Both the position numbers and the translations under genes were made by a program. A stretch of DNA of 62,194 nucleotides, taken from positions 1-62,194 of the forward strand of contig NZ_AQWU01000061.1 in NCBI RefSeq assembly GCF_000376265.1. Direction: 5' to 3'. Positions 1 to 62,194 of the stretch are shown here, one piece after another; within the stretch, counting starts at the first letter, position 1, and every line of letters starts with the position of its first letter. This DNA comes from Thermus igniterrae ATCC 700962. Its GTDB lineage: Bacteria; Deinococcota; Deinococci; Deinococcales; Thermaceae. Under the pieces are notes generated by a model. The model was given only the letters and a program-made list of their open reading frames with translations. It did not search any database and was not told the origin of the DNA.

Positions 1-1532
1 CTCACCTTGCCGCGGTACTCCTCCTTGAGGACGAGGAAGGCGGCCACGGTTTCTCCGCGGTAGGGGTCGGGGACGCCCACCACGGCGGCTTCCTGGACGG
101 CGGGGTGGGCGTAGAGGACCTCTTCCACCTCGCGGGGGTAGATGTTGTAGCCGCCGGCGATGATCATGTCCTTTTTGCGGTCCACGATGTAGAAGTAGCC
201 GTCGGGGTCCATTTTGGCCAGGTCGCCGGTGAAGAGCCAGCCGTCCTTGAGGGCGCGCCTGGTTTCTTCGGGGCGGTTCCAGTAGCCTTTCATGATGTTG
301 GGCCCCTTGACGATGAGCTCGCCCACTTCGCCCACGGGGACTTCCCTGCCCTCCTCGTCCACCACCTTGGCCTCCACGCTGGGCAGGGGCATGCCGATGG
401 AGCCCTTGCGCACCTCCCCCTCCACGGGGTTGGAGTGGGTCACGGGGCTCGCCTCGCTCAGGCCGTAGCCCTCGATGAGCCGGGCGCCGGTAATCTCCTC
501 AAAGCGCTTGGCCACCTCCACCGGCAGGGGGGCGGCCCCCGAGAGGCAGATGCGGATGCTCTTCACGTTGCGCCCCTCGATGCCGGGGAAGTTGTTGAAG
601 GCCACGTACAGGGTGGGCACCCCGGGGAAGTGGGTCACGCCGTGCTTCTCAATGGCCTCCACCACGGCATGGATCTCCGGCCGGGGCAGGAGCACGATCT
701 TGTACCCCGAGAAGAGGCCGTAGTTCATGGCCACGGTCATGCCGTAGACGTGGAAGAAGGGCAGGGCTCCCAGCATCACCCCCTTGCCCAAAAGCTCGCG
801 GGAGGTGGGGTCCCAGGCGTCGATCTGCAGCACGTTGGCCACCAGGTTCCGGTGGGTGAGCATGGCCCCCTTGGAGACGCCCGTGGTCCCTCCGGTGTAC
901 TGCAAGAGGGCCAGGTCTTCGGGGTCTACGGGATGGGGGGTGGCGGGGGGATGGCGGAGGAGTTCGGCGAAGGCGTGGAAGCCGGGCCGCTTGGGGAAGC
1001 CCAGGGGGAGCTTGTCCTTCTTGGCCTTCAGGGGGTAGAGGAGGTTCTTGGGGAAGGGGAGGAAGTCCTTGATGCCCGTCACCACCGTGCGCTTCACGGG
1101 GGTTTCCCCTTCCACCTCCAGGAAGCGGGGCAGGAGGTGGTCCAGGATGACCAGGGTCTCCGAGCCCGAGTCCTGGAGCTGGTGCCTCAGCTCCCGGGGG
1201 GTGTAGAGGGGGTTGACGTTCACCCCCACCCCGCCCGCCAGCAGGGTGCCGAAGAAGGCGATGACGAACTGGGGGGAGTTGGGGAGCATGATGGCCACCC
1301 GGTCCCCCGGCTTTACCCCCAGGGCCTTGAGTCCCTCGGCAAAGCGTCGGGACTTGTCCCAGAGTTCCGCGTAGGTGAGGGTTTTGCCCAGGAACTCCAG
1401 GGCCACGTTCTGGGGAAAGCGCTGGGCGCTTTCCTCCAGGAAGCGCCACAGGGGGATGGGGGGGACGGTGATCTCCGCCGGTACACCAGGGTCGTAGTGG
1501 GCGAGCCAGGGTTTGGAGCTCACTTCGGCCAT
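1..1532 (-). CDS. fadD: Long-chain fatty-acid--CoA ligase, 3' end cut by the window edge
   Basis: Activates fatty acids through an acyl-AMP intermediate to acyl-CoA in the cytoplasm. About 510 codons are visible. The AMP-binding P-loop YTGGTTG lies near residue 212, and later come GYGLSE and the GDLAKMD and DRKKD segments typical of the adenylate-forming superfamily. The family member from T. thermophilus is about 541 residues, so roughly the last 30 residues (the end of the mobile C-terminal domain) lie outside the window. The ATG at 1532 follows an AAAGGAGG ribosome site. A TATAAA at 1567-1572 on the minus strand is a plausible -10. It is transcribed away from the phosphoribosyltransferase gene. 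Confidence 0.95.
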   Translation of the reverse strand, partial: MAEVSSKPWLAHYDPGVPAEITVPPIPLWRFLEESAQRFPQNVALEFLGKTLTYAELWDKSRRFAEGLKALGVKPGDRVAIMLPNSPQFVIAFFGTLLAGGVGVNVNPLYTPRELRHQLQDSGSETLVILDHLLPRFLEVEGETPVKRTVVTGIKDFLPFPKNLLYPLKAKKDKLPLGFPKRPGFHAFAELLRHPPATPHPVDPEDLALLQYTGGTTGVSKGAMLTHRNLVANVLQIDAWDPTSRELLGKGVMLGALPFFHVYGMTVAMNYGLFSGYKIVLLPRPEIHAVVEAIEKHGVTHFPGVPTLYVAFNNFPGIEGRNVKSIRICLSGAAPLPVEVAKRFEEITGARLIEGYGLSEASPVTHSNPVEGEVRKGSIGMPLPSVEAKVVDEEGREVPVGEVGELIVKGPNIMKGYWNRPEETRRALKDGWLFTGDLAKMDPDGYFYIVDRKKDMIIAGGYNIYPREVEEVLYAHPAVQEAAVVGVPDPYRGETVAAFLVLKEEYRGKV

Positions 1533-1620
1533 GCTGACCTCCTTTGTCCCCCAGGCTACCAGACGTTTTATACCGCGTTCAAGACCCGCGCCCGGTGTAG
1601 CATGGAAACGGAGGTTTCCT

Positions 1621-2247
1621 ATGCGCTTCCGCGACCGCCGGCACGCCGGAACCCTTTTGGCCGAGGCCCTGAAACCCCTAGGCTTGGAACGACCCCTGGT
1701 GCTAGGGATTCCCCGGGGTGGGGTGGTGGTGGCCGATGAGGTGGCGAGGCGCCTGGGAGGGGAACTGGACGTGGTCCTGGTGCGCAAGGTGGGGGCCCCG
1801 GGCAACCCGGAGTTCGCCCTGGGGGCGGTGGGGGAGAAGGGGGAGCTCGTCCTTAAGCCCTACGCCCTCCAGTACGCCGACCAAAGCTACCTGGAGCGGG
1901 AGGCGGCGCGCCAGAAGGACGTGATCCGCAAGCGGGCGGAGCGCTACCGCAAGGTGCGCCCCAAGCAGCCCCTTCAGGGCCGGGAGGTGGTGCTGGTGGA
2001 CGATGGCATCGCCACCGGTTCCACTATGGAGGCGGCTTTGAGCGTGGTCCTTTCGGAAGGCCCCCGGAGGGTGGTCGTGGCCGTGCCGGTGGCGAGCCCG
2101 GAAGCGCTGGCCCGGCTTCAGGAGCGGGCGGAGGTGGTGGCCCTTTCCACCCCCCAGGACTTCGCCGCCGTGGGGGCCTACTACATGGACTTCGGCGAGG
2201 TCACGGACGAGGAGGTGGAGGGGCTTTTGCTACAATGGGCGGCATGA
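1621..2247 (+). CDS. Phosphoribosyltransferase-domain protein (ComF-like type I PRTase)
   Basis: A 208-residue protein with a type I PRTase fold. It shows an N-terminal RFRDRRHAG segment, a mid-region LVRKVGAPGNPE, and the PRPP-binding loop VLVDDGIATGST near residues 123-136. The family occurs widely as stand-alone PRTases of uncertain substrate, often beside hydrolases. I chose ATG 1621 because GGAGG stands just upstream; an earlier in-frame start would run into the divergent promoter. Its stop TGA overlaps the next ATG (ATGA), so it is translationally coupled to the cupin. The substrate is unknown. Confidence 0.85.
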   Translation: MRFRDRRHAGTLLAEALKPLGLERPLVLGIPRGGVVVADEVARRLGGELDVVLVRKVGAPGNPEFALGAVGEKGELVLKPYALQYADQSYLEREAARQKDVIRKRAERYRKVRPKQPLQGREVVLVDDGIATGSTMEAALSVVLSEGPRRVVVAVPVASPEALARLQERAEVVALSTPQDFAAVGAYYMDFGEVTDEEVEGLLLQWAA

Positions 2248-2618
2248 AGCCCGTGGTCAAGCAGGCGACCAGCGTGGAGGCCCGCCCGGTGGAGCGGGGG
2301 GAGAAGGCCTTCATTCAGGTGCTCATCGGCCCCGAGGACGGGGCGCCCCACTTCATCACCCGCAAGTTCACCATCCTTCCCGGGGGGCGCATTCCCCGGC
2401 ACAAACACCCCACCATTGAGCACGAGCAGTTCGTCCTCTCCGGGCGCATGAAGGTCTTCCTGGGGAATGAGGTGCGGGAGGTGGCCGCCGGCCAGGCGGT
2501 CTACATCCCCCCTGACACCCCCCACGCCTACGTGAACGAGGGGGACGAACCCGTGGAGTTCCTCTGCATCATCCCCAAGACCAGCGCCTACGCCACGGAG
2601 TGGCTGGAAGAGGGCTAG
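2244..2618 (+). CDS. Small single-domain cupin protein
   Basis: A 124-residue protein almost entirely made of one cupin barrel. The first cupin motif carries RHKHPTIEHEQ with a likely metal-binding His/His/Glu set, and the second carries IPPDTPHAY with the fourth His. The start is placed at the ATG that forms ATGA with the preceding stop; another in-frame ATG lies 9 nt upstream. Such stand-alone cupins are metal-binding enzymes or sensors of unassigned substrate, and nothing here fixes the reaction. It is followed directly by a strong terminator, ending a two-gene operon. Confidence 0.85.
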   Translation: MKPVVKQATSVEARPVERGEKAFIQVLIGPEDGAPHFITRKFTILPGGRIPRHKHPTIEHEQFVLSGRMKVFLGNEVREVAAGQAVYIPPDTPHAYVNEGDEPVEFLCIIPKTSAYATEWLEEG

Positions 2619-2632
2619 CCGGGAAGGCTTTA

Positions 2633-2661
2633 CCCCGCCCGGAGCCCGGGCGGGGGTTTTT
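2633..2661 (+). terminator. Rho-independent terminator after the cupin gene
   Basis: A 10-bp perfect G+C stem (2633-2642 with 2646-2655) around an AGC loop is followed by TTTTT. It separates the rightward cupin operon from the converging ABC permease gene. Confidence 0.88.
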
Positions 2662-2668
2662 GCTGGGC

Positions 2669-3625
2669 CTAGGCCCTGACCTCCTGCCGCTGGAAGGCCA
2701 CGTAGGCCAGGGTGAAGAGGAGGACCGCCAGGGCAAAAAGCCCCGTGAGCTGGGGCCAGATGAGGAGGAGGCTTTGCGACAGGGGCAGGGGGGTGCCCAG
2801 CACCGCCCCCTCCAGCTGGGTGATGAGGATGGGCCCCAGAGAGCGCACCGCGGGGTTGAGCACGGCGGTGAGGGCCTCCGCGTAGAGGGTGTTGGGGGAG
2901 AGGCGGGAGATCCAGAGGGCCAGGTTGGCCTGCCTGAGCTGGCTTTCGGGGTCAAAGGGGTCGGCCTGGAGGAGAAGGGCCCCCGCCGCCAGGTCGGTGA
3001 GGATGGGGAAGAAGATGGCGAAGAAGAGCCAGACCCCGATGGCCGCTAAGGCGGCGGTGGCGGGTTGGCGGAAGAGGGTGGAGAAGAGGAGGCCCAGGGC
3101 CAGCCACACCCCGGCGTAGGCCAGGGTGGCCAGGAGGAAGAAGAAGGCCCGGGCCATCTCCTCCCCCTCGGGGGGCACGCCCAGGGTGAAGAGCCCCATG
3201 CCCACCACCAGGAGGAAAAGGGCCAGGAGGAGGACGGCCAGGGTGCCCAGGCCCGCCAGGAACTTGCCGAAGAGGAGGGCGTCCCGGTAGATGGGCTGGG
3301 AGAGGACCCGGGAGAGGGTGCCCCGGGCGTACTCCCCGTTCACCGCGTCAAAGGCCAGGGCGATGGCCGCCAGGGGCACGAAGAAGGAGAGGAAGCCCAC
3401 GAAGGAGGGCAGGGGGTCCTGGGCGGTGGTGAGGAGCTTGAGGTAGAGGTAGGGGTCCTCCCCCACCGTCTGGCGCAGGGTCTGGGTGCCGGTGTAGACG
3501 GCCCCCAGGGCGGAGAGGAGGATGAGGGCCTCGAGGATGCGCATCCTGAGCCCGGAGAGGTGGTCCGCCATCTCCTTGAAGAACACCGCCCAAAGCCCCG
3601 TCCAGGGGGAACCCTCACGCCGCAT
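2669..3625 (-). CDS. ABC-2 type transporter permease
   Basis: A 318-residue integral membrane protein with about six hydrophobic segments: one near the N-terminus ([15 protein letters not shown]), four in the middle and one near the C-terminus. A large exported loop follows the first segment. It resembles NosY-like/ABC-2 permeases. The start is the ATG that overlaps the end of the upstream ATPase gene by 11 nt, where the protein begins MRREGS; this makes it the last gene of a NEW3 protein-ATPase-permease operon. Its partner ATPase and the exported NEW3 protein suggest an exporter or envelope-maintenance machine. The substrate is not predictable. Confidence 0.9.
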
Positions 3626-4538
3626 GGGCCACCTCCTGGAAGTAGCGGGCGTAGACCTCATCCAGGCTGGGGCGGCGCAGGGCCAGGCCGAAGAGCGGTC
3701 CTCTGGCCACCGCCACCTGGGCCAGCTCCGGCCGGAGGTCCCGGGTGGCGAAGACCCGGTAGCGGCCGCCTTCCGCCTCCACCCGGGCCACCCCCTCGAG
3801 GGCCAAAAAGGCCTCCTTCAGGCCGGGGCTGGCCTCCACCTGGATCTCGTACCCGCCCCCTAGGACCCGCTGGGCCAGCTCCTCCACCGTGCCCAGGAGG
3901 GCCAGGCGCCCCTTGTGGAAAAGCCCTACCCGGTCGCAGATCTCCTGCACCTGGTGCAGGAGGTGGCTGGAGAGGAGGACAGTGATGCCCTCCGCCTTTA
4001 GCCCCTTGATGAGGCCCAAAAACTCCCGGGCCGCCTCGGGGTCCAGGCCCAGGGTGGGCTCGTCCAGGATGGCCACCCTGGGCCGCTTGAGGAGGACCTC
4101 GGCCAGACCCAGGCGCTGGCGCATGCCCCGGCTGAAGGCGGAGACCCGGCGGTCCCGTACCTCCCAAAGCCCCATGCGCCGGAGCACCTCCTCAATGCGG
4201 GCCCGGGCCTCGGCCTCGGGCAGGCCCAGGAGCCTCGTGGTGTAGCGCAGGTTCTCCCAGGCGGTGAGCTCCCCGTAAAAGCCCACCTGGTCGGGAAGGT
4301 AGCCCACCCTGGCCTTCACCTTCAGGGGCTCCCGCATAGGGTCCAGGCCCAGCACCCGGGCCTCGCCCGCGGTGGGCTCGGTGAGGCCCAGGAGCATGAG
4401 GATGGTGGTGGTCTTGCCCGAGCCGTTGGGGCCCAGGAGGCCGAAGACCTCCCCCTCCTCCACCGCCAGGTTCAGGTCCTCCACGGCCACCACCCGGCCG
4501 TAGCGCTTGGTGAGGCCGCGGGTCTCGATGACCGCCAT
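3615..4538 (-). CDS. ABC transporter ATP-binding protein
   Basis: A 307-residue ABC ATPase. Walker [10 protein letters not shown] is at residues 36-44. The signature region reads FSRGMRQR, a degenerate LSGGQ as is common in ABC-2 exporters. Walker B is [14 protein letters not shown] and the H-loop is LLSSHLLHQ. The C-terminal 80 residues form the usual accessory domain of drug or natural-product exporters (NatA/CcmA-like). ATG 4538 lies 1 nt after the upstream stop and its ribosome site is inside the end of the NEW3 gene, so the three genes are translationally coupled. Confidence 0.94.
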
Positions 4539-4539
4539 G

Positions 4540-5685
4540 TTACCTCCGGCCGAAGCGGTTCACGGCAAAACCCAGCACCAGGAGGGCCACGGCCATGATC
4601 CCCACCCCCACCAGGCCCCAGAGGCTGGAGCGGACCACGGTGGCCCGGTAGTCCAGGCTCTCGGAAAGGCCATCGCCGCCCGAGAGGGAGAGGGTCACCA
4701 TGTAGTCCCCGGCCACCGCCTTGGGGGAGGGCTTGATGCGGGCGGTGATCTCCTGCTCCTGGCCCGGCTCCAGGGTGTCCAGCTTCTCGGGCTCAAACTT
4801 CACCTCCCAGCCCGAGGGCTCCATGGCGCTGAAGGAGAGGTTTTTGGCGGGGGCGCTCCCCTCGTTCTTGAGGGTGAGCTTCACCGGGTTTTCCCGCCCG
4901 GCCGTCACCTGGCCGGAGAGGCGGCCCTCCTTGGTGGTGAAGCGCACCTCCGGCCGGCCGGTGACCTCCAGGGTAAGGCCCAGCTCCGCCCGCGCCTCCC
5001 CGGCCACGGCCCTCAGGGTGAGGCCGTAGGTGTCGGCCTTGGTGTCCTTGGGCAGGGAGACCTCCACGTCCAGGTCCTTGCTCTCCCCGGCCTTGATGGG
5101 CAGGCTGGTCACCTGCTGGCTGGCGAAGGCCGGGGTGAAGGTGACCTGGAAGCCCTTGGGAGCCTCGTACTCCAGGGAGACCAGGAGGTCGCGGTCGGAC
5201 TCGTTGCGCAGGGTCACCCGGTAGCGGAAGGAGCTGGTTGGGGGACCCTTGAGGATGGGGAGCTCGGCCTCGAGGCTAAGCCGCTGGGGTAGCCCCTGGC
5301 CCACCACCAGCCCGATGGGCAGGCTGGCCGTCTGGCCCAGGCCCTCGGCCCGCACCAGGAAGCGGTAGGTGCCGGGCTTCACCTCCTTGGGGGGCTGGAG
5401 GCGGAGGGTGAGGGTGGCCTCGCCGTCCGGGGCCAGGTAGACCGCCCGCACCAGCCGCCCTCCTCCAATGAGGCTTGCCTGCCAGCCCTGGGGCGCCTCG
5501 GCCACGGCAAGGCGCACTACCCCCGGGGGCAGGCCGTGGTTCTTCAACGTCAGGGTGAGGCTGACGTTCTCCCCCGGCTGCACCCCCATCTCCGGGTAGG
5601 GGGTGCCCAGGGAGAGGCCGCGGAAACCCTGTGCCCAAGCCACGCTCAACGCCAGAAGGACCAGCGTCAGCAGGTTGCGTACCAT
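4540..5685 (-). CDS. Exported, membrane-anchored NEW3-domain protein
   Basis: 381 residues: a signal peptide ([19 protein letters not shown]), about three Ig-like beta domains, and a C-terminal transmembrane helix ([18 protein letters not shown]) ending in a basic FGRR tail. The recurring pattern of LTLKNx[10 protein letters not shown] and AGDY is typical of NPCBM-associated NEW3 domains, which occur on surface proteins and exporter-linked proteins. ATG 5685 is chosen because AGGAGG precedes it and the signal peptide starts there; a longer upstream reading has no ribosome site. It heads an operon with an ABC ATPase and permease and probably presents or guides a substrate outside the membrane. 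Confidence 0.83.
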
Positions 5686-5734
5686 ACTCAAGCCTCCTCT
5701 ACTAAGGCTAGGCAGAAAGGATGAGTCCAAAATG

Positions 5735-5758
5735 AAAACCCCCGGGGCCAGCCCGGGG
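5735..5758 (-). terminator. Rho-independent terminator of speD
   Basis: A 7-bp perfect stem CCCCGGG/CCCGGGG with a CTGGC loop, then G and TTTT on the minus strand. It lies 17 nt after the speD stop and before the NEW3 operon. Confidence 0.85.
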
Positions 5759-5774
5759 CAGAGGGAAGGGGCCT

Positions 5775-6212
5775 TCAGCCCACCCGGGCTTCCAGGTACT
5801 CCCGCTCGCCCAGGATGATCTTCCGGGCCAGCTCGGGGTCCTTGGGGAACTCCTTGCCGCGGTTGATCATGTAGGTCTCGTAGCGGCCAATCTCAAAGAC
5901 CGTGGCCAGCTTCCTCAGGGCCTGGCCCATGTCAAAGGCCTTACAGGAAAAGATGTCAATGGAGAGGAAGCGCTTCTTGGGGAAGGTGTGGATGGCGATG
6001 TGGCTTTCGGCGATGATCACCACCCCGGTCACCCCGTCCTCCCCCTCGGGTCCGTAGCTGTAGACGAAGGGGGGAAGCACCTTGGTCATCTCCATTTCCT
6101 CGGGGAGCTCGTCCAGGACGCGGCGCACCAGCTCCGCGTTCCTGAGCTTGGCGGGGTTGGCGTCGTAGCCATCCACCATAAGGTGTGGACCGAATCCGAA
6201 GAGTTCCACCAT
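5775..6212 (-). CDS. speD: S-adenosylmethionine decarboxylase proenzyme
   Basis: Decarboxylates SAM to give the aminopropyl donor for polyamine synthesis; Thermus makes long and branched polyamines that stabilise nucleic acids at high temperature. The 145-residue protein has the class 1B self-cleavage site at AES-HIAIH: Ser70 becomes the pyruvoyl group, and His75 and Cys90 are the expected processing and catalytic residues. ATG 6212 is chosen because AAGGAGG lies 5 nt upstream; a GTG 6 nt earlier would lie too close to it. It is a single-gene unit with its own strong promoter and terminator. Confidence 0.96.
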   Translation of the reverse strand: MVELFGFGPHLMVDGYDANPAKLRNAELVRRVLDELPEEMEMTKVLPPFVYSYGPEGEDGVTGVVIIAESHIAIHTFPKKRFLSIDIFSCKAFDMGQALRKLATVFEIGRYETYMINRGKEFPKDPELARKIILGEREYLEARVG

Positions 6213-6262
6213 GACCACCTCCTTCCCGTGCCCCCCGGGGTATCCCCTGCGGCACGCCCCCC

Positions 6263-6291
6263 ATTATGGCCCCCCCCTCCCCCCCTGTCAA
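6263..6291 (-). promoter_or_regulatory. speD promoter with a G-tract spacer
   Basis: On the minus strand TTGACA (6291-6286) is separated by exactly 17 nt from CATAAT (6268-6263), an almost ideal housekeeping promoter. The 17-nt spacer consists of G apart from one A and one C. Confidence 0.85.
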
Positions 6292-6321
6292 TACCTCGTC
6301 CCTTGGCGGGAAAACCCCTGC

Positions 6322-6337
6322 TGCCCCCCGGGGGGCA
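6322..6337. repeat. Perfect 16-bp palindrome in the speD-sdhC intergenic region
   Basis: TGCCCCCCGGGGGGCA is its own reverse complement. It sits just upstream of the speD -35 element and about 165 bp before sdhC in a 290-bp gene-free stretch that also holds further runs of C and G. A regulatory site or a cruciform-prone sequence are both possible; no protein is indicated. Confidence 0.6.
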
Positions 6338-6476
6338 TTTCCCCGGGGTTTGCCCCCGGGAAGCGGCGAGGGGGCCCTGGGGGGAAAGCTTGTGCCGCTC
6401 GCACTTCCCATACCAATGGGGGGTATAAAGGGGCGAAAGTGGGCTCCAGGGCGCAAGGTCTCCGTGAGAAAGGGTG

Positions 6477-6482
6477 TATGAT
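6477..6482 (+). promoter_or_regulatory. Probable -10 element of the sdhCDAB operon
   Basis: TATGAT lies 20 nt before the sdhC ATG. No good -35 hexamer is visible at 16-18 nt. The sdhC ribosome site AAGGAGG follows, so this transcript has a short leader with a ribosome site. Confidence 0.45.
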
Positions 6483-6502
6483 AACCCCGGCAAGGAGGTG
6501 CC

Positions 6503-6868
6503 ATGTACAGGGGAAGAGAAGGGCAGTGGGCGTTTTACCTGCACCGGATCTCGGGCCTGGGCATCCTGGTCTTCCTCATGCTCCACGTGGCCAACATCGC
6601 CAGCGCCATGTGGGGCCCTGAGGTGTCCAATGCCCTCATGAAGTTCTATCACCAGCCCGTGTTCCAGGTGGGCCTCCTGTTCCTCATCGCCGGGGTGCTC
6701 TACCACGGGTTCAACGGGTTGCGCATCATCCTCATGGACTTCACCGCCTGGGGGGTGCGTTACCAGCGGGCGCTTTGGTACGGGGTCTGGGTGCTCTTCG
6801 TGGTTTTCTACCTGCCCTTTCTGATCAAGATCGGGGGCGGGATTCTGGGGGGTAGCCATGGCGATTAG
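6503..6868 (+). CDS. sdhC: Succinate dehydrogenase cytochrome b556 subunit
   Basis: Membrane anchor and quinone/heme-binding subunit of complex II. 121 residues with three hydrophobic helices. The LHRISGLG segment before helix 1 is the family's quinone-site motif, and His residues in helices 1 and 2 (LMLHVAN, LYHGFNG) are candidate heme ligands. ATG 6503 follows AAGGAGG by 5 nt. It is the first gene of sdhCDAB and overlaps sdhD by 11 nt. Confidence 0.93.
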   Translation: MYRGREGQWAFYLHRISGLGILVFLMLHVANIASAMWGPEVSNALMKFYHQPVFQVGLLFLIAGVLYHGFNGLRIILMDFTAWGVRYQRALWYGVWVLFVVFYLPFLIKIGGGILGGSHGD

Positions 6869-7253
6869 GTCCAAGCGGTATGCCGAGGCAAGGCTCGAGG
6901 CCAGCTCCAACCTGGAGCTTTACTGGTGGGTCTTCATGCGCATCTCCGGGGTGGTTCTGGTCTTCCTCCTCATCGGCCACATGTGGATGAACGCCGTCCT
7001 CACCGACCTCAACAGCATCAACTACGACTACGTGGCCAAGAGACTTTCCCAGACCACCTGGAAGGTCTACGACTGGCTCATCCTGGCCCTGGCCCTCCTC
7101 CACGGGGGCAACGGCCTGCGCTACGTGCTGGACGACTGGGTGCGGAACCCGGCCAGGCGTTTCTGGACCAAGGTGGTGGTCTACTCCCTGCTGGCCTTCC
7201 TCTTCTTCCTGGGAAGCCTTTCCCTTTTCAACCATGATTTTGGGGTGAACTGA
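6858..7253 (+). CDS. sdhD: Succinate dehydrogenase membrane anchor subunit
   Basis: Second membrane anchor of complex II, 131 residues, three hydrophobic helices. VLVFLLIGHMWMN and LLHGGNGLRY carry the conserved His residues expected near the heme. Its N-terminus has a basic stretch (RSKRYAEARLEA) that would face the cytoplasm and contact the SdhAB head. It overlaps the end of sdhC and is separated from sdhA by one base. Confidence 0.92.
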   Translation: MAIRSKRYAEARLEASSNLELYWWVFMRISGVVLVFLLIGHMWMNAVLTDLNSINYDYVAKRLSQTTWKVYDWLILALALLHGGNGLRYVLDDWVRNPARRFWTKVVVYSLLAFLFFLGSLSLFNHDFGVN

Positions 7254-7254
7254 T

Positions 7255-8988
<1,734 letters not shown>

Positions 8989-8996
8989 GAGGGGGC

Positions 8997-9695
8997 ATGC
9001 AGGTTACCCTGAAGATCCTCCGCTTTGACCCTGGGAAGAACGCGAAGCCGGAGTGGCATACCTACCAGGTGGAGGCCGAGCCCACCGACCGGGTCCTGGA
9101 CCTCCTCCACAAGGTGAAGTGGGAGCAGGACGGCACCCTGGCTTTCCGAAGGAGCTGTGGCCACGGCATCTGCGGTTCGGACGCCATGCTCATCAACGGC
9201 CGCAACCGCCTGGCCTGCAAGACCCTGGTGAAGGACCTGGGGAGCGTCATCACCGTGGAGCCCATCCGCGGCCTGCCCGTGGAGAAGGACCTGGTGGTGG
9301 ACATGGAGCCCTTCTTCGCCGCCTACCGGGCGGTGAAGCCCTACCTCATCAACGAGGAGCCACCTCCGGCCCGGGAGCGCCTGCAAAGCCCCGAGGAGCG
9401 GGAGCGCTACGACCAGGGGACCAAGTGCATCCTCTGCGCCTCCTGCACCACCAGCTGCCCGGTCTTCTGGGTGAACGGCACCTACCTGGGCCCGGCGGCC
9501 ATCGTCCAGGCCCACCGCTTCCTCTTTGACTCCCGGGACAGGGGCAAGAGGGAGCGGTTCAAGGCCCTGGGCTCGGCCAGCGGGGTCTGGCGGTGCCGCA
9601 CCGCCTATAACTGCACCGAGGCCTGCCCCCGGGAGATCCCCGTGACCCAGCTGATTGAAGAAGTTAAGCGGGCCATCCTTTTTGACCGCTTCTAG
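8997..9695 (+). CDS. sdhB: Succinate dehydrogenase iron-sulfur subunit
   Basis: Electron-transfer subunit of complex II, 232 residues. The N-terminal plant-type ferredoxin domain has the [2Fe-2S] cysteines in SCGHGICGSDAM and RLAC. The C-terminal domain has CILCASCTTSCP for the [4Fe-4S] cluster and CRTAYNCTEACP for the remaining clusters, the order normal for SdhB. An AGGAGG site lies just before the ATG. It ends the operon at a strong terminator. Confidence 0.96.
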   Translation: MQVTLKILRFDPGKNAKPEWHTYQVEAEPTDRVLDLLHKVKWEQDGTLAFRRSCGHGICGSDAMLINGRNRLACKTLVKDLGSVITVEPIRGLPVEKDLVVDMEPFFAAYRAVKPYLINEEPPPARERLQSPEERERYDQGTKCILCASCTTSCPVFWVNGTYLGPAAIVQAHRFLFDSRDRGKRERFKALGSASGVWRCRTAYNCTEACPREIPVTQLIEEVKRAILFDRF

Positions 9696-9707
9696 GGATC
9701 TAAGGTA

Positions 9708-9740
9708 CCCGCCCTGCCCAAGGGCAGGGCGGGCGTTTTT
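9708..9740 (+). terminator. Rho-independent terminator of sdhCDAB
   Basis: A 12-bp perfect stem (9708-9719 with 9722-9733) with a 2-nt loop, followed by CGTTTTT. The T-run overlaps the stop codon of the converging aspS2 gene. Confidence 0.93.
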
Positions 9741-11007
9741 AGGGGGTAAGCCGGTGCCGGTCCCGGGGGAAGGCCCGGGCGTAGCGCACGTTGGGCAGGC
9801 CCAGGAGCTTTTGCGTGAGGCGCTCGGCCCCGATGGCGAAGCCCCCGTGGGGGGGCATGCCGTACTTGAACACCTCCAGGTAGCCCCTGAACCCCTCGGG
9901 GTCCATGCCCTTGGCCTCTAGGCTTTGCAAAAGCTCCTCGTGGCGGTGAATGCGCTGGCCACCTGAGGTGATCTCCAGGCCACGGAAGAGGAGGTCAAAG
10001 CTGCGGGTGGTGCCGTCCGCCTCGGGGTAGGTGTAGAAGGGGCGCACGCTCCTGGGGTAGCGGGTGATGAAGACCCAATCAGAGCCCCAACGCTCCCTGA
10101 CGTACTGGCCCAGGAGCCTTTCCGCCTCCTCGGAGAGGTCCTGGCCCACGGGGTAGCCCAGCTCCTCCCTCAGGAGGCGGCGGGCCTCGGCGTGGCTCAG
10201 GCGGGGGATGTCCTTGGGGAAGGAGGGCCATTCTGCCCCCAGGAGGCGGATCTCGTGGCCGGCGGCGGTGAGGGCCTCCTCCAGCATCTCCTGGAGGAGG
10301 CCTTCCTCCAGGTCCATGAGCTCCTCCTCCCCGGTGATGAAGCCCATCTCCACGTCCAGGGAGAGGTACTCGTTGAGGTGGCGGCTGGTGTTGTGCTCCT
10401 CCATGCGCCACACCGGGGCCACCTCGTAGACCCGCTCAAAGACCCCCACCATGATCTGCTTGTAGAGCTGGGGGGACTGGGCCAGGTAGGCCCGCTTTTC
10501 AAAGTAGTCCACCCCGAAGAGGCCAGAACCCCCCTCGGCCCCCGCCCGCACCACCTTGGGGGTGAAGATCTCCGTGAAGTCCTGCCGGTCCAGGTAGCGG
10601 CGGAAGCCCCGCACCAGGGCGGCCTGAACCCTGAGGGGGGCGCGGGCCTTTTCCCCCCGGAGGGTCACGTAGCGGTACTCCAGGAGGGTGTCGGGGTGGG
10701 CCCGCCACTCCTCCTTGGGGATCTCCACCGGGGTGGGCTCCAGGGCCGGGGAGAGGACCTCTATCTCCCGGGCCTGGACCTCGAGGCCCCCCGGGGCCTT
10801 GGTGCTTTCCACCACCCGCCCCCGCACCCGCAGGCTGGACTCAGGGAGGGGTAGCCTCTGCCCTCCCGTTACCACCTGGACCACGCCGCTTCGGTCCCTG
10901 AGGAGGAGGAACTGGACTTTGCCCAGGTCCCGCCGCCAGTGGAGGAAGCCCCAAAGCTCCACCTCTTCGCCGATGTGTGCCTTCAGGTCCCGTACCAGAA
11001 CGCGCAT
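9739..11007 (-). CDS. aspS2: Archaeal-type (non-discriminating) aspartyl-tRNA synthetase, AspRS2
   Basis: A class II tRNA synthetase of 422 residues, much shorter than the ~580-residue bacterial AspRS because the GAD insertion domain is missing. An OB-fold anticodon domain occupies roughly residues 1-100, and motif 2 (VYEVAPVWRMEEHNTSRHLNEY) and motif 3 (GGFAIGAERL) follow. T. thermophilus is known to carry such a second AspRS, which charges both tRNA-Asp and tRNA-Asn; the Asp-tRNA-Asn is then amidated by GatCAB to make asparagine. ATG 11007 follows AAGGAGG. It is transcribed from a near-consensus promoter through a leader with a large hairpin. Confidence 0.93.
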   Translation of the reverse strand: MRVLVRDLKAHIGEEVELWGFLHWRRDLGKVQFLLLRDRSGVVQVVTGGQRLPLPESSLRVRGRVVESTKAPGGLEVQAREIEVLSPALEPTPVEIPKEEWRAHPDTLLEYRYVTLRGEKARAPLRVQAALVRGFRRYLDRQDFTEIFTPKVVRAGAEGGSGLFGVDYFEKRAYLAQSPQLYKQIMVGVFERVYEVAPVWRMEEHNTSRHLNEYLSLDVEMGFITGEEELMDLEEGLLQEMLEEALTAAGHEIRLLGAEWPSFPKDIPRLSHAEARRLLREELGYPVGQDLSEEAERLLGQYVRERWGSDWVFITRYPRSVRPFYTYPEADGTTRSFDLLFRGLEITSGGQRIHRHEELLQSLEAKGMDPEGFRGYLEVFKYGMPPHGGFAIGAERLTQKLLGLPNVRYARAFPRDRHRLTP

Positions 11008-11024
11008 CCTACCTCCTTCCTAAG

Positions 11025-11064
11025 CCTCGGCCCCCCCGGCCATGGGCGACCGGGGGGGCCGAGG
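11025..11064 (-). promoter_or_regulatory. Leader hairpin just upstream of the aspS2 ribosome site
   Basis: Perfect 15-bp inverted repeat (11025-11039 with 11050-11064) around a 10-nt loop. In the aspS2 transcript it ends 17 nt before the ATG, next to the AAGGAGG site. No T-run follows, so it is not a normal terminator. It may control translation or protect the 5' end. Confidence 0.7.
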
Positions 11065-11118
11065 ACCCTGCCCCCCGCTTAAGCGTTGTTGAGGCCATGC
11101 GGGCGCATGTTGCGCTCC

Positions 11119-11147
11119 AGTTTAGGGAAAGCGGTCCCCGGGGTCAA
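11119..11147 (-). promoter_or_regulatory. aspS2 promoter
   Basis: Minus-strand TTGACC (11147-11142), 17-nt spacer, TAAACT (11124-11119). The TGA stop of tatD lies inside the -35 hexamer. Predicted leader length is about 105 nt. Confidence 0.75.
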
Positions 11148-11899
11148 CCCCAGCGGAAGAGGGCGGCGGCGTTTTCGTCGGTGAGGGCCTCGGCCTCTGC
11201 CAGGCTTAGGCCCCGCACCTCGGCCAGCTTGGCCAGGGTGTGGCGCACGTAGTGGGGGCGGTTGCGCTTGCCCCGGTGGGGCTCGGGGGGGAGGAAGGGG
11301 GTGTCCGTCTCCACCAGGAGGCGGTCTGCAGGAAGCCTCTGGGCCACCTTCCGCAGGGCCTCGTTCTTCTTGTAGGTGAGGGGGCCCGCCAGGCTGAAGT
11401 AGGCCTCCACCTCGAGGCCCGCCGCCTCCAGGGCGGGGTGCCCCCCGAAGGCGTGGAGGACCACCCGCCTGGGCCGGTGGAGGCGGAGCCAGGCCGCCAG
11501 GTCCTCCTCCGCCTGGCCGTCTTTGCTCCGCACGTGGAGGACCAGGGGAAGCCCCAGCTCCTCGGCCAAGGCGGCCTGGAACTCCAGGGCCCGGAGCTGG
11601 GCCCTTTGGGTCTCGGGGGTCCAGTAGTAGTCCAGCCCCGTCTCCCCGATGGCCCGCACCCGGGGGTGTTTGGCGTAGTGGCGGAGGGCCTCCTCCACCT
11701 CGGGGGCCAGGAGGTGGGCGCTGGTGGGGTGGAGGCCCACCGCGGCGTAGACGTTCCCCTGGGCCAGGGCCAGGGTCTTTTCCCAGCGCCCCGGGTCCAC
11801 CCCCAGGGTGAGGACGGCCTTGAGCTCCCCCAGGTGGGCCTTAACCTCCTCCAGCTCGGCCTCTTCCAGGAAGTCCAGGTGGGCGTGGGTGTCGGTCAT
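11144..11899 (-). CDS. tatD: TatD-family metal-dependent hydrolase/DNase
   Basis: A 251-residue TIM-barrel hydrolase. Metal ligands are visible as THAHLD at the N-terminus, GETGLDYYW (Glu), LVLHVRSK (His), LHAFGGHP (His) and ETDTPFLPP (Asp). Family members are 3'-5' exonucleases implicated in DNA repair and quality control in the cytoplasm. A TAGACT followed by GGAGG upstream of ATG 11899 is a possible promoter and ribosome site. Its stop codon is embedded in the aspS2 -35 element, so the two genes are separate but tightly joined units. Confidence 0.92.
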   Translation of the reverse strand: MTDTHAHLDFLEEAELEEVKAHLGELKAVLTLGVDPGRWEKTLALAQGNVYAAVGLHPTSAHLLAPEVEEALRHYAKHPRVRAIGETGLDYYWTPETQRAQLRALEFQAALAEELGLPLVLHVRSKDGQAEEDLAAWLRLHRPRRVVLHAFGGHPALEAAGLEVEAYFSLAGPLTYKKNEALRKVAQRLPADRLLVETDTPFLPPEPHRGKRNRPHYVRHTLAKLAEVRGLSLAEAEALTDENAAALFRWG

Positions 11900-11961
11900 G
11901 GCGAAAACCGTCCTCCAGTCTACCGTGGCCAGGGCAACAGGCCCCTGACCCGGACGTCCTA

Positions 11962-11967
11962 TAAGGT
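11962..11967 (+). promoter_or_regulatory. -10 element 6 nt before the CrtC-like lipoprotein gene
   Basis: TATAAGGT contains TAAGGT ending 6 nt before ATG 11974, predicting a leaderless mRNA. No ribosome site is visible. Confidence 0.5.
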
Positions 11968-11973
11968 AAGGGC

Positions 11974-12960
11974 ATGCGGCGCCTCCTTTTCCTCCCCCTC
12001 CTCCTCGCAGCCTGCGCTCCGGCCCTCCTGGGTGTGGATCCCCAAAGGCTCCCTGAACCCCAGGACTGGGATCCCAGGCCTGCTCCCTTGGAGTGGTGGT
12101 ACGCCTCGGGTTGGGCCTATCCCTATGCCTTCCACTTCGCCTTCTTCAAGGCCTACGCGCCCCCTTCCTACCGCATCCTGGGCCTGCCGGGAAGTCTCTT
12201 CGGGGCCTTCCACGCCGCCCACCTGGCCCTCACGGACCTGCGCACCGGCGAGAGGCGCTTCCTGGAGGTGGCGGACCAGGACCTCTTTGCCCCTCGAGGC
12301 CAAGCCGAACCCGGTCCCAGGCTTTGGGTGGGCGACTGGCGCTTCTATCGGGAAGGAGGGGGCTTCCGCCTCCTGGCGGGCCCGGTGGACCTCCACTTCC
12401 TTCCCCTTAAGCCCCCCGTGGTCCATCCCCCCGGCTACTCGGGCACGGCGGAGACGGGCCGCATGTACTACCAGTCCTACACCCGTGCCGAGGCCTGGGG
12501 AAGGGTCCTGGGGGAAAGGGCCGAGGGGGAGGCCTGGCTGGACCACCAGTGGGGGGAGCAGCTCTCCGGGGTGTCCGCCACCTGGGACTGGTTCGGCCTC
12601 CATCTTTCCGACGGCTCCGAGCTCATGGCCTACCAGGTGAAGGACCGCGAGGGCAAGGTGGTCCAGGTCCTGGGAAGCCGGGTAGACCCCTTGGGGCGGG
12701 TGGAGCCCCTGGAGCTGACCTTCTTCCCCCTAGAGGCCTGGCAAAGTCCCTCGGGCCGCACCTACACCCTGGCCTGGCGGCTTAGGGGGCCTGCCCTGGA
12801 CCTGGTCCTCCGCCCCCTTTTCCTCGAGGGGGAGATCCTCTCCCGCACCACCCGGGTGGCCTACTGGGAGGGGCCGGTGGCCGGGGAAGGAACCCTCCTG
12901 GGCTACCCCGTGCGCGCCCGGGGGATGGGGGAGTTCGTGGCCGGCACCTGGCGCCCCTAA
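11974..12960 (+). CDS. Lipocalin-like (CrtC/AttH family) lipoprotein
   Basis: 328 residues with a lipoprotein signal peptide (LFLPLLLAACAP) whose lipobox cysteine would be near residue 14. The mature protein has the two-domain lipocalin-like organisation of carotenoid hydratase CrtC and AttH: an early PLEWWYASGW segment, DHQWGEQ in the middle, and the C-terminal barrel. CrtC adds water to carotenoids; AttH-type homologues are non-enzymatic envelope proteins. The lipid anchor points to the cell surface or periplasmic face. A true carotenoid hydratase is possible because Thermus is pigmented, but the window has no carotenoid genes. Confidence 0.8.
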   Translation: MRRLLFLPLLLAACAPALLGVDPQRLPEPQDWDPRPAPLEWWYASGWAYPYAFHFAFFKAYAPPSYRILGLPGSLFGAFHAAHLALTDLRTGERRFLEVADQDLFAPRGQAEPGPRLWVGDWRFYREGGGFRLLAGPVDLHFLPLKPPVVHPPGYSGTAETGRMYYQSYTRAEAWGRVLGERAEGEAWLDHQWGEQLSGVSATWDWFGLHLSDGSELMAYQVKDREGKVVQVLGSRVDPLGRVEPLELTFFPLEAWQSPSGRTYTLAWRLRGPALDLVLRPLFLEGEILSRTTRVAYWEGPVAGEGTLLGYPVRARGMGEFVAGTWRP

Positions 12961-12996
12961 ATGCGTTTGCTATACTAAAGGAGGTTTAGTGCCTGG

Positions 12997-13659
12997 GTGA
13001 TAGGTATGGGCTTACACGTGCTCGGCGTCAACGCATCGGCACGCGTGGACGGGTTTACGGCAGAGCTTTTGGATGCGGTATTGGCAGCGGCCAGGGCCAA
13101 GGGGGCCACCACCGAGCGCCTGGACCTGGTGCGCCACCCCTTTCCCTTTTGTGCGGGGAACTACTCCCTGGACCCCGCCGCCTGCGGCCCCGAGGCCTGC
13201 GTCCAGGGGCCCTGGGACGGGTTCGGCAAGGTGGCAGAGCGCATCTTGAATGCCGACGCCGTGGTTTTCGCCACCCCGGTTTACTGGTTCAGCGTCTCCG
13301 CCCGGATGAAGGCCCTCCTGGAGCGCATGACCTCCCTGGAGAACCAGGGCCTGCTGAACCTGGGCAAGCCCATGGCCCTCCTGGCGGTGGCCGAAGAGGA
13401 GGGGGCTTCCCAGGCCCTGGCGCAGATGCTCCTGCCCCTGGCCTACATGGGGTTTGTTCTGGCCCCCCTGGGCCTGGTCTACGCCCACCGCCGGGGGCTT
13501 TTGCGCCTTGAGGAAAACCCCGAGCTCCTGGAGGACGCCCGCATTGCCGGGGAGAACCTGGTGCTCCTGGCAGAGCGCCTCAAGGGCCAAGGCTTCCGCG
13601 AGCCCCTGCCCAGCTTCCACTACCGCCTGCCCCACCTGCCCGGGGTGGCGGCGGACTAG
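12997..13659 (+). CDS. NAD(P)H-dependent FMN reductase-like flavodoxin-fold protein
   Basis: 220 residues with a flavodoxin-like fold: the N-terminal GVNASARVDGFT phosphate loop, then FATPVYWFSVSARMKALLERM, typical of NADPH-dependent FMN reductases and iron-sulfur flavoproteins. Cysteines cluster near residues 48-68 (PFCAGNYS, ACGPEAC), as in iron-sulfur flavoproteins, although the full cluster motif is not certain. The GTG at 12997 is 12 nt after AAGGAGG; ATG 13006 is the alternative. A TATACT at 12971-12976 is a likely -10. It shares its CTAG stop with tsaB. Confidence 0.82.
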   Translation: MIGMGLHVLGVNASARVDGFTAELLDAVLAAARAKGATTERLDLVRHPFPFCAGNYSLDPAACGPEACVQGPWDGFGKVAERILNADAVVFATPVYWFSVSARMKALLERMTSLENQGLLNLGKPMALLAVAEEEGASQALAQMLLPLAYMGFVLAPLGLVYAHRRGLLRLEENPELLEDARIAGENLVLLAERLKGQGFREPLPSFHYRLPHLPGVAAD

Positions 13660-14195
13660 AGGTAAAGGGGCTCCACCCCCTCCCGAGCGAAGGGCCGGAG
13701 CTCATAGAGGGCCCTGGGGTCCGGGGGCGGGTCCAGGAGGAGGCCCCTTTGGGGTAGTTCCTCCGCCCTGAGCTTGCGGGGTGGGGCGGCCTCCACCGGC
13801 CTTCCCTCCCGTCTGGCGTAGGTGGCCCCGTAGTAGAGGCGGTTGCGGGCGGTGAAGAGGGGGGTGAGGGGGGGACCCCCTTCCTCCAGAAAGGGCCAGG
13901 CGGCGGCCAGGAGGGAGTTCACCCCGTAGGCCCGGGCCCCCTGGGCCAAGGCGATGCCCAGCCCCGCCGCCAGGGCGATGCGGATCCCGGTGTAGGAGCC
14001 GGGGCCCTCCCCCAGCACCAGGGTGCCGATCTCCTCCCGCCTTGCCCCCACCTCGGCAAGGAGTTCGTCCAGGAGGTCAAAGAGGGCTTCCTCGTGCCGT
14101 CTGCCCAGCCGCACCACCCGCCCCAGCCCCTCCCCTTCCCGGAAGAGGCCCAGGGCCAGGTAGGGGGTGGCGGTGTCCAGGGTCAGGGTCCACAC
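13656..14195 (-). CDS. tsaB: tRNA threonylcarbamoyladenosine biosynthesis protein TsaB
   Basis: 179 residues, an ASKHA-fold partner of TsaD needed for the t6A37 modification of ANN-decoding tRNAs. LTLDTATPYLALG at the N-terminus and GEGPGSYTGIRIALA near residue 65-80 are diagnostic. The reading frame stays open far upstream, but the protein clearly begins at the GTG of VWTLTLDT: a TATATT lies 7 nt before it, so the message is leaderless. It is somewhat shorter than the usual ~230 residues, with a trimmed C-terminal half. Confidence 0.9.
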   Translation of the reverse strand: MWTLTLDTATPYLALGLFREGEGLGRVVRLGRRHEEALFDLLDELLAEVGARREEIGTLVLGEGPGSYTGIRIALAAGLGIALAQGARAYGVNSLLAAAWPFLEEGGPPLTPLFTARNRLYYGATYARREGRPVEAAPPRKLRAEELPQRGLLLDPPPDPRALYELRPFAREGVEPLYL

Positions 14196-14202
14196 GGGAG
14201 GC

Positions 14203-14208
14203 AATATA
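14203..14208 (-). promoter_or_regulatory. tsaB -10 element (leaderless)
   Basis: Minus-strand TATATT ends 7 nt before the tsaB GTG. It diverges from the AOR -10 element 24 bp away. Confidence 0.6.
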
Positions 14209-14231
14209 CCCTGCTCCCCGGGCCTAAGGGG

Positions 14232-14237
14232 TAGCAT
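14232..14237 (+). promoter_or_regulatory. AOR-gene -10 element (leaderless)
   Basis: TAGCAT ends 6 nt before ATG 14244; no ribosome site is present. Confidence 0.5.
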
Positions 14238-14243
14238 GGGGGC

Positions 14244-16091
14244 ATGCCCAAGGGGTATCACGACCGCGTGGCCTTCGTGGACCTGTCCACGGGGCGCATC
14301 TGGTATGAGAGCTACGGGGAGGACTTCTGGCGCAAGTTCCTGGGGGGGCGGGCCCTGGCCGCCTACCTCCTCCTCAAGCACGTTCCCCAGGGGGCCGATC
14401 CCCTGGGCCCGGAGAACGCCCTGGTCTTCGCCCCCGGGGTGCTTACCGGCACCCCCATCTCCGGCTCGGGGCGCAACACCGTGGCCGCCAAAAGCCCCCT
14501 CACCGGGGGGTACGGCGACGCGGAGGGCGGGGGGTTCTTCGGGGCCGAGCTGAAGAATGCCGGCCTGGACGCCCTGGTGGTCCTGGGGCAGGCCGAGGCC
14601 CCGGTCTATTTGCACGTGGAGGGAGGAGAGGTGGCCCTCCACCCTGCCCCCCACCTCTGGGGCAAGGACCCCCTGGAGGTGGAAGCCCTCCTCAAGGAGG
14701 CCCACGGGGCTGGCACCCGGGTGGCCCAGATCGGCCTTGGGGGGGAGAACCGCGTCCTCACCGCCAACGTCATCCACGACCTGGCCCACTTCGCCGGAAG
14801 GGGAGGCCTGGGGGCGGTCATGGGGGCCAAGCGGCTCAAGGCGGTCTCCGCCCGGGCCAAGCGGGAGACCCTGCCCCCCTACCACGACCCCGCCCTCCTC
14901 AAGGAGCTGGCCCGGCGCATGGCCAAAGAGCGCATGGAGCGGGCGGCGGGCATGGTCACCATGGGCACCGTGGGTACGGTGAAGCCCTTCAACCTGCGGG
15001 GGGTCCTCCCCAGCCACAACTTCCAGGACGGCTTCCTGGAGGGCGCCGAGGCCCTGGACGGCACCAGCCTGGATGCCCTGGGCATCCGCATCGGCCGGGA
15101 CACCTGCTATGCCTGCGCCATCCGCTGCAAGCAGGTGGTGCGCATTGAGGGGACGGGCAAGTACGACGTGCGCCCGGAGTACGGGGGGCCGGAGTACGAG
15201 GGCCTGGGGGCCCTGGGCTCCACCTGCGGGGTGGTGGACCCCTATGCCGTCACCAAGGCCAACACCCTCTGCAACCAGTACGGCCTGGACGTGATTGGGG
15301 TGGGGGTCACCGTGGCTACGGCCATGGAGGCGGTGGAAAAGGGCTACCTGGATGACGAGGGCCTGGGCCTCCGCTTCGGCAACGGGGACGCCCTCATCGC
15401 CGCCATAGAGCGGCTGGCCAGGCGGGAGGGCCGCTTGGGGGAGCTTCTGGCCCTGGGGGCGCGGCGCCTGGCCGAGGCCATCGGCCACCCGGAGCTGGCC
15501 ATGCACGTGAAGGGCCAGGAGGTGCCCATGCACGACCCCCGGTTCAAGCGGGCCCTGGGGGTGGGGTATGCCGTGAGCCCCACGGGGGCCGACCACAACC
15601 ACAACCTCCACGACACCGCCTTCGCCAAGGAGGGGAGGTCCCTAAGGGAGCTTCGCTTCTACGGGGAGGACTTCGGGCCCCTGCCCATAGAGGACCTCTC
15701 CGAGGCCAAGGTGCGCATGCTCTGGACCAAGACCCGGGAGCGGGGCTTCGTGAACAGCCTGGTCATGTGTGACTTCGTCCCCTGGACCCCCGAGGAGTGG
15801 CAGGAGGCGGTCTACGCCGCCACCGGCTGGCGCCTTTCCCCTGAGGAGATGCTGGCCGTGGGGGAGCGCACCCTGCAGCTCACCCGGCTTTTCAACCTGC
15901 GGGAGGGGATTTCCCCGGAGGAGGACCGGCTTCCCGAGCGCTTCTTCCAGCCCTTCCGCAAGGGCAACCCCGAGGCGGGGCTTGACCCCCAGGCCTTCCA
16001 GGAGGCGGTCAGGGCCTACTGGCGGCTTGCGGGGTGGGAGGGTGGCGGGGTGGACCCTGAGCGGCTCCGCGCCCTAGGCCTTTCGGGCTAG
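14244..16091 (+). CDS. aor: Tungsten-containing aldehyde:ferredoxin oxidoreductase
   Basis: 615 residues. Oxidises aldehydes to acids, or the reverse, using a tungsto-bispterin cofactor and a [4Fe-4S] cluster. The N-terminal domain has the pterin-binding GGRALAAYL and SGSGRNTVAAKSPLTGGYG segments. Cluster cysteines are Cys288, Cys291 and Cys295 (DTCYACAIRC), the same spacing and numbering as the Pyrococcus enzyme, with a fourth candidate at Cys509 (VMCDF). Length matches the family. It stands alone here without a dedicated ferredoxin or pterin gene, so its physiological substrate is open. It shares a CTAG stop with the DUF58 gene. Confidence 0.93.
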   Translation: MPKGYHDRVAFVDLSTGRIWYESYGEDFWRKFLGGRALAAYLLLKHVPQGADPLGPENALVFAPGVLTGTPISGSGRNTVAAKSPLTGGYGDAEGGGFFGAELKNAGLDALVVLGQAEAPVYLHVEGGEVALHPAPHLWGKDPLEVEALLKEAHGAGTRVAQIGLGGENRVLTANVIHDLAHFAGRGGLGAVMGAKRLKAVSARAKRETLPPYHDPALLKELARRMAKERMERAAGMVTMGTVGTVKPFNLRGVLPSHNFQDGFLEGAEALDGTSLDALGIRIGRDTCYACAIRCKQVVRIEGTGKYDVRPEYGGPEYEGLGALGSTCGVVDPYAVTKANTLCNQYGLDVIGVGVTVATAMEAVEKGYLDDEGLGLRFGNGDALIAAIERLARREGRLGELLALGARRLAEAIGHPELAMHVKGQEVPMHDPRFKRALGVGYAVSPTGADHNHNLHDTAFAKEGRSLRELRFYGEDFGPLPIEDLSEAKVRMLWTKTRERGFVNSLVMCDFVPWTPEEWQEAVYAATGWRLSPEEMLAVGERTLQLTRLFNLREGISPEEDRLPERFFQPFRKGNPEAGLDPQAFQEAVRAYWRLAGWEGGGVDPERLRALGLSG

Positions 16092-16762
16092 AGGGGCTCC
16101 AGCACCCCCTGGCGCAGGAGGGCGGGCAGGGGCGGCTCCCCCACCTTAAGGAGGGTATAGCGCCCCCGCAGGAGGGCCAGGAGGCGCAGGGCCCGCAGGT
16201 GGGCCGCCAGGGCCTCCTGGTAGGCCCGCACCGCCTCCCGGTCCACGGGGAGGCTCTCCCCGGTCTCCACATCCTGCAGGAGGGCCTCCTCCAGGGGAGG
16301 GGAGAGCTCCAGGGGAGAGAGGATCTGCACCAGCACCACCCGCCGGGGGAGCACCCGGGCCCAGGGCAGGGGGTCCAGGCCGTCCGTGAGGAGGACCAGG
16401 GTGCCCCGGCCCGGGCGCAGGTCCTGGGGCCTTCCCCGCTCCAGGCGGGCCAGGGGGTCCTCCTGGCGGGCGATGCCCAGGAGAAGCCCCGCCACCCTCT
16501 CGGCGTAGGCCCCCTTGCCGTGGAGCCCCATGCTCTTGCTCTCGTCCAAGAAGAGGCGGAAGCGCCCCCTTTCCGGGGCGGTCTCCACCCGGGTGTAGAG
16601 CCTTCCCGTTTTGGCGTAGGCCCGCCAGTGCACCCGGCGCACCTCGTCCCCGGGGGCGTAGGGGCGGAGCTCAAAGAACTCCCCCCCGAGGCCCTTCCTC
16701 CGGGAAAGCCGCTCCCCGGGGTAGGGGAGGTAGGGCTTGGTGGCCAGGCGGTAGCGGGTCAT
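16088..16762 (-). CDS. DUF58-domain protein
   Basis: 224 residues with the DUF58 core: PYAPGDEVRRVHWRAYAKTG near residues 35-55, then a von Willebrand A-like half with LDESKSMG and VLLTDGLDPLPW. DUF58 proteins usually pair with MoxR-type AAA ATPases and work at the envelope; no such ATPase is beside it here. ATG 16762 overlaps the nrdJ stop as ATGA, so it is translated from the ribonucleotide reductase message. Why these two are coupled is not clear. Confidence 0.85.
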   Translation of the reverse strand: MTRYRLATKPYLPYPGERLSRRKGLGGEFFELRPYAPGDEVRRVHWRAYAKTGRLYTRVETAPERGRFRLFLDESKSMGLHGKGAYAERVAGLLLGIARQEDPLARLERGRPQDLRPGRGTLVLLTDGLDPLPWARVLPRRVVLVQILSPLELSPPLEEALLQDVETGESLPVDREAVRAYQEALAAHLRALRLLALLRGRYTLLKVGEPPLPALLRQGVLEPL

Positions 16763-18522
16763 GCCAGCTGGCAGAAGGTGCATACCCCCACGGGGGGCAG
16801 GGGCTCGATGACCTCTTCCCGGCTCCCCTCGCGGAAGACGGTGATCCCCTTGCACCCCTCCTTCCAGGCGGTGAGGAAGAGCCTTTCCACCACCTCCTTG
16901 GGGGTGTCCTTGGGGAGGTTGACCGTGGAGGAGATGCTCTGGTCCACGTGGCGTTGCAGGACGGCCTGGAGCCGTACCCGCTGGAAGGGGTCCACCTGGT
17001 GGGCCGTGGGCCAGGAGGGCACCTGCCCTCCGGTGGCCTCCCGGTAGCGCTTTAGGAGGGGGTGCTCCGCCAGGAAGACCTGCCCCCCCGCGTGGCGCAG
17101 GTAGGTGAGGGCGAAGATGGGCTCAATCCCGCTGGTCACCCCGGCGAGAAGGGAGATGGAGCCCGTGGGGGCGATGGCCAGGAGGGCGGCGTTCCTCAAT
17201 CCTTTTTCCACCTCCCCCACCAGGTCCTCGGGCAGGGCTTGGATGAAGGGGCTTTTTAAGTGTTCCCGGGCCTGGAAGGCGGGGAAGGGCCCCTTGGACC
17301 GGGCTAGGCGGGCGCTTTCCCGGTAGGCGGCCTCCTTGATGCGCCGGAGCACCTCCTCCGCCAGGACCAGGCTTTCGGGGGCGCCATAGGGGAGGTTCAG
17401 CATGGCGAAGAGGTCCGCCAGGCCCATGACCCCCAAACCGATGCGCCGGCTGCGAAGCGAGGCTTCCCGCTGGGCCTCGAGGGGATGCCGGTTCTTGCCC
17501 AGGTCCACCACCGCGTCCAGGAAGCGCACCGCCCGGGCTGTGGCCTCCTCCAGCTCGGCGAAGTCCAGGCGGGCCCTGGGGGTGAAAGGTTCCCGCACGA
17601 AGGCGGCCAGGTTGAGGCTCCCCAGGTTGCAGGCCCCGTAGGGCTCCATGGGCACCTCCCCGCACACGTTCACCCCCACCACCTCCATCCCCCCGTACTG
17701 GGCGGTGGTCCAGGTGCGCACCCGATCCCAGAAGAGGAGGCCGGGCTCGGCGCTGGCCCAGGCGGCCTCCACCAGGGCCTCCCAGGCCTCCTTGGCCCGG
17801 AGGGTGGCGGTGATCTCCTCCCTGGGGGTGGTGAAGGAAAGCCGCCAGGGCTCGTCCGCCAGGGCGGCCTCGAGGAAGGCGTCCGTGGCCCTCAGGGAGA
17901 GGTTGGCGTGGCGCACCCGGCTCCGCTCGGGGTCGGTCTTGGCCTGGAGGAAGGCCATGAGCTCGGGGTGGGTGTCGGAGAAGGTGAGCATCAGGGCCCC
18001 CCGCCGGCCCCCGCTGGCCCCCATCACCCCCGCCAGGGTGGAGAAGAGCTCCATGAAGCTCACCGCCCCTGAGCTCTCCACCCCGGCGTTGCCCACCCGG
18101 GCCCCCTTGGGGCGGAGGACGTCGGCGTTGGTGCCCACCCCGCCCCCGTAGGCGAAGGTGCGGGCCGCCTCGTCCAGGAAGCGGGTGATGCCCTGCACGG
18201 AGTCCTGGCGGATGGGCAGGAAGTAGCAGTTGAAGAGGGTGCTCTTGCGCCAGTTGCCCAGGCCGAAGAGGATGCGCCCCCCGGGGACGAAGCGGAAGTC
18301 CGAGAGGAGCCAGAGGAACGCCTCCTCGGCTACCCCCGCTACCCGGGCGGCGGCGCGGGCCAGGCGGCGCCACATCTCCTCCGGGGTGGCCTCGAGGGCC
18401 CTCCCCTCGGGGTCCCTCAGGGCGTAGCGCCGCAGGAAGACCGCGGCCCTGAGCTCGTCCCCCCCAAAGTAGTCCAGAGCCAGCCTCTGGGCTTCCTCCT
18501 CCTTATAGACCCTCCGGGGCAC
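16759..18522 (-). CDS. nrdJ: Class II (adenosylcobalamin) ribonucleoside reductase
   Basis: 587 residues. Reduces ribonucleotides to deoxyribonucleotides with an adenosylcobalamin-derived radical, independent of oxygen. FNCYFLP carries the first redox cysteine, VNVCGEV is the NxCxE catalytic triad, and ATAPTGSIS-like IAPTGSISLLAG is the phosphate-binding loop. The C-terminal shuttle cysteines are VCTFCQLA. GTG 18522 is chosen because TAGACT lies 6 nt upstream. No intein interrupts it, although inteins are recorded in some Thermus relatives. There is no room for a cobalamin riboswitch. Confidence 0.95.
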   Translation of the reverse strand: MPRRVYKEEEAQRLALDYFGGDELRAAVFLRRYALRDPEGRALEATPEEMWRRLARAAARVAGVAEEAFLWLLSDFRFVPGGRILFGLGNWRKSTLFNCYFLPIRQDSVQGITRFLDEAARTFAYGGGVGTNADVLRPKGARVGNAGVESSGAVSFMELFSTLAGVMGASGGRRGALMLTFSDTHPELMAFLQAKTDPERSRVRHANLSLRATDAFLEAALADEPWRLSFTTPREEITATLRAKEAWEALVEAAWASAEPGLLFWDRVRTWTTAQYGGMEVVGVNVCGEVPMEPYGACNLGSLNLAAFVREPFTPRARLDFAELEEATARAVRFLDAVVDLGKNRHPLEAQREASLRSRRIGLGVMGLADLFAMLNLPYGAPESLVLAEEVLRRIKEAAYRESARLARSKGPFPAFQAREHLKSPFIQALPEDLVGEVEKGLRNAALLAIAPTGSISLLAGVTSGIEPIFALTYLRHAGGQVFLAEHPLLKRYREATGGQVPSWPTAHQVDPFQRVRLQAVLQRHVDQSISSTVNLPKDTPKEVVERLFLTAWKEGCKGITVFREGSREEVIEPLPPVGVCTFCQLA

Positions 18523-18528
18523 GCTTCC

Positions 18529-18534
18529 AGTCTA
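18529..18534 (-). promoter_or_regulatory. nrdJ -10 element (leaderless)
   Basis: Minus-strand TAGACT ends 6 nt before the GTG start. Confidence 0.5.
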
Positions 18535-18549
18535 ACCCCGGGGAAGGCT

Positions 18550-19518
18550 TCATACCCGGATGGTTACCCGGGCGCCCGTTTCAAAAAGGTGTATGGAGTC
18601 TATAAAACGCACGATGCGGGTGGCATGCCCCATGACGATGGAGTGGGTCCTGGCCCCCCCGCCGAAGAAGCGCACCCCCTGGAGGATGTCCCCGTCGGTG
18701 ATGCCGGTGGCGGCGAAGACGATCTCCTTGCCGGGGGCCAGGTCCTCCGTGCGGTAGACCCGGCCCTCGTCCCCCCCCATGGCCCGCAGGCGGGCCCGCT
18801 CCTCTTCGTTTTGCGGGGTAAAGCGGGCCTGGATCTCCCCGCCCAGGCACTTCAGGGCGGCCGCGGCCAAGACCCCTTCCGGGGCCCCGCCGATGCCCAT
18901 CACCGCGTGCACCCCCGTGCCCCGGATGGCCGCGGCCAGGGCGGCGATCACGTCCCCGTCGGAGATGAGCTTCACCCGCGCCCCCGCCTCCCGGATCTCG
19001 CGGATGAGCCGCTCGTGCCGGGGGCGGTCCAGGACCACGATGACCAGGTCCTCCACGGAGCGCTGCAGGGCCAGGGCCAGGGCCTTGAGGTTGGCGGAGA
19101 CCGGCCAGGTGAGGTCCACCAGGCCGGCGGCGGGCGGGGGGACGATGAGCTTTTCCATGTACATGTCCGGGGCGTGGAAAAGCCCCCCCTTCTCGCTGAT
19201 GGCGATCACGGTGACGGCGTTGGGCAGGCCCTTGGCCGCGGTGGTGGTCCCCTCCACGGGGTCCACGGCGATGTCCACCTCCACCCCGCCTTGGCCCAGC
19301 ACCTCGCCGATGTAGAGCATGGGGGCCTCGTCCATCTCCCCCTCGCCGATGACCACGGTGCCCCGGATGGGCAGTTCGTTCAGCACCCGGCGCATGGCCT
19401 CGGTGCCCGCCTCGTCCACCGCCTCCTTGTCCCCCTTGCCGGCGAAGCGGCTGGCGGCCAGGGCCGCCTGCTCCGTCACCCGAACCACTTCCAGGACCAG
19501 CCTGCGCTCAATTTCCAT
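18550..19518 (-). CDS. glpX: Class II fructose-1,6-bisphosphatase
   Basis: 322 residues. Hydrolyses fructose-1,6-bisphosphate in gluconeogenesis. The N-terminal segment [20 protein letters not shown] and the metal-binding [14 protein letters not shown] and DPVEGTT motifs are diagnostic of the GlpX family, as is [20 protein letters not shown]. Length is normal. A TATGAT ends 6 nt before the ATG, indicating a leaderless message. It lies between nrdJ and hisIE but appears to be its own transcription unit. Confidence 0.95.
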
Positions 19519-19524
19519 GGTTCC

Positions 19525-19530
19525 ATCATA
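19525..19530 (-). promoter_or_regulatory. glpX -10 element (leaderless)
   Basis: Minus-strand TATGAT ends 6 nt before the ATG of glpX, in the short gap after hisIE. Confidence 0.6.
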
Positions 19531-19542
19531 AGGGTCTTTCCC

Positions 19543-20157
19543 TCAGGGCCGGTGCCGTGCCCAGAGGGTCCGGGCCAGGTCCTCAGGGGTGAGGCCCAGC
19601 TCCGCCAGGGTGAGGAGGAGGTGGAAGAGGAGGTCGGCGGCCTCGTGGCGGAGCTCCTCGGGGTCCTGGTTCTTGGCCGCCAGGATCACCTCTCCTGCCT
19701 CCTCCCCGATCTTCTTCAGGATGCGGTCCAGGCCTGCCCGGTGGAGCCTGGCCACGTAGCTCCCCTCGGGGAGGGTCCTTAGCCTCTCCTGGAGGGTGGC
19801 GTACACCTGCCCCACCACGAAGCCCAGGTCCTTCTCCCCCTCCAGGAGGGGGCGGTGGAAGCAACTCCTCTCCCCGGTGTGGCAGGCGGGGCCGTGGGGC
19901 ACCACCCGGTAGACCACCGCGTCCCCGTCGCAGTCCAGGAGGACCTCCACCACCTCCTGGACGTTCCCCGAGGTCTCCCCCTTGCGCCACAGGGTCCCCC
20001 GGCTCCGGCTGAAGAAGGTGCTCCGGCGGGTCCTTAGGGTCTCCTCCAGGGCCTCCCGGTTGGCGTAGGCCAGGGTGAGGACCTCCCCCGTGCGGGCGTC
20101 CTGCACCACCACCGGCACCAGCCCCTTCTCGTCAAAGCGCACCTGGCCCAGGTCCAT
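19543..20157 (-). CDS. hisIE: Bifunctional phosphoribosyl-AMP cyclohydrolase / phosphoribosyl-ATP pyrophosphatase
   Basis: 204 residues catalysing the second and third steps of histidine synthesis. The N-terminal HisI half contains [32 protein letters not shown], and the zinc cysteines in [11 protein letters not shown] and CHTGERSCF. The C-terminal HisE half has [16 protein letters not shown] and [11 protein letters not shown], the MazG-like metal-binding acidic residues. It lies 5 nt after hisF and is cotranscribed with it. Confidence 0.95.
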
Positions 20158-20162
20158 GCCCC

Positions 20163-20921
20163 TCAGTCTAGCCGCACGTGGAGGCCTTTTTCCGCCAGGA
20201 AGGCCTTGAGCTGGGGGATGGGGATCTCCCCGAAGTGGAAGACGCTGGCGGCTAAGGCGGCCTCAGCCCCCGCCTGGAAGGCCATGAGGAAGTGCTCCGG
20301 CCTGCCTGCGCCGCCGCTGGCGATCACCGGCACGTTCACCGCCTCGGCCACCATCCGGGTGAGCCTCAGGTCGTAGCCCTCCTTGGTGCCGTCCCGGTCC
20401 ATGCTGGTGAGGAGAATCTCCCCCGCCCCCAGCTCCGCCCCCCGCACCGCCCACTCCACCGCGTGGAGGCCCGTGGGCACCCGTCCCCCCGCCACGTACA
20501 CCTCGGGGAAGTCCCCGTTCCAGCGGGCGTCAATGGCCAGGACCACCGCCTGGGCCCCGAAGTGGTCGGCAAGCTCCGCCAAAAGCTCGGGCCGCTTCAC
20601 CGCCGCGGAGTTCACGCTCACCTTGTCGGCCCCCGCCAAGAGGAGCCGCCGGGCATCCTCCAGGCCCCGCACCCCGCCCCCCACGGCCAGGGGGATGAAG
20701 ACCCTTTCCGCCACCTGGGCCACCACCTCCAGGAGGATGCTCCGCGCCTCGTGGGTGGCGGAGATGTCCAGGAAGACCAGCTCGTCGGCCCCGGCCTCGT
20801 TGTAGGCCTGGGCGGCCTCCACCGGGTCGCCGGCGTCCCTGAGGTTGACGAAGTTCACCCCCTTGACCACGCGCCCCGCGTGGACGTCCAGGCAGGGGAT
20901 GATGCGCTTGGCCAGGCCCAC
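20163..20921 (-). CDS. hisF: Imidazole glycerol phosphate synthase, cyclase subunit
   Basis: 252 residues, a (beta/alpha)8 barrel that with HisH closes the imidazole ring in histidine synthesis and releases AICAR. The N-terminal [16 protein letters not shown] supplies the catalytic Asp, and the C-terminal half has [15 protein letters not shown] with the second Asp and the IASGGAG phosphate loop. The frame stays open upstream, but the start is the GTG of VGLAKR: TATAAT stands 6 nt before it and the length then matches known Thermus HisF. hisH is not in the window. Confidence 0.96.
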
Positions 20922-20927
20922 GGGGCC

Positions 20928-20933
20928 ATTATA
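20928..20933 (-). promoter_or_regulatory. hisF-hisIE -10 element (leaderless)
   Basis: A perfect TATAAT on the minus strand ends 6 nt before the GTG start of hisF. Confidence 0.7.
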
Positions 20934-20975
20934 GGCCACTTCTCCCGCTTTCCTGCGCGTGGTAAGCTTTGAAGG

Positions 20976-22310
20976 ATGGAACGGGTAAACGTGGTGGGCG
21001 CGGGCCTGGCGGGGAGCGAGGCCGCCTGGACCCTGGCGCGCCTGGGGGTGCCGGTGCGCCTCTACGAGATGCGCCCTAAGCGCATGACCCCGGCCCACGC
21101 CACGGAGCGCTTTGCCGAGATCGTCTGCTCCAACTCCTTGGGCGGGGAGGGGATGGCCAACGCCAAAGGCCTCCTGCAGGCGGAGATGCGGGCGGCGGGG
21201 AGCCTCATCATGGAGGCGGCCGCCCGGGCCCGGGTGCCCGCCGGGGGGGCCCTGGCCGTGGACCGGGAGGAGTTCAGCGCCCTCATCACGGAAAGGCTTG
21301 CCGCCCACCCCCTGGTGGAGGTGGTGCGGGAGGAGGTCACGGCCATTCCCGAGGGGATCACCGTCCTGGCCACGGGGCCCCTCACCTCCGAGGCCCTGGC
21401 CGAGGCCTTGAAGGGGCGGTTTGGCGACCACTTCCTGGCCTACTACGACGCCGCAAGCCCCATCGTCCTCTACGAGAGCATTGACCTCAGCAAGTGCTTC
21501 CGCGCGGGGCGCTACGGCCAGGAGGCGGACTACCTCAACTGCCCCCTCACGGAGGAGGAGTACCGCCGCTTCCACCAGGCCCTCCTCGAGGCCCAGCGCC
21601 ACACCCCCCACGATTGGGAGAACCTGGCCTTCTTTGAGGCCTGCGTGCCGGTGGAGGAGCTGGCCCGCCGGGGCTACCAGACCCTCCTCTTCGGCCCCAT
21701 GAAGCCCGTGGGCCTCAAGGACCCCCGCACGGGGAAGGAGCCCTTCGCCGTGGTGCAACTGCGCCAGGAGGACAAGGCCGGGCGCATGTGGAGCCTGGTG
21801 GGCTTCCAGACGGGCCTCAAGTGGCCCGAGCAGAAGCGCCTCCTGCAGATGATCCCGGGTTTGGAGAACGCGGAGATCGTGCGCTACGGGGTCATGCACC
21901 GCAACACCTACCTGAACGCCCCAAGGCTTCTCCGGGAGACCCTGGAGTTTCAGGAGGCGGAAGGGCTTTTTGCCGCCGGGGTGCTGGCCGGGGTGGAGGG
22001 CTACCTGGAAAGCGCCGCCACGGGGTTTTTGGCGGGGCTGAACGCCGCCCGGCGCCACCTGGGCCTTCCGCCCGTGGCCCCGCCCGAGGCCAGCATGCTG
22101 GGGGGGTTGGTGCGCTTCCTGGCCACGGCCAACCCGGAAAACTTCCAGCCTATGAACGCCAACTGGGGCCTGGTGCCCCCGGTGGAGGGGCGCATGGGCA
22201 AGCGGGAGAAGCGGGAGGCCATGTACCGGAGGGGCCTCCAGGCCTTCCAGGACTGGCTGGCCAGCCTGAAGCCCCCGGTACCGGGGGCCCAGGTGGCCGT
22301 GGCCCCCTAG
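20976..22310 (+). CDS. trmFO: Folate/FAD-dependent tRNA (uracil-54-C5)-methyltransferase
   Basis: 444 residues. Makes ribothymidine at tRNA position 54 using methylenetetrahydrofolate and FADH2; in Thermus this modification is further thiolated for heat stability. [19 protein letters not shown] is the FAD-binding motif, and [30 protein letters not shown] and the late [10 protein letters not shown] are family signatures. TAAGCT ends 7 nt before the ATG and may be a weak -10. It diverges from hisF and shares a CTAG stop with murE. Confidence 0.96.
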
Positions 22311-23745
22311 AGGCCCAAGGCCCGCAGGGCCTCCAGGGCCACCTCCCGCTCGTTCCAGGGGAGGGCCTCGGTCCCCCGCTCCAGGGTCCGCTCGTGCCCC
22401 TTGCCCGCCAGGAGGACGGTGTCCCCGGGCCGCGCCTCGGCCAGGGCCTGGTGGATGGCCTCCCGGCGGTCGGGCACCACGGCGTAGTGCCCCCCCTCTG
22501 CCTCGGCCGCCTTTACCAGGGCCTCCAGGATGGCCTCCAGGGGCTCGGAGCGGTGGTCCTCCTCGGTGAAGAAGGTCTTGTCCGCCAGGCGTGCGGCCAC
22601 CTGGCCGATGTCCTGCCGCCGCCTGGGGTCCCGCTCCCCCGCCGCCCCCACCACCAAAAGGAGCCGCCCCCGGGTGGTGCGCCGCAGGGTCTTCAGGGCG
22701 GCCTCGAGGCTCTTCCCGGTGTGGGCGAAGTCAATGACCACCCGGAAGGGCTCCTTCTGGATAATCTCCATTCTTCCCGGTATCCCGGGGAAGGTGGCCA
22801 GCCCGAAGAGGACCTCCTCCAGGGAGACCCCCTGGGCTAAGGCGGCGGCGCTGGCCGCCAGGGCGTTTTCCAGGTTGTAGCCCCCCAGGAGGGGCAGGAA
22901 GGCCTCCCCCTGGCCCCAGGGGGTGTGGAGGGTGAAGCGAAGCCCCTCCGCCTCCTCCCTTAGGCCCTCCCCGAAGACCTCCCCCCCGGGGCCGAAGAGG
23001 AGGTGGGGCCTGGCCCTTAGCGCCTCCAGGTGGGGGAGCCTGGTGTTCAGGACGCTCAGCGCCGAGCGCTCCACCAGGAGGGCCTTGGCCTGGAAGTAGG
23101 CCTCGGGGGTGCCGTGGAAGTCCAGGTGGTCGTCGGGGTAGAAGTTCACGAAGACCCCCACCCCAAAGGCCAGCCCCTCCACCCGCTTAAGGGCCAGGGC
23201 GTGGCTGGAGACCTCCAGCACTGCCCCCACTAGCCCCCGGTCCACCGCCTCCCGCAGGAAGCCGAAGACCTCGGGGGCCTCGGGGGTGGTGAAGTGGCCG
23301 AAGGATGGGCGCGCCTCCTGCCCCAACCTGAGGCCCACGGTGGAGAGGAGGGCGGTGGGCCGGCCTGCGGCCTGGAGGAGGTGGTGGAGTAGGGCGCTGG
23401 TGGTGCTCTTGCCCTTGGAGCCCGTCACCCCGGTGAGGAAAAGCCGGCGGTCGGGCTCCCCGTGGAGGCGCCGCGCCAGCTGGGCCAGGGCCAGGCGGCT
23501 GTCCGCCACCTTCAGGTAGGGCACGGGCAGGCGGAGGTCCTTCTCCCCCACCACGGCGATGGCCCCCCGGGCCAGGGCCTCGGGGATGAAGTGGTGCCCG
23601 TCCAGGGGCTGGCGGTGGGGGAGGGGTACCCCGGGCACGGCCACGAAGACGAAGCCCTCCTCCACCCGCCTGGAGTCTAGGGTGATGCCCCGCACGGGGA
23701 GGGGCGGGGCCTGAAGGCCAAAGGGGGCGAAGAGTTCCTCCAGGG

Positions 23746-23749
<4 letters not shown>
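22307..23749 (-). CDS. murE: UDP-N-acetylmuramoyl-tripeptide synthetase, probably ornithine-adding
   Basis: 480 residues. Adds the third amino acid of the peptidoglycan stem peptide. The P-loop [11 protein letters not shown], the substrate segments and SNHALAL-like [12 protein letters not shown] are present. At the position of the DNPR motif of diaminopimelate-adding enzymes the sequence reads EDHRSEP, so it is not a standard diaminopimelate ligase; Thermus wall is known to contain ornithine there. ATG 23749 overlaps the kinase stop as ATGA, which I prefer over a start 12 nt upstream. It is the last gene of the uvrC operon. Confidence 0.92.
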
Positions 23750-24354
<605 letters not shown>

Positions 24355-24356
24355 GG

Positions 24357-24962
24357 CTAGACCCCCAGGGGCAAGTGGGCCTTGACCAGTTCCACCACCC
24401 GCTCCCGGTCCGGGCCCCCGGGGCTGAAGTCCAGGGCCTCGGCCTCGAGGACCAAAAGGGGATGAGGGTAGCGGGCGAAGTGGCGTTCGTAGGCCTCGGA
24501 GAGGGCCTCCAGGTAGGCGGGGTCCATGCCCGCCTCAAAAGGCCGCCCCCGCTTCCTGATGCGCTCCAGGAGCACCCCCACCGGGGCCCGCAGGTAGAGG
24601 GTGAGGTCCGGGGGGGGAAGCCTGGGGGAGAGCTCCCGGTAGAGGTCCAGGTAGAGGTCCCACTCCGGGCCTTCCAGGTTCAGGCTGGCGAAGATGGCGT
24701 CTTTGTCAAAGAGGTAGTCCGCCACCACCCCGCCGAAGAGGGGCCGCTCCCTCAGGCGGGAGAGCTGGCGGTAGCGGGAGAGGAGGAAGAAGACCTGGGC
24801 CTTGAAGGCGTAGCGCTTGCGGTCCTGGTAGAAGAGGGGCAGGAAGGGGTTTTCCTCCACCACCTCCAAGAGGGTCTCCGCCTCAAGCCGCTCGGCCAGC
24901 AGGCGGGCCAGGGTGGTCTTGCCCGCGCCGATGGGGCCTTCGATGGCGATGTACACCCCCAT
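24357..24962 (-). CDS. Deoxynucleoside kinase (copy 2)
   Basis: 201 residues, paralogous to its downstream neighbour. P-loop GPIGAGKTT at residues 9-17, GVVADYLFDKD in the place of the ED-RT motif, and RIRKRGRPFE in the lid. The ATG at 24962 is chosen over one 30 nt upstream because TAAGGAT precedes it and the protein then begins directly with the P-loop strand (MGVYIAIEG). The catalytic ERS-like Glu/Arg is replaced by Asp (VADYLFDKD), so specificity may differ from copy 1. Confidence 0.9.
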   Translation of the reverse strand: MGVYIAIEGPIGAGKTTLARLLAERLEAETLLEVVEENPFLPLFYQDRKRYAFKAQVFFLLSRYRQLSRLRERPLFGGVVADYLFDKDAIFASLNLEGPEWDLYLDLYRELSPRLPPPDLTLYLRAPVGVLLERIRKRGRPFEAGMDPAYLEALSEAYERHFARYPHPLLVLEAEALDFSPGGPDRERVVELVKAHLPLGV

Positions 24963-24999
24963 ATCCTTACCGGGGAAGGAGCCCATTCGCAAGCCAGCC

Positions 25000-26043
25000 C
25001 TACCGCCGCGGCCGGGCCACCAGGGTGAGGGTGACCTCCAGCCGCCGTCCTTCCCGCCAGAGGGTGAGGCGCACCCGGTCCCCGGGGCGGTAGCGGGCGA
25101 TCTGCTGCACCACCTCCGCCTTGTCCTTCACCACCCGGCCGTTCACCGCCAGGATGACGTCCCCCAAGGAGAGGAGCCGCCCCTGGGCGTCCCGGCTTGC
25201 CCCCCTGAGCCCCGCCCGGGCGGCGGGCCCCCCGGGCTCCACCCGGTCCACCATGGCCCCCTGGGCGGTGGTGAGGCCCACCGCCCGCAGGAGGACGGGG
25301 GGAAGCTCGTCCAGGCTCACCAGGCTGGCCCCCAGCCATCCCCGCTGGGGGATGCCGAAGCGCTCCAGGTCCTGGACGCTCTGGGCGGCCAGTTCCCCAG
25401 GGATGGCCACCCCAATCCCCCCCACCCCCGAGGGCCCCCCCACCACATCCGCCACCACCCCGATCACCTCCCCCTGCAGGTTCAGCAGGGGGCTTCCCGA
25501 GTTGCCCACGGTGAGGGGGGCGTCGGTGAAGAGGTACTCCCCCACCTCGGCCCCCACGCTGGGGTCGGGGGTGGGGACCTCGAGGGGGCCTATCCCCGAG
25601 AGGATGCCGTAGGAGGCCAGGGGCCCCTGGCCGTAGGGGAAGCCCACCACCACCACCCCCATCCCCAGGGGCAGGCTGGCGGTGGTGGCCTTACTGAAGC
25701 CCAAGACCCCGGGGGCCTGCACCCCCCGCACCGTGAGGAGGGCCAGGTCAATCCCCGGGTCCACGGCGAAGACCTCGGCGGGGAAGGTACGCCCATCCAC
25801 CAGGCGCACGGTGAGGTCGGCCACCCCCTGCACCACGTGGTAGTTGGTGACCACCCGGAAGGGGCTCACGAAGAACCCCGTGCCCACCACCTGGTCCTCC
25901 CCCGGGGCCGTGGGGGAGCCCTGGACCCGCACCACCGCGGGCAGGGCCTTCTTGATCACCTGGCTCCGGGCCACCTCCTCGGGGGAGGCCAGGCGCTGGC
26001 CAAAGGCGAGGAGGAGGAAGAGGACCAAGAAGGCGAGGCGCAT
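25000..26043 (-). CDS. HtrA/DegP-type exported serine protease with one PDZ domain
   Basis: 347 residues. Signal peptide LAFLVLFLLLAFGQ, trypsin-like domain with the full triad (His in TNYHVV, Asp in GIDLALL, Ser in TVGNSGSPL), then one PDZ domain with GGPAARAGLRG and GDVILAVNG. This is a periplasmic quality-control protease of the envelope. It starts 4 nt after the argS stop; TAATGT across the end of argS might add a local promoter. It shares an operon with repair, translation and wall genes. Confidence 0.93.
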   Translation of the reverse strand: MRLAFLVLFLLLAFGQRLASPEEVARSQVIKKALPAVVRVQGSPTAPGEDQVVGTGFFVSPFRVVTNYHVVQGVADLTVRLVDGRTFPAEVFAVDPGIDLALLTVRGVQAPGVLGFSKATTASLPLGMGVVVVGFPYGQGPLASYGILSGIGPLEVPTPDPSVGAEVGEYLFTDAPLTVGNSGSPLLNLQGEVIGVVADVVGGPSGVGGIGVAIPGELAAQSVQDLERFGIPQRGWLGASLVSLDELPPVLLRAVGLTTAQGAMVDRVEPGGPAARAGLRGASRDAQGRLLSLGDVILAVNGRVVKDKAEVVQQIARYRPGDRVRLTLWREGRRLEVTLTLVARPRR

Positions 26044-26047
26044 GGCC

Positions 26048-27826
26048 CTACATTACCTCAGGGGCGGGGATGCCCAGAAGGTCAAGCCCGGTTTTTAGGG
26101 TCTCCTGCAGGCTCCGCACCAGGCCGAGGCGTAGCTCCCTGAGGCCGGGGGGGGCGGTGAGGACCGGGGTGGCGGGCCGGCCCTCTTCCTTGGCGTTGTA
26201 GTAGGCGTTCCAGGCGGCGGAGAGGTCCAGGAGGTACTGGGCCAGCACGTGGGGGGTCTTCTCCTCCGCCGCCTCCAGCACGGCATCCTCAAAGTCCAGG
26301 AGGGCTAGGGCCAGGGCGCGCTCGTAGGGGGTGGCCTGGGAGAGGTCGGCCTCCCCCCAGGCCCCGGCCTTGCGCAGGATGCTGTGGGCCCGGGCGTGGG
26401 CGTACTGCACGTAGGGCCCCGTGTCCCCCTCAAAGGAGAGGGCTTCCGCGTAGCGGAAGTCAATCTGCTTCCGGGGTTCGGTCTTCACCATGGTGAAGCG
26501 GATGGCCCCCAGGGCCACCATCTCCGCCGCTTCCTCCTTGGCGGGGTGCTCGGGGTTTTTCTCCTCAATGACCAGGAGGGCCCGCCTCTTGGCCTCCTCC
26601 AGCACCTCGTCCACGCTCACCGCCAGGCCCTTCCGCCCCGACATCTGCTTGCCTTCCAGGAGCACGGTCTCGTAGGCCAGGTGGAAGGCCCCTTCTGCCA
26701 AATCCGGCCTTCCCGCCAGGGCCAAGGCCGCCCGTACCAGGGCCTGGGGGTGGCTCTGGCGCACGTCGATCACGTTCACCGTCTCCCGGGCGTTTGGGGT
26801 GTAGGCCTCCCCCTCGGGGGCGCTGGTGCGCAGGCCAGGGTAGTAGGGGTTGGGGTAGGGCCGGAAGCGGAGGCCCGAAAGGAGGCCCATCTTCCAGAAC
26901 TGGAAGGCGATGTCCTTGGCGTAGTAGGTGGCCGCTCCCCCGGAGCGCACCAGGACGAAGTAGGGGTCCTCGAGGCCCGGGATAAAGGGGCTGGCATCCA
27001 TCACCAGGGCCCCGGCGTACTTGCCCTCCGTGGGGCGGAAGACGTGGGGGCTTTGTTCCAGGATTTCCAGGGCCTTGCCCAGAAGCCCCGCCCGCACGAT
27101 GTCGGACTCCCAGACCAGGAGGTGGTAGTGGGCGTTCAGGGCCTTCATGGTGGCCATCTGGGCCAGGAGGATGCGGTTCACCTCCTCCCTAAGCTCCCCC
27201 CGCTCCAGGGCGTGGAGGACCGCCTCAATGCCCCCCTGCAGGTTGGGGTAGTCGGGGTCCTGGTGGAGGCGCACGTAGGCCCGGCCCGCGAAGTGGTCGT
27301 ACTTCTCCTTCCCGTCCCAGGCCAGGCCATAGTGGCGCAGGGCGAAGAGGGTCTCCGCCGCCTGGCGGCCGGTGTCGTCAATGTAGTTGAGGACCAGGAC
27401 CTGCCGACCGGCGAAGTCCAGGATGCGGGCCAGGCTGTCCCCCAGGGCGATGTTCCGCAGGTGCCCCACGTGGAGCTCCTTGTTGGGGTTCACCGAGGTG
27501 TGCTCAATGAGCACCAGGCCCTCCTCCTTGGGCAGGGGCTCCTTGGGGCGCAGGGCCTCTTTTAGGAGGTCTTCCGTGCGGATGCGGAAGTTCAGGTACC
27601 CTCCCACGGGGATGGCCTCCTCCACGAAGGGAGGGAGTTCCAGGCGGCTTCTGAGCTCCTCGGCGATGGCCTGGGGGGGCTTCCTGAGCTTCTTGGCCAG
27701 GGCGAAGAGGGGGACCCCGTAGTCCCCGGGCTTGTCCTTGGGGGCCTTGGCCACCTTGAGCCGGAGGTCCAGGCCCATCTCCTTGAGGGCGGCGTGTATG
27801 GCCTCTTCCAGGGCGCGGCGCACCAT
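26048..27826 (-). CDS. argS: Arginyl-tRNA synthetase
   Basis: 592 residues, class I. The HIGH-type motif is HVGHL within HTSVNPNKELHVGHLRN, and the KMSKS-type loop is KQMSGRKG. The N-terminal Add-1 domain and the C-terminal DALR helical anticodon domain (YVQYAHARAHSILRKAG) are both complete. The start codon overlaps the uvrC stop by one base (TGATG), so it is coupled to uvrC. Confidence 0.97.
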   Translation of the reverse strand: MVRRALEEAIHAALKEMGLDLRLKVAKAPKDKPGDYGVPLFALAKKLRKPPQAIAEELRSRLELPPFVEEAIPVGGYLNFRIRTEDLLKEALRPKEPLPKEEGLVLIEHTSVNPNKELHVGHLRNIALGDSLARILDFAGRQVLVLNYIDDTGRQAAETLFALRHYGLAWDGKEKYDHFAGRAYVRLHQDPDYPNLQGGIEAVLHALERGELREEVNRILLAQMATMKALNAHYHLLVWESDIVRAGLLGKALEILEQSPHVFRPTEGKYAGALVMDASPFIPGLEDPYFVLVRSGGAATYYAKDIAFQFWKMGLLSGLRFRPYPNPYYPGLRTSAPEGEAYTPNARETVNVIDVRQSHPQALVRAALALAGRPDLAEGAFHLAYETVLLEGKQMSGRKGLAVSVDEVLEEAKRRALLVIEEKNPEHPAKEEAAEMVALGAIRFTMVKTEPRKQIDFRYAEALSFEGDTGPYVQYAHARAHSILRKAGAWGEADLSQATPYERALALALLDFEDAVLEAAEEKTPHVLAQYLLDLSAAWNAYYNAKEEGRPATPVLTAPPGLRELRLGLVRSLQETLKTGLDLLGIPAPEVM

Positions 27827-29607
27827 CAGAGGGCCATCTTACCAGCCAGGGCCCGCTTCAGGGCCTCCGCCGCCTGGCGGTTCATGCCGGGCAGGCGGGC
27901 CAGCTCCTCCAGGGGGGCCTCCATGAGGGCCTTGAGCCCCCCATAGCGCTCCAGAAGGAGGCGCCGCCTGGCCTCCCCGATGCCGGGGATGCCGGAGAGC
28001 ACCTGCAAAAGGGCCTCGCTCCGCCTTTTCTGGTGGTAGCGCAGGCCGTTTTGGTGGGCCTCGTCCCGCAGGTGGATGAGGAGCTGTAAGGCGGGGTGGG
28101 TGAGGGGAAGGCGGAGCTCGCGGCCCTCGGGGGTGAGGAGGACCTCCTCCTTCTTGGCCAGGCCCACCAGGGGGATGCGGAGGCCTGCCCGCTCCAGGGC
28201 CCTTGCCGCCGCCCGCACCTGGCCTAGGCCCCCGTCAATGAGGAGGAGGTCAGGCAGGGGCATCTCCTTGAGGCTTCCCGTGAAGCGGCGGTAGACCCCC
28301 TCCTCCATGGCCCCGTAGTCGTCGTTGCCCGCCTTGAGCCGCATCCTGCGGTACTCGGCCCGCTTGGGCCTGCCCCCCTCGAACACGGCCATGGAGAAGA
28401 CCCGGGCCTCCCCCTGGAGGTGGCTTACGTCGTAGCCCTCCAGGCGGAAGGGACGCCGGGCCAGGCCCAGGAGGTCCTGGAGGGCCTTGAGGGCGGGATG
28501 GTCCCCCCGCCTTTCCAGGAGCTTGAGCTCGGTCTCCAGGGCCAGGCGGGCGTTCCGCTCGGCCAGCTCCAGGAGGCGTTGCTTCTCCCCCCGCTTGGGC
28601 ACCCTGACCTCCACCTTCCGCCCCGCGCGCTGGCGCAGGAGGGCCTCCAGGCTGCTCAGGTCCTCGAGGGCAAAGGGGAGGAGGATGAGGGGGGGCAGGG
28701 GAGAGGCCTCCAGGTAGTGGTCGCGCAGGAAGGCCCAGAGGATCTCCGCGTCCGTGGCCTCCTCCTTCTCCACCACCCGGCTCAGGCGGCCCAGGATGCG
28801 TCCGCCCCGCACCTGGTAGAGCTGGACCACGGCCAGGGCCCCGGCCCGGGCCATCCCCAGGAAGTCCAGGTCCCCCATCTCGGGGTCAAAGGCCTGCTGG
28901 GCGGTGGCGAAAAAGGCCCTTAGGGCCTCCATCTGGTCGCGGATCTCCGCCGCCCGCTCAAACTCCAGCCTCCGGGCGGCCTCCCGCATCTTGGCCTCCA
29001 GGTGGGCCAGAAGCCAGTCCACCTTCCCCTCCAGCACCGCCTCCACCTGGCGCACCACCTCCCCGTAGGCCTCGGGGTCGGCCAGGCCCACGCAGGGGGC
29101 CAGGCAACGCCCCATGCTGTGGTTCAGGCAGGGGTAGCGCCGCCGCCGCATGGGGTAGCCGGAGTTTTTCCGCAAGGGGAAGTACTGGTCAATGAGGGTC
29201 TTGATGCGCCTCAGGGCGCCCGCCTCGGGGAAGGGCCCGTAGTACTTGGCCCCGTCCTCCTCCACCCGCCGCACCACCAAGAGGGTGGGGAAGGGCTCGC
29301 GGGTGAGCTTCAGGAAGGGGTAGTGCTTGTCGTCCTTGAGGAGGACGTTGTAGGGGGGGCGGTGGGCCTTGATGAGGTTGGCCTCGAGGAGCAGGGCCTC
29401 CACCTCGTCCCGGGTGGCGATGAAGTCCAGGCTGGTGGCCTCCTGGGCGATGCGCAGGGGCTTGCCTTCCGCGTGAAAGTAGCTCCGCACCCGGGCCCGG
29501 AGGCTTTTGGCCTTGCCCACGTAGAGCACCTCCTCCCCCTGCTTCCAGAGGTAGACGCCGGGGGCCTCGGGCAGGGGGGGCAGGTCCTCAGGCCGCACGC
29601 TCCCCAT
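27826..29607 (-). CDS. uvrC: UvrABC excinuclease subunit C
   Basis: 593 residues as drawn. Makes the dual incision in nucleotide excision repair. The N-terminal GIY-YIG nuclease has GVYLWKQGEEVLYVGKAKSLRARV, a UVR domain follows (EFERAAEIRDQMEAL), then the RNase H-like nuclease with GYDVSHLQG and LLIDGGLGQ, and a C-terminal double helix-hairpin-helix. The true start may be the GTG at 29598 instead of ATG 29607: the -10 TACAAT overlaps the ATG, and its distance to the GTG is 7 nt, the leaderless spacing seen elsewhere in this window. Confidence 0.95.
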   Translation of the reverse strand: MGSVRPEDLPPLPEAPGVYLWKQGEEVLYVGKAKSLRARVRSYFHAEGKPLRIAQEATSLDFIATRDEVEALLLEANLIKAHRPPYNVLLKDDKHYPFLKLTREPFPTLLVVRRVEEDGAKYYGPFPEAGALRRIKTLIDQYFPLRKNSGYPMRRRRYPCLNHSMGRCLAPCVGLADPEAYGEVVRQVEAVLEGKVDWLLAHLEAKMREAARRLEFERAAEIRDQMEALRAFFATAQQAFDPEMGDLDFLGMARAGALAVVQLYQVRGGRILGRLSRVVEKEEATDAEILWAFLRDHYLEASPLPPLILLPFALEDLSSLEALLRQRAGRKVEVRVPKRGEKQRLLELAERNARLALETELKLLERRGDHPALKALQDLLGLARRPFRLEGYDVSHLQGEARVFSMAVFEGGRPKRAEYRRMRLKAGNDDYGAMEEGVYRRFTGSLKEMPLPDLLLIDGGLGQVRAAARALERAGLRIPLVGLAKKEEVLLTPEGRELRLPLTHPALQLLIHLRDEAHQNGLRYHQKRRSEALLQVLSGIPGIGEARRRLLLERYGGLKALMEAPLEELARLPGMNRQAAEALKRALAGKMAL

Positions 29608-29635
29608 TGTAGATTGGCCCCATGGAGCCTGTCAT
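29606..29635 (-). promoter_or_regulatory. uvrC operon promoter
   Basis: Minus-strand ATGACA (29635-29630), 18-nt spacer, TACAAT (29611-29606). The -10 overlaps the -10 of the divergent dipeptidase gene and places transcription start at or next to GTG 29598. It should drive uvrC-argS-htrA-dNK-dNK-murE. Confidence 0.7.
29610..29615 (+). promoter_or_regulatory. Dipeptidase-gene -10 element (leaderless), overlapping the uvrC -10
   Basis: TAGATT ends 6 nt before ATG 29622 and shares bases 29610-29611 with the opposite-strand TACAAT. Confidence 0.55.
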
Positions 29636-30584
29636 GGTGGACGCCCACCTGGACCTGGCCTGGAACGTCCGGGCCCTGGGGCGGGACCTCACCCTTCCCC
29701 TGGACCGCCTCCGCGCCCAGGACCCCCACCCCGACACCCCCCTGGTGACCCTCCCCAGCCTGCGGGAGGCAGGGGTGGCGGTGGCCTTCGCCACCCTCTT
29801 CGTGGACCCCAGGGAGGGGGGAATAGACGCGTGGCAGGAGGAGGTCTGGGCCCAGCTGGCCCTCTACGAGGCCTGGGAGGGCGCAGGCCTGGTGCGCATT
29901 CTGCGGGAAAGAGAGGACCTCCTGGCCCACCTGGAGCGCTTTCCCAAAGACGGCACCTTGGGCCTAATCCTCCTTCTGGAAGGGGCCCACGCCCTTCCCA
30001 CCCCGGAGGACCTCCGCCCCTTGCGGGCCCGGGGGCTCAGGCTCCTCTCCCTCACCTGGGCCACGGCCAGCCCCTACGCCGGGGGCAACGCCGAGGCGGG
30101 GCCGCTTACGGGGGCGGGCAGGGAGCTTCTTGGGGAGATGGAGCGCCTAGGGGTGGCCCTGGACCTCTCCCACCTGGCGGAGGAGGCGGCCTGGGAGGCC
30201 CTGGAGCGCTTTGGGGGTGCGGTCTGCGCCACCCACGCCAACGCCCAGGCCCTGGTGCCCACCCCCCGCCACCTCCCTGACCCCCTTCTGCAGGCCCTGG
30301 GGGAGCGGGGGGGTGTTCTGGGCCTGGTGCCCTTCAACGCCTTCCTGGACCCCGGTTGGAAGCGGGGGATGAAAAGGCTTCCCCTCGCCGCCTTCCTCCG
30401 CCACAAGGCCCACGCGGAGGCCTTCCTGGGCCCCCAGGGGGTGGGCCTGGGCACGGACTGGGACGGGGGGTTTGGCCTGGAGGCCGTCCCTGAGGGGCTG
30501 GACCGCCACCGGGACCTCCGGGCCCTGGGGGACGGGGGGTTCCTGGGGGAAAACTGGCTACGCTGGCTTCGCTCCTGGTTCTAG
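29622..30584 (+). CDS. Membrane dipeptidase-family (peptidase M19) protein
   Basis: 320 residues, TIM-barrel zinc dipeptidase family (renal dipeptidase, also D-Ala-D-Ala or L,D-dipeptide hydrolases). Metal and active-site residues are visible in MVDAHLDLAW (His-x-Asp), LLEGAHAL (Glu), LDLSHLAE (His), CATHANAQAL (His) and GTDWDGG (Asp). No signal peptide, so cytoplasmic. The leaderless -10 supports ATG 29622. Its 3' end overlaps the converging PaaI gene by 27 nt. Confidence 0.9.
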   Translation: MEPVMVDAHLDLAWNVRALGRDLTLPLDRLRAQDPHPDTPLVTLPSLREAGVAVAFATLFVDPREGGIDAWQEEVWAQLALYEAWEGAGLVRILREREDLLAHLERFPKDGTLGLILLLEGAHALPTPEDLRPLRARGLRLLSLTWATASPYAGGNAEAGPLTGAGRELLGEMERLGVALDLSHLAEEAAWEALERFGGAVCATHANAQALVPTPRHLPDPLLQALGERGGVLGLVPFNAFLDPGWKRGMKRLPLAAFLRHKAHAEAFLGPQGVGLGTDWDGGFGLEAVPEGLDRHRDLRALGDGGFLGENWLRWLRSWF

Positions 30585-30971
30585 GGGGACCACCGCCAGG
30601 GTGCAGCGGCTGGCGGCCACCAGCCTGCCCTCCTCGTCGTAAACCTTTATCTCCCAGACCTGGGTGGTGCGCCCCACGTGCAGGGGCCTCCCCACCGCCC
30701 GGATGACCCCGGCCTGCTTCTTGCGGATGTGGTTGCAGTTGATCTCCAGGCCGAAGGCGGCGTGGCCCGGGGGAGCGTTCAGGAAGCCGCCGATGCTGGC
30801 CACGCTTTCCGCCAGGGCCACCGTGGCCCCGCCGTGGAGGAAGCCAAAGGGCTGGTGCACCCTGGGGCCCACCTCCAGCTCGGCCACCACCTCCTCCTTT
30901 TCCAGCTTCAGGTAGCGCACCCCCAGGGTGCCGTCCAGGGTCTCCCGTCCCAGGATGCCCGTGAGGTCCAT
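30558..30971 (-). CDS. paaI: PaaI-family hotdog-fold thioesterase
   Basis: 137 residues. Hydrolyses acyl- or aryl-CoA thioesters; PaaI members remove dead-end phenylacetyl-CoA derivatives. The hotdog signature is VHQPFGFLHGGATVALAES with the conserved Gly-Gly and active-site residues, followed by GLEINCNHIRKK. The fold is well known from a T. thermophilus homologue. TATACT lies 7 nt before the ATG. It stands alone without other phenylacetate genes, so substrate range may be general. Confidence 0.9.
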   Translation of the reverse strand: MDLTGILGRETLDGTLGVRYLKLEKEEVVAELEVGPRVHQPFGFLHGGATVALAESVASIGGFLNAPPGHAAFGLEINCNHIRKKQAGVIRAVGRPLHVGRTTQVWEIKVYDEEGRLVAASRCTLAVVPLEPGAKPA

Positions 30972-30978
30972 GGCCTGG

Positions 30979-30984
30979 AGTATA
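30979..30984 (-). promoter_or_regulatory. paaI -10 element (leaderless)
   Basis: Minus-strand TATACT, 7 nt before the ATG. It shares four bases with the plus-strand TATAAA of the divergent gene. Confidence 0.6.
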
Positions 30985-30986
30985 AA
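30981..30986 (+). promoter_or_regulatory. -10 element of the alpha/beta-hydrolase-like gene (leaderless)
   Basis: TATAAA, 7 nt before GTG 30994; it overlaps the paaI -10 on the other strand. Confidence 0.6.
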
Positions 30987-30993
30987 GGGGGTT

Positions 30994-31626
30994 GTGGGCG
31001 AGGTGCGGGTCTTCCCTGGGCTTCTCTCTCCTCCGGCGGGGCTGGACTTCCTTAAAGCCCTTCCCTCGGAGGAGGGACTGCACCTGGTGGCCTTTGGGGA
31101 GGGGGCCCTAAAGGCCCTACAGGTGGCCTATCGGGAAGGGGCCAGGAGCCTCGTTCTCCTTTCCCCCGTCCTACGCAAGGACGCCCTCCTGGCCGCCCGG
31201 CTTGAGGCCCTCCGCTTTGGCCTGGAGCGGGGTGGGGTGGAGGGGTTTGCCCGAATCGGCCGGGCCCTCTTCTTCGGCCCCCGTACCGTGGGTAGCGAGG
31301 AGATCTTCCAGGCCTGGCGGGAGGGGCTTTCCCAGGAGGGGGTTTGGGCCTGGCTCAGGCTGCTGGAGGGGCTTTCCGATGAGCGCCGCTGGCTAAGGGG
31401 TACCGAGGCCCGGGTCCTGGTGGTCCAGGGGGCTTGGGACGCCTTCACCCCGCCCCTTTACGGGAAGGAGGCAGCGGACTTTGCCAAGGGGGAGGCCCTG
31501 CGCTTTGCCCTGGAGGGGGCCGGCCACCTGGTCCCCTGGGAGGCCATGGAGGAGGTGAGGGAGCTGGTGGCGGACTTCCTTCTGGGGGAGGGGTTCCGTC
31601 CCCTGCCGGGGGGGCTGGCCCTGTGA
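30994..31626 (+). CDS. Alpha/beta-hydrolase-like protein lacking the nucleophile serine
   Basis: 210 residues. The C-terminal part (ARVLVVQGAWDAFTPP, then GAGHLVPWEAMEEV) matches the acid and histidine region of alpha/beta hydrolases, but at the nucleophile elbow the sequence is VAFGEGALKAL, with Glu where Gly-x-Ser-x-Gly needs Ser. The N-terminus is also shortened. It is therefore probably not a normal hydrolase. I place the start at GTG 30994 because TATAAA stands 7 nt upstream. It overlaps the next gene as GTGA. Confidence 0.75.
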   Translation: MGEVRVFPGLLSPPAGLDFLKALPSEEGLHLVAFGEGALKALQVAYREGARSLVLLSPVLRKDALLAARLEALRFGLERGGVEGFARIGRALFFGPRTVGSEEIFQAWREGLSQEGVWAWLRLLEGLSDERRWLRGTEARVLVVQGAWDAFTPPLYGKEAADFAKGEALRFALEGAGHLVPWEAMEEVRELVADFLLGEGFRPLPGGLAL

Positions 31627-31985
31627 GGCGCACGGGCTACATCCACCTCTATGGCCTGAACCTGGTTTTTGACCGGGTGGGCCAGGGGCCGGCGGTGGTG
31701 CTCCTGGCGGAGGAGGCCTCCCGCTGGCCCCAAGCCCTGCCTCCCGGCTTCACCTTCTACCTCCTGGACCTCCCCGGGTTCGGCCGCACCGGGGGACCTC
31801 CCCTCACTCCGGAGGAACTAGCCGAGTATGTGGCGGGCTTTTTGGTCATGTTGAACCTGGGCGCCCCACCCCTTCTGGTCCGCGGGGTGGGGGAGCGGGT
31901 GGGGGCGGTGTTGGCCGAGCGGGGATACCGGGTTTTCTCCGGGCTTGATTTAAGTGAAGCCTTGCTCAAGGGGGCGTTTCCCTGA
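31623..31985 (+). CDS. Truncated alpha/beta-hydrolase-like protein
   Basis: 120 residues resembling only the N-terminal half of the alpha/beta-hydrolase fold: strand and loop GLNLVFDRVGQGPAVVLL, then LLDLPGFGRTGGPP, a typical oxyanion-side segment. The elbow reads LVRGVGERVG, with no serine. The protein stops before the acid and histidine would occur. GTG 31623 overlaps the stop of the preceding gene, which carries the complementary C-terminal half, so the two may form one complex or be remnants of a duplication. Confidence 0.65.
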   Translation: MRRTGYIHLYGLNLVFDRVGQGPAVVLLAEEASRWPQALPPGFTFYLLDLPGFGRTGGPPLTPEELAEYVAGFLVMLNLGAPPLLVRGVGERVGAVLAERGYRVFSGLDLSEALLKGAFP

Positions 31986-32010
31986 TACCATACCGTCAGG
32001 AGGTACGCTT

Positions 32011-32451
32011 ATGAGGAAACTGTTCGTCCTTCTTGCGGTGGCCATGGGCCTGGCCTCGGCGCAGTTCTCTGCGGAGACCCTGAAGCCTTCCCTGGCGGTG
32101 GTGGGCGGCACGCAGGGTTTCGGGCTGGAGGTTTCCTGGCACTGCCTCCTCTTCCAGCCTCCGGTGGGCGAGGTGCGGCCGGCTTTGGACCTGGCCTACA
32201 CGGTTTCCGGCGAGGTTAACGGCGCCTTCCTCTTCCGCTACCTCTACCCCGTGGCCGAGGGGCTGAAGGCGGGGGTGGGCCTTGGGGTGGCCATCCCCAG
32301 GTTCCGGTTCGGGGACACCCGCTTCTACTTCCGGGCGGATGCGGAGTACGACCTGAAGGCGGCCACGGGGGCCCCCCTCTTCCTGGGTGGGGACTTCGGC
32401 CTGGCTGGCAACACCTTGGCGGCCCAGATCAAGCTGGGCTACCGCTTCTAG
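32011..32451 (+). CDS. Small exported beta-rich protein, probable outer-membrane protein
   Basis: 146 residues. Signal peptide (RKLFVLLAVAMGLASAQ) followed by alternating beta-strand segments: AVVGGTQGFGLEVSW, LDLAYTVSG, FLFRYLYPVAEGL, GVGLGVAIPRFRFG, FYFRADAEYDL, AAQIKLGYRF. The terminal Phe (KLGYRF) is the classic end signal for outer-membrane barrels. AGGAGG lies 8 nt before the ATG. It ends at a strong terminator. No family name can be given. Confidence 0.75.
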   Translation: MRKLFVLLAVAMGLASAQFSAETLKPSLAVVGGTQGFGLEVSWHCLLFQPPVGEVRPALDLAYTVSGEVNGAFLFRYLYPVAEGLKAGVGLGVAIPRFRFGDTRFYFRADAEYDLKAATGAPLFLGGDFGLAGNTLAAQIKLGYRF

Positions 32452-32460
32452 CCCCGATGG

Positions 32461-32496
32461 AAGAGGGGGTGGGCCTAGCCCACCCCCTCTTTACTT
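32461..32496 (+). terminator. Rho-independent terminator after the small outer-membrane protein gene
   Basis: A 14-bp perfect stem (32461-32474 with 32478-32491) with a 3-nt loop, followed by ACTTT. It separates the gene from converging truD. Confidence 0.85.
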
Positions 32497-32502
32497 TGGG
32501 CC

Positions 32503-33558
32503 TCAGGCTTCTTCCCCCTCTTCCATCCCCTCCGGGGCGTCCACCTCGGCCTTCATCACCTCCCGGAGGAGGCTGGTGGCGTAGCTTCCCTTGGGGAGGA
32601 AGAAGGAGAGCCAAAGCCCCTCGGGGGTTGCCTCCAGGTTCCATTCCTCCAGGGGCACCCGGATGGGCCTCCTGGCCCCCCGGCGGGCGGTGAACTCCTC
32701 CCGGCGGAGGTCGTAGCGGCGGAGGACCTCGTCCTCCAGGGCCCGGGCCTCCCCCTGGGCCTCGGGGTACTTCTTGCCGAAGAGGGGGCCGGTGGCGCTG
32801 ATCTCCAGCCTCAGGGCCCTTTCCGCCTCCTCAGGGGCCTCCACCAGGAACTCCCCCCCGGTGGCGTGCTTCTTGGCCCAGTCCCCCGGGATGACCCGGT
32901 CGTAGAGGCCCCGCTCCAGGCGCAAGGCCACCCAGTCGTTGAAGAGGAGGCTTTGCAGGCTTCCAATGAGGAAGCGCTTCAGCCAGGGGCTTCCCCGGCC
33001 CTTGCCCTTCTTCACCAGCTCGTAGCCCCGCAAGGGGTTGAGCCCCCCCAGGCCGAAGCGCTGGGGGCCGTAGTAGTTGGGGACACCCCGGGCGGCCAGG
33101 GCCCGCAGGATGGCCTCAGCCTGCTCCCTTCCCTGGGCGCCCCGGATGAGGATGCGGAAGCGGTTGCCCTTGAGGTGGCCGGTCCGGAGCTTGTTGGTGT
33201 GGAGGTTGGCCTCTAAAAGCCGCACTCCCCGGAGGTTTTCCAGGAGGCAGAGGGCGTCCTCGTGGGTGCGGGGGATGGAGAACCACTGCCGGGTCCGGGC
33301 ATGCTTGTCCTTGAGGCCCGCCACCCCGATGGCCTTCTCCGGCACCCCCACCTCGTCCCGCAGGAACTCAAAGACCTCCCGGGTGGTGAGCCCCTCCTTT
33401 TCCAGGAGGAGGTAGAGGTGCTCCCCCTCCCCCTTGGGCAGGTAGGCGGGCACCTCCTCCACCTGGAAGTCCTCGGGCTTCAGGCGGATGGCCCCGCCCA
33501 CCCCGGGGAGCCCCGCGGTGAGGAAGGGGTAGCGCTCAGGGCGGTATACCAGGTCCAT
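32503..33558 (-). CDS. truD: tRNA pseudouridine(13) synthase TruD
   Basis: 351 residues. Converts U13 of tRNA to pseudouridine. The catalytic aspartate is in AGLKDKHARTRQ, and the TruD fold is supported by IRLKPEDFQVEEVP near the N-terminus, KGNRFRILIRG and PNYYGPQRFG, all diagnostic. It starts 14 nt after pepF and is probably cotranscribed with it. Confidence 0.95.
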   Translation of the reverse strand: MDLVYRPERYPFLTAGLPGVGGAIRLKPEDFQVEEVPAYLPKGEGEHLYLLLEKEGLTTREVFEFLRDEVGVPEKAIGVAGLKDKHARTRQWFSIPRTHEDALCLLENLRGVRLLEANLHTNKLRTGHLKGNRFRILIRGAQGREQAEAILRALAARGVPNYYGPQRFGLGGLNPLRGYELVKKGKGRGSPWLKRFLIGSLQSLLFNDWVALRLERGLYDRVIPGDWAKKHATGGEFLVEAPEEAERALRLEISATGPLFGKKYPEAQGEARALEDEVLRRYDLRREEFTARRGARRPIRVPLEEWNLEATPEGLWLSFFLPKGSYATSLLREVMKAEVDAPEGMEEGEEA

Positions 33559-33572
33559 CCCTTCATTTTGGC

Positions 33573-35288
33573 TCAGGGAAGGGCCTCAAGCCAAGACTGG
33601 AGCACCCCGAAGCCGTAGCGGAAGAAGTCCTCGGAGGCCAGGTCCACCCCGGCCTTGGCCAGGATTTCCTTGGGGCTTGCGCTCTCCCCGGCCTCGAGGA
33701 CCTCCAGGTACTTGGGCACGAAGGCCTGGCCCTCCTCCCGGTACCTGCCGTACAGGGCCAGGACCACCAGGTAGCCCAGGGCGTAGCTGTAGGTGTAGAA
33801 GCGGTAGTGGACGAAGTGGGGGATGCCGGCCCAGGCCGCCTGGTCCAGCTCCGTCCAGGCCACGGCCTCCCCGTAGAGCCGGGCCTGCTCCTCCTGCCAG
33901 ATTTGGTGGAAGGCCTCGGGGGAGAGGGCGGCCTCTTTGCGGGCCTCGAGGCTCCGCCTTTCAAAGAAGGTGTACATCACCTGGCGGAAGAGGGTGTTCA
34001 CCGCGTCCTCCACCCGCTCGGCCAGGAGGAGGGTCCGCTCCCCTTCGGGAAGGTTCTCCATGAGGAGGTCGTCCAGGAGGATTTCCGCAAAGACGCTGGC
34101 CGTCTCCGCCAGGGGGGTGGAGGCCCCAAAGTTGAGGAGGCGCTGCTTGCGGGCCAGGTAGAAGTGCACCCCGTGCCCCAGCTCGTGGGCCAGGGTGTGG
34201 GCGGCGTCCAGGTCGTCCGTGTGGTTGAGGAGCACGTAGGGGTGGGTGGAGGGAAGCCCCCCGGCGCAGAAGGCCCCGCCCCGCTTGCCAGGCCGGGGGT
34301 AGACGTCAATCCAGCGCCTTTCAAAGAACTCCCGGGCAATGGCCTCCACCCGGGGGGAGAAGCGGCGGAAGGCGGTAAGGACCAGCTCCTTGGCTTCGGC
34401 AAAGGGTATTTTGGGCTTCTCCGCCCTCAGGGGGGCCAGGAGGTCCTGGCTTGGGGTCTTCTCCAGGCCAAGCCGCTTGGCCTTCCAGCGGTAGTAGGCC
34501 TCCACCAGGCCGTAGTGTGCCTGGGTGGCCTCGAGGAGGGCCTCTATGTCCCGCACCGCCACCTCGTCCCGCAGGGCCACGGGCTCCAGAGGATGGCGGT
34601 AGCCCCTGAGGCGCAGGTCCTGCAGGTAGTCCAGGTAGACCGCGTTGAAGACGGCGCTCAGGGTGGGGGCCTCGGCCATGAGCTTGCTGTAAAGCTCCCG
34701 GTGGGCCTCCCGGCGCACCGCGGGGTCAGGGTCCCGCCGCAGGGCCCGCACCTCCATCTCCGTAAGCTCCTTGCCCCCCACCCGGAAGCGGAAGCGGCCG
34801 GTGTACTCGGTGTAGAACTGGCTCCAGGCGCTCCTTCCCACCAGGCCCTTGAGGTTGAGGAGCTCCTCCTCCCGTTCCGAAAGGGTGTAGGGGGCATAGG
34901 CCCTTTGCTGCAGGAGGAAGTGGCGCAGGTCGGCAAGCCCCGGGTGTTCCAGGAGCCTGCGGAAGGCCTCTTCGGCGAGCTTCTTGAGGGCCACCTCCAG
35001 GGGGACAAGCCGGTTCCTGAGCTCGGTGTAGCGGTTGCGCACCCGGTCCAGGAGGGCCTTGGCCACGGCGTCCTGGGTGCGGGTGGCGAAGTAGAGGCTG
35101 GCGTAGCTCAGGGGCTTGTGCCCCTTCTCCAGGGCCCGCTCGTAGTCCCGGAAGAGGGCCTCAGCCCTGTGGGGGTCCAGAAGGCCTTCCGGGGAAAGCC
35201 CCTCGGCCAGGGCCAGGGCTTCCTGGAGGTCTTCCTCAAGCCTCGGGTCCTCGGGGCCGGAGTACAGGTCAGAGAGGTCCCACTCCAT
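33573..35288 (-). CDS. pepF: Oligoendopeptidase F (M3B metallopeptidase)
   Basis: 571 residues. Cleaves short peptides in the cytoplasm. The zinc motif HELGH is in LAHELGHGVHF, and CAGGLPSTHPYVLLN and the late GIPHFVHYRFYTYSYALG are M3B signatures. The open frame continues far upstream on this strand, but ATG 35288 (MEWDLSDLY) is the real start: family members begin the same way, and TATAGT lies 7 nt upstream. Confidence 0.95.
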   Translation of the reverse strand: MEWDLSDLYSGPEDPRLEEDLQEALALAEGLSPEGLLDPHRAEALFRDYERALEKGHKPLSYASLYFATRTQDAVAKALLDRVRNRYTELRNRLVPLEVALKKLAEEAFRRLLEHPGLADLRHFLLQQRAYAPYTLSEREEELLNLKGLVGRSAWSQFYTEYTGRFRFRVGGKELTEMEVRALRRDPDPAVRREAHRELYSKLMAEAPTLSAVFNAVYLDYLQDLRLRGYRHPLEPVALRDEVAVRDIEALLEATQAHYGLVEAYYRWKAKRLGLEKTPSQDLLAPLRAEKPKIPFAEAKELVLTAFRRFSPRVEAIAREFFERRWIDVYPRPGKRGGAFCAGGLPSTHPYVLLNHTDDLDAAHTLAHELGHGVHFYLARKQRLLNFGASTPLAETASVFAEILLDDLLMENLPEGERTLLLAERVEDAVNTLFRQVMYTFFERRSLEARKEAALSPEAFHQIWQEEQARLYGEAVAWTELDQAAWAGIPHFVHYRFYTYSYALGYLVVLALYGRYREEGQAFVPKYLEVLEAGESASPKEILAKAGVDLASEDFFRYGFGVLQSWLEALP

Positions 35289-35295
35289 GGGGGCC

Positions 35296-35301
35296 ACTAT
35301 A
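35296..35301 (-). promoter_or_regulatory. pepF-truD -10 element (leaderless)
   Basis: Minus-strand TATAGT, 7 nt before the pepF ATG. Confidence 0.55.
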
Positions 35302-35366
35302 CCGCCACCCCGGTTAAGGGATGTGTAAGCCTTCCGGGCTAGGGTGGGAAGGGAAGGAGGTGAAAG

Positions 35367-35912
35367 ATGAAAAGGCAGTTTTGGCTTTTGGCCCTGATCC
35401 TTTCGGCCTGCAGCTTCCCCTTCAATTACTCCATCAACCTCCTCGACTACCTGGAAGTAGAGGGAACCTTCCAAGTGGGTGCTGGCGGCATAGACCCTAA
35501 TCCCAAGGACGTTGGACCCGTGCAAGTTTCCTGGAACCCAGACCCCCGGGTGAGCCTCTCTGGAGCTACCTTGGAGTTCCGGGTCTGCTTCACCTCCCAA
35601 ACTTCTGGGGCCGCTTTTAGCGGGACCTTGGCCTATACCGCCTACTTGGGGGCCCAAGGGGGAAGCGGTCTTTTTGTACCCGCCAACAAGGTGGCTGAGG
35701 GGACGCGGAATATCTCCGGTTTGGGTAGCGGTTCTGTGTGCGTGGAGGGCCAGGCCAACCTCACCCCGGCGCAGCTGCAGGCCATTCAGAGCGGTAACTT
35801 TTACGTGGGCGCCAGGATCTCTGGTACAGCCCAAAGCGCTCAGGAGGCCATCATCCGCTACCGGGGAGAGGTCTTCCGCCTCAATCTCTCTGGCAGCGTG
35901 CGGCCCTTCTAG
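35367..35912 (+). CDS. Lipoprotein of unknown function (paralogue of the 57.3-kb lipoprotein)
   Basis: 181 residues. A lipobox LSACSF puts the lipidated Cys near residue 15. The rest is beta-rich with two cysteines (FRVCF, SVCVEG) that could form a disulfide. The C-terminal half (KVAEGT, GQANLT, QSGNFYVGARISG) aligns with the lipoprotein gene at 57270-57797, so the genome carries at least two copies of this family. Strong AAGGAGG site before the ATG. Heads a three-gene unit of envelope proteins. No function can be assigned. Confidence 0.75.
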   Translation: MKRQFWLLALILSACSFPFNYSINLLDYLEVEGTFQVGAGGIDPNPKDVGPVQVSWNPDPRVSLSGATLEFRVCFTSQTSGAAFSGTLAYTAYLGAQGGSGLFVPANKVAEGTRNISGLGSGSVCVEGQANLTPAQLQAIQSGNFYVGARISGTAQSAQEAIIRYRGEVFRLNLSGSVRPF

Positions 35913-35921
35913 GGGTGAGGG

Positions 35922-37475
35922 ATGAGGAGGCGGTTGGTTGCCTTGGCCTTGGCCCTGGATCTGGCCTTGGCCCAGGAGCGCAAAGTGGACGCCCTCCACG
36001 GGTACGCCTTGGCTCTCCCCGAGGGGTACGCCGCCCGGGTGCTGGACTACGGCCTTCTGGTGGGGGACCTCGAGGCCTTCCTCCTGGTGCGGGGCCTGCC
36101 CCTGAAGCCTCCCCGGGAGGCGGTGGCCCCCTTCCTGGAGGAGGCCAGGTGGCTTGCCCCTGGCCAGGCCCGCCACCACTTCAAGGCCTTTCCCGGGGGG
36201 CTTCTCCTCCTGGGCCAGGGGCTTGGCTACCCCTGGCCTCTGGCGGGAAGCCTGACGGGGATCCCCCTTCCCGCCTACCAGGACCCCTTCCTCCTGGGCC
36301 TCCGCTACGAGGCCGCCCACCTGCTCCTGCCCGGTCCCAAAAGCCTGCTCTCCGTGAGCGCCTACCTCCCGGCCGATGCCCCGGCCCAGGCGCGCAAGGA
36401 GGCCCTGGCGGTCCTGCGCTCCCTGGAGTTCCTGCCCCCTGGGGCCCGGGTGCCCTACGGGGTGCAGGCGGTGCGGGACCCGGTTCTGGGGATGGAGGCC
36501 TTCTATGCCCCTGTGCCCCAGGGCTGGCGCTTCCAGGGCGCGCTGGTGCCGGCCTCGGCCCATCTGCGCCACCTGGCCTTCCTCCTCCAGGGAGAGGGGG
36601 TTTCCCTGCGCCGCGACCTCCTTTACACCCAGGCCCAGGGCCTCCAGGGTGCCTTTGGCGGAGGCGCCCAGACCAGCCTCCTCTGGAACGGCCAGGGTAG
36701 CCAGCTTCCGGGCTTCCTCTGCCCAGCCACGGCGAAGGAGGTGGGGGAGTTCCTGCTCAGCCTCTGGGGCCAGGAGACCGGGCGGGCCTGGCAGGTGGGG
36801 AGGGTGGGGCCGGCCAGGATCTTCCAAAGCCGGGTGGGCCGCCGCCTTCAGGAACTCCAGGAGGCCTATGAGGCCTCCATGGCCGCAGGCCTCCCCTTCA
36901 CCCCCCAGCGCCAAGGGGTACGGCTGGAGCTGGAGGCCACCTCGGGGGGGCTGGTGCGGAAGGCCTATGTGGCGGGCCATGTGGTCTTTTTCAACCAGCC
37001 GAGCACTTTTGCCTCCAGCGCCTACTGCTCCCTGGGCCTGGAGGTGGTGCTTGAGGAGGGGACCCGCGAGGCCCTGGCCAAGGCCCAGCCCCTCCTCTTC
37101 GGCTTCCGCGCTGGCCTTAGGGCCCATCCCCAGTGGGGGGCCCTCGAGGCCCAGCGGGGACAGCAGGCGGGCCGGACCACCACCGCGGTTTTGCTGGAAA
37201 AGCTTCGCCAGGACCAGGAGTTCAACACCTGGATGCGCCAAAGCTGGGCCAATCTCCTCTCCGACCAGACCTACGTGCGCGACCCCAGCACCGGGGAGAT
37301 CTTCCGCGCCTACAAGGCCTCCTTTGACACCGGCACCTTCTGGCGCGACCCCGTCTTTGGCGGAGTGGTGGGGGCAGTGGAGCGGGGCGGGCGGTTGGAG
37401 GAGGCCTTGCGCCAGGGGGGCTGGCGGCAGCTGGAGGAGTCCCTCTCCGGGCTTCCCGGAACCTGGCAGCGGTGA
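35922..37475 (+). CDS. Exported protein of unknown function, 517 residues
   Basis: A signal peptide (LVALALALDLALAQ) and then a long soluble region without transmembrane helices. A first part (about residues 25-165) contains GYALALPEGY and a lipid-binding-like LTGIPLPAYQDPF; the second part (about 170-420) is rich in large hydrophobics, and the C-terminal 90 residues are helical and charged (LLEKLRQDQEFNTWMRQSW). I do not recognise a family. It starts 9 nt after the lipoprotein gene and 3 nt before a membrane-protein gene, so the three are cotranscribed. Confidence 0.7.
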   Translation: MRRRLVALALALDLALAQERKVDALHGYALALPEGYAARVLDYGLLVGDLEAFLLVRGLPLKPPREAVAPFLEEARWLAPGQARHHFKAFPGGLLLLGQGLGYPWPLAGSLTGIPLPAYQDPFLLGLRYEAAHLLLPGPKSLLSVSAYLPADAPAQARKEALAVLRSLEFLPPGARVPYGVQAVRDPVLGMEAFYAPVPQGWRFQGALVPASAHLRHLAFLLQGEGVSLRRDLLYTQAQGLQGAFGGGAQTSLLWNGQGSQLPGFLCPATAKEVGEFLLSLWGQETGRAWQVGRVGPARIFQSRVGRRLQELQEAYEASMAAGLPFTPQRQGVRLELEATSGGLVRKAYVAGHVVFFNQPSTFASSAYCSLGLEVVLEEGTREALAKAQPLLFGFRAGLRAHPQWGALEAQRGQQAGRTTTAVLLEKLRQDQEFNTWMRQSWANLLSDQTYVRDPSTGEIFRAYKASFDTGTFWRDPVFGGVVGAVERGGRLEEALRQGGWRQLEESLSGLPGTWQR

Positions 37476-37478
37476 GCC

Positions 37479-38288
37479 ATGGAGGTCCTCAAGTACCAGC
37501 CCTGGCAGTGGCGGGCCGCCCTGGGCCGCCTCCTCCTGGGCGGCGGGGTCCTCCTCCTCACCCTTTGGGTGGCCTTCGGGATGGGTCCCATCCCTGGCCT
37601 CCTGCTCTTGTTCGGCGCGGCCTTCGGGGGGCTCTACCTCTGGCGCACGGGGGTAGAACCCCTCCGGCGCGCCGGACTGGAGGTGCTCCTGGAGCCCGAG
37701 GGGGTCCGGATAGGGGAGAGGTTCTACCCCCGTGGGGCCTTCCGCGGCGTGGAGGGCCCCCGGGGGCGCTGGGCGGCCTATCTCCTTTCCCATCCCGCTC
37801 AGCCGGGACTCCACCGCCAGGGCAATCCCTTGGCCCCAAGCCCCCTCTTTCACCTGGACTTTGGGGGGGAACGGGTGCCCCTCTGGCTGGACCTGCCCGG
37901 GTGGGACCGGATGCTCAGGCACCTGGGCCTGGACTGGACCGAGCATCCCGGGCTTTCCCGCTACCTGAGCCTGGTGGAGGGCATGGGCTGGCTCAACGGC
38001 CTCCTTTATCCACCGCAGGAGGCGGAGGAGGTCTGGCTGAGGGCCCGGAGGCGCTACCGGCGCCTCATGGGCCTCCTGTGGTTGGGCTTTGGGCTCATGG
38101 TCCTAGGGTTTATCGGGGAGATTGCCCAGGTCCACAGGGTGGTGGAATGGGTCATGGTGGGGTTCACCCTGGTGGGGTTTTTACTGGCCATTTATGCCAC
38201 GGGGGTCGTGCTTGGGGGCCGGAACGTGCAGGGGTGGGGGATGCGCTACAACCCCTTGCGGGCTTTGAGGGACGAGGAACTCGCCTAA
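37479..38288 (+). CDS. Membrane protein of unknown function with four predicted helices
   Basis: 269 residues. Two N-terminal helices (LLLGGGVLLLTLWVAFG, PGLLLLFGAAFGGLYLW), a central soluble domain of about 130 residues with a PH-like beta pattern (LEVLLEPEGVRIGERFYPRGAFRGV), and two C-terminal helices. The charged C-terminus (RALRDEELA) should be cytoplasmic. Third gene of the lipoprotein unit. I recognise no family; a sensor of envelope state is one possibility but not shown. Confidence 0.7.
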   Translation: MEVLKYQPWQWRAALGRLLLGGGVLLLTLWVAFGMGPIPGLLLLFGAAFGGLYLWRTGVEPLRRAGLEVLLEPEGVRIGERFYPRGAFRGVEGPRGRWAAYLLSHPAQPGLHRQGNPLAPSPLFHLDFGGERVPLWLDLPGWDRMLRHLGLDWTEHPGLSRYLSLVEGMGWLNGLLYPPQEAEEVWLRARRRYRRLMGLLWLGFGLMVLGFIGEIAQVHRVVEWVMVGFTLVGFLLAIYATGVVLGGRNVQGWGMRYNPLRALRDEELA

Positions 38289-38323
38289 CGCCTGGTGTAG
38301 GGGTCATGGCAGGGGAAAAGCCC

Positions 38324-38329
38324 TATCCT
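38324..38329 (+). promoter_or_regulatory. -10 element of the RNase II-family gene (leaderless)
   Basis: TATCCT, 7 nt before GTG 38337, in the 48-nt gap after the membrane-protein gene. Confidence 0.45.
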
Positions 38330-38336
38330 TAAGGGC

Positions 38337-40124
38337 GTGGCTGCGCTCGTCATCTACAAAGGCCGGCCCGCCCTGGCGGAGGAGAGGGGCGATAAGCTGG
38401 AGCTCATCCTCCCCGATGGCGGCCGGGCCAAGGTTCGCTCCAAGGACGTGCTCTTCCTCCATCCGGGCCCGGCCTCCCTGGACCTGAAAGTGCCCCAGGG
38501 CGAGGCCGAGGCCGCCTGGGAGCTTCTGGAAGGGGAGCGGGTGAGCCTTCGGGAGCTGGCCGAGCTGCTCTACGGGGCCTTCACCCCGGAGGCCGCCTAC
38601 GGGGCCTTCCTCCTGGCCCAGGCGGGGGAGCGCTTCGTGCTGGAAGGCGACGGGGTGCGGGTTCGCACCCGGGAGGAGGTCTTGGCCCTCGAGGAGGCCA
38701 AAAAGCGCAAGGAGGAGCGGGAGAGGGCCTTTCAGGAGGCCCTAGAGCGCCTGCGCGCCGGGCGCTTTCTCCCCGAGGACCGCCCCCTCCTCGCCGAGGT
38801 GGAGGCCTTGGCCCTGGGGGAGAGGCGGGAAAGCCGGGTGCTGAAGGCCCTGGGCCAGCCCGAGACCCCGGAGGCCGCCCACGGCCTCCTCCTGCGGCTT
38901 GGCCTCTGGCTTCGGGAAAACCCCCATCCCCGCCGGCTGGGCCTGCCCCTGACCCCTCCGGAGCTTCCCGTACCTCCCCTGCCCCAGGAGGACCGGGTGG
39001 ACCTCACCCACCTTCCCGCCTACGCCATAGACGACGAGGGGAGCCAGGACCCCGACGACGCCCTCTTTGCCGAGGAGGTGGATGGAGGGTTCCGCCTCCT
39101 GGTGCACGTGGCCGATGTGGCCGCCCTGGTGCCCCCGGGAAGTCCCCTGGACGAGGAGGCCATGCGCCGAGGGGCCAACCTCTACCTGCCCGAGGGCACG
39201 GTGCCCATGCTGCCCCCTGGGGTCACCCAGGCCTTGGGCCTGGGGCTGGGGGAGGTTTCCCCTGCCCTTACCTTTGAGCTTTGGGTTTCCGAGGCAGGGG
39301 AGCTTCTGGAAGAGCGCCTCTACCCCAGCTGGGTGCGGGTGAAGCGGCTCACCTACAAGGAGGCCCTGGAGGTACCCGAGCTTTCCCCGCTTAAGGCCGT
39401 GGCCCAGGCCTTTTACCGAAAGCGGCTTGCCCAAGGGGCCCTGGACATCCAGCTTCCCGAGGTGAAGGTGCGGGTGGAGGAGGGCAAGGTGCGCCTCACC
39501 CCCTTGCCACCTTATGAGAGCCGCCTCTGGGTGCGGGAGGCCATGCTCCTGGCGGGGTACGCCGCCGCCCACCTGGCCCTGCGCGAGGGGCTTCCCTTCC
39601 CCTTCGCCACCCAGGAGGCCCCCTCCCGCCGGGTGGAGGGGGAGGGTATGGCCGCCATGTGGGAGCAGCGTAAGGCCTTGAGGCGGGCCCAGCTTAGGGC
39701 GGTTCCCGCGCCCCACAAGGGGTTGGGCCTGCCGGTGTATGCCCAGGTGACGAGCCCCTTGAGGCGCTACCTGGACCTGGTGGCCCACCAGCAACTTAGG
39801 GCCTGGCTCAAGGGGGAAAAACCCCTTTCCCAGGAGGCCCTCCTGGAACGGGTGGGGGCGGCGGAGGCGGTGGCCGACGGGGTGCGGGAGGCCGAGCGCA
39901 AGAGCAAGCTCCACTGGACCCTCCTCTACCTGAAGGAAGAAGGCTACGAGGGGCCGGGGGTCCTGGTGGAAAAGCGGGGCGGGCAAGGGGTTTTCCTCCT
40001 GCCAGAGTTGGCGCTTACCGCCCAGGTGGCCCTCTCCCAGCCCCTGCCCCTGAACGCGGAGGTCCGCCTTCGTTTCCTCGAGGCGGACCTCCCCAACCTG
40101 GAAGCCCGTTTTGCCCTGGTCTAG
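38337..40124 (+). CDS. RNase II/RNB-family exoribonuclease
   Basis: 595 residues. The RNB catalytic signature is AIDDEGSQDPDDAL, with the four metal-binding aspartates, and TSPLRRYLDLVAHQ further on. Instead of the usual cold-shock domains the N-terminal ~150 residues contain a basic and helical region that resembles the winged-helix N-terminus of the Deinococcus RNase II-family enzyme (my recollection of that structure). It is a 3'-5' RNA-degrading enzyme. GTG start supported by a -10 7 nt upstream. Its stop abuts the converging icd stop with no gap. Confidence 0.88.
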   Translation: MAALVIYKGRPALAEERGDKLELILPDGGRAKVRSKDVLFLHPGPASLDLKVPQGEAEAAWELLEGERVSLRELAELLYGAFTPEAAYGAFLLAQAGERFVLEGDGVRVRTREEVLALEEAKKRKEERERAFQEALERLRAGRFLPEDRPLLAEVEALALGERRESRVLKALGQPETPEAAHGLLLRLGLWLRENPHPRRLGLPLTPPELPVPPLPQEDRVDLTHLPAYAIDDEGSQDPDDALFAEEVDGGFRLLVHVADVAALVPPGSPLDEEAMRRGANLYLPEGTVPMLPPGVTQALGLGLGEVSPALTFELWVSEAGELLEERLYPSWVRVKRLTYKEALEVPELSPLKAVAQAFYRKRLAQGALDIQLPEVKVRVEEGKVRLTPLPPYESRLWVREAMLLAGYAAAHLALREGLPFPFATQEAPSRRVEGEGMAAMWEQRKALRRAQLRAVPAPHKGLGLPVYAQVTSPLRRYLDLVAHQQLRAWLKGEKPLSQEALLERVGAAEAVADGVREAERKSKLHWTLLYLKEEGYEGPGVLVEKRGGQGVFLLPELALTAQVALSQPLPLNAEVRLRFLEADLPNLEARFALV

Positions 40125-41402
<1,278 letters not shown>

Positions 41403-41420
41403 AGCTGACCTCCGGGCCAT

Positions 41421-41426
41421 AGCATA
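41421..41426 (-). promoter_or_regulatory. icd -10 element
   Basis: Minus-strand TATGCT, 18 nt before the ATG, giving a short leader with a GGAGGT site. Confidence 0.5.
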
Positions 41427-41451
41427 CCCCCTCCTCGGGGGAAAAGTGTCC

Positions 41452-41457
41452 TAGACT
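41452..41457 (+). promoter_or_regulatory. -10 element of the DAO-family oxidoreductase gene (leaderless)
   Basis: TAGACT, 6 nt before ATG 41464. Diverges from the icd promoter. Confidence 0.5.
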
Positions 41458-41463
41458 CTTCCT

Positions 41464-42576
41464 ATGCCGGATGCCGTGGTGGTGGGGGCGGGGATTGTGG
41501 GGGCGGCCTGCGCTTTCCGGTTGGCGCAGGCGGGGCTTAAGGTCCTGGTCCTGGAGAAAGAGGCCACCTATGCCCAGGGGTCCACGGGCCGGAGCGCCGC
41601 CGGGGTTCGGGTGCAGTTCTCCGAGCCCCTGAACGTTCTCCTCTCCTACCATTCCATCCTGGAGTACCGGGCCATTCCTGAGGCGGGCTACCGGCCTATC
41701 GGCTACCTCTTCTTGGTGCCTGAGGCCCTGCGGGAAGCCCAGGAAGAAGCCCTGAAGGGGCAGCTGGCCCTGGGGGTGCCGGTGCAGAGGCTCTCCCTGG
41801 AGGAGGCCAAGGCCCGGGTCCCCTTCCGTGAGACGGGGTTGGCCTTCGCCACCTTCGGGCCCATGGACGGGGTCATTGACCCCCACGGGGCCACAGCCCA
41901 CTACCTGGGGGAGGCCCGGCGGCGGGGGGCCGAGCTCCGCTTTTCTGAACCCCTCCTCTCCGCCCGCAGGCAGGGGGGGCTTTGGCGGGTGGAGACCCCC
42001 AGGGGGCGGTACGAGGCTCCCTACCTCCTCCTCTGCACGGGGGCCTGGACGGGGGAGGTGGGAAGGCGGCTGGGCTTGGAGCTCCCCGTCTACCCCGTGC
42101 GCCGCATGGTCTTCGCCAGCGCTCCGGCTCCCTTTCCCCACGCCTTTCCCCTCACCATAGACCTGGCCACGGGCTTCTACCTGCGCTCGGAGGGGGAGAG
42201 GGTCCTCCTCGGCCGCTCCAACCCCGACGAACCCCCAGGCTTCCGGGAGGGGATGGACTGGGGGTGGCTGGGGCCCACCCTCGAGGCCGGCCTTCTCCGC
42301 TTCCCCTTCCTGGAGGGCCTGGCCCTGGACCGGAAGGCCAGCTGGTGGGGCTACTACGAGATGACCCCCGACCACAACCCCATCCTGGGCTTTGTGGAGG
42401 AGGGGCTTTTGGTGGCCGCGGGATTTTCCGGCCACGGCGTGCAGCAGGCGGCCATGGTGGGGCGGCTCATGGCCGAGGAGGTCCGCCATGGCCGGGCGCA
42501 AAGCCTCAACATAGACCCCTTCCGCCTGGCCCGCTTCCGGGAGGGGCGGCTTGTGCGGGAGCGGGGCATCGTGTAG
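41464..42576 (+). CDS. FAD-dependent amino-acid oxidase/dehydrogenase (DAO family)
   Basis: 370 residues. FAD-binding GAGIVGAACAFRLAQAGLKV at the N-terminus, then STGRSAAGVR, and the C-terminal FAD contact MTPDHNPILGF and GFSGHGVQQA. This pattern is typical of sarcosine oxidase beta-like, glycine oxidase and D-amino-acid dehydrogenase enzymes. No partner subunit lies beside it. The actual amine substrate cannot be told. Confidence 0.88.
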   Translation: MPDAVVVGAGIVGAACAFRLAQAGLKVLVLEKEATYAQGSTGRSAAGVRVQFSEPLNVLLSYHSILEYRAIPEAGYRPIGYLFLVPEALREAQEEALKGQLALGVPVQRLSLEEAKARVPFRETGLAFATFGPMDGVIDPHGATAHYLGEARRRGAELRFSEPLLSARRQGGLWRVETPRGRYEAPYLLLCTGAWTGEVGRRLGLELPVYPVRRMVFASAPAPFPHAFPLTIDLATGFYLRSEGERVLLGRSNPDEPPGFREGMDWGWLGPTLEAGLLRFPFLEGLALDRKASWWGYYEMTPDHNPILGFVEEGLLVAAGFSGHGVQQAAMVGRLMAEEVRHGRAQSLNIDPFRLARFREGRLVRERGIV

Positions 42577-42636
42577 GTGCTTGGCCCGAGCCCCGGGATA
42601 AGATAAGGGGGTCCTTCGGGACGAAGGGAGGATTCC

Positions 42637-43086
42637 GTGCGCCTATTCCTGGCGGTGCTATTCCTGGCGGGTGCGGCCCTGGCCCAGACCGTGGTCAAGG
42701 GGCTTACCCCGGCCGAACTGGAGGCGGTACTCAAGCAAAGCGGCATCCCCTACGAGAAAACCGGAGCCCAGGAGTACCGGGTGGAGATGGCCGGGCTGAA
42801 GAAGGTGTGGCTCTACCTGGACTTTTGCCAGGCAAACCGGTGCGGGGTGCTCAGCCTGAGCGCGGGCTTTACCCTGGAGGAGCCCCCCGACCTGGAACTC
42901 GTCAACCAGTGGAACCGGGAGCATCGCTTCAGCCGCGCCTACCTGGACGATGAGGGAGCGGTTTGGGTGGAGTCCGACCTGGACCTCACGGGCGGGGTCA
43001 GCCTGGGGGCGGTGCAGGCTTTTCTGGAACTCTTTGCCGAAGAGACCCTGCCCGACTTCATGGAGCACATCGGCTTTGAGCCTTGA
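42637..43086 (+). CDS. Exported YbjN-domain protein
   Basis: 149 residues with signal peptide (LFLAVLFLAGAALAQ). The YbjN fold is indicated by GIPYEKTGAQEYRV, LVNQWNREHRFSRAYLDDEG and the final VESDLDLTGGVSLGAV. YbjN-like proteins are common in Thermus-Deinococcus and have been linked to stress and chaperone-like roles; here the exported form suggests an envelope role. GTG start follows GGGAGGA. Its stop codon lies in the -35 element of tRNA-Met. Confidence 0.85.
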   Translation: MRLFLAVLFLAGAALAQTVVKGLTPAELEAVLKQSGIPYEKTGAQEYRVEMAGLKKVWLYLDFCQANRCGVLSLSAGFTLEEPPDLELVNQWNREHRFSRAYLDDEGAVWVESDLDLTGGVSLGAVQAFLELFAEETLPDFMEHIGFEP

Positions 43087-43111
43087 CCGGGGCGGGGTCC
43101 TCCCCTAAGAT
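43083..43111 (+). promoter_or_regulatory. tRNA-Met promoter
   Basis: TTGACC (43083-43088), 17-nt spacer, TAAGAT (43106-43111). The transcript should start about 15-20 nt before the tRNA. The TGA of the YbjN gene lies inside the -35. Confidence 0.75.
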
Positions 43112-43133
43112 GGGGGGTGCCTGGGGCTTGCCC

Positions 43134-43210
43134 GGCGGCGTAGCTCAGGTGGTCAGAGCACACGACTCATAATCGTGGTGTCGTGGGTTCGAGTCCCACC
43201 GCCGCCACCA
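43134..43210 (+). tRNA. tRNA-Met (CAT)
   Basis: 77-nt cloverleaf with CCA encoded. Acceptor stem GGCGGCG pairs with CGCCGCC, D-arm GCTC...GAGC, anticodon stem CACGA/TCGTG with loop CTCATAA (anticodon CAT), and T-arm GTGGG/CCCAC with TTCGAGT. The elongator identity is supported by resemblance to E. coli tRNA-Met-m and lack of the initiator's C-A mismatch and GGG/CCC anticodon-stem pairs. A lysidine-modified Ile tRNA cannot be fully excluded. Confidence 0.95.
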
Positions 43211-43218
43211 GGAAGGAT

Positions 43219-43244
43219 GCCCACCGGCTTTGCGGCCGGTGGGC
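43219..43244 (+). terminator. Likely tRNA-Met terminator
   Basis: A 10-bp perfect hairpin (43219-43228 with 43235-43244) 8 nt after the tRNA; only TTCGT follows, so the T-run is poor. Confidence 0.6.
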
Positions 43245-43378
43245 TTCGTGCTACCGGGGAAATCTTGGGAACTTTGCCGGGGCAGTGGGGCACAGGCAGG
43301 TAGGGGACCTGACGGCGGGGGGCTGCTACACTGAGCGAGGAAAGGGCCCGGGATCCCCCCGGTCGCCCTGGAGGGTAT

Positions 43379-44701
43379 ATGCGCGCACACATCATCACCT
43401 ACGGATGCCAGATGAACGAGTACGACTCCCACCTGGTGGCCAGCGAGCTGGTGAGCCTGGGGTGGGAGCTGGTGGACTCGGTGGAGGAGGCGGACTTTGT
43501 CCTGGTGAACACCTGCGCCGTGCGGGGAAAGCCCGTGGAGAAGGTGCGCTCCCTCCTTGGGCAGCTGCGCAAGGAGAAGGAGCGCCGGGGGCTTCTCGTG
43601 GGCATGATGGGCTGCCTGGCCCAGCTGGACGAGGGGCAGCAGATGGCCCGCAAGTTCGGGGTGGACGTCCTTCTAGGCCCCGGGGCCCTCACCTCCTTGC
43701 CCGAGGCCCTTAAGGGGAACCAGCGCTTCTGGGACCTCACCTTCCGCGAGGACGTCCTGGACTACATCCCCCCGCCCCCCAAGGGGGCCCTCTCTGCCCA
43801 CGTGACCATCATCCGGGGGTGCAACCACCACTGCACCTACTGCATCGTGCCCACCACCCGGGGCCCGGAGGTTTCCCGCCACCCGGACCTAATCCTGAAG
43901 GAGATTGAGGCCCTCAAGGCGGCGGGGGTGGTGGAGATCACCCTCCTGGGCCAGAACGTGAACTCCTACGGCAAGGACCAGCCGGGCTTCCCTTCCTTTG
44001 CCGAGCTTCTGCGGTTAGTGGGCCAGATGGGCATTCCCCGGGTGCGCTTCCTCACCAGCCACCCGGTGAACTTCACCGACGACATCATTGAGGCCATCGC
44101 CGAGACCCCGGCCATCACCCGCTACATCCACCTGCCGGTGCAGTCGGGTTCCGACCGAGTCCTGCGTCGCATGGCCCGGGAGTACCGCAGGGCCCACTAC
44201 CTGGAGCGCATCCGCCGCATCCGCGAGGCCCTTCCCGATGCCGTCCTTTCCACCGACATCATCGTGGGCTTTCCCGGAGAGACCGAGGAGGACTTCCAGG
44301 AAACCCTCTCCCTCTACGACGAGGTGGGGTACGACCAGGCCTACATGTTCATCTACTCCCCCCGCCCCGGCACCCCCGCCTACAAGCACTTCCAGGACCT
44401 GCCCCGGGAGGTAAAGGTGGAGCGCCTGCAGCGCCTCATTGAGAAGCAGAAGGAGTGGAGCTACCGCCGCAACCTGGAGTGGGTGGGGAAGACCGTGGAG
44501 GTATTGGTGCGGGGGGCGGCCAAGGAGGAGGGGTACGTGCAGGGGCACGACCGGGGAAACCACCCTGTGCTCCTTCCCGCCCAGCAGGCCCCAAGGCCGG
44601 GCCTCTACCAGGTGGAGATCAAGCAGGCCACGCCGCACCTGCTCTTTGGGGAGGTGGTGGGCGCCACGGAGCCTGCCCCCATCCCTCTGCCCGTAGCCTA
44701 A
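43379..44701 (+). CDS. miaB: tRNA-2-methylthio-N6-dimethylallyladenosine synthase
   Basis: 440 residues. Adds the methylthio group at A37 of tRNAs reading UNN codons. N-terminal cluster cysteines in [18 protein letters not shown] and GCLAQ; radical SAM motif [13 protein letters not shown]-terminal TRAM domain. GGAGGG lies just before ATG 43379. The 134-bp stretch before it holds a possible -10 TACACT at 43327-43332. Confidence 0.95.
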
Positions 44702-44711
44702 GGGGGCCCGC

Positions 44712-45044
44712 ATGCGGACCATCCTGCCCTTCGCCGCAGCCCTGGCCCTTTTCGCCCTCCTTTGGGCCAGCTTCCGCTTCTCCCCTTGGGGGCTGGTGTG
44801 GGCCCTGGCCTCCGCCAGCCTGGTGTGGGCCGGGGTCTGGCGCTGGCAACAGGGGATGCTCTTCCGGGGGCCTTCCTGGGCGGCCCTGGAGCGCCTGGCC
44901 ATGAAGGAGGCCTGGCGCCGGGGCGGGGTGGTCTACCCCAAGGACCTGGCCCCCTTCCTGCCCGAGGCCGAGGCCCGGGAGCTTCTGGAGGGGCTAGTCC
45001 AGAGGAGCCTTTGCCGTAGGGAAGGGGAGGGGTACCGCTTCTAG
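44712..45044 (+). CDS. Small membrane protein of unknown function
   Basis: 110 residues with two N-terminal hydrophobic helices (LPFAAALALFALLWASF and GLVWALASASLVWAGVW), followed by a charged ~60-residue cytoplasmic domain predicted helical (LERLAMKEAWRRGG, EAEARELLEGLVQ) that resembles a winged-helix-like unit. It lies 10 nt after miaB and 8 nt before an FAD oxidoreductase gene, thus in the miaB operon. I recognise no family. Confidence 0.7.
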   Translation: MRTILPFAAALALFALLWASFRFSPWGLVWALASASLVWAGVWRWQQGMLFRGPSWAALERLAMKEAWRRGGVVYPKDLAPFLPEAEARELLEGLVQRSLCRREGEGYRF

Positions 45045-45052
45045 TTGGGACC

Positions 45053-45958
45053 ATGGAAAGGGAGGCCCAGGTGGTGGTCCTGGGGGCCGGGGTGGCGGGG
45101 CTTTCCCTGGCCCGCCTCCTCTGGGAGCGGGGCCGGCGCGTCCTGGTGGTGGCCGAGGCCCTGGGGGAGGCCAGCCGCCCCCCGGTGGCCCTGGTGAACC
45201 CCCTGCGGGGGCAACGCTTCGCCCTGGCCCTCGAGGGGGCGCGGGCCCTCGAGGCCGCCCTAGGCTTCTACGGCCGCTTTGTCTCCCTGCACCTTGGGGT
45301 CCTCCGCCCCGTGCCGGAAGGGGAGCGGGAAAGGGTGGAGGCGCGCCTGGTGGGAAGCGGGCTCCGCTACGCCTGGGAGGAGGCCGGGGTGGTCCTGGAG
45401 GAGGCCTTTTGGCTGGAGCCCAGGCCGCTTCTGCAACGGCTGGCTGAGGGACTGCCCCTCCTGAAGGCCCGGGTGCTGGCCTGGGACCCGCCCTTTTTGG
45501 TGCTGGAGGGCGGGGAGCGGGTCCGGGGGGAGGTGTTGGTCTATGCCGGGGGGAGCCGGGGGGTCCACCTTCTGGGGCTTGCCGGCCGCCATGTCCCCGG
45601 GCTGGTCCTGAGCCTCCTGGATTACTTTCCCCGGGCCGTAAGCTACCGCGTCTACCTGGCCGGGGTGGCCCTTGGGGGTAGCTACCTACCCCATGAGGCG
45701 CACCCCAGCCTTCCGCCGCCCACTGAGGGCGAGGTGGAGTGGCTCCTGGCGGGGGCCGAGGCCCTTGTGGGCTACCGGCCGCGGGTGGCCTCCGCCTGGC
45801 GGGGGGTTCGGTTCCGCCTGGCCCCTGGGGATGGCTCCCCTTTCGGCCTGCCCTACCTTTTCCCGGTGGAAGGGGGGTTTGCCCTCACGGGCTTGGGCTC
45901 CACGGGGTTCCTCTACGCCCCCCTCCTGGCGGGGCGCCTGGCGCAGGCCTTAGGCTAG
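45053..45958 (+). CDS. FAD-dependent oxidoreductase (DAO-like)
   Basis: 301 residues. FAD-binding VVLGAGVAGLSLARLLWERG at the N-terminus and a C-terminal FAD contact FALTGLGSTGFLYAPLLAG. It is shorter than typical DAO-family enzymes, with the substrate-binding lobe reduced. No substrate can be assigned. It is followed by a mobA-like gene within 3 nt, so both are read from the miaB operon. Confidence 0.8.
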   Translation: MEREAQVVVLGAGVAGLSLARLLWERGRRVLVVAEALGEASRPPVALVNPLRGQRFALALEGARALEAALGFYGRFVSLHLGVLRPVPEGERERVEARLVGSGLRYAWEEAGVVLEEAFWLEPRPLLQRLAEGLPLLKARVLAWDPPFLVLEGGERVRGEVLVYAGGSRGVHLLGLAGRHVPGLVLSLLDYFPRAVSYRVYLAGVALGGSYLPHEAHPSLPPPTEGEVEWLLAGAEALVGYRPRVASAWRGVRFRLAPGDGSPFGLPYLFPVEGGFALTGLGSTGFLYAPLLAGRLAQALG

Positions 45959-45961
45959 AGG

Positions 45962-46519
45962 GTGTACACGGGGGCGGTGCTGGCGGGGGGGTACTCCCGG
46001 CGGTTTGGCCAGGACAAGGCCCTCTTCCCCTACCGGGGCAAGCCCCTCCTGGCCTGGGTGCTGGAAAGCCTTTCCGGGGCCGAGGAGCGCTTCGTGGTGG
46101 CCAACCGCCCTTACGAGGGCTTCGGGGTTCCCGTCTACCCCGACCTCCTGCCCGGGGCCGACAGCCTCTCGGGTCTCCACTCTGCCCTGGTCCACGCCCG
46201 CTTCCCCTGGGTGGCGGTGGCGGCCACCGACCTCCCCTTCCTCACCCCGGCCTACTGGGCCTTCCTCCACGAAAAGGCCCTGGCCTCCCCCTACCCGGTG
46301 GTGGTGGTCCACAACCCGGAAGGCCACCTGGAGCCCCTCATGGCCTTTTACCACAAGGAATGCCTGCCCCAGGTGGAGCGGCAGATCCGGGAGGGGGATT
46401 TCCTCCTGCGCCGGGTGGTGGAGGTCCTGGGGGCCACCCACGTGCCGGCGGTGGAGGTGGTGGGGCGCTTTGGGGAGAAGGTTTTCCTGAACGCCAACCG
46501 CAAGGAAGAGCTTCCCTAG
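45962..46519 (+). CDS. mobA: Molybdenum cofactor guanylyltransferase-like protein (MobA family)
   Basis: 185 residues. Nucleotidyltransferase fold with LAGGYSRRFGQDKAL near residue 8-22, the GTP/pterin loop, and ATDLPFLTP with the metal-binding Asp. MobA attaches GMP to molybdopterin; a tungsten or molybdenum enzyme such as AOR is encoded 30 kb away. GTG start 3 nt after the preceding stop. The stop shares CTAG with the converging fibre-locus barrel gene. Confidence 0.85.
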   Translation: MYTGAVLAGGYSRRFGQDKALFPYRGKPLLAWVLESLSGAEERFVVANRPYEGFGVPVYPDLLPGADSLSGLHSALVHARFPWVAVAATDLPFLTPAYWAFLHEKALASPYPVVVVHNPEGHLEPLMAFYHKECLPQVERQIREGDFLLRRVVEVLGATHVPAVEVVGRFGEKVFLNANRKEELP

Positions 46520-49377
46520 TCCCGCACCCGGATGCGCAGGGTGTGGACCAGCTGGCCGTCCAGGTAGAGGCCCAGCTCGTAGGCCCCAGGGGTCCTGGGG
46601 GCCAGGAGGCGGCCTTGGAAGGTGAGGTCGTCCACCCGCTCCAGGGGGAGGATCAGGGGGCCCAGGCGCACCTCCACCCGGGTTGCCCGGCGGAGGAGGC
46701 GGGCTGTAAGGCGCACCTCCTCCCCGGGGTCCAGGAGGGCGGGGGAGGCCTGGAGGGTGGCCAGGGGTCCGGGGCGCACGGTCAGGAAGGCGGAGGTCTC
46801 CGCGCTTTCGGGACCCCGCTCGGCCCGCACCTTCAGCTCCTGGCTCCCCACGCCCTCCACGGGCAGGTAGGCCCCGTAAACCCCCTCCTCCAGGGGCTCC
46901 AGGGGGTAGGTGCGCCCGCCCAGTTGGGCAAAGACCCGCTCGGGGCTACCCTGGACCTGGACCCTGAGGGCTAGCTCGGCCCCGGGGGGGAGGCTTGGCG
47001 GGAGGGGGAGGAGGACTAGGCCCAGGCTCTCCTCGGTGAGGGTGCGCACCACTTCCCGCACCACCGGTCGGGCGGGGAGGAGGACCTGGGGCAGGGGGCC
47101 GGGCTGGAGTTCCAGGGCCAGGGGTTCCCCAGGTTCTTGGAGCTTATCCAGGCTTGATGGGTCCAGGCTCAGGACGTACCGCCCTGGCAGGAGGCCCCCG
47201 ATGACGAAGGCCCCCCGGCCGTCGGCTACTGTCGTGCGGGCCTCCTGCCCCTGGAGACGCACCCGGGCATAGGGCAGGGGGGGCTCTTCCGGGTCCCGGG
47301 TGCCGTTGCGGTTCTCGTCCAGGTAAACCTGGCCCAGAAGGCCCACCACGGTTTCCACGGGGAGGTCCAGGGGCAGGGTCTGGCCCCGCTCCACCCGCAC
47401 CTCCACCCGCCGCCGCAGGGCCAGGGTGGCCTCGAGGCCCCCCACCTCCAGGCGGTAGCTTCCCGGGTAGAGCTCCAGGCGGAAGCGTCCCTGGCCGTCC
47501 GCCACCGCTTCCAAGGCTCCCACGCGCACCCGGGCCCCTGGAAGGGGGGGTTCTTCCAGCCCCTTGAGGCCATCGCGGTTCCGGTCGTGGAAGACCACGC
47601 CCTCCAGAAAGCCCGTGGCCCGGCCCCCAAAGGCCTGGACCAGGGGCTCGGGGGTGTCAAACCCTCCCTTGAACTCCACCGCCCCCAGGGCCTGGACCCT
47701 CAGGGCTCCCTCCCGGTAGGTCCCCTCGAGGCCCAGGCCCAGGGCCCCTTCCTGGTACTTGAGGCCGAAGCGCGCCTCGGAGCTCCCGCGGTTCAGGTCG
47801 TAGCCCAGGAGGAGGCTGCCCTCAAAGGGGGGAAAGCTCCCCTGGCCCAGAAGCTGCGCCCGGTGCTCCCCGCCCACGGCGCTCAGGCCTACCTGGAGGC
47901 TCAGGGCGGACTCGCGGTAGGCGGCATAGAGGCCGTACCCCGGGCCTTGGGGGCTTTGCAGGAGGCTTCCGCCCACCTCGAGGCCTCCCTCGCGGTAGCG
48001 CCCCGCCAGGCCCAGGAGGATACCCCCCTGGTAGCCCAGGGTGGCGGTCAGGGAGAAGGGCTGGCCGGGCGGGCGGTGGGTGAGGGAGTAGAGCAGGCCG
48101 GGAGGGGTGCCCAGGCGGAGGGTGAGGCTTTGCCCCAGGCTTTCGTCCAGGCGCTGGGTGAGGGAGGCGCTCCCCTGGAGCCTACCTCCCTCGTAGGCCA
48201 CCTCCCCCCGCAGGCCCAGGGGGTCCTGGGAGCGGCTGGCCCCTCCCAGGCGTAGCCTCAGGCCCTCCACGTATGCCACCTGGGCCCCCAGGCTGAACTC
48301 CCGGGTCTCCCACCGGGCCTCGAGGCCCCCCCCCACCTGGACCGCCTCGGGGTGGGCGCGGCGGTAAACCGCCCCGTAGGGGAGGAGCAGGAGGCCCTCC
48401 GCCACCCTCAGGGCGTAGCCCACGCTGAAGCGCTGCCCCTGGGGGCTGAGGTGCAGGGCGGCCTGCCAGGGGTCGCCCTCGTACCCCAGCCCCAGGCTCA
48501 CCCCGCCCGTGGCCCAGGCGGCGTAGGCCCGCAAGGGGCCCAGCTCGCCGTCCAGGCGCCAGAGCCCCTCAAAGGCCCGGAAGCCCAGGGCAAACCCCTC
48601 CCCGAAAAACCCCACCTCTCCCCGGAGGCCCTGCCCGTCCAGGGCCAGGCTGGAGTCCAGGCGGACGTAGTCGGAAAGGGAGCCCGAAAGGGAAAGCCCC
48701 AAGGCCAGACCCAGGCCCTGGGGGCCGTACCGCCCGCTCAGGCCAAACCGGTAGAGGAGGGCCTGGCGCCCCAGGCGCTCCGCCCCGGCAAAGGGCTGGA
48801 CCACGGTTTCCAGCACGCCGTAGGCCCGCACCCTGGGGTCCAGCCCCGAGGAGGCCACCACCGTGGCCGTGTCCCGGTTCCGGCCCAGGAGGCGGATCTC
48901 CAGGACCACGGCCTCCGCCTCCCCTGGGCCCAGCTCCACCACCTCCTTGGAGAGGCGGAAGGGAAGGAGGCTTTTCACCTCCAGCCGGATGCGGTCTTGG
49001 GCGTTGCCCGTGTTGCGCACCAGGAGGGGGTAGGCCAGGGTCTCCCCCTCCACGCCTTCCCCCCCTGGAGGGGTTCGTAGCTCCACCCCGGCCCGGGGGG
49101 GGATGCGCAGGCGCACCACCCGCTCCTCCCGGGCGTCCCGCAGGCGCAAGGGGAGTTCCCCTGCCCTGGCCTCCGGCCCCACCAGGAGGTTGAGCACCCC
49201 CTCTCCCTCCACCCCCTCGCTGAGGAGGAGGAGGCCTGGGGGTACCTCCACCGCCACGATCCGGCCCTCCCCCCGCACGGGCACGCTCACGAAAGCTCCC
49301 GGTGGGGCCTCGAGGGCCTCGGGGGCCTCGAGGGCCAGCCCTAGGCCCACAAAGAGGAGGAGGGCCAGCGGGCGCAT
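46516..49377 (-). CDS. Usher-like outer-membrane barrel protein with B-type repeats
   Basis: 953 residues. Signal peptide (LALLLFVGLGLALEA); residues ~25-190 Ig/NEW3-like; ~190-590 a long series of alternating strands (LGLALGLSLSGSL, LSLGAQVAYVEGLRLRLGG, LLLGYDLNRGSSEARFGLKY) fitting a large beta-barrel; ~600-720 two SdrD/Cna B-type repeats, FHDRNRDG and YLDENRNG, with calcium-type loops; then Ig-like strands. It lies at the end of an operon of subunit-like and chaperone-like genes, at the place of a fimbrial usher. No classical FimD usher signature is seen, so 'usher-like' rests on context and architecture. Confidence 0.65.
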   Translation of the reverse strand: MRPLALLLFVGLGLALEAPEALEAPPGAFVSVPVRGEGRIVAVEVPPGLLLLSEGVEGEGVLNLLVGPEARAGELPLRLRDAREERVVRLRIPPRAGVELRTPPGGEGVEGETLAYPLLVRNTGNAQDRIRLEVKSLLPFRLSKEVVELGPGEAEAVVLEIRLLGRNRDTATVVASSGLDPRVRAYGVLETVVQPFAGAERLGRQALLYRFGLSGRYGPQGLGLALGLSLSGSLSDYVRLDSSLALDGQGLRGEVGFFGEGFALGFRAFEGLWRLDGELGPLRAYAAWATGGVSLGLGYEGDPWQAALHLSPQGQRFSVGYALRVAEGLLLLPYGAVYRRAHPEAVQVGGGLEARWETREFSLGAQVAYVEGLRLRLGGASRSQDPLGLRGEVAYEGGRLQGSASLTQRLDESLGQSLTLRLGTPPGLLYSLTHRPPGQPFSLTATLGYQGGILLGLAGRYREGGLEVGGSLLQSPQGPGYGLYAAYRESALSLQVGLSAVGGEHRAQLLGQGSFPPFEGSLLLGYDLNRGSSEARFGLKYQEGALGLGLEGTYREGALRVQALGAVEFKGGFDTPEPLVQAFGGRATGFLEGVVFHDRNRDGLKGLEEPPLPGARVRVGALEAVADGQGRFRLELYPGSYRLEVGGLEATLALRRRVEVRVERGQTLPLDLPVETVVGLLGQVYLDENRNGTRDPEEPPLPYARVRLQGQEARTTVADGRGAFVIGGLLPGRYVLSLDPSSLDKLQEPGEPLALELQPGPLPQVLLPARPVVREVVRTLTEESLGLVLLPLPPSLPPGAELALRVQVQGSPERVFAQLGGRTYPLEPLEEGVYGAYLPVEGVGSQELKVRAERGPESAETSAFLTVRPGPLATLQASPALLDPGEEVRLTARLLRRATRVEVRLGPLILPLERVDDLTFQGRLLAPRTPGAYELGLYLDGQLVHTLRIRVRD

Positions 49378-49380
49378 GGC

Positions 49381-49851
49381 CTAAAGGCGGCTCAGGGTGA
49401 AGACCAGGCTACCCCGGTACACCCCGGGCGCTTCCCTTCCCGTGAGGATCAGGCGGAACTCCAGGGTGTGGCTCCGGTACCCCCCGGTGGGCCCGGTGCC
49501 CGTGAGGAGCACCACCCTGGGCCCCAGGGGAATCCAGGGGCCGCCGTTCAGCCGGTACTCCACCTGTCCAGCAGGGATCTCTGCCCCGCTCGGGGAGAGG
49601 AGGGGGCTCGCCTCCACCTCCACGGCGAAGCCCCCTTCCAGGTTGGTGAAAAGCCTAAGGGTCAGGGGGCCGTTGGGGCGGGAGGGGCCGTAGGCAAAGG
49701 GGAAGCTGGGGGGTGGGAAGGGGGCTTGGCTCAGGTCAAAAAGCACCTCCTCGGCGCTCAGGGAGAGGCTGGTCCCCTCGGGCAGGTTCACCCCAATGGG
49801 CACCTGGGCCAGGGCCAGGCCTAGGGAGAGCCATAGGGCAAGAAACCGCAT
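49381..49851 (-). CDS. Exported fibre-subunit-like protein, small
   Basis: 156 residues with signal peptide (LALWLSLGLALAQ). Beta-rich. The C-terminal strand reads GVYRGSLVFTLSRL: Gly at -14, Tyr at -12 and hydrophobic residues at -4, -6, -8 and -10, as in chaperone-usher pilins. LRLFTNLEGGFAVEV and LEFRLILTGREAPG align with the 268-residue protein at the start of the operon. ATG overlaps the chaperone gene stop (TGATG). Its position between chaperone and usher suggests an adaptor, tip or terminator subunit. Confidence 0.65.
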   Translation of the reverse strand: MRFLALWLSLGLALAQVPIGVNLPEGTSLSLSAEEVLFDLSQAPFPPPSFPFAYGPSRPNGPLTLRLFTNLEGGFAVEVEASPLLSPSGAEIPAGQVEYRLNGGPWIPLGPRVVLLTGTGPTGGYRSHTLEFRLILTGREAPGVYRGSLVFTLSRL

Positions 49852-50633
49852 CAGCGCACCTCAATCCGTCCTTCCCCTGCGATGAGGCTTGGGCTTCCGT
49901 AGTCCAGGACCGCCAGGACCAGGTAGCGCCCGGGGGGCAGAACCCGGTCCAGGGGGGCGGGAAGCTCGTGGGTGGCCCCCGGGAGGCTGGCGGTCTCCGG
50001 CACCTGCCCCTGGGCCACGGGGCGGCCCTGGGCGTCCCGCACCTCCACCCTGCCCTTCAGGCGCAGGAGGCCAGTGCCCGTGTTCTGGAACACCAGGCGC
50101 ACCTGGGCGGGACCCTCCTGGCCCTGGGGCAGGTAGCGGAACCCCTGGATGCGCCCCGAGCGGGTCACCTGCCCCACCTCCACATAGACCACGTGCCCCA
50201 CCCGGGTCTTGATGCGGATGCCCAGGCCCTCTCCTCCCTGGCGGTTCCCCGCGGGGGCGGACTCAAAGAACACCACCCCCCAGTAGGTGCCGGGCTGGGC
50301 CTCCTTGGGCACCTGCACGGTGTAGCGCACCTCCTGGGTGGCCTGGGGCTGGAGGAGGAAGACCAGGGGGGTCACGCTGAGCCAGCGGGTGAGGGAGCGG
50401 GGGTGGCTGCCGGGGTCCAGGTAGAGGGGTCTGCCGTCGGCCTGGAGGAGGACGTCCTGCAGCACCACCTCCACCTGGAGGGTGCCGCTCCGCCCGGGGT
50501 GGTCCACCACCAGGCTTCCCGTCAGGCTTGCCCCCGGGGTTGCCGGGTAGAGGGCCCGGGGTGGGCTGACGCCCACTCCCGTCTGCGCCAGGGCCAGGCC
50601 GGCCAGGAGGGTAAGGGGAAGGAGTTTTCGCAT
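49851..50633 (-). CDS. Exported Ig-fold, PapD-like periplasmic chaperone
   Basis: 260 residues with signal peptide (LLPLTLLAGLALAQ). Two Ig-like domains: the first with SLVVDHPGRSGTLQVEV, RWLSVTPLVFLLQPQATQEV and VPKEAQPGTYWGVVFFE, in the pattern of pilus chaperones and DUF916-type proteins; the second with VRLVFQNTGTGLLRLKGRVEV. The highly conserved Arg-Lys anchor pair of PapD cannot be placed with certainty. TAAAAT lies 7 nt before the ATG, so the chaperone-usher part has its own promoter after a terminator-like hairpin. Confidence 0.7.
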   Translation of the reverse strand: MRKLLPLTLLAGLALAQTGVGVSPPRALYPATPGASLTGSLVVDHPGRSGTLQVEVVLQDVLLQADGRPLYLDPGSHPRSLTRWLSVTPLVFLLQPQATQEVRYTVQVPKEAQPGTYWGVVFFESAPAGNRQGGEGLGIRIKTRVGHVVYVEVGQVTRSGRIQGFRYLPQGQEGPAQVRLVFQNTGTGLLRLKGRVEVRDAQGRPVAQGQVPETASLPGATHELPAPLDRVLPPGRYLVLAVLDYGSPSLIAGEGRIEVR

Positions 50634-50640
50634 ACTTGGG

Positions 50641-50646
50641 ATTTTA
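50641..50646 (-). promoter_or_regulatory. -10 element of the chaperone-like gene (leaderless)
   Basis: Minus-strand TAAAAT, 7 nt before the ATG and 5 nt after the 16-bp hairpin. Confidence 0.55.
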
Positions 50647-50651
50647 GGGGA

Positions 50652-50687
50652 AAGGGGCTGCCCCCAGTCCTCTGGGGGCAGCCCCTT
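50652..50687 (-). terminator. Intra-operon hairpin between subunit and assembly genes
   Basis: A 16-bp perfect stem (50652-50667 with 50672-50687) with a 4-nt loop, starting 5 nt after the last subunit gene. On the minus strand TTT then CCCCTAAAAT follows, a weak T-run. It would be expected to terminate most transcripts or protect the subunit mRNA 3' end. Confidence 0.75.
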
Positions 50688-50692
50688 AAGGT

Positions 50693-51370
50693 CTAGAGGG
50701 CGGCCAGCTGGAAGAGGAAGTTGAACTGGTAGATGTCCGCCACCTCGGAGCCGTCAAACCAGAAGGCCTCGATGATGATGTCGTCCAGCCAGCCGGGGAG
50801 GCGGTTCCCCAGGACCTTGAGGAGTTCAAGGGGCTGGCCCTGGTCCTGCCCGTTGATCTGGACGAACTTGTAGTGGTTGATGTCGAGAGCCTTATCGATC
50901 ACCCCCGCCTGGCCGTACTTGGACCCGCCCTGGGTCCGGGTCACCTTGAGGTCCAGCTCGCAACCCTCTTTGTTGTTGCAGAACTTCTGGAGCACCTTCT
51001 GGTTGAGGCAGATGAGGGTGCCCTTTTCGCCAGGCTCTATCTTCCCGTTCCCGTCCAGGTCCTTGACGGCGGGGTAGACGTTGATGGGGGTGAGCTGCCC
51101 ACCAAGGGCGGCGTTGATGGCGTCCTGCAGGGTGCCCTGGAAGCCCTTGGGCACCAGGAAGCAACCCTCCCCGTTGCCACCCAGGGGCGGGTTGTTCAGG
51201 TCCAGGACCCACTCGTCCTCGGTCAGGTGCAGGGCCACCCGCTGGGGGATGGTGAGGTTGATCCGCTCGGTCACGGTGGCCTGCTCGTTCCCGGAATTCA
51301 CCACCTCCCCGGCCAGGACGAACCCTCCCAACAGGGCCAGGACCAGGACGGGGATGAGAGGCTTCCGCAC
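50693..51370 (-). CDS. Exported fibre-subunit-like protein with EF-hand loop (major subunit candidate 2)
   Basis: 225 residues with signal peptide (LIPVLVLALLGGFVLAG). Paralogue of the next upstream gene: both have ALHLTEDEW, LNNPP, GC-LVPK, INxYPAxKD, KVLQKF and GWLDDxIxExFWFDG. DLDGNGKIEPGE is a canonical EF-hand calcium loop. The last strand (DIYQFNFLFQLAAL) has Tyr at -12 and hydrophobics at -4 to -10, but Asp rather than Gly at -14. Three cysteines are shared with the paralogue (GCFLVPK region, LICLNQK, and one more), which could form disulfides. GTG start follows AAAGGAGG. Confidence 0.68.
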   Translation of the reverse strand: MRKPLIPVLVLALLGGFVLAGEVVNSGNEQATVTERINLTIPQRVALHLTEDEWVLDLNNPPLGGNGEGCFLVPKGFQGTLQDAINAALGGQLTPINVYPAVKDLDGNGKIEPGEKGTLICLNQKVLQKFCNNKEGCELDLKVTRTQGGSKYGQAGVIDKALDINHYKFVQINGQDQGQPLELLKVLGNRLPGWLDDIIIEAFWFDGSEVADIYQFNFLFQLAAL

Positions 51371-51382
51371 GGTTAGCCTCCT

Positions 51383-52120
51383 TTACAGACCCACCAGGGT
51401 GAAGGTCACGGTGAGGGTGTAGGTGCCGTCCAGCTCCGTGCCGTCAAACCAGAACCCTTCCACGATGAGGTCATCCAGCCAGCCGCCCGTGGTGCCACTG
51501 CTCTGAGCCAGGACCACGGGGCCGAAGGGGAGGGAGTTGGCGAAGTAGGGCTGCCCGATTTGGTTCCCCACCACATCCGTGATGGCGAAGTAGCCGAAGC
51601 CGCTGGTGGGCTGGCCGGTAACGCTCACGCTGAGCTTCCAGCCATCGGGGTCGTTGGAGAACTTCTGCAACACCTTGTGGTTGACGCAGAGGAGAGTGCC
51701 CTTCTCGTTGTCCTCCAGCTTGCCGTCCCCATCGTAGTCCTTGGCGGCCGGGTAGGTGTTTATGGGCCGGAGCACCCCGCCTCCTCCGATGTAGCTAACC
51801 AGATCGCCTGTCGTTTTCACCGCCTTGGGCACCAAGTAGCAGCCCTCAGCGGGGGGCTGGGGGTTTTGCGGGTTATAAACGTAGTCATTGGGGGCCGCCG
51901 GGGGGTTGTTGAGGTTCAGGTTCCACTCATCTTCCGTGAGGTGGAGGGCGTAGCGGGGCGGGATGATGACCTTCACCTTCTCCTTCACCGCCGCCTGGTC
52001 GTGGTTGTCATCGTAGAGCTCCTCCACCTGCCCGTCCAGGTCCCCCTCCGTGGGGAAGCCCACCTGGGCGTAGGCCGCCGCCAAGGCCAGGGCCATTAGC
52101 GCAATCCACCACTTCCGCAT
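51383..52120 (-). CDS. Exported fibre-subunit-like protein with EF-hand loop (major subunit candidate 1)
   Basis: 245 residues with signal peptide (IALMALALAAAYAQ). Shares its central block and C-terminus with the following gene. The calcium loop is DYDGDGKLEDNE. The C-terminal strand GTYTLTVTFTLVGL has Gly at -14, Tyr at -12 and alternating hydrophobics. A longer N-terminal segment (DNHDQAAVKEKVKVIIPP) precedes the subunit domain and could act as donor strand. ATG 52120 follows AGGAGG. Probably a structural subunit of a surface fibre. Confidence 0.68.
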   Translation of the reverse strand: MRKWWIALMALALAAAYAQVGFPTEGDLDGQVEELYDDNHDQAAVKEKVKVIIPPRYALHLTEDEWNLNLNNPPAAPNDYVYNPQNPQPPAEGCYLVPKAVKTTGDLVSYIGGGGVLRPINTYPAAKDYDGDGKLEDNEKGTLLCVNHKVLQKFSNDPDGWKLSVSVTGQPTSGFGYFAITDVVGNQIGQPYFANSLPFGPVVLAQSSGTTGGWLDDLIVEGFWFDGTELDGTYTLTVTFTLVGL

Positions 52121-52186
52121 GACTACCTCCTTGCTACCGAATACCCATCCTGAATCCGTGCAAAGGGCCTCGAGCCGATGAGCCGC

Positions 52187-52993
52187 CTAGAGGAGCACGA
52201 GGGTGTACACCAACCAGCCCTCGTACTCGCCTGGAACCTCGGAACCGTCCAGCCGGAGCTTGATGCCCAGGGTGACCGACTGCCAGCCGCCCGGGTGGTC
52301 CAGCACCTCCTCCAGGAGCACCCCGCCCGTGGGGCCCGGGGGGGCCGGGCAGATGTGGGAGGGGGGCCGGTCCCAGTCGGGGTGGTAGCCCAGGCACTTC
52401 CAGTGGGGGGTGGGGGGCACCCCGCCCCGACCGGTGAGGATGGAGTGCATGGCGAAGTGGTTGGCCTCCAGCACGTCGCCCGTGGGGCTCCTGGGCTCCA
52501 CCTCAAAGGCCACGGAGAGGGCCCACCGCCTGGCCTGGGTGAAGACGTGGAGGCGCATGGAGGGGTGGGTGAAGAACTGAGGGAAGGCCTTGGAACCGGG
52601 GATTACCCGTCCTTGCCCGTCCAGGCGCACGGGAGGGTAGGGGCGCCCCTCCTCGTCCAGGAGGCGGCCGTCCCCCCCGTAGAGGGCCACGCAATGGGGG
52701 GGTACGGGGCCTAGGGTGGCGCAACGCAGGTCAAAGACCACCTCGGGGTCCCGCAGGCAGAGGGTGGGGTCTGCCGGGTTTCTCGGACAGTAGGGGGGTT
52801 GGGGTGGGTTCGGGGGACGGTTCCCCCGCTGGGCCAAAAGCGGCACCGCCTTCACCCCTCCCACGGCTGGGGGTTCCAGCACCAGGACCGTGCGTTCGGG
52901 AATCGCGACCTCTATCCGCAAGGAGGCTTGGGGGCCTGCCGCCGCCAGGAGGAGGGGCAGGAGCGCATACCAGGCCAGGTGCCCAAGCCTCAT
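52187..52993 (-). CDS. Exported fibre-subunit-like protein, first gene of the operon (tip candidate)
   Basis: 268 residues with signal peptide (LAWYALLPLLLAAAGPQ). An insertion of about 130 residues with several cysteines (PPYCPRNPADPTLCL, LRCATL, HCVALYGG) sits between the N-terminal strand and the C-terminal subunit fold, so it is larger than its relatives, like a tip adhesin. The final strand GEYEGWLVYTLVLL has Gly at -14 and Tyr at -12. ATG 52993 is preferred over GTG 53002 because GGGAGG lies 8 nt before it. Confidence 0.65.
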   Translation of the reverse strand: MRLGHLAWYALLPLLLAAAGPQASLRIEVAIPERTVLVLEPPAVGGVKAVPLLAQRGNRPPNPPQPPYCPRNPADPTLCLRDPEVVFDLRCATLGPVPPHCVALYGGDGRLLDEEGRPYPPVRLDGQGRVIPGSKAFPQFFTHPSMRLHVFTQARRWALSVAFEVEPRSPTGDVLEANHFAMHSILTGRGGVPPTPHWKCLGYHPDWDRPPSHICPAPPGPTGGVLLEEVLDHPGGWQSVTLGIKLRLDGSEVPGEYEGWLVYTLVLL

Positions 52994-53016
52994 CCTTCTC
53001 ACCTCCCTTGCCGGCC

Positions 53017-53022
53017 ACCTTA
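53017..53022 (-). promoter_or_regulatory. Candidate -10 element of the fibre operon
   Basis: Minus-strand TAAGGT, identical to the -10 of the pyr promoter, about 24 nt before ATG 52993. Two GCTTAACG repeats lie 10 bp upstream of it in the position of the -35 element, an arrangement like SARP-controlled promoters. Confidence 0.5.
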
Positions 53023-53031
53023 GCAGGGGGG

Positions 53032-53051
53032 GCGTTAAGCCCTCGTTAAGC
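53032..53051. repeat. Paired CGTTAAGC repeats 11 bp apart (operator candidate, operon side)
   Basis: CGTTAAGC at 53033-53040 and again at 53044-53051, exactly one helical turn apart, overlapping the -35 region of the leftward operon. A third perfect copy is at 53089-53096. Confidence 0.7.
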
Positions 53052-53088
53052 GGGTCCGGGATATTTTGACAGGGCTTTCACGGGGGAG

Positions 53089-53148
53089 CGTTAAGCTGAA
53101 CCCGTCTGGAGCTCTGGGCGTTAGCGCGGGGTTAACGCTAGTCTTAAC
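53089..53148. repeat. Further CGTTAAGC-type repeats (operator candidate, regulator side)
   Basis: A perfect CGTTAAGC at 53089-53096, then variants with TTAG or TTAA cores at 53121, 53132 and 53144, spaced 11 and 12 bp. The last one abuts the ribosome site of the regulator gene, so self-regulation is plausible. TTGACA at 53066-53071 may be a -35, but no good -10 follows at 17 nt. Confidence 0.6.
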
Positions 53149-53160
53149 GGAGGTGGAGCG

Positions 53161-54821
53161 GTGAAGGTGCGGCTTCCCCTGTACGGTCCTGCCCGAGCCG
53201 AGGGGCCCCTTGGTCCCCTGTCCTTGCGGCGCAAGGCCCTGGGCATCCTCTACTACCTGGCCCTCGAGGGCCCCACCCGCAGGGAGAGGCTAGCCGACCT
53301 CCTCTGGGGGCATGGGGCTGCTTTGCAGAACCTCCGGGTGGAGCTCACCTATCTGCGGGGGTTCCTGGGTAAGGAGGCCCTCCGGGGGCAGGTGCTGGAG
53401 CTGCCCCCCGGGGTGGTGCTGGACCGGAACCCGAAGATAGGGGAGGCCCTGGAGGGCCTGGAGGAAGTGTCCCCCGCCTTTGCCGACTGGGTGCGCTCTT
53501 GGCGGGAGCGTTCCGCCTCGCCCCTCGAGGCCCTCCCCCTGACCGAGAGGCTCCAGGCCGTCCAGCCCCCGGCCTTGGTGATTCTCATCGGTCCGCCGGG
53601 ATCGGGGCGGGAGGCCTTGGCCTAGGCCCTAGCGAAGCGGCTTGGCCTCCCTTTCCGGCGGGGGCTGGGGCAGGGCCCAGGGGTGTTCTACTTCGGCGAC
53701 CCCCTGCCTCCCCGGGAGGCGGCCTACGGCCTCCGGCCCACCCCGGGGCAGGTGCTGGTGGTGGCCCGGAGCGCCTTTGGCGAGGACCCCGCCTTCCTCC
53801 TGGTCCTGCGGGGTTCTTTTCCCGCCGAGATCACCGTGGCCGAGCCCGTCCCCCGCCTTACCTGGCCGGAGGCCTGGAGAGGGCCCTTGCGCGGCTACTC
53901 CTTCCCCGAGGCGGCGCGCTTTTACCTGGAAAGCGGGGGGCGGGCGGAACTCCTGAAGGAGATGGTGGCCATGGGGAGCCCCGAGGCCATACCCCAGCGC
54001 ATCCGGGCCCAGGTTCTCCTCGAGGCCCGCTACCTCTCTCTGGAGGCCCGCAAGGCCCTGGAGGTCCTTTCCCTCCACCCCAGCCCCTTCCCGGAGGAGC
54101 TGGCCGAGGCTTTGGGCGTGGCCCAGTACCTGGACGAGCTGGAGCGCCGGGGGTGGCTTGTGCTGGGGGAGCGGGGTTACCGGTTTGCCGAGCCCCAGTT
54201 CTGCCGCTTCCTGATCGCGGAACTGGCCCAGGGAGAGCGGCTTCGCCTCCACCGGCTCATGGCCGAGGGGTTTCGCAAGGTGGGGGATCCGGTAGCCGAG
54301 GCCTACCACCGCTACTGGGCCGGGGAGGACGTGTGCCCTCCCACCGGCCTCAGGCCGTGGCAGGAGCCCCAGTCCCCGGCCTCCGAGGCGGGGGTGCCGT
54401 GGATGCAGGTGGGACTCGGGCCGGTGCGGGCCCTCGAGGCGCCCCAGGAGGCGGTTTTAGTCTCCTGGGGGGGCGAGGAGGAGGGGCTTTGCCTGGAGCT
54501 GGAGGAACCGGCGGTGCTGCACATTTCGGGCAACCTTTACCAGGAGCTTCCCTTTGGCCTGGGTTTGGTCCAGGACAACTTCCCCTTGCGGCTAAGGGGG
54601 GGAGGGTACGCTATATACTTCCTTCCCCGGGCGGCTCCGGCGGTTTTCCCAGGGGGAACGGTCCTTCCCCAGGAACCCCTGGACTACCGCCTCTTCCTTC
54701 CCCCCGGGCCTTACCGCTTGGAGCTTGGGGTAAAGGGCGTGGCCCACCTGCACCTCCGGGTTCACGCGGTCAAAAAGGGCCAGGAACAGGTCCTGGCCCT
54801 CCTGGGGCAACCGGTGAAGGT

Positions 54822-54825
<4 letters not shown>
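53161..54825 (+). pseudogene. SARP/AfsR-like transcriptional regulator interrupted by an in-frame TAG
   Basis: 555 codons in one frame, with TAG at codon 155 (53623-53625). Residues 1-~95 form a winged-helix DNA-binding domain like SARP/BTAD regulators (LRRKALGILYYLALEGPTRR, LADLLWG, LRVELTYLRGFLG). Walker A GPPGSGREAL begins near residue 141, and the TAG falls in the helix just after it. The frame then stays open for 400 codons with regulator-like helical sequence (LHRLMAEGFRKVG, AEAYHRYWAGED) and a beta-rich C-terminus. GTG start follows GGAGG. Fragments: 53161-53625 and 53626-54825. It could be a sequencing error, a recent mutation, or read through at low level. It shares CTAG with lon. 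Confidence 0.75.
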
Positions 54826-57209
<2,384 letters not shown>

Positions 57210-57230
57210 CTACCCTCCATGATACGCGCT

Positions 57231-57256
57231 CCCCCGGGCCCGAAGGGACCCGGGGG
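57231..57256 (-). terminator. Hairpin between the lipoprotein gene and lon
   Basis: An 11-bp G+C stem with one bulged base and a GAA-type loop; no T-run. It follows the lipoprotein stop by 13 nt and precedes the lon promoter. Confidence 0.5.
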
Positions 57257-57269
57257 CACAAAGGGGCGG

Positions 57270-57797
57270 CTAAAGCCCCACGCTCACAATGGCCTTCAGT
57301 TTCTTGAAGGTGAGCTCCAGCTGCCCTGCCGGGAGGCCCGAGGCCATCATCCCCAGCCAAAGCCGCCCCTGCTGGACCCCCTGGGTGAGGTTTTGGCCGG
57401 AAAGGGCCAGGGAGGCGGCCCTGGAGGCGGTGAAGGTGGCCTCTCCTACCTTCTCGTCCTCAGGGCCCATAGGACAGGCGTAGGCGTAGGTTTGGGTGAA
57501 GTCCCTCAGGGCCAGGCAGTCGGGGTCATTCTCAGGGTCCTGGGTGCGGGCGTAAAGGGCCAGGGTGAGGGTGAGGGACTGGCTGGCCTCGAGGGTTCCT
57601 TCCACCCGCACCCCCTTGACCACCCCCCCGGGAGCGGGGAAGGTGAGGGCCTGAGCGGGGTAGACCACCTGACCCTGGGTGTCCGCCATGGCGGGCACCT
57701 TCAGGGTCTGGTCGGGCAGGGGGAGGGTGAGGGAGAAGGAGCAGGCGGCGAGAAGGGCTGTAAGGCCCAAGGTGAGGGAGAGCCCCAGGGTTCTCAT
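57270..57797 (-). CDS. Lipoprotein of unknown function (paralogue of the 35.4-kb lipoprotein)
   Basis: 175 residues. Signal peptide with lipobox LLAACSF. Two further cysteines (PDCLAL and YACPMG). KVGEATF, GQNLT, QQGRLWLGMMASG align with the lipoprotein encoded at 35367-35912. The start is ATG 57797, not the earlier in-frame codons, because TAAAAT lies 7 nt upstream. No function is assigned to the family. Confidence 0.75.
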   Translation of the reverse strand: MRTLGLSLTLGLTALLAACSFSLTLPLPDQTLKVPAMADTQGQVVYPAQALTFPAPGGVVKGVRVEGTLEASQSLTLTLALYARTQDPENDPDCLALRDFTQTYAYACPMGPEDEKVGEATFTASRAASLALSGQNLTQGVQQGRLWLGMMASGLPAGQLELTFKKLKAIVSVGL

Positions 57798-57804
57798 GCC
57801 GGGG

Positions 57805-57834
57805 ATTTTATTTTTTCTCCCAAGGAAAGGACAA
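57805..57834 (-). promoter_or_regulatory. Promoter of the 57.3-kb lipoprotein gene (leaderless)
   Basis: Minus-strand TTGTCC (57834-57829), 18-nt spacer, TAAAAT (57810-57805), then 7 nt to the ATG. Confidence 0.6.
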
Positions 57835-57839
57835 GTAGG

Positions 57840-58880
57840 ATGGGAAGGATGCACCGCCTCCTCTTCGCCCTGGACCCGGAAACAGCCCATGAACGCACCC
57901 TGGACCTCCTCGCCCTTTGGTCAGAGCGGGGGCCCTTGCTGGAGGCTCCCGCCCGTTGCCTGCGGGTGGAGGACCCTCGCCTGCGGGTGGAGGCCTGGGG
58001 TCTTTCCTTCCCTAACCCCCTGGGCCTGGCCGCGGGCATGGACAAGGACGCCCGCGCCCTGGGGGCCTGGTGGGCCCTGGGCTTTGGGTTCGCCGAGGTG
58101 GGCACCCTCACCCCCAGGCCCCAGGAAGGCAACCCCCGGCCGCGGCTTTTCCGCCTCCTGGAGGACCGGGCCCTCATCAACCGCATGGGCTTCAACAACC
58201 GAGGGGCCCAGGCGGCGGCCGAGCGGCTTGCCCGCTTCCGGGAGCGGGGTCTGGCCTTTCCCGTGGGGGTGAACCTGGGCAAGAACCGGGACACGCCCCT
58301 GGAGAGGGCGGCGGAGGACTACCTGGAGGCCTTAAGGGTGCTGGAGCCCTACGGGGACTACTTCGTCCTGAACGTGAGCTCCCCCAACACCCCGGGCCTG
58401 CGCACCCTGCAGGAGGGCCCCTTTTTGGACGAGCTCTTGGCCCGCCTGCGCCCGGCCACGGCCAAACCCCTCCTCCTCAAGGTGGCCCCCGACCTCTCCC
58501 CGGAGGCCCTGGACCAGGTGGTGGCCCTCTCCCTGAAGCACCGCCTCCAGGGGCTGGTGGCGGTGAACACCACCCTGTCCCGGGAAGGGCTGAGGAGCCC
58601 CCTGGCCCGGGAGGCGGGGGGGCTTTCCGGAAGACCCCTCAAGGGGCGGGCCCTGGAGGTCCTCCGCCACCTGGCCCAGGCCCCCCTCACCCTGGTGAGC
58701 GTGGGGGGGGTGGAGGGGCCGGAGGACGTTTGGGAGCGGCTCAAGGCCGGAGCCCGCCTGGTGCAGGTCTACACCGGCTTCGTCTACGGGGGGCCCCTCT
58801 TCCCCCGGCGCACCCTCAAAGGCCTCCTCCGCCTCATGGAGGCGGAGGGGGTAAGGGCGTTGAGGGAGCTTTGGGCCTAG
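57840..58880 (+). CDS. pyrD: Dihydroorotate dehydrogenase (quinone), class 2
   Basis: 346 residues. Fourth step of UMP synthesis, membrane-associated and coupled to quinone. The N-terminal [19 protein letters not shown] helix pair is the quinone/membrane entry of class 2, and [14 protein letters not shown] carries the catalytic Ser used by this class (class 1 has Cys). FMN loop in [17 protein letters not shown] precedes ATG 57840; a second ATG 9 nt later is possible. It converges on pyrC with a shared CTAG. Confidence 0.95.
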
Positions 58881-60150
58881 AGGGCCTGGTGGACCACCCG
58901 CCCTTCCACCAGGGTGAGGACGGGCCAGCCCCCAAGGGACCGCCCCGCCCAGGGGGAGAAGCGGGCCTTGGAGGCGAAGCCCCTGGGGTCCACGGGGCGC
59001 TCCCTGGGGTCCAGGAGCACCAGGCTGGCCTCGGCGCCCTCCTCCAGGAGGAGGGGGGGTAGGCCCAGGACGCGCCGGGGGCCTTCGCTGAAGAGGGCCA
59101 CCAGCCGGGGCAGGGGGAGGCCCCGCTTCAGGTGGAGCTCGGTGTAGAGGAGGGGGAAGGCCACCTCGAGGCTGGGGATGCCGAAAGGGGCCCGCAGGAG
59201 GTCCATCTCCTTCTCCGCCTCCGTGTGGGGGGCGTGGTCGGTGGCGATGGCGTCCAGGGTGCCGTCCAGAAGCCCTTCCAGGAGGGCCTCTTGGTCCTCC
59301 GCCGTGCGCAGGGGCGGGGCCACCTTATAAAGGGGGTCCAGGCCCCTCAAGGCCTCCTCCGTGAGGGTGAGGTGGTGGGGGGTGGCCTCGGCGGTGACGG
59401 GAAGCCCGGCCCGCTTGGCCTCCCGCACCAGCTCCAGCCCCCGCTGGGTGGAGAGGTGCTGCACGTGCAGCCGGGGGGTGGCCGGGGAGCGCCTCAGGGC
59501 GTAGCGCAGGACCTCGAGGTCCCGGGCGATGCGGGCGGCTTCCGCCTCGGGGGGGTTCCCAGGCAGGCCCAGGAGGTCGGCCAGCTCCCCGTCGTTCATC
59601 ACCCCGCCCCGGCGCAAGGAGGCGTCCTCCGCGTGCACCGCCACCGGTAGGCCAAAGCTGGCTGCCTGCAGGAGGCCGGCCGCCAGCACCCCGGCGTCCT
59701 CGTTGGTGCGGCCGTCGTCGGTGAGGAGGACCGCCCCCGCCTCCCTTAGGAGGCCCGCCGGGGTGAGGAGCCGGCCCTCCTGCCCCTGGGTGAGGGCGGC
59801 CGCGGGGAGGAGGCGGGCCAGGCCCAGGGCCTCCGCCTTCTCCCTAAGCGCCCGCACCGTCTCCGGGGTGTCCACGGGGGGCTTGGTGTTGGGCATGGAG
59901 ACCACGTGGGTGTAGCCCCCCCGCACCGCGGCCAAAAGCCCCGAGGCCAGGTCCTCCTTCACCTCCTCCCCCGGCTCCCGCAGGTGGGCGTGGAGGTCCA
60001 AAAACCCCGGGGCCAGGAAGCGGCCCGTGCCGTCCACTATGGTTTTGGCCTCGCCGCCCTCCAGGGAGAGGATGCGGCCTTCCCCCACCAGCACGTCCAA
60101 GGGACCCCTTTCGCCCCTTGCGTCCACCAGCCGTACATTGCGAATCAGGA

Positions 60151-60154
<4 letters not shown>
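58877..60154 (-). CDS. pyrC: Dihydroorotase
   Basis: 425 residues. Cyclises carbamoyl-aspartate in pyrimidine synthesis. The zinc motif is [11 protein letters not shown], and the later metal-binding [16 protein letters not shown] and [12 protein letters not shown] segments are complete, so it looks like an active type I enzyme rather than the inactive pyrC-like bbc protein known from a related Thermus cluster. ATG 60154 overlaps the pyrB stop (ATGA). Last gene of the pyrR-pyrB-pyrC operon. Confidence 0.95.
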
Positions 60155-61706
<1,552 letters not shown>

Positions 61707-61721
61707 TTAAAGGCCACCCCC

Positions 61722-61750
61722 ACCTTACACCCCCTGTGGGAAAGGCGCAA
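61722..61750 (-). promoter_or_regulatory. pyrRBC promoter
   Basis: Minus-strand TTGCGC (61750-61745), 17-nt spacer, TAAGGT (61727-61722) preceded by TG. Leader about 120 nt. Confidence 0.6.
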
Positions 61751-61757
61751 GGTCTAA

Positions 61758-61785
61758 CCCCGCCCGGGCCTAGGCCCGGGCGGGG
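61758..61785 (-). terminator. Terminator-like 28-bp perfect palindrome after the SPW gene
   Basis: 13-bp arms around TA, lying 13 nt after the SPW stop and 8 nt before the pyr -35. On the minus strand only TT follows, so the T-run is weak. Confidence 0.65.
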
Positions 61786-61798
61786 CACTTTGGGCCAT

Positions 61799-62128
61799 TT
61801 AGGCGGCCTTGGGCTTCTCCCAGGTGAGGCTCAGGGCCAAGGCCCCCACCAGCACGCCCACGATCAGGGCGTTCCACATGGCGTTGCCCACCCCACTGAA
61901 GCCAAGAAGCCAGGGCGAGAGGATGAGCCAGACGCCCAGGAGGACGTTCAGCCACTCCTCCCACATGGGGCCGCCCCGCAGGTGCAGAAGGGCCATGAGG
62001 GCCACCACGACCCCCACCACCACGGCGTTCCACGCGGCGGCCGGGGTGCCGCTGAAGCCGAGGAGCCAGGGGGAGAGGATGAGCCAGACGCCCAGGACGA
62101 GGTTAGCCCAGTCCTGCCAGCGCTTTAC
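61799..62128 (-). CDS. SPW-repeat membrane protein with a non-canonical start
   Basis: Two SPW repeats, each with LVLGVWLILSPWLLGFSG-like sequence followed by WNALIVGV, giving four short hydrophobic segments. Function unknown; the family is found in membranes of diverse bacteria. The first repeat is in frame from KRWQDWANLVLG, after a strong AAAGGAGG, but the codon at the expected start is GTA, not ATG, GTG or TTG. The first accepted start is GTG 62023, which would lose the first repeat. I draw the full length (109 residues). Confidence 0.6.
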   Translation of the reverse strand, partial: VKRWQDWANLVLGVWLILSPWLLGFSGTPAAAWNAVVVGVVVALMALLHLRGGPMWEEWLNVLLGVWLILSPWLLGFSGVGNAMWNALIVGVLVGALALSLTWEKPKAA

Positions 62129-62194
62129 GGTTGCTCACCTCCTTTCACCTCTACCCTAAAACCCCTTGGGCATGGGGAATGGCGAAAGAAATTA

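Follow-up and report, generated by a model that had tools for sequence, protein, structure and literature searches.

Six collinear genes for exported proteins in Thermus igniterrae

We analysed a 62,194-nucleotide stretch of DNA (the window) from T. igniterrae ATCC 700962, which forms contig C61 of a 2.23-Mb genome. The window is ordinary Thermus-type chromosome, with genes for arginyl-tRNA synthetase, uvrC and ribonucleotide reductase nearby. Six collinear genes that form an operon (46516-53002, minus strand) are read leftward in the order S1 (52187-53002; 271 amino acids from a GTG start), S2 (51383-52120; 245 amino acids), S3 (50693-51370; 225 amino acids), CH (49851-50633; 260 amino acids), S4 (49381-49851; 156 amino acids) and BA (46516-49377; 953 amino acids). 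S1, S2 and S3 are subunit-like exported proteins, CH is an exported chaperone-like protein with two Ig domains, S4 is a conserved small subunit, and BA is a predicted outer-membrane barrel protein that we regard as an usher analogue. Going from S1 to BA, the genes are separated by 66, 12 and 59 bases, a 1-base overlap (CH/S4) and 3 bases. A scan of the operon for promoters and terminators was uninformative in this GC-rich DNA.

The N-termini of all six proteins resemble signal peptides, as judged by eye. A preliminary description of this DNA had proposed six exported proteins encoded leftward; all six minus-strand frames were recovered and orthologues in other genomes confirm the genes, which rules out chance open frames in GC-rich DNA. 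The upstream end given there for S1, position 52993, corresponds to an in-frame ATG that is backed by several orthologues; the frame itself extends to the GTG at 53002. No chaperone, usher or subunit model of Pfam or NCBIfam was matched by any of the six proteins, and no fimbrial model fits them, in line with the earlier statement that the operon matches no named fimbrial family. S1-S4 had no match of any kind in these collections, CH had sub-threshold Ig-type matches only, and BA matched CarboxypepD_reg (4.7e-13) and SdrD_B (3.8e-10).

Divergent from the operon lies a regulator gene (53161-54825, plus strand), weakly assigned to the BTAD/SARP kind. It is interrupted by an in-frame TAG at 53623-53625; other Thermus genomes have intact orthologues, and the interrupted gene may be a pseudogene or reflect an assembly error. 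At 34 of 44 loci, the neighbouring gene encodes a regulator of about 560 residues and is transcribed divergently; some loci appear twice in this count, via two collections.

Conservation and distribution of the gene set

The full six-gene order, including S1, is present in nine Thermus genomes, counting that of T. igniterrae; in the eight others, BA is 64-74% identical. S1 is confined to this operon type. The T. igniterrae genome carries a second, four-gene paralogous copy on contig C58, and BA relatives are present in 36 of 61 related genomes. In each of 20 loci picked through the barrel gene, CH, a small S4-type subunit and one or more other subunits adjoin the barrel, always in the order subunit-CH-S4-BA. 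When all GTDB species were searched with the CH alignment, 20 additional places emerged, and 19 of these have a barrel gene; in the remaining one, the contig stops about 540 bases past CH. Some of these places repeat barrel-picked loci (T. caliditerrae, T. altitudinis, T. tenuipuniceus, T. arciformis and T. composti), and the others come from metagenome-assembled genomes (MAGs) of Thermaceae, Deinococcales and Trueperaceae, from one MAG labelled only bacterium and from two MAGs labelled Bacillota. The co-occurrence of the protein families, a point on which the preliminary description had made its reading depend, hence holds from whichever side the loci are picked. Subunits and barrel also lie alongside more divergent CH proteins in about 14 of 18 loci, and the subunit-CH-S4-BA quartet is carried by four Deinococcus plasmids, where its products are annotated as hypothetical proteins, except for one carboxypeptidase-like regulatory domain protein. 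A tblastn search of plasmids with a Bacillota subunit gave no match. The two Bacillota-labelled MAGs (L067, L068) hold a variant set, with the barrel gene convergent to CH and several subunit genes. A third type of Thermus locus (L126-L130, L142) contains CH, subunits and, at most of the loci, a barrel of 805-819 residues.

CH-type proteins were found in 57 of 111 Deinococcota species genomes (20 of 31 genera). In the same sample, the Usher model (PF00577) matched no genome, and PapD_N and SCPU matched one genome each, the same one. Yet about half of the sample carries the gene set, with no Pfam usher match and a single PapD_N match. The exceptional genome holds the sole recognisable archaic chaperone-usher operon of the sample (L149; contig G045:C134, 2-4191), encoding an SCPU-like subunit, a PapD-type chaperone (PapD_N), an usher-like protein of 735 residues that the Pfam Usher model misses, and an SCPU subunit. 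We found no paper describing the T. igniterrae operon among open-access journal papers.

Profile similarity of CH to pilus chaperones and WxL-interacting proteins

E. coli builds hair-like surface fibres with a chaperone-usher machine. We compared the CH alignment by hhalign with eleven E. coli K-12 chaperones. A first CH alignment reached 78% with the classical K-12 set and 86% with EcpB/EcpE; after broadening, the values, which span both Ig domains, rose to 88% for the eleven chaperones and to 94% for EcpB/EcpE, compared with 5% for K-12 subunits, although single hhalign values call for caution because an off-target control, CH against S4 with the signal peptide included, reached 67%. With the archaic chaperone of L149, CH aligned at 95% (K-12 chaperones against the same protein, 79%), and a search with just the CH profile hits it at E 4.6e-4. 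PapD_N has no match in CH; profile-profile comparison with known chaperones gives 88-95% over one or both domains, and the alignment over both Ig domains supports the chaperone-like reading of the preliminary description. Among the solved structures closest to the CH profile are EfmWxLIP1 (E 0.03) and EcpB (E 0.42); a single-sequence search against solved structures gave no match. Judged from these profiles, CH is distantly related to the chaperones of pilus systems, and its kinship extends to the WxL-interacting protein (WxLIP) of Gram-positive bacteria.

Residues 139-153 of CH (50175-50219, minus strand) form a stretch in which hydrophobic and polar positions alternate, as seen in the column hydropathy of 47 relatives, and they sit where the donor strand G1 of chaperones lies. 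Arg26 of CH (PPRALYPA) aligns with the Arg of the FimC motif ATRVIYPA, a likeness to the classical (Fim, Pap) systems, but only 24 of the 47 CH sequences have it, and the paralogous loci do not conserve it. The carboxylate anchor of archaic and alternative chaperones consists of a conserved Arg plus Tyr/Arg (PMC4654587); at the position of the archaic signature Arg, 39 of the 47 CH sequences carry Trp. Neither the classical anchor residues (Arg8/Lys112) nor the archaic/alternative ones are conserved as such among the 47 relatives, and the conserved residues Arg144 and Tyr150 of CH could act as a substitute anchor.

The kinship with WxLIP raises the question whether the operon encodes a WxL/WxLIP-like surface complex carried into diderm bacteria, in which CH would cap Ig-like subunits on the envelope, BA would be a large anchor or pore, and the subunits would form no fibre. 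WxLIP (DUF916-DUF3324) is likewise a two-Ig partner protein, and AlphaFold predicts that one of its strands completes the incomplete beta-sandwich of WxL (PMC10599100), the same principle as donor-strand complementation. Besides the EfmWxLIP1 hit, CH relatives show weak matches to WxLIP_PGBD (E 0.0017 and 0.014), CH aligns with WxLIP at 69% over 230 columns in profile-profile comparison, and in a Bacillota genome (L091, 763-2289) a membrane-anchored CH homologue, recognised at 99.5% by profile, stands behind a subunit-like gene, a possible WxL/WxLIP link. However, WxLIP is membrane-anchored, binds peptidoglycan and works without an outer-membrane barrel, whereas CH of the operon has no membrane anchor and ends after its second Ig domain, and no WxL model of Pfam or NCBIfam was matched when we tested for a WxL/WxLIP cluster. 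A large barrel with usher-like layout is moreover encoded in nearly every well-covered locus, and the N-terminal extensions of S2 and S3 (see below) are not needed for capping of the WxL type. We consider this explanation unlikely.

BA is a predicted large barrel with an usher-like domain layout

Ushers are 24-stranded outer-membrane barrels, and we follow the definition of their layout in PMC8410936. An AlphaFold2 model computed from 30 BA sequences (mean pLDDT 85, pTM 0.43) predicts for BA the series Ig-Ig, meander barrel, two transthyretin/B-type domains and Ig-Ig. The two N-terminal Ig-like domains, presumably periplasmic, comprise residues 21-194 (48796-49317, minus strand, as for all BA features) and show a weak FixG_C match in Pfam. 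Residues 206-574 (47656-48762) are predicted to form an up-and-down meander of amphipathic strands, with pLDDT mostly near 90 and turns of 2-7 residues; the strand count of about 28, which is predicted and approximate, compares with 24 in ushers. No plug insertion is seen in this barrel, the largest gap between successive predicted strands being 7 residues. A conserved TPE...FGGR motif (residues 575-586; 47620-47655) directly follows the last barrel strand. Then come the two transthyretin/B-type domains (residues 589-771; 47065-47613), to which the CarboxypepD_reg and SdrD_B matches belong, and two C-terminal Ig-like domains (residues 786-951; 46525-47022). The strand alternation of BA scores 2.97, compared with 1.51 ± 0.20 for shuffled sequences, and none of 2000 shuffles scored as high. 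The preliminary description of BA as a 953-residue barrel with B-type repeats thus agrees with the model in both respects.

In its predicted layout, a periplasmic N-terminal part and two C-terminal beta-domains around a barrel, BA resembles the ushers. In a fold search, FimD and PapC were the best outer-membrane-barrel matches, followed by LptD, with TM-scores of only 0.2-0.3 for the ushers, and generic multi-Ig proteins score as well. The B-type domain of BA matches that of the SdrD/MSCRAMM B-repeat proteins (10ps, E 7.8e-19), but these are cell-wall-anchored staphylococcal adhesins that have only this small domain in common with BA. We rejected the idea that BA is a mere SdrD-like adhesin: the B-type domains account for 183 of its 953 residues, and its gene nearly always travels with CH.

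Profile-profile comparison of BA with K-12 ushers was negative for the barrel part and gave 40% between the C-terminal domains of BA and those of FimD. The negative outcome says little, because classical ushers also fail against the genuine archaic usher of L149 (6.8%); the lack of a PF00577 match in BA has low power, since the model misses the L149 usher too. A single-sequence search with BA against solved structures gave no match. The transthyretin-type domain of barrels from the third type of Thermus locus weakly matches CooC_C, below threshold (E 0.002 and 0.054). CooC_C is the C-terminal model of alternative-pathway ushers, and the earlier remark that B repeats are not usual in ushers has become doubtful, given the sub-threshold match at E 0.002.

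These traces bear on the possibility that the system is an extremely diverged true member of the archaic/alternative group, with BA a homologous usher that has lost its plug and gained strands. This reading concerns ancestry and is compatible with the explanation we prefer. The CooC_C matches, the 40% alignment with FimD and the presence of a recognisable archaic operon in the same phylum argue for it; the lack of a barrel match and of a plug, the number of predicted strands and the Trp at the archaic signature position argue against it. We regard such a descent as possible, though doubtful.

A MAG labelled Bacillota (L140, 1992-5276) encodes a barrel relative that ends in LysM domains and adjoins CH and two subunit-like genes; the next gene there reads like a secretin with LysM domains, which points to a diderm host. 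From the LysM ending of this relative we infer that the C-terminal side of BA is probably periplasmic as well, as an usher model requires.

The subunit-like proteins

S1, the S2/S3 pair and S4 are mutually homologous at 95.5-98% in profile-profile comparison, so that the relatedness of the subunit-like proteins noted earlier was confirmed. Their C-termini carry a GxYxxxxxFTL-like strand that aligns with the C-terminus of FimA at 72%. From the likely cleavage site to the proline of the first strand there are about 35 residues in S2, 21 in S3, 12 in S1 and 8 in S4. Hence, only S2 and S3 possess long N-terminal extensions that could act as donor strands, while S4 lacks one. The N-terminal segments alternate as donor strands would be expected to. 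Searching solved structures with the subunit profiles returned nothing meaningful, and their comparison with the SCPU-type subunits of L149 reached 55% at best, over 36 columns.

The model of S4 (pLDDT 89; three plasmid rows were left out of the input) is a beta-sandwich that ends in the GxYxxxxxFTL strand and leaves residues 17-26 unpaired. No fold match of this model was better than E 0.005. Nine of the top 50 were fimbrial subunits, among them PapG, FimG, PsaA and CsuA/B, and carbohydrate-binding domains rank above these. Among targets of the same size, the best TM-score (0.53) belongs to the PapG pilin domain bound to PapD.

S2 contains an EF-hand/dockerin-like loop (DYDGDGKLEDNE; 51704-51739, minus strand) that is kept in its orthologues, and a corresponding loop is present in S3 (DLDGNGKIEPGE; 51026-51061, minus strand). 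To judge from their sequence, these loops suggest calcium binding in the six-gene operon type; the paralogous loci have a degenerate version of the loop. We view S2 as a candidate major subunit, S4 as a candidate tip subunit and S1 as a candidate accessory subunit or adhesin.

Polymerisation of S1-S4 is an inference, and the operon might instead serve the dedicated secretion of non-polymeric beta-sandwich proteins that CH keeps export-competent and BA releases to the medium or the S-layer. Up to four different subunits per locus, and calcium-type loops in S2 and S3 as they occur in secreted surface proteins, are in keeping with this idea. PapD-related chaperones, however, serve to hold incomplete subunits for polymerisation, and the donor-strand-like alternation in the N-terminal segments also speaks against it; of the explanations considered here we find this one the least credible.

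A probable chaperone-usher-like route for fibre assembly

We favour the explanation that the operon encodes a chaperone-usher-like system for surface fibres, with BA as a non-canonical usher analogue, and assign it a probability of about 0.62. S1-S4 would cross the inner membrane by Sec, as their signal peptides suggest. CH would then hold each subunit in the periplasm, its alternating strand standing in for the final strand that the subunit fold lacks, and the complexes would bind to BA at its N- and C-terminal Ig/transthyretin domains. There, the N-terminal strand of the next subunit would take the place of CH, and the growing chain would leave through the larger, plug-less barrel of the usher analogue. 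S2 and S3, with their long extensions, would make up the shaft, the universal S4 without extension would form the tip, and S1 would be an accessory subunit of the six-gene operon type.

That the operon works like a chaperone-usher pathway is moderately supported, while its membership in a named family is not supported. The diverged chaperone-usher system of the preliminary description stands only in part: the predicted barrel, the co-occurrence of the genes and the alignment of CH speak for it, and the missing plug and about 28 instead of 24 strands speak against family membership. With the archaic and alternative systems (Csu, Ecp), the operon shares subunits, an exported two-Ig chaperone with profile similarity to theirs, and a barrel flanked by periplasmic beta-domains; it differs from them in the lack of PapD_N, SCPU and Usher matches, in the Trp of CH, in a plug-less barrel followed by transthyretin/B-type domains, and in its gene order subunit-chaperone-small subunit-barrel. 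From the classical systems it differs further in that barrel, plug and subunit families are unrecognisable by sequence. Because plug, strand number and chaperone anchor residues all deviate, the operon is not classifiable as classical, alternative or archaic.

More tentatively, the operon could represent a separate class of donor-strand fibre assembly, in which Deinococcota combine a PapD/WxLIP-type chaperone with a barrel of about 28 strands that has no plug and evolved independently. If so, the WxL system and the proteobacterial chaperone-usher pathway would share an older principle, a chaperone plus an incomplete subunit. In any case, the unannotated gene set of Thermus and related bacteria resembles a remote chaperone-usher machine with a different, larger and plug-less pore, so that this way of building fibres may be older and more varied than assumed. 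If it builds fibres, it would be an unrecognised class of surface appendage in Thermus and Deinococcus, besides type IV pili, and neither the usher barrel nor its plug would be obligatory for donor-strand fibre assembly. The membrane-anchored Gram-positive relatives of CH would then make the origin of the chaperone-usher pathway testable.

Two other minus-strand frames of the window deserve mention. The product of one (4540-5730) is exported and has three Ig domains of the NEW3 type (NPCBM_assoc, 1.9e-37) as well as a membrane helix at its C-terminus; its weak match to the CH profile (3e-6) probably reflects shared Ig character only. The other (33573-37946) is a frame of 1457 residues, whose long N-terminal part matches no Pfam model at E 1e-5 and whose C-terminal third carries an oligopeptidase F/M3 domain.

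Follow-up and report, generated by a model that had tools for sequence, protein, structure and literature searches.

Question and arrangement of the repeats

Which protein reads the short direct repeats that lie between an interrupted regulator gene and a surface ("fibre") operon in Thermus igniterrae ATCC 700962, and what does it do there? The repeats fall within positions 53032–53149 of the window, by which we mean the whole stretch of 62,194 nucleotides that was analysed. A sequence-only reading of this DNA had counted six copies, compared their 11-bp steps with the sites of SARP regulators and named the broken regulator next door as the natural candidate ligand.

The exact sequence CGTTAAGC is found on the plus strand at 53033, 53044 and 53089 and has no other copy in the 62-kb window. 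Three variants are also read on the plus strand, TTAGCG at 53121–53126 and TTAACG at 53132–53137 and 53144–53149, with steps of 11 and 12 bp, and these are oriented opposite to the three exact copies. All six, three perfect and three with TT cores, lie where the sequence-only reading had placed them. The six repeats do not form one array, however. The pair 53033/53044, the copy at 53089 and the array 53121–53149 are separate elements; the TT-core variants are present, but as an element further downstream and not in the same array as the exact copies.

How unusual is the local pattern? Dinucleotide-preserving shuffles of the 117-bp region contained an 8-mer three times in 32 cases of 20,000, and an 8-mer pair at exactly 11 bp likewise in 32 of 20,000. 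Some 8-mer occurs three times in 84 of 6,208 overlapping 117-bp windows (about 1.4%), so that the triple 8-mer alone is not decisive. The pattern is unusual, not extreme, and the decisive facts are conservation and spacing. Among 27 Thermus genomes, GTTAAG..GTTAA pairs were counted 40 times at 11 bp and six times at 12 bp, against about one on average at each other spacing; many of the 40 are orthologous and the counts are not independent, but the preference for 11 bp in Thermus is unmistakable.

The surface operon and its proposed promoter

The minus strand from 53049 to 53017 reads TTAACG-N5-TTAACG-N10-TAAGGT, which we interpret as the promoter of the surface operon. Its upstream half-site (53044–53049) occupies the -35 position, the downstream half-site (53033–53038) lies 11 bp from the first, and the -10 element TAAGGT (53017–53022) stands exactly 10 nt from the nearer half-site, as the sequence-only reading had noted. 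SARP promoters place the 3′ repeat about 8 bp from the -10 element, overlapping the -35 region; the distance from half-site hexamer to TAnnnT is here 10 nt in all nine loci that keep the operon, or 6 nt if the 11-bp repeat unit is counted, so that the comparison depends on the length taken for the unit. At this promoter there is no conserved -35 hexamer besides the repeats themselves.

In SARP promoters, direct repeats with a step of 11 or 22 bp adjoin the -10 element, and the afs box extends over the -35 element (PMC10936776). The rule of 11-bp repeats, which the sequence-only reading had invoked for this locus, agrees with that paper. The fibre promoter fits it in its spacing, with a step of 11 bp in 9/9 loci that keep the operon, and for this reason two regulator molecules side by side on the half-sites are the most economical reading. 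They would stand in for the -35 contact and bring in RNA polymerase, in the manner of SARPs.

The operon itself consists of six genes on the minus strand. The first codes for a secreted protein of 271 aa (52187–53002) and is followed by two secreted, subunit-like proteins related to each other, of 245 aa (51383–52120) and 225 aa (50693–51370). Next come an Ig-like, chaperone-like protein of 260 aa (49851–50633), a secreted protein of 156 aa (49381–49851) and a protein of 953 aa with SdrD_B/CarboxypepD_reg domains (46516–49377), which by inference is an outer-membrane or usher-like component. Relatives of the chaperone-like protein give weak fn3_5, WxLIP (WxL-interacting protein) and PapD-like model matches, hinting at a two-Ig-domain chaperone or a WxLIP-like protein. 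No convincing family was found for this fourth component, and the word "fibre" therefore stays an interpretation. More distant copies of its gene are present in several Thermus genomes, away from the focal locus.

Conservation among Thermus genomes

A related regulator is found at the same place in 11 other Thermus genomes, which together with the focal one gives 12 loci. Over the first 154 residues the identity is 74–79% in ten genomes and 56% in G004. The operon beside the regulator is kept in nine loci including the focal one, and the layout (11-bp step, N10, TAnnnT) is present in all nine. Phylogenetic footprinting had been proposed as a check, and it comes out in favour of the earlier reading: wherever regulator and operon are both retained in relatives, so are the paired repeats, with TAnnnT 10 bp further on. 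In the three loci where the operon is lost or reduced (G003, G004 and G010) the complete layout is missing in every case. G004 and G010 still hold repeats despite the operon being gone or reduced. The half-sites of a pair can also change together, with spacing and -10 element kept, as in T. arciformis and G005 (TTCACG/TTCACA).

In G003 (L086), G010 (L085) and G004 (L087) the operon was lost between mobA and the regulator; of the 953-aa gene, G010 retains no more than the final 222 residues, near the repeats. In Thermus parvatiensis (L130) and G022 (L103) the regulator is reduced to fragments, and the fetched flanks contain no homologue of the operon.

In all, 13 Thermus genomes and one of another genus carry a paralogue of the regulator that is in turn divergently oriented to an operon paralogous to the first, although in one or two of these loci the first operon gene is not recognisable. 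The intergenic region of this second module has GTAACG half-sites, N10 and TAnnnT in 11/14 loci, one of them with GTTACG as the second copy. The remaining three have GCAACG in one copy, GAAACG in both copies, and N9 instead of N10, respectively; the spacing is unchanged in the GCAACG and GAAACG/GAAACG loci. The 11-bp step, checked by eye or script, is kept in 13/14. The focal genome carries both modules, one of the TTAACG and one of the GTAACG type, and this coexistence in one genome means that the type of half-site follows the neighbouring regulator. With only two regulator clades, the match between half-site and regulator amounts to one consistent pattern and not to a series of independent tests.

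Distribution of the layout

The pattern KTMACG-N5-KTMACG-N10-TAnnnT had 16 matches in 27 Thermus genomes and none in the reversed control. Six belong to the focal module, nine to the paralogous module and one lies before a diguanylate cyclase gene. The sequence-only reading would have been refuted by repeats equally frequent in unrelated intergenic regions; in Thermus, 15 of the 16 full-layout matches adjoin the regulator or its paralogue. A layout match is present in 11/16 genomes with the regulator family and in 0/11 without it (Fisher p = 0.0003, the genomes not being independent). Searched with up to two mismatches, the 62-kb window yielded the focal site only. The sole full-layout match in Thermus away from these regulators (L145, G012:C2:188478-188510) reads TTCACG-N5-TTCACG-N10-TACTCT and ends just before the ATG of a second GGDEF gene.

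Across the whole family (50 genomes) there were 74 layout matches and, again, no control match. Genomes with more of the related winged-helix proteins tend to have more matches (Spearman 0.70, not corrected for relatedness). Varied genes follow the layout in Meiothermus and other genera, some of them apparently leaderless, and none of 18 sites outside Thermus (L173–L190) has such a regulator within the 1.5-kb flanks that were fetched. In Meiothermus and other Thermaceae, KTMACG 11-bp pairs with N10-TAnnnT, up to 8 per genome, precede many genes, among them a short ORF starting MSRE and one for a small protein starting MTEETLQ. Outside Thermus, then, the layout marks a broader Thermaceae promoter class in which adjacency to the regulator is not universal. 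In a Deinococcota MAG with operon homologues (L128) the site reads TTAACG-N5-GTCACG-N10-TACCTT; in a Truepera MAG (L122) GTAACG-N5-GTAACG-N10-TAAGGT stands in front of the gene for a secreted protein that ends like the fibre subunits. Both sites point away from a regulator of the focal family.

A second kind of 11-bp site, GTTAAG-N5-GTTAAG, lies between the stop codon of speA (arginine decarboxylase) and a membrane GGDEF gene in about 16 Thermus genomes. In the focal genome it is found at G000:C63:45303-45336 (L065), and the same pair was seen at L038, L044, L047, L048, L050, L052, L054, L055, L058 and L061–L064. In most of them N11 and CAnnnT come next, with an ATG about 6 nt further on, so that this is apparently a leaderless promoter. 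Written as TTAA-N7-TTAA-N12-YAnnnT, it spaces its TTAA cores just as the fibre promoter does. This pair is present also in genomes without the fibre regulator, which argues that another protein probably reads it; we have therefore rejected the idea that every 11-bp GTTAAG pair is a target of the focal regulator. Two more 11-bp GTTAAG pairs occur in G004 (L067, G004:C18:192345 and 193777), before genes for a lipoprotein and a secreted subtilisin-like protease.

Structure of the regulator protein

Searches of Pfam and NCBIfam with the regulator gave little, and PDB sequence profile searches returned only AAA+ P-loop matches plus weak ones to SaeR/VicR, so structure prediction was needed. The frame begins on the plus strand with a DNA-binding part of 154 aa, a SARP-type winged helix and linker (53161–53622), is interrupted by an in-frame TAG (53623–53625), and continues with a degenerate STAND module and a beta-sandwich (53626–54825, including a 380-aa ORF from 53683). 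This TAG, just after the P-loop, is the single interruption of an otherwise open frame, and ten relatives are uninterrupted. Beyond the TAG, divergence barely exceeds that seen among the relatives, from which it follows that the stop is recent or is a sequence error. In the focal strain the module may have been recently disabled, or it may be run by the DNA-binding fragment alone.

AF2 models were made of an intact orthologue (L003, mean pLDDT 81) and of the focal 154-residue N-terminal part (pLDDT 85). The L003 model has a winged helix at residues 1–90 approximately, a short helical linker, a P-loop module that includes a second winged helix, and a beta-rich C-terminal part. The best structural matches of the focal 154 residues are to AfsR, with Z of 10.6 and 10.0, followed by EmbR (Z 9.8, 117 residues, 2.8 A), while OmpR-type response regulators reach Z of 8.2 or less; Trans_reg_C is weakly matched by 7/21 members of the regulator family. 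By models and matches alike, the protein has the N-terminal OmpR-type winged helix of SARPs. It has no N-terminal receiver domain with a phosphorylatable Asp, the winged helix being the extreme N-terminus.

A full BTA domain, which in SARPs directly follows the winged helix and makes up half of the SARP domain, is absent, and no BTAD model in Pfam was matched. The stretch from the winged helix to the P-loop (138 on) is about 45 residues long and holds one to three helices in the model, which leaves no room for a full BTA domain. Since EmbR aligns as far as residue 120, the first linker helix could be what is left of it. Behind the linker, the P-loop module followed by a winged helix has the NB-ARC-like arrangement of STAND NTPases. 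In Foldseek this part matched the STAND protein 6mfv, 8bob (maltose system), plant NLRs and Apaf-1, and RuvB likewise scored high. None of the 14 aligned proteins has the Walker-A lysine; the region reads GPPGSG and then Q or R in the Thermus orthologues and has other residues elsewhere. The beta-sandwich presumably senses a signal. The earlier reading is thus supported, with a refinement: the DNA-binding domain matches AfsR and EmbR best, but without a full BTA domain the protein, as modelled, would work like a SARP without being a canonical one.

The regulator's own proposed promoter and leader

Upstream of the regulator gene on the plus strand lies TTGACA (53066–53071), a -35 element or weak half-site, with TTCACG (53077–53082) as a weak second half-site 11 bp from it. 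The -10 element TAAGCT (53092–53097) overlaps the third CGTTAAGC (53089–53096). A corresponding YTSACR-N20-TAnnnT precedes the regulator in 11/12 orthologous loci, and the weak second half-site is recognisable in about half of them. G003, which has lost the other repeats, keeps TTGACA-N20-TAAGAT at this place, and for that reason the copy at 53089 more plausibly represents the -10 element of the regulator. We accordingly rejected a third operator copy as its main reading, although it may be both -10 and operator. The sequence-only reading was right that the copy is an exact third occurrence; it is not a simple member of an array, since it overlaps the conserved -10 element. The whole promoter, TTGACA-N5-TTCACG-N9-TAAGCT, looks like a weaker version of the fibre layout and could give basal or self-activated expression.

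Further downstream, the array TTAGCG, TTAACG, TTAACG at 11/12 bp (53121–53149, +) lies in the 5′ leader of the regulator gene and ends at its Shine-Dalgarno sequence (GGAGG). Three TTAnCG copies between the predicted start of the regulator transcript and the ribosome site suggest a feedback operator, at which the bound regulator would block its own transcription.

Alternative explanations

Taken together, we consider it probable that the repeats are a SARP-type operator of the surface operon, most likely read by the adjacent regulator as an activator. The regulator had been named the natural candidate from the sequence alone, and its candidacy is strengthened by the SARP-like structure and by half-sites that vary with the paralogue even within one genome. 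Binding, activation, feedback and a sensed signal at this divergent control region are all deduced from DNA pattern and predicted fold, and should be taken as proposals.

Could the neighbour be a bystander, with the operator serving an OmpR/PhoB-type response regulator or a SARP-like protein encoded elsewhere? OmpR-type response regulators likewise recognise 11-bp direct repeats, the TTAA-N7-TTAA-N12-YAnnnT site before the diguanylate cyclase gene persists where the regulator is missing, and in other genera the layout occurs apart from such regulators. We nevertheless regard this explanation as unlikely. The complete KTMACG layout in Thermus is confined to genomes with the regulator family, directly beside it in 15 of 16 cases, its half-sites vary with the neighbouring paralogue even within a single genome, and structurally the adjacent DNA-binding domain matches SARPs best.

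The adjacent regulator might instead bind the pair as a repressor that blocks polymerase at the -35 position, so that its loss switches the operon on. The operator does overlap the -35 position, the leader array lies downstream of the regulator's promoter, where a bound protein only hinders, and the sign of regulation is not readable from sequence. The fixed N10 to the -10 element across distant relatives argues in the other direction, for a repressor site needs no fixed phase; so do the SARP-like fold and the lack of any recognisable -35 besides the repeats. Repression at the operon seems to us improbable. Finally, chance or compositional repeats of an AT-rich intergenic stretch in a GC-rich genome can be dismissed, for although TTAA-rich words cluster at low GC (59–61% in the repeat region against about 70% around it) and triple 8-mers are not rare in the window, the sharp 11-bp preference, the zero control matches and above all the conservation in relatives already refute them.

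Comparison with known systems and significance

How does the activator reading compare with regulators already described? The nearest system is AfsR at the afsS promoter of Streptomyces (PDB 8hvr, 8k60), which shares the OmpR-type winged helix and two 11-bp direct repeats that overlap the -35 element immediately before a -10, and which is also the top structural match for the DNA-binding domain; AfsR likewise has an extra nucleotide-binding module behind the DNA-binding part. In contrast to AfsR, the focal regulator has no full BTA domain and no Walker-A lysine, it carries a beta-sandwich in place of TPR, and its half-site is TTAACG/GTAACG, 10 nt from the -10 element and beside a surface operon in Deinococcota. 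The SARP-like EmbR of Mycobacterium tuberculosis (PDB 2ff4, 2fez) shares the SARP-type winged helix and the first linker helices. EmbR carries full BTA and FHA domains, whereas both are absent here. Response regulators of the PhoP/PhoB/OmpR type have the same winged-helix fold (Z up to 8.2) and 11-bp direct repeats, but the focal protein has no receiver, has a STAND-like fusion and matches them less well in structure. Within the genus, DnrS of Thermus thermophilus is also an activator with a SARP-type activation domain that acts on neighbouring operons; it differs in having GAF and C-terminal BTAD domains, in sensing oxygen and in its targets, and the paper that describes it reports no direct repeats (PMC5748679). 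In our literature collection, itself incomplete, we found no paper describing the regulator or the operon. What is new here is the missing SARP activation domain, the degenerate STAND module and the surface-operon context in Deinococcota.

A wider view can be offered only tentatively, and we hold it as somewhat less than an even prospect. There may exist in Deinococcota a family of BTA-less, degenerate-STAND SARP-like activators, duplicated together with surface-fibre operons and with half-sites diverged, which reads a promoter class (11-bp half-sites, N10, TAnnnT) that also covers other Thermaceae genes, with a related TTAA layout covering diguanylate cyclases. Because the layout is rare (74 matches in 50 genomes, zero in the control), candidate regulons can be mapped by pattern alone, and the duplicated modules, with TTAACG and GTAACG half-sites in one genome, are a natural experiment in specificity. 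SARP logic is known mainly from antibiotic control in actinomycetes. The present case would extend it to the control of surface structures in a thermophilic diderm, by a regulator without the activation domain that helps define SARPs, and, if the wider view is true, it would represent a phylum-level regulatory system for surface structures not described before.
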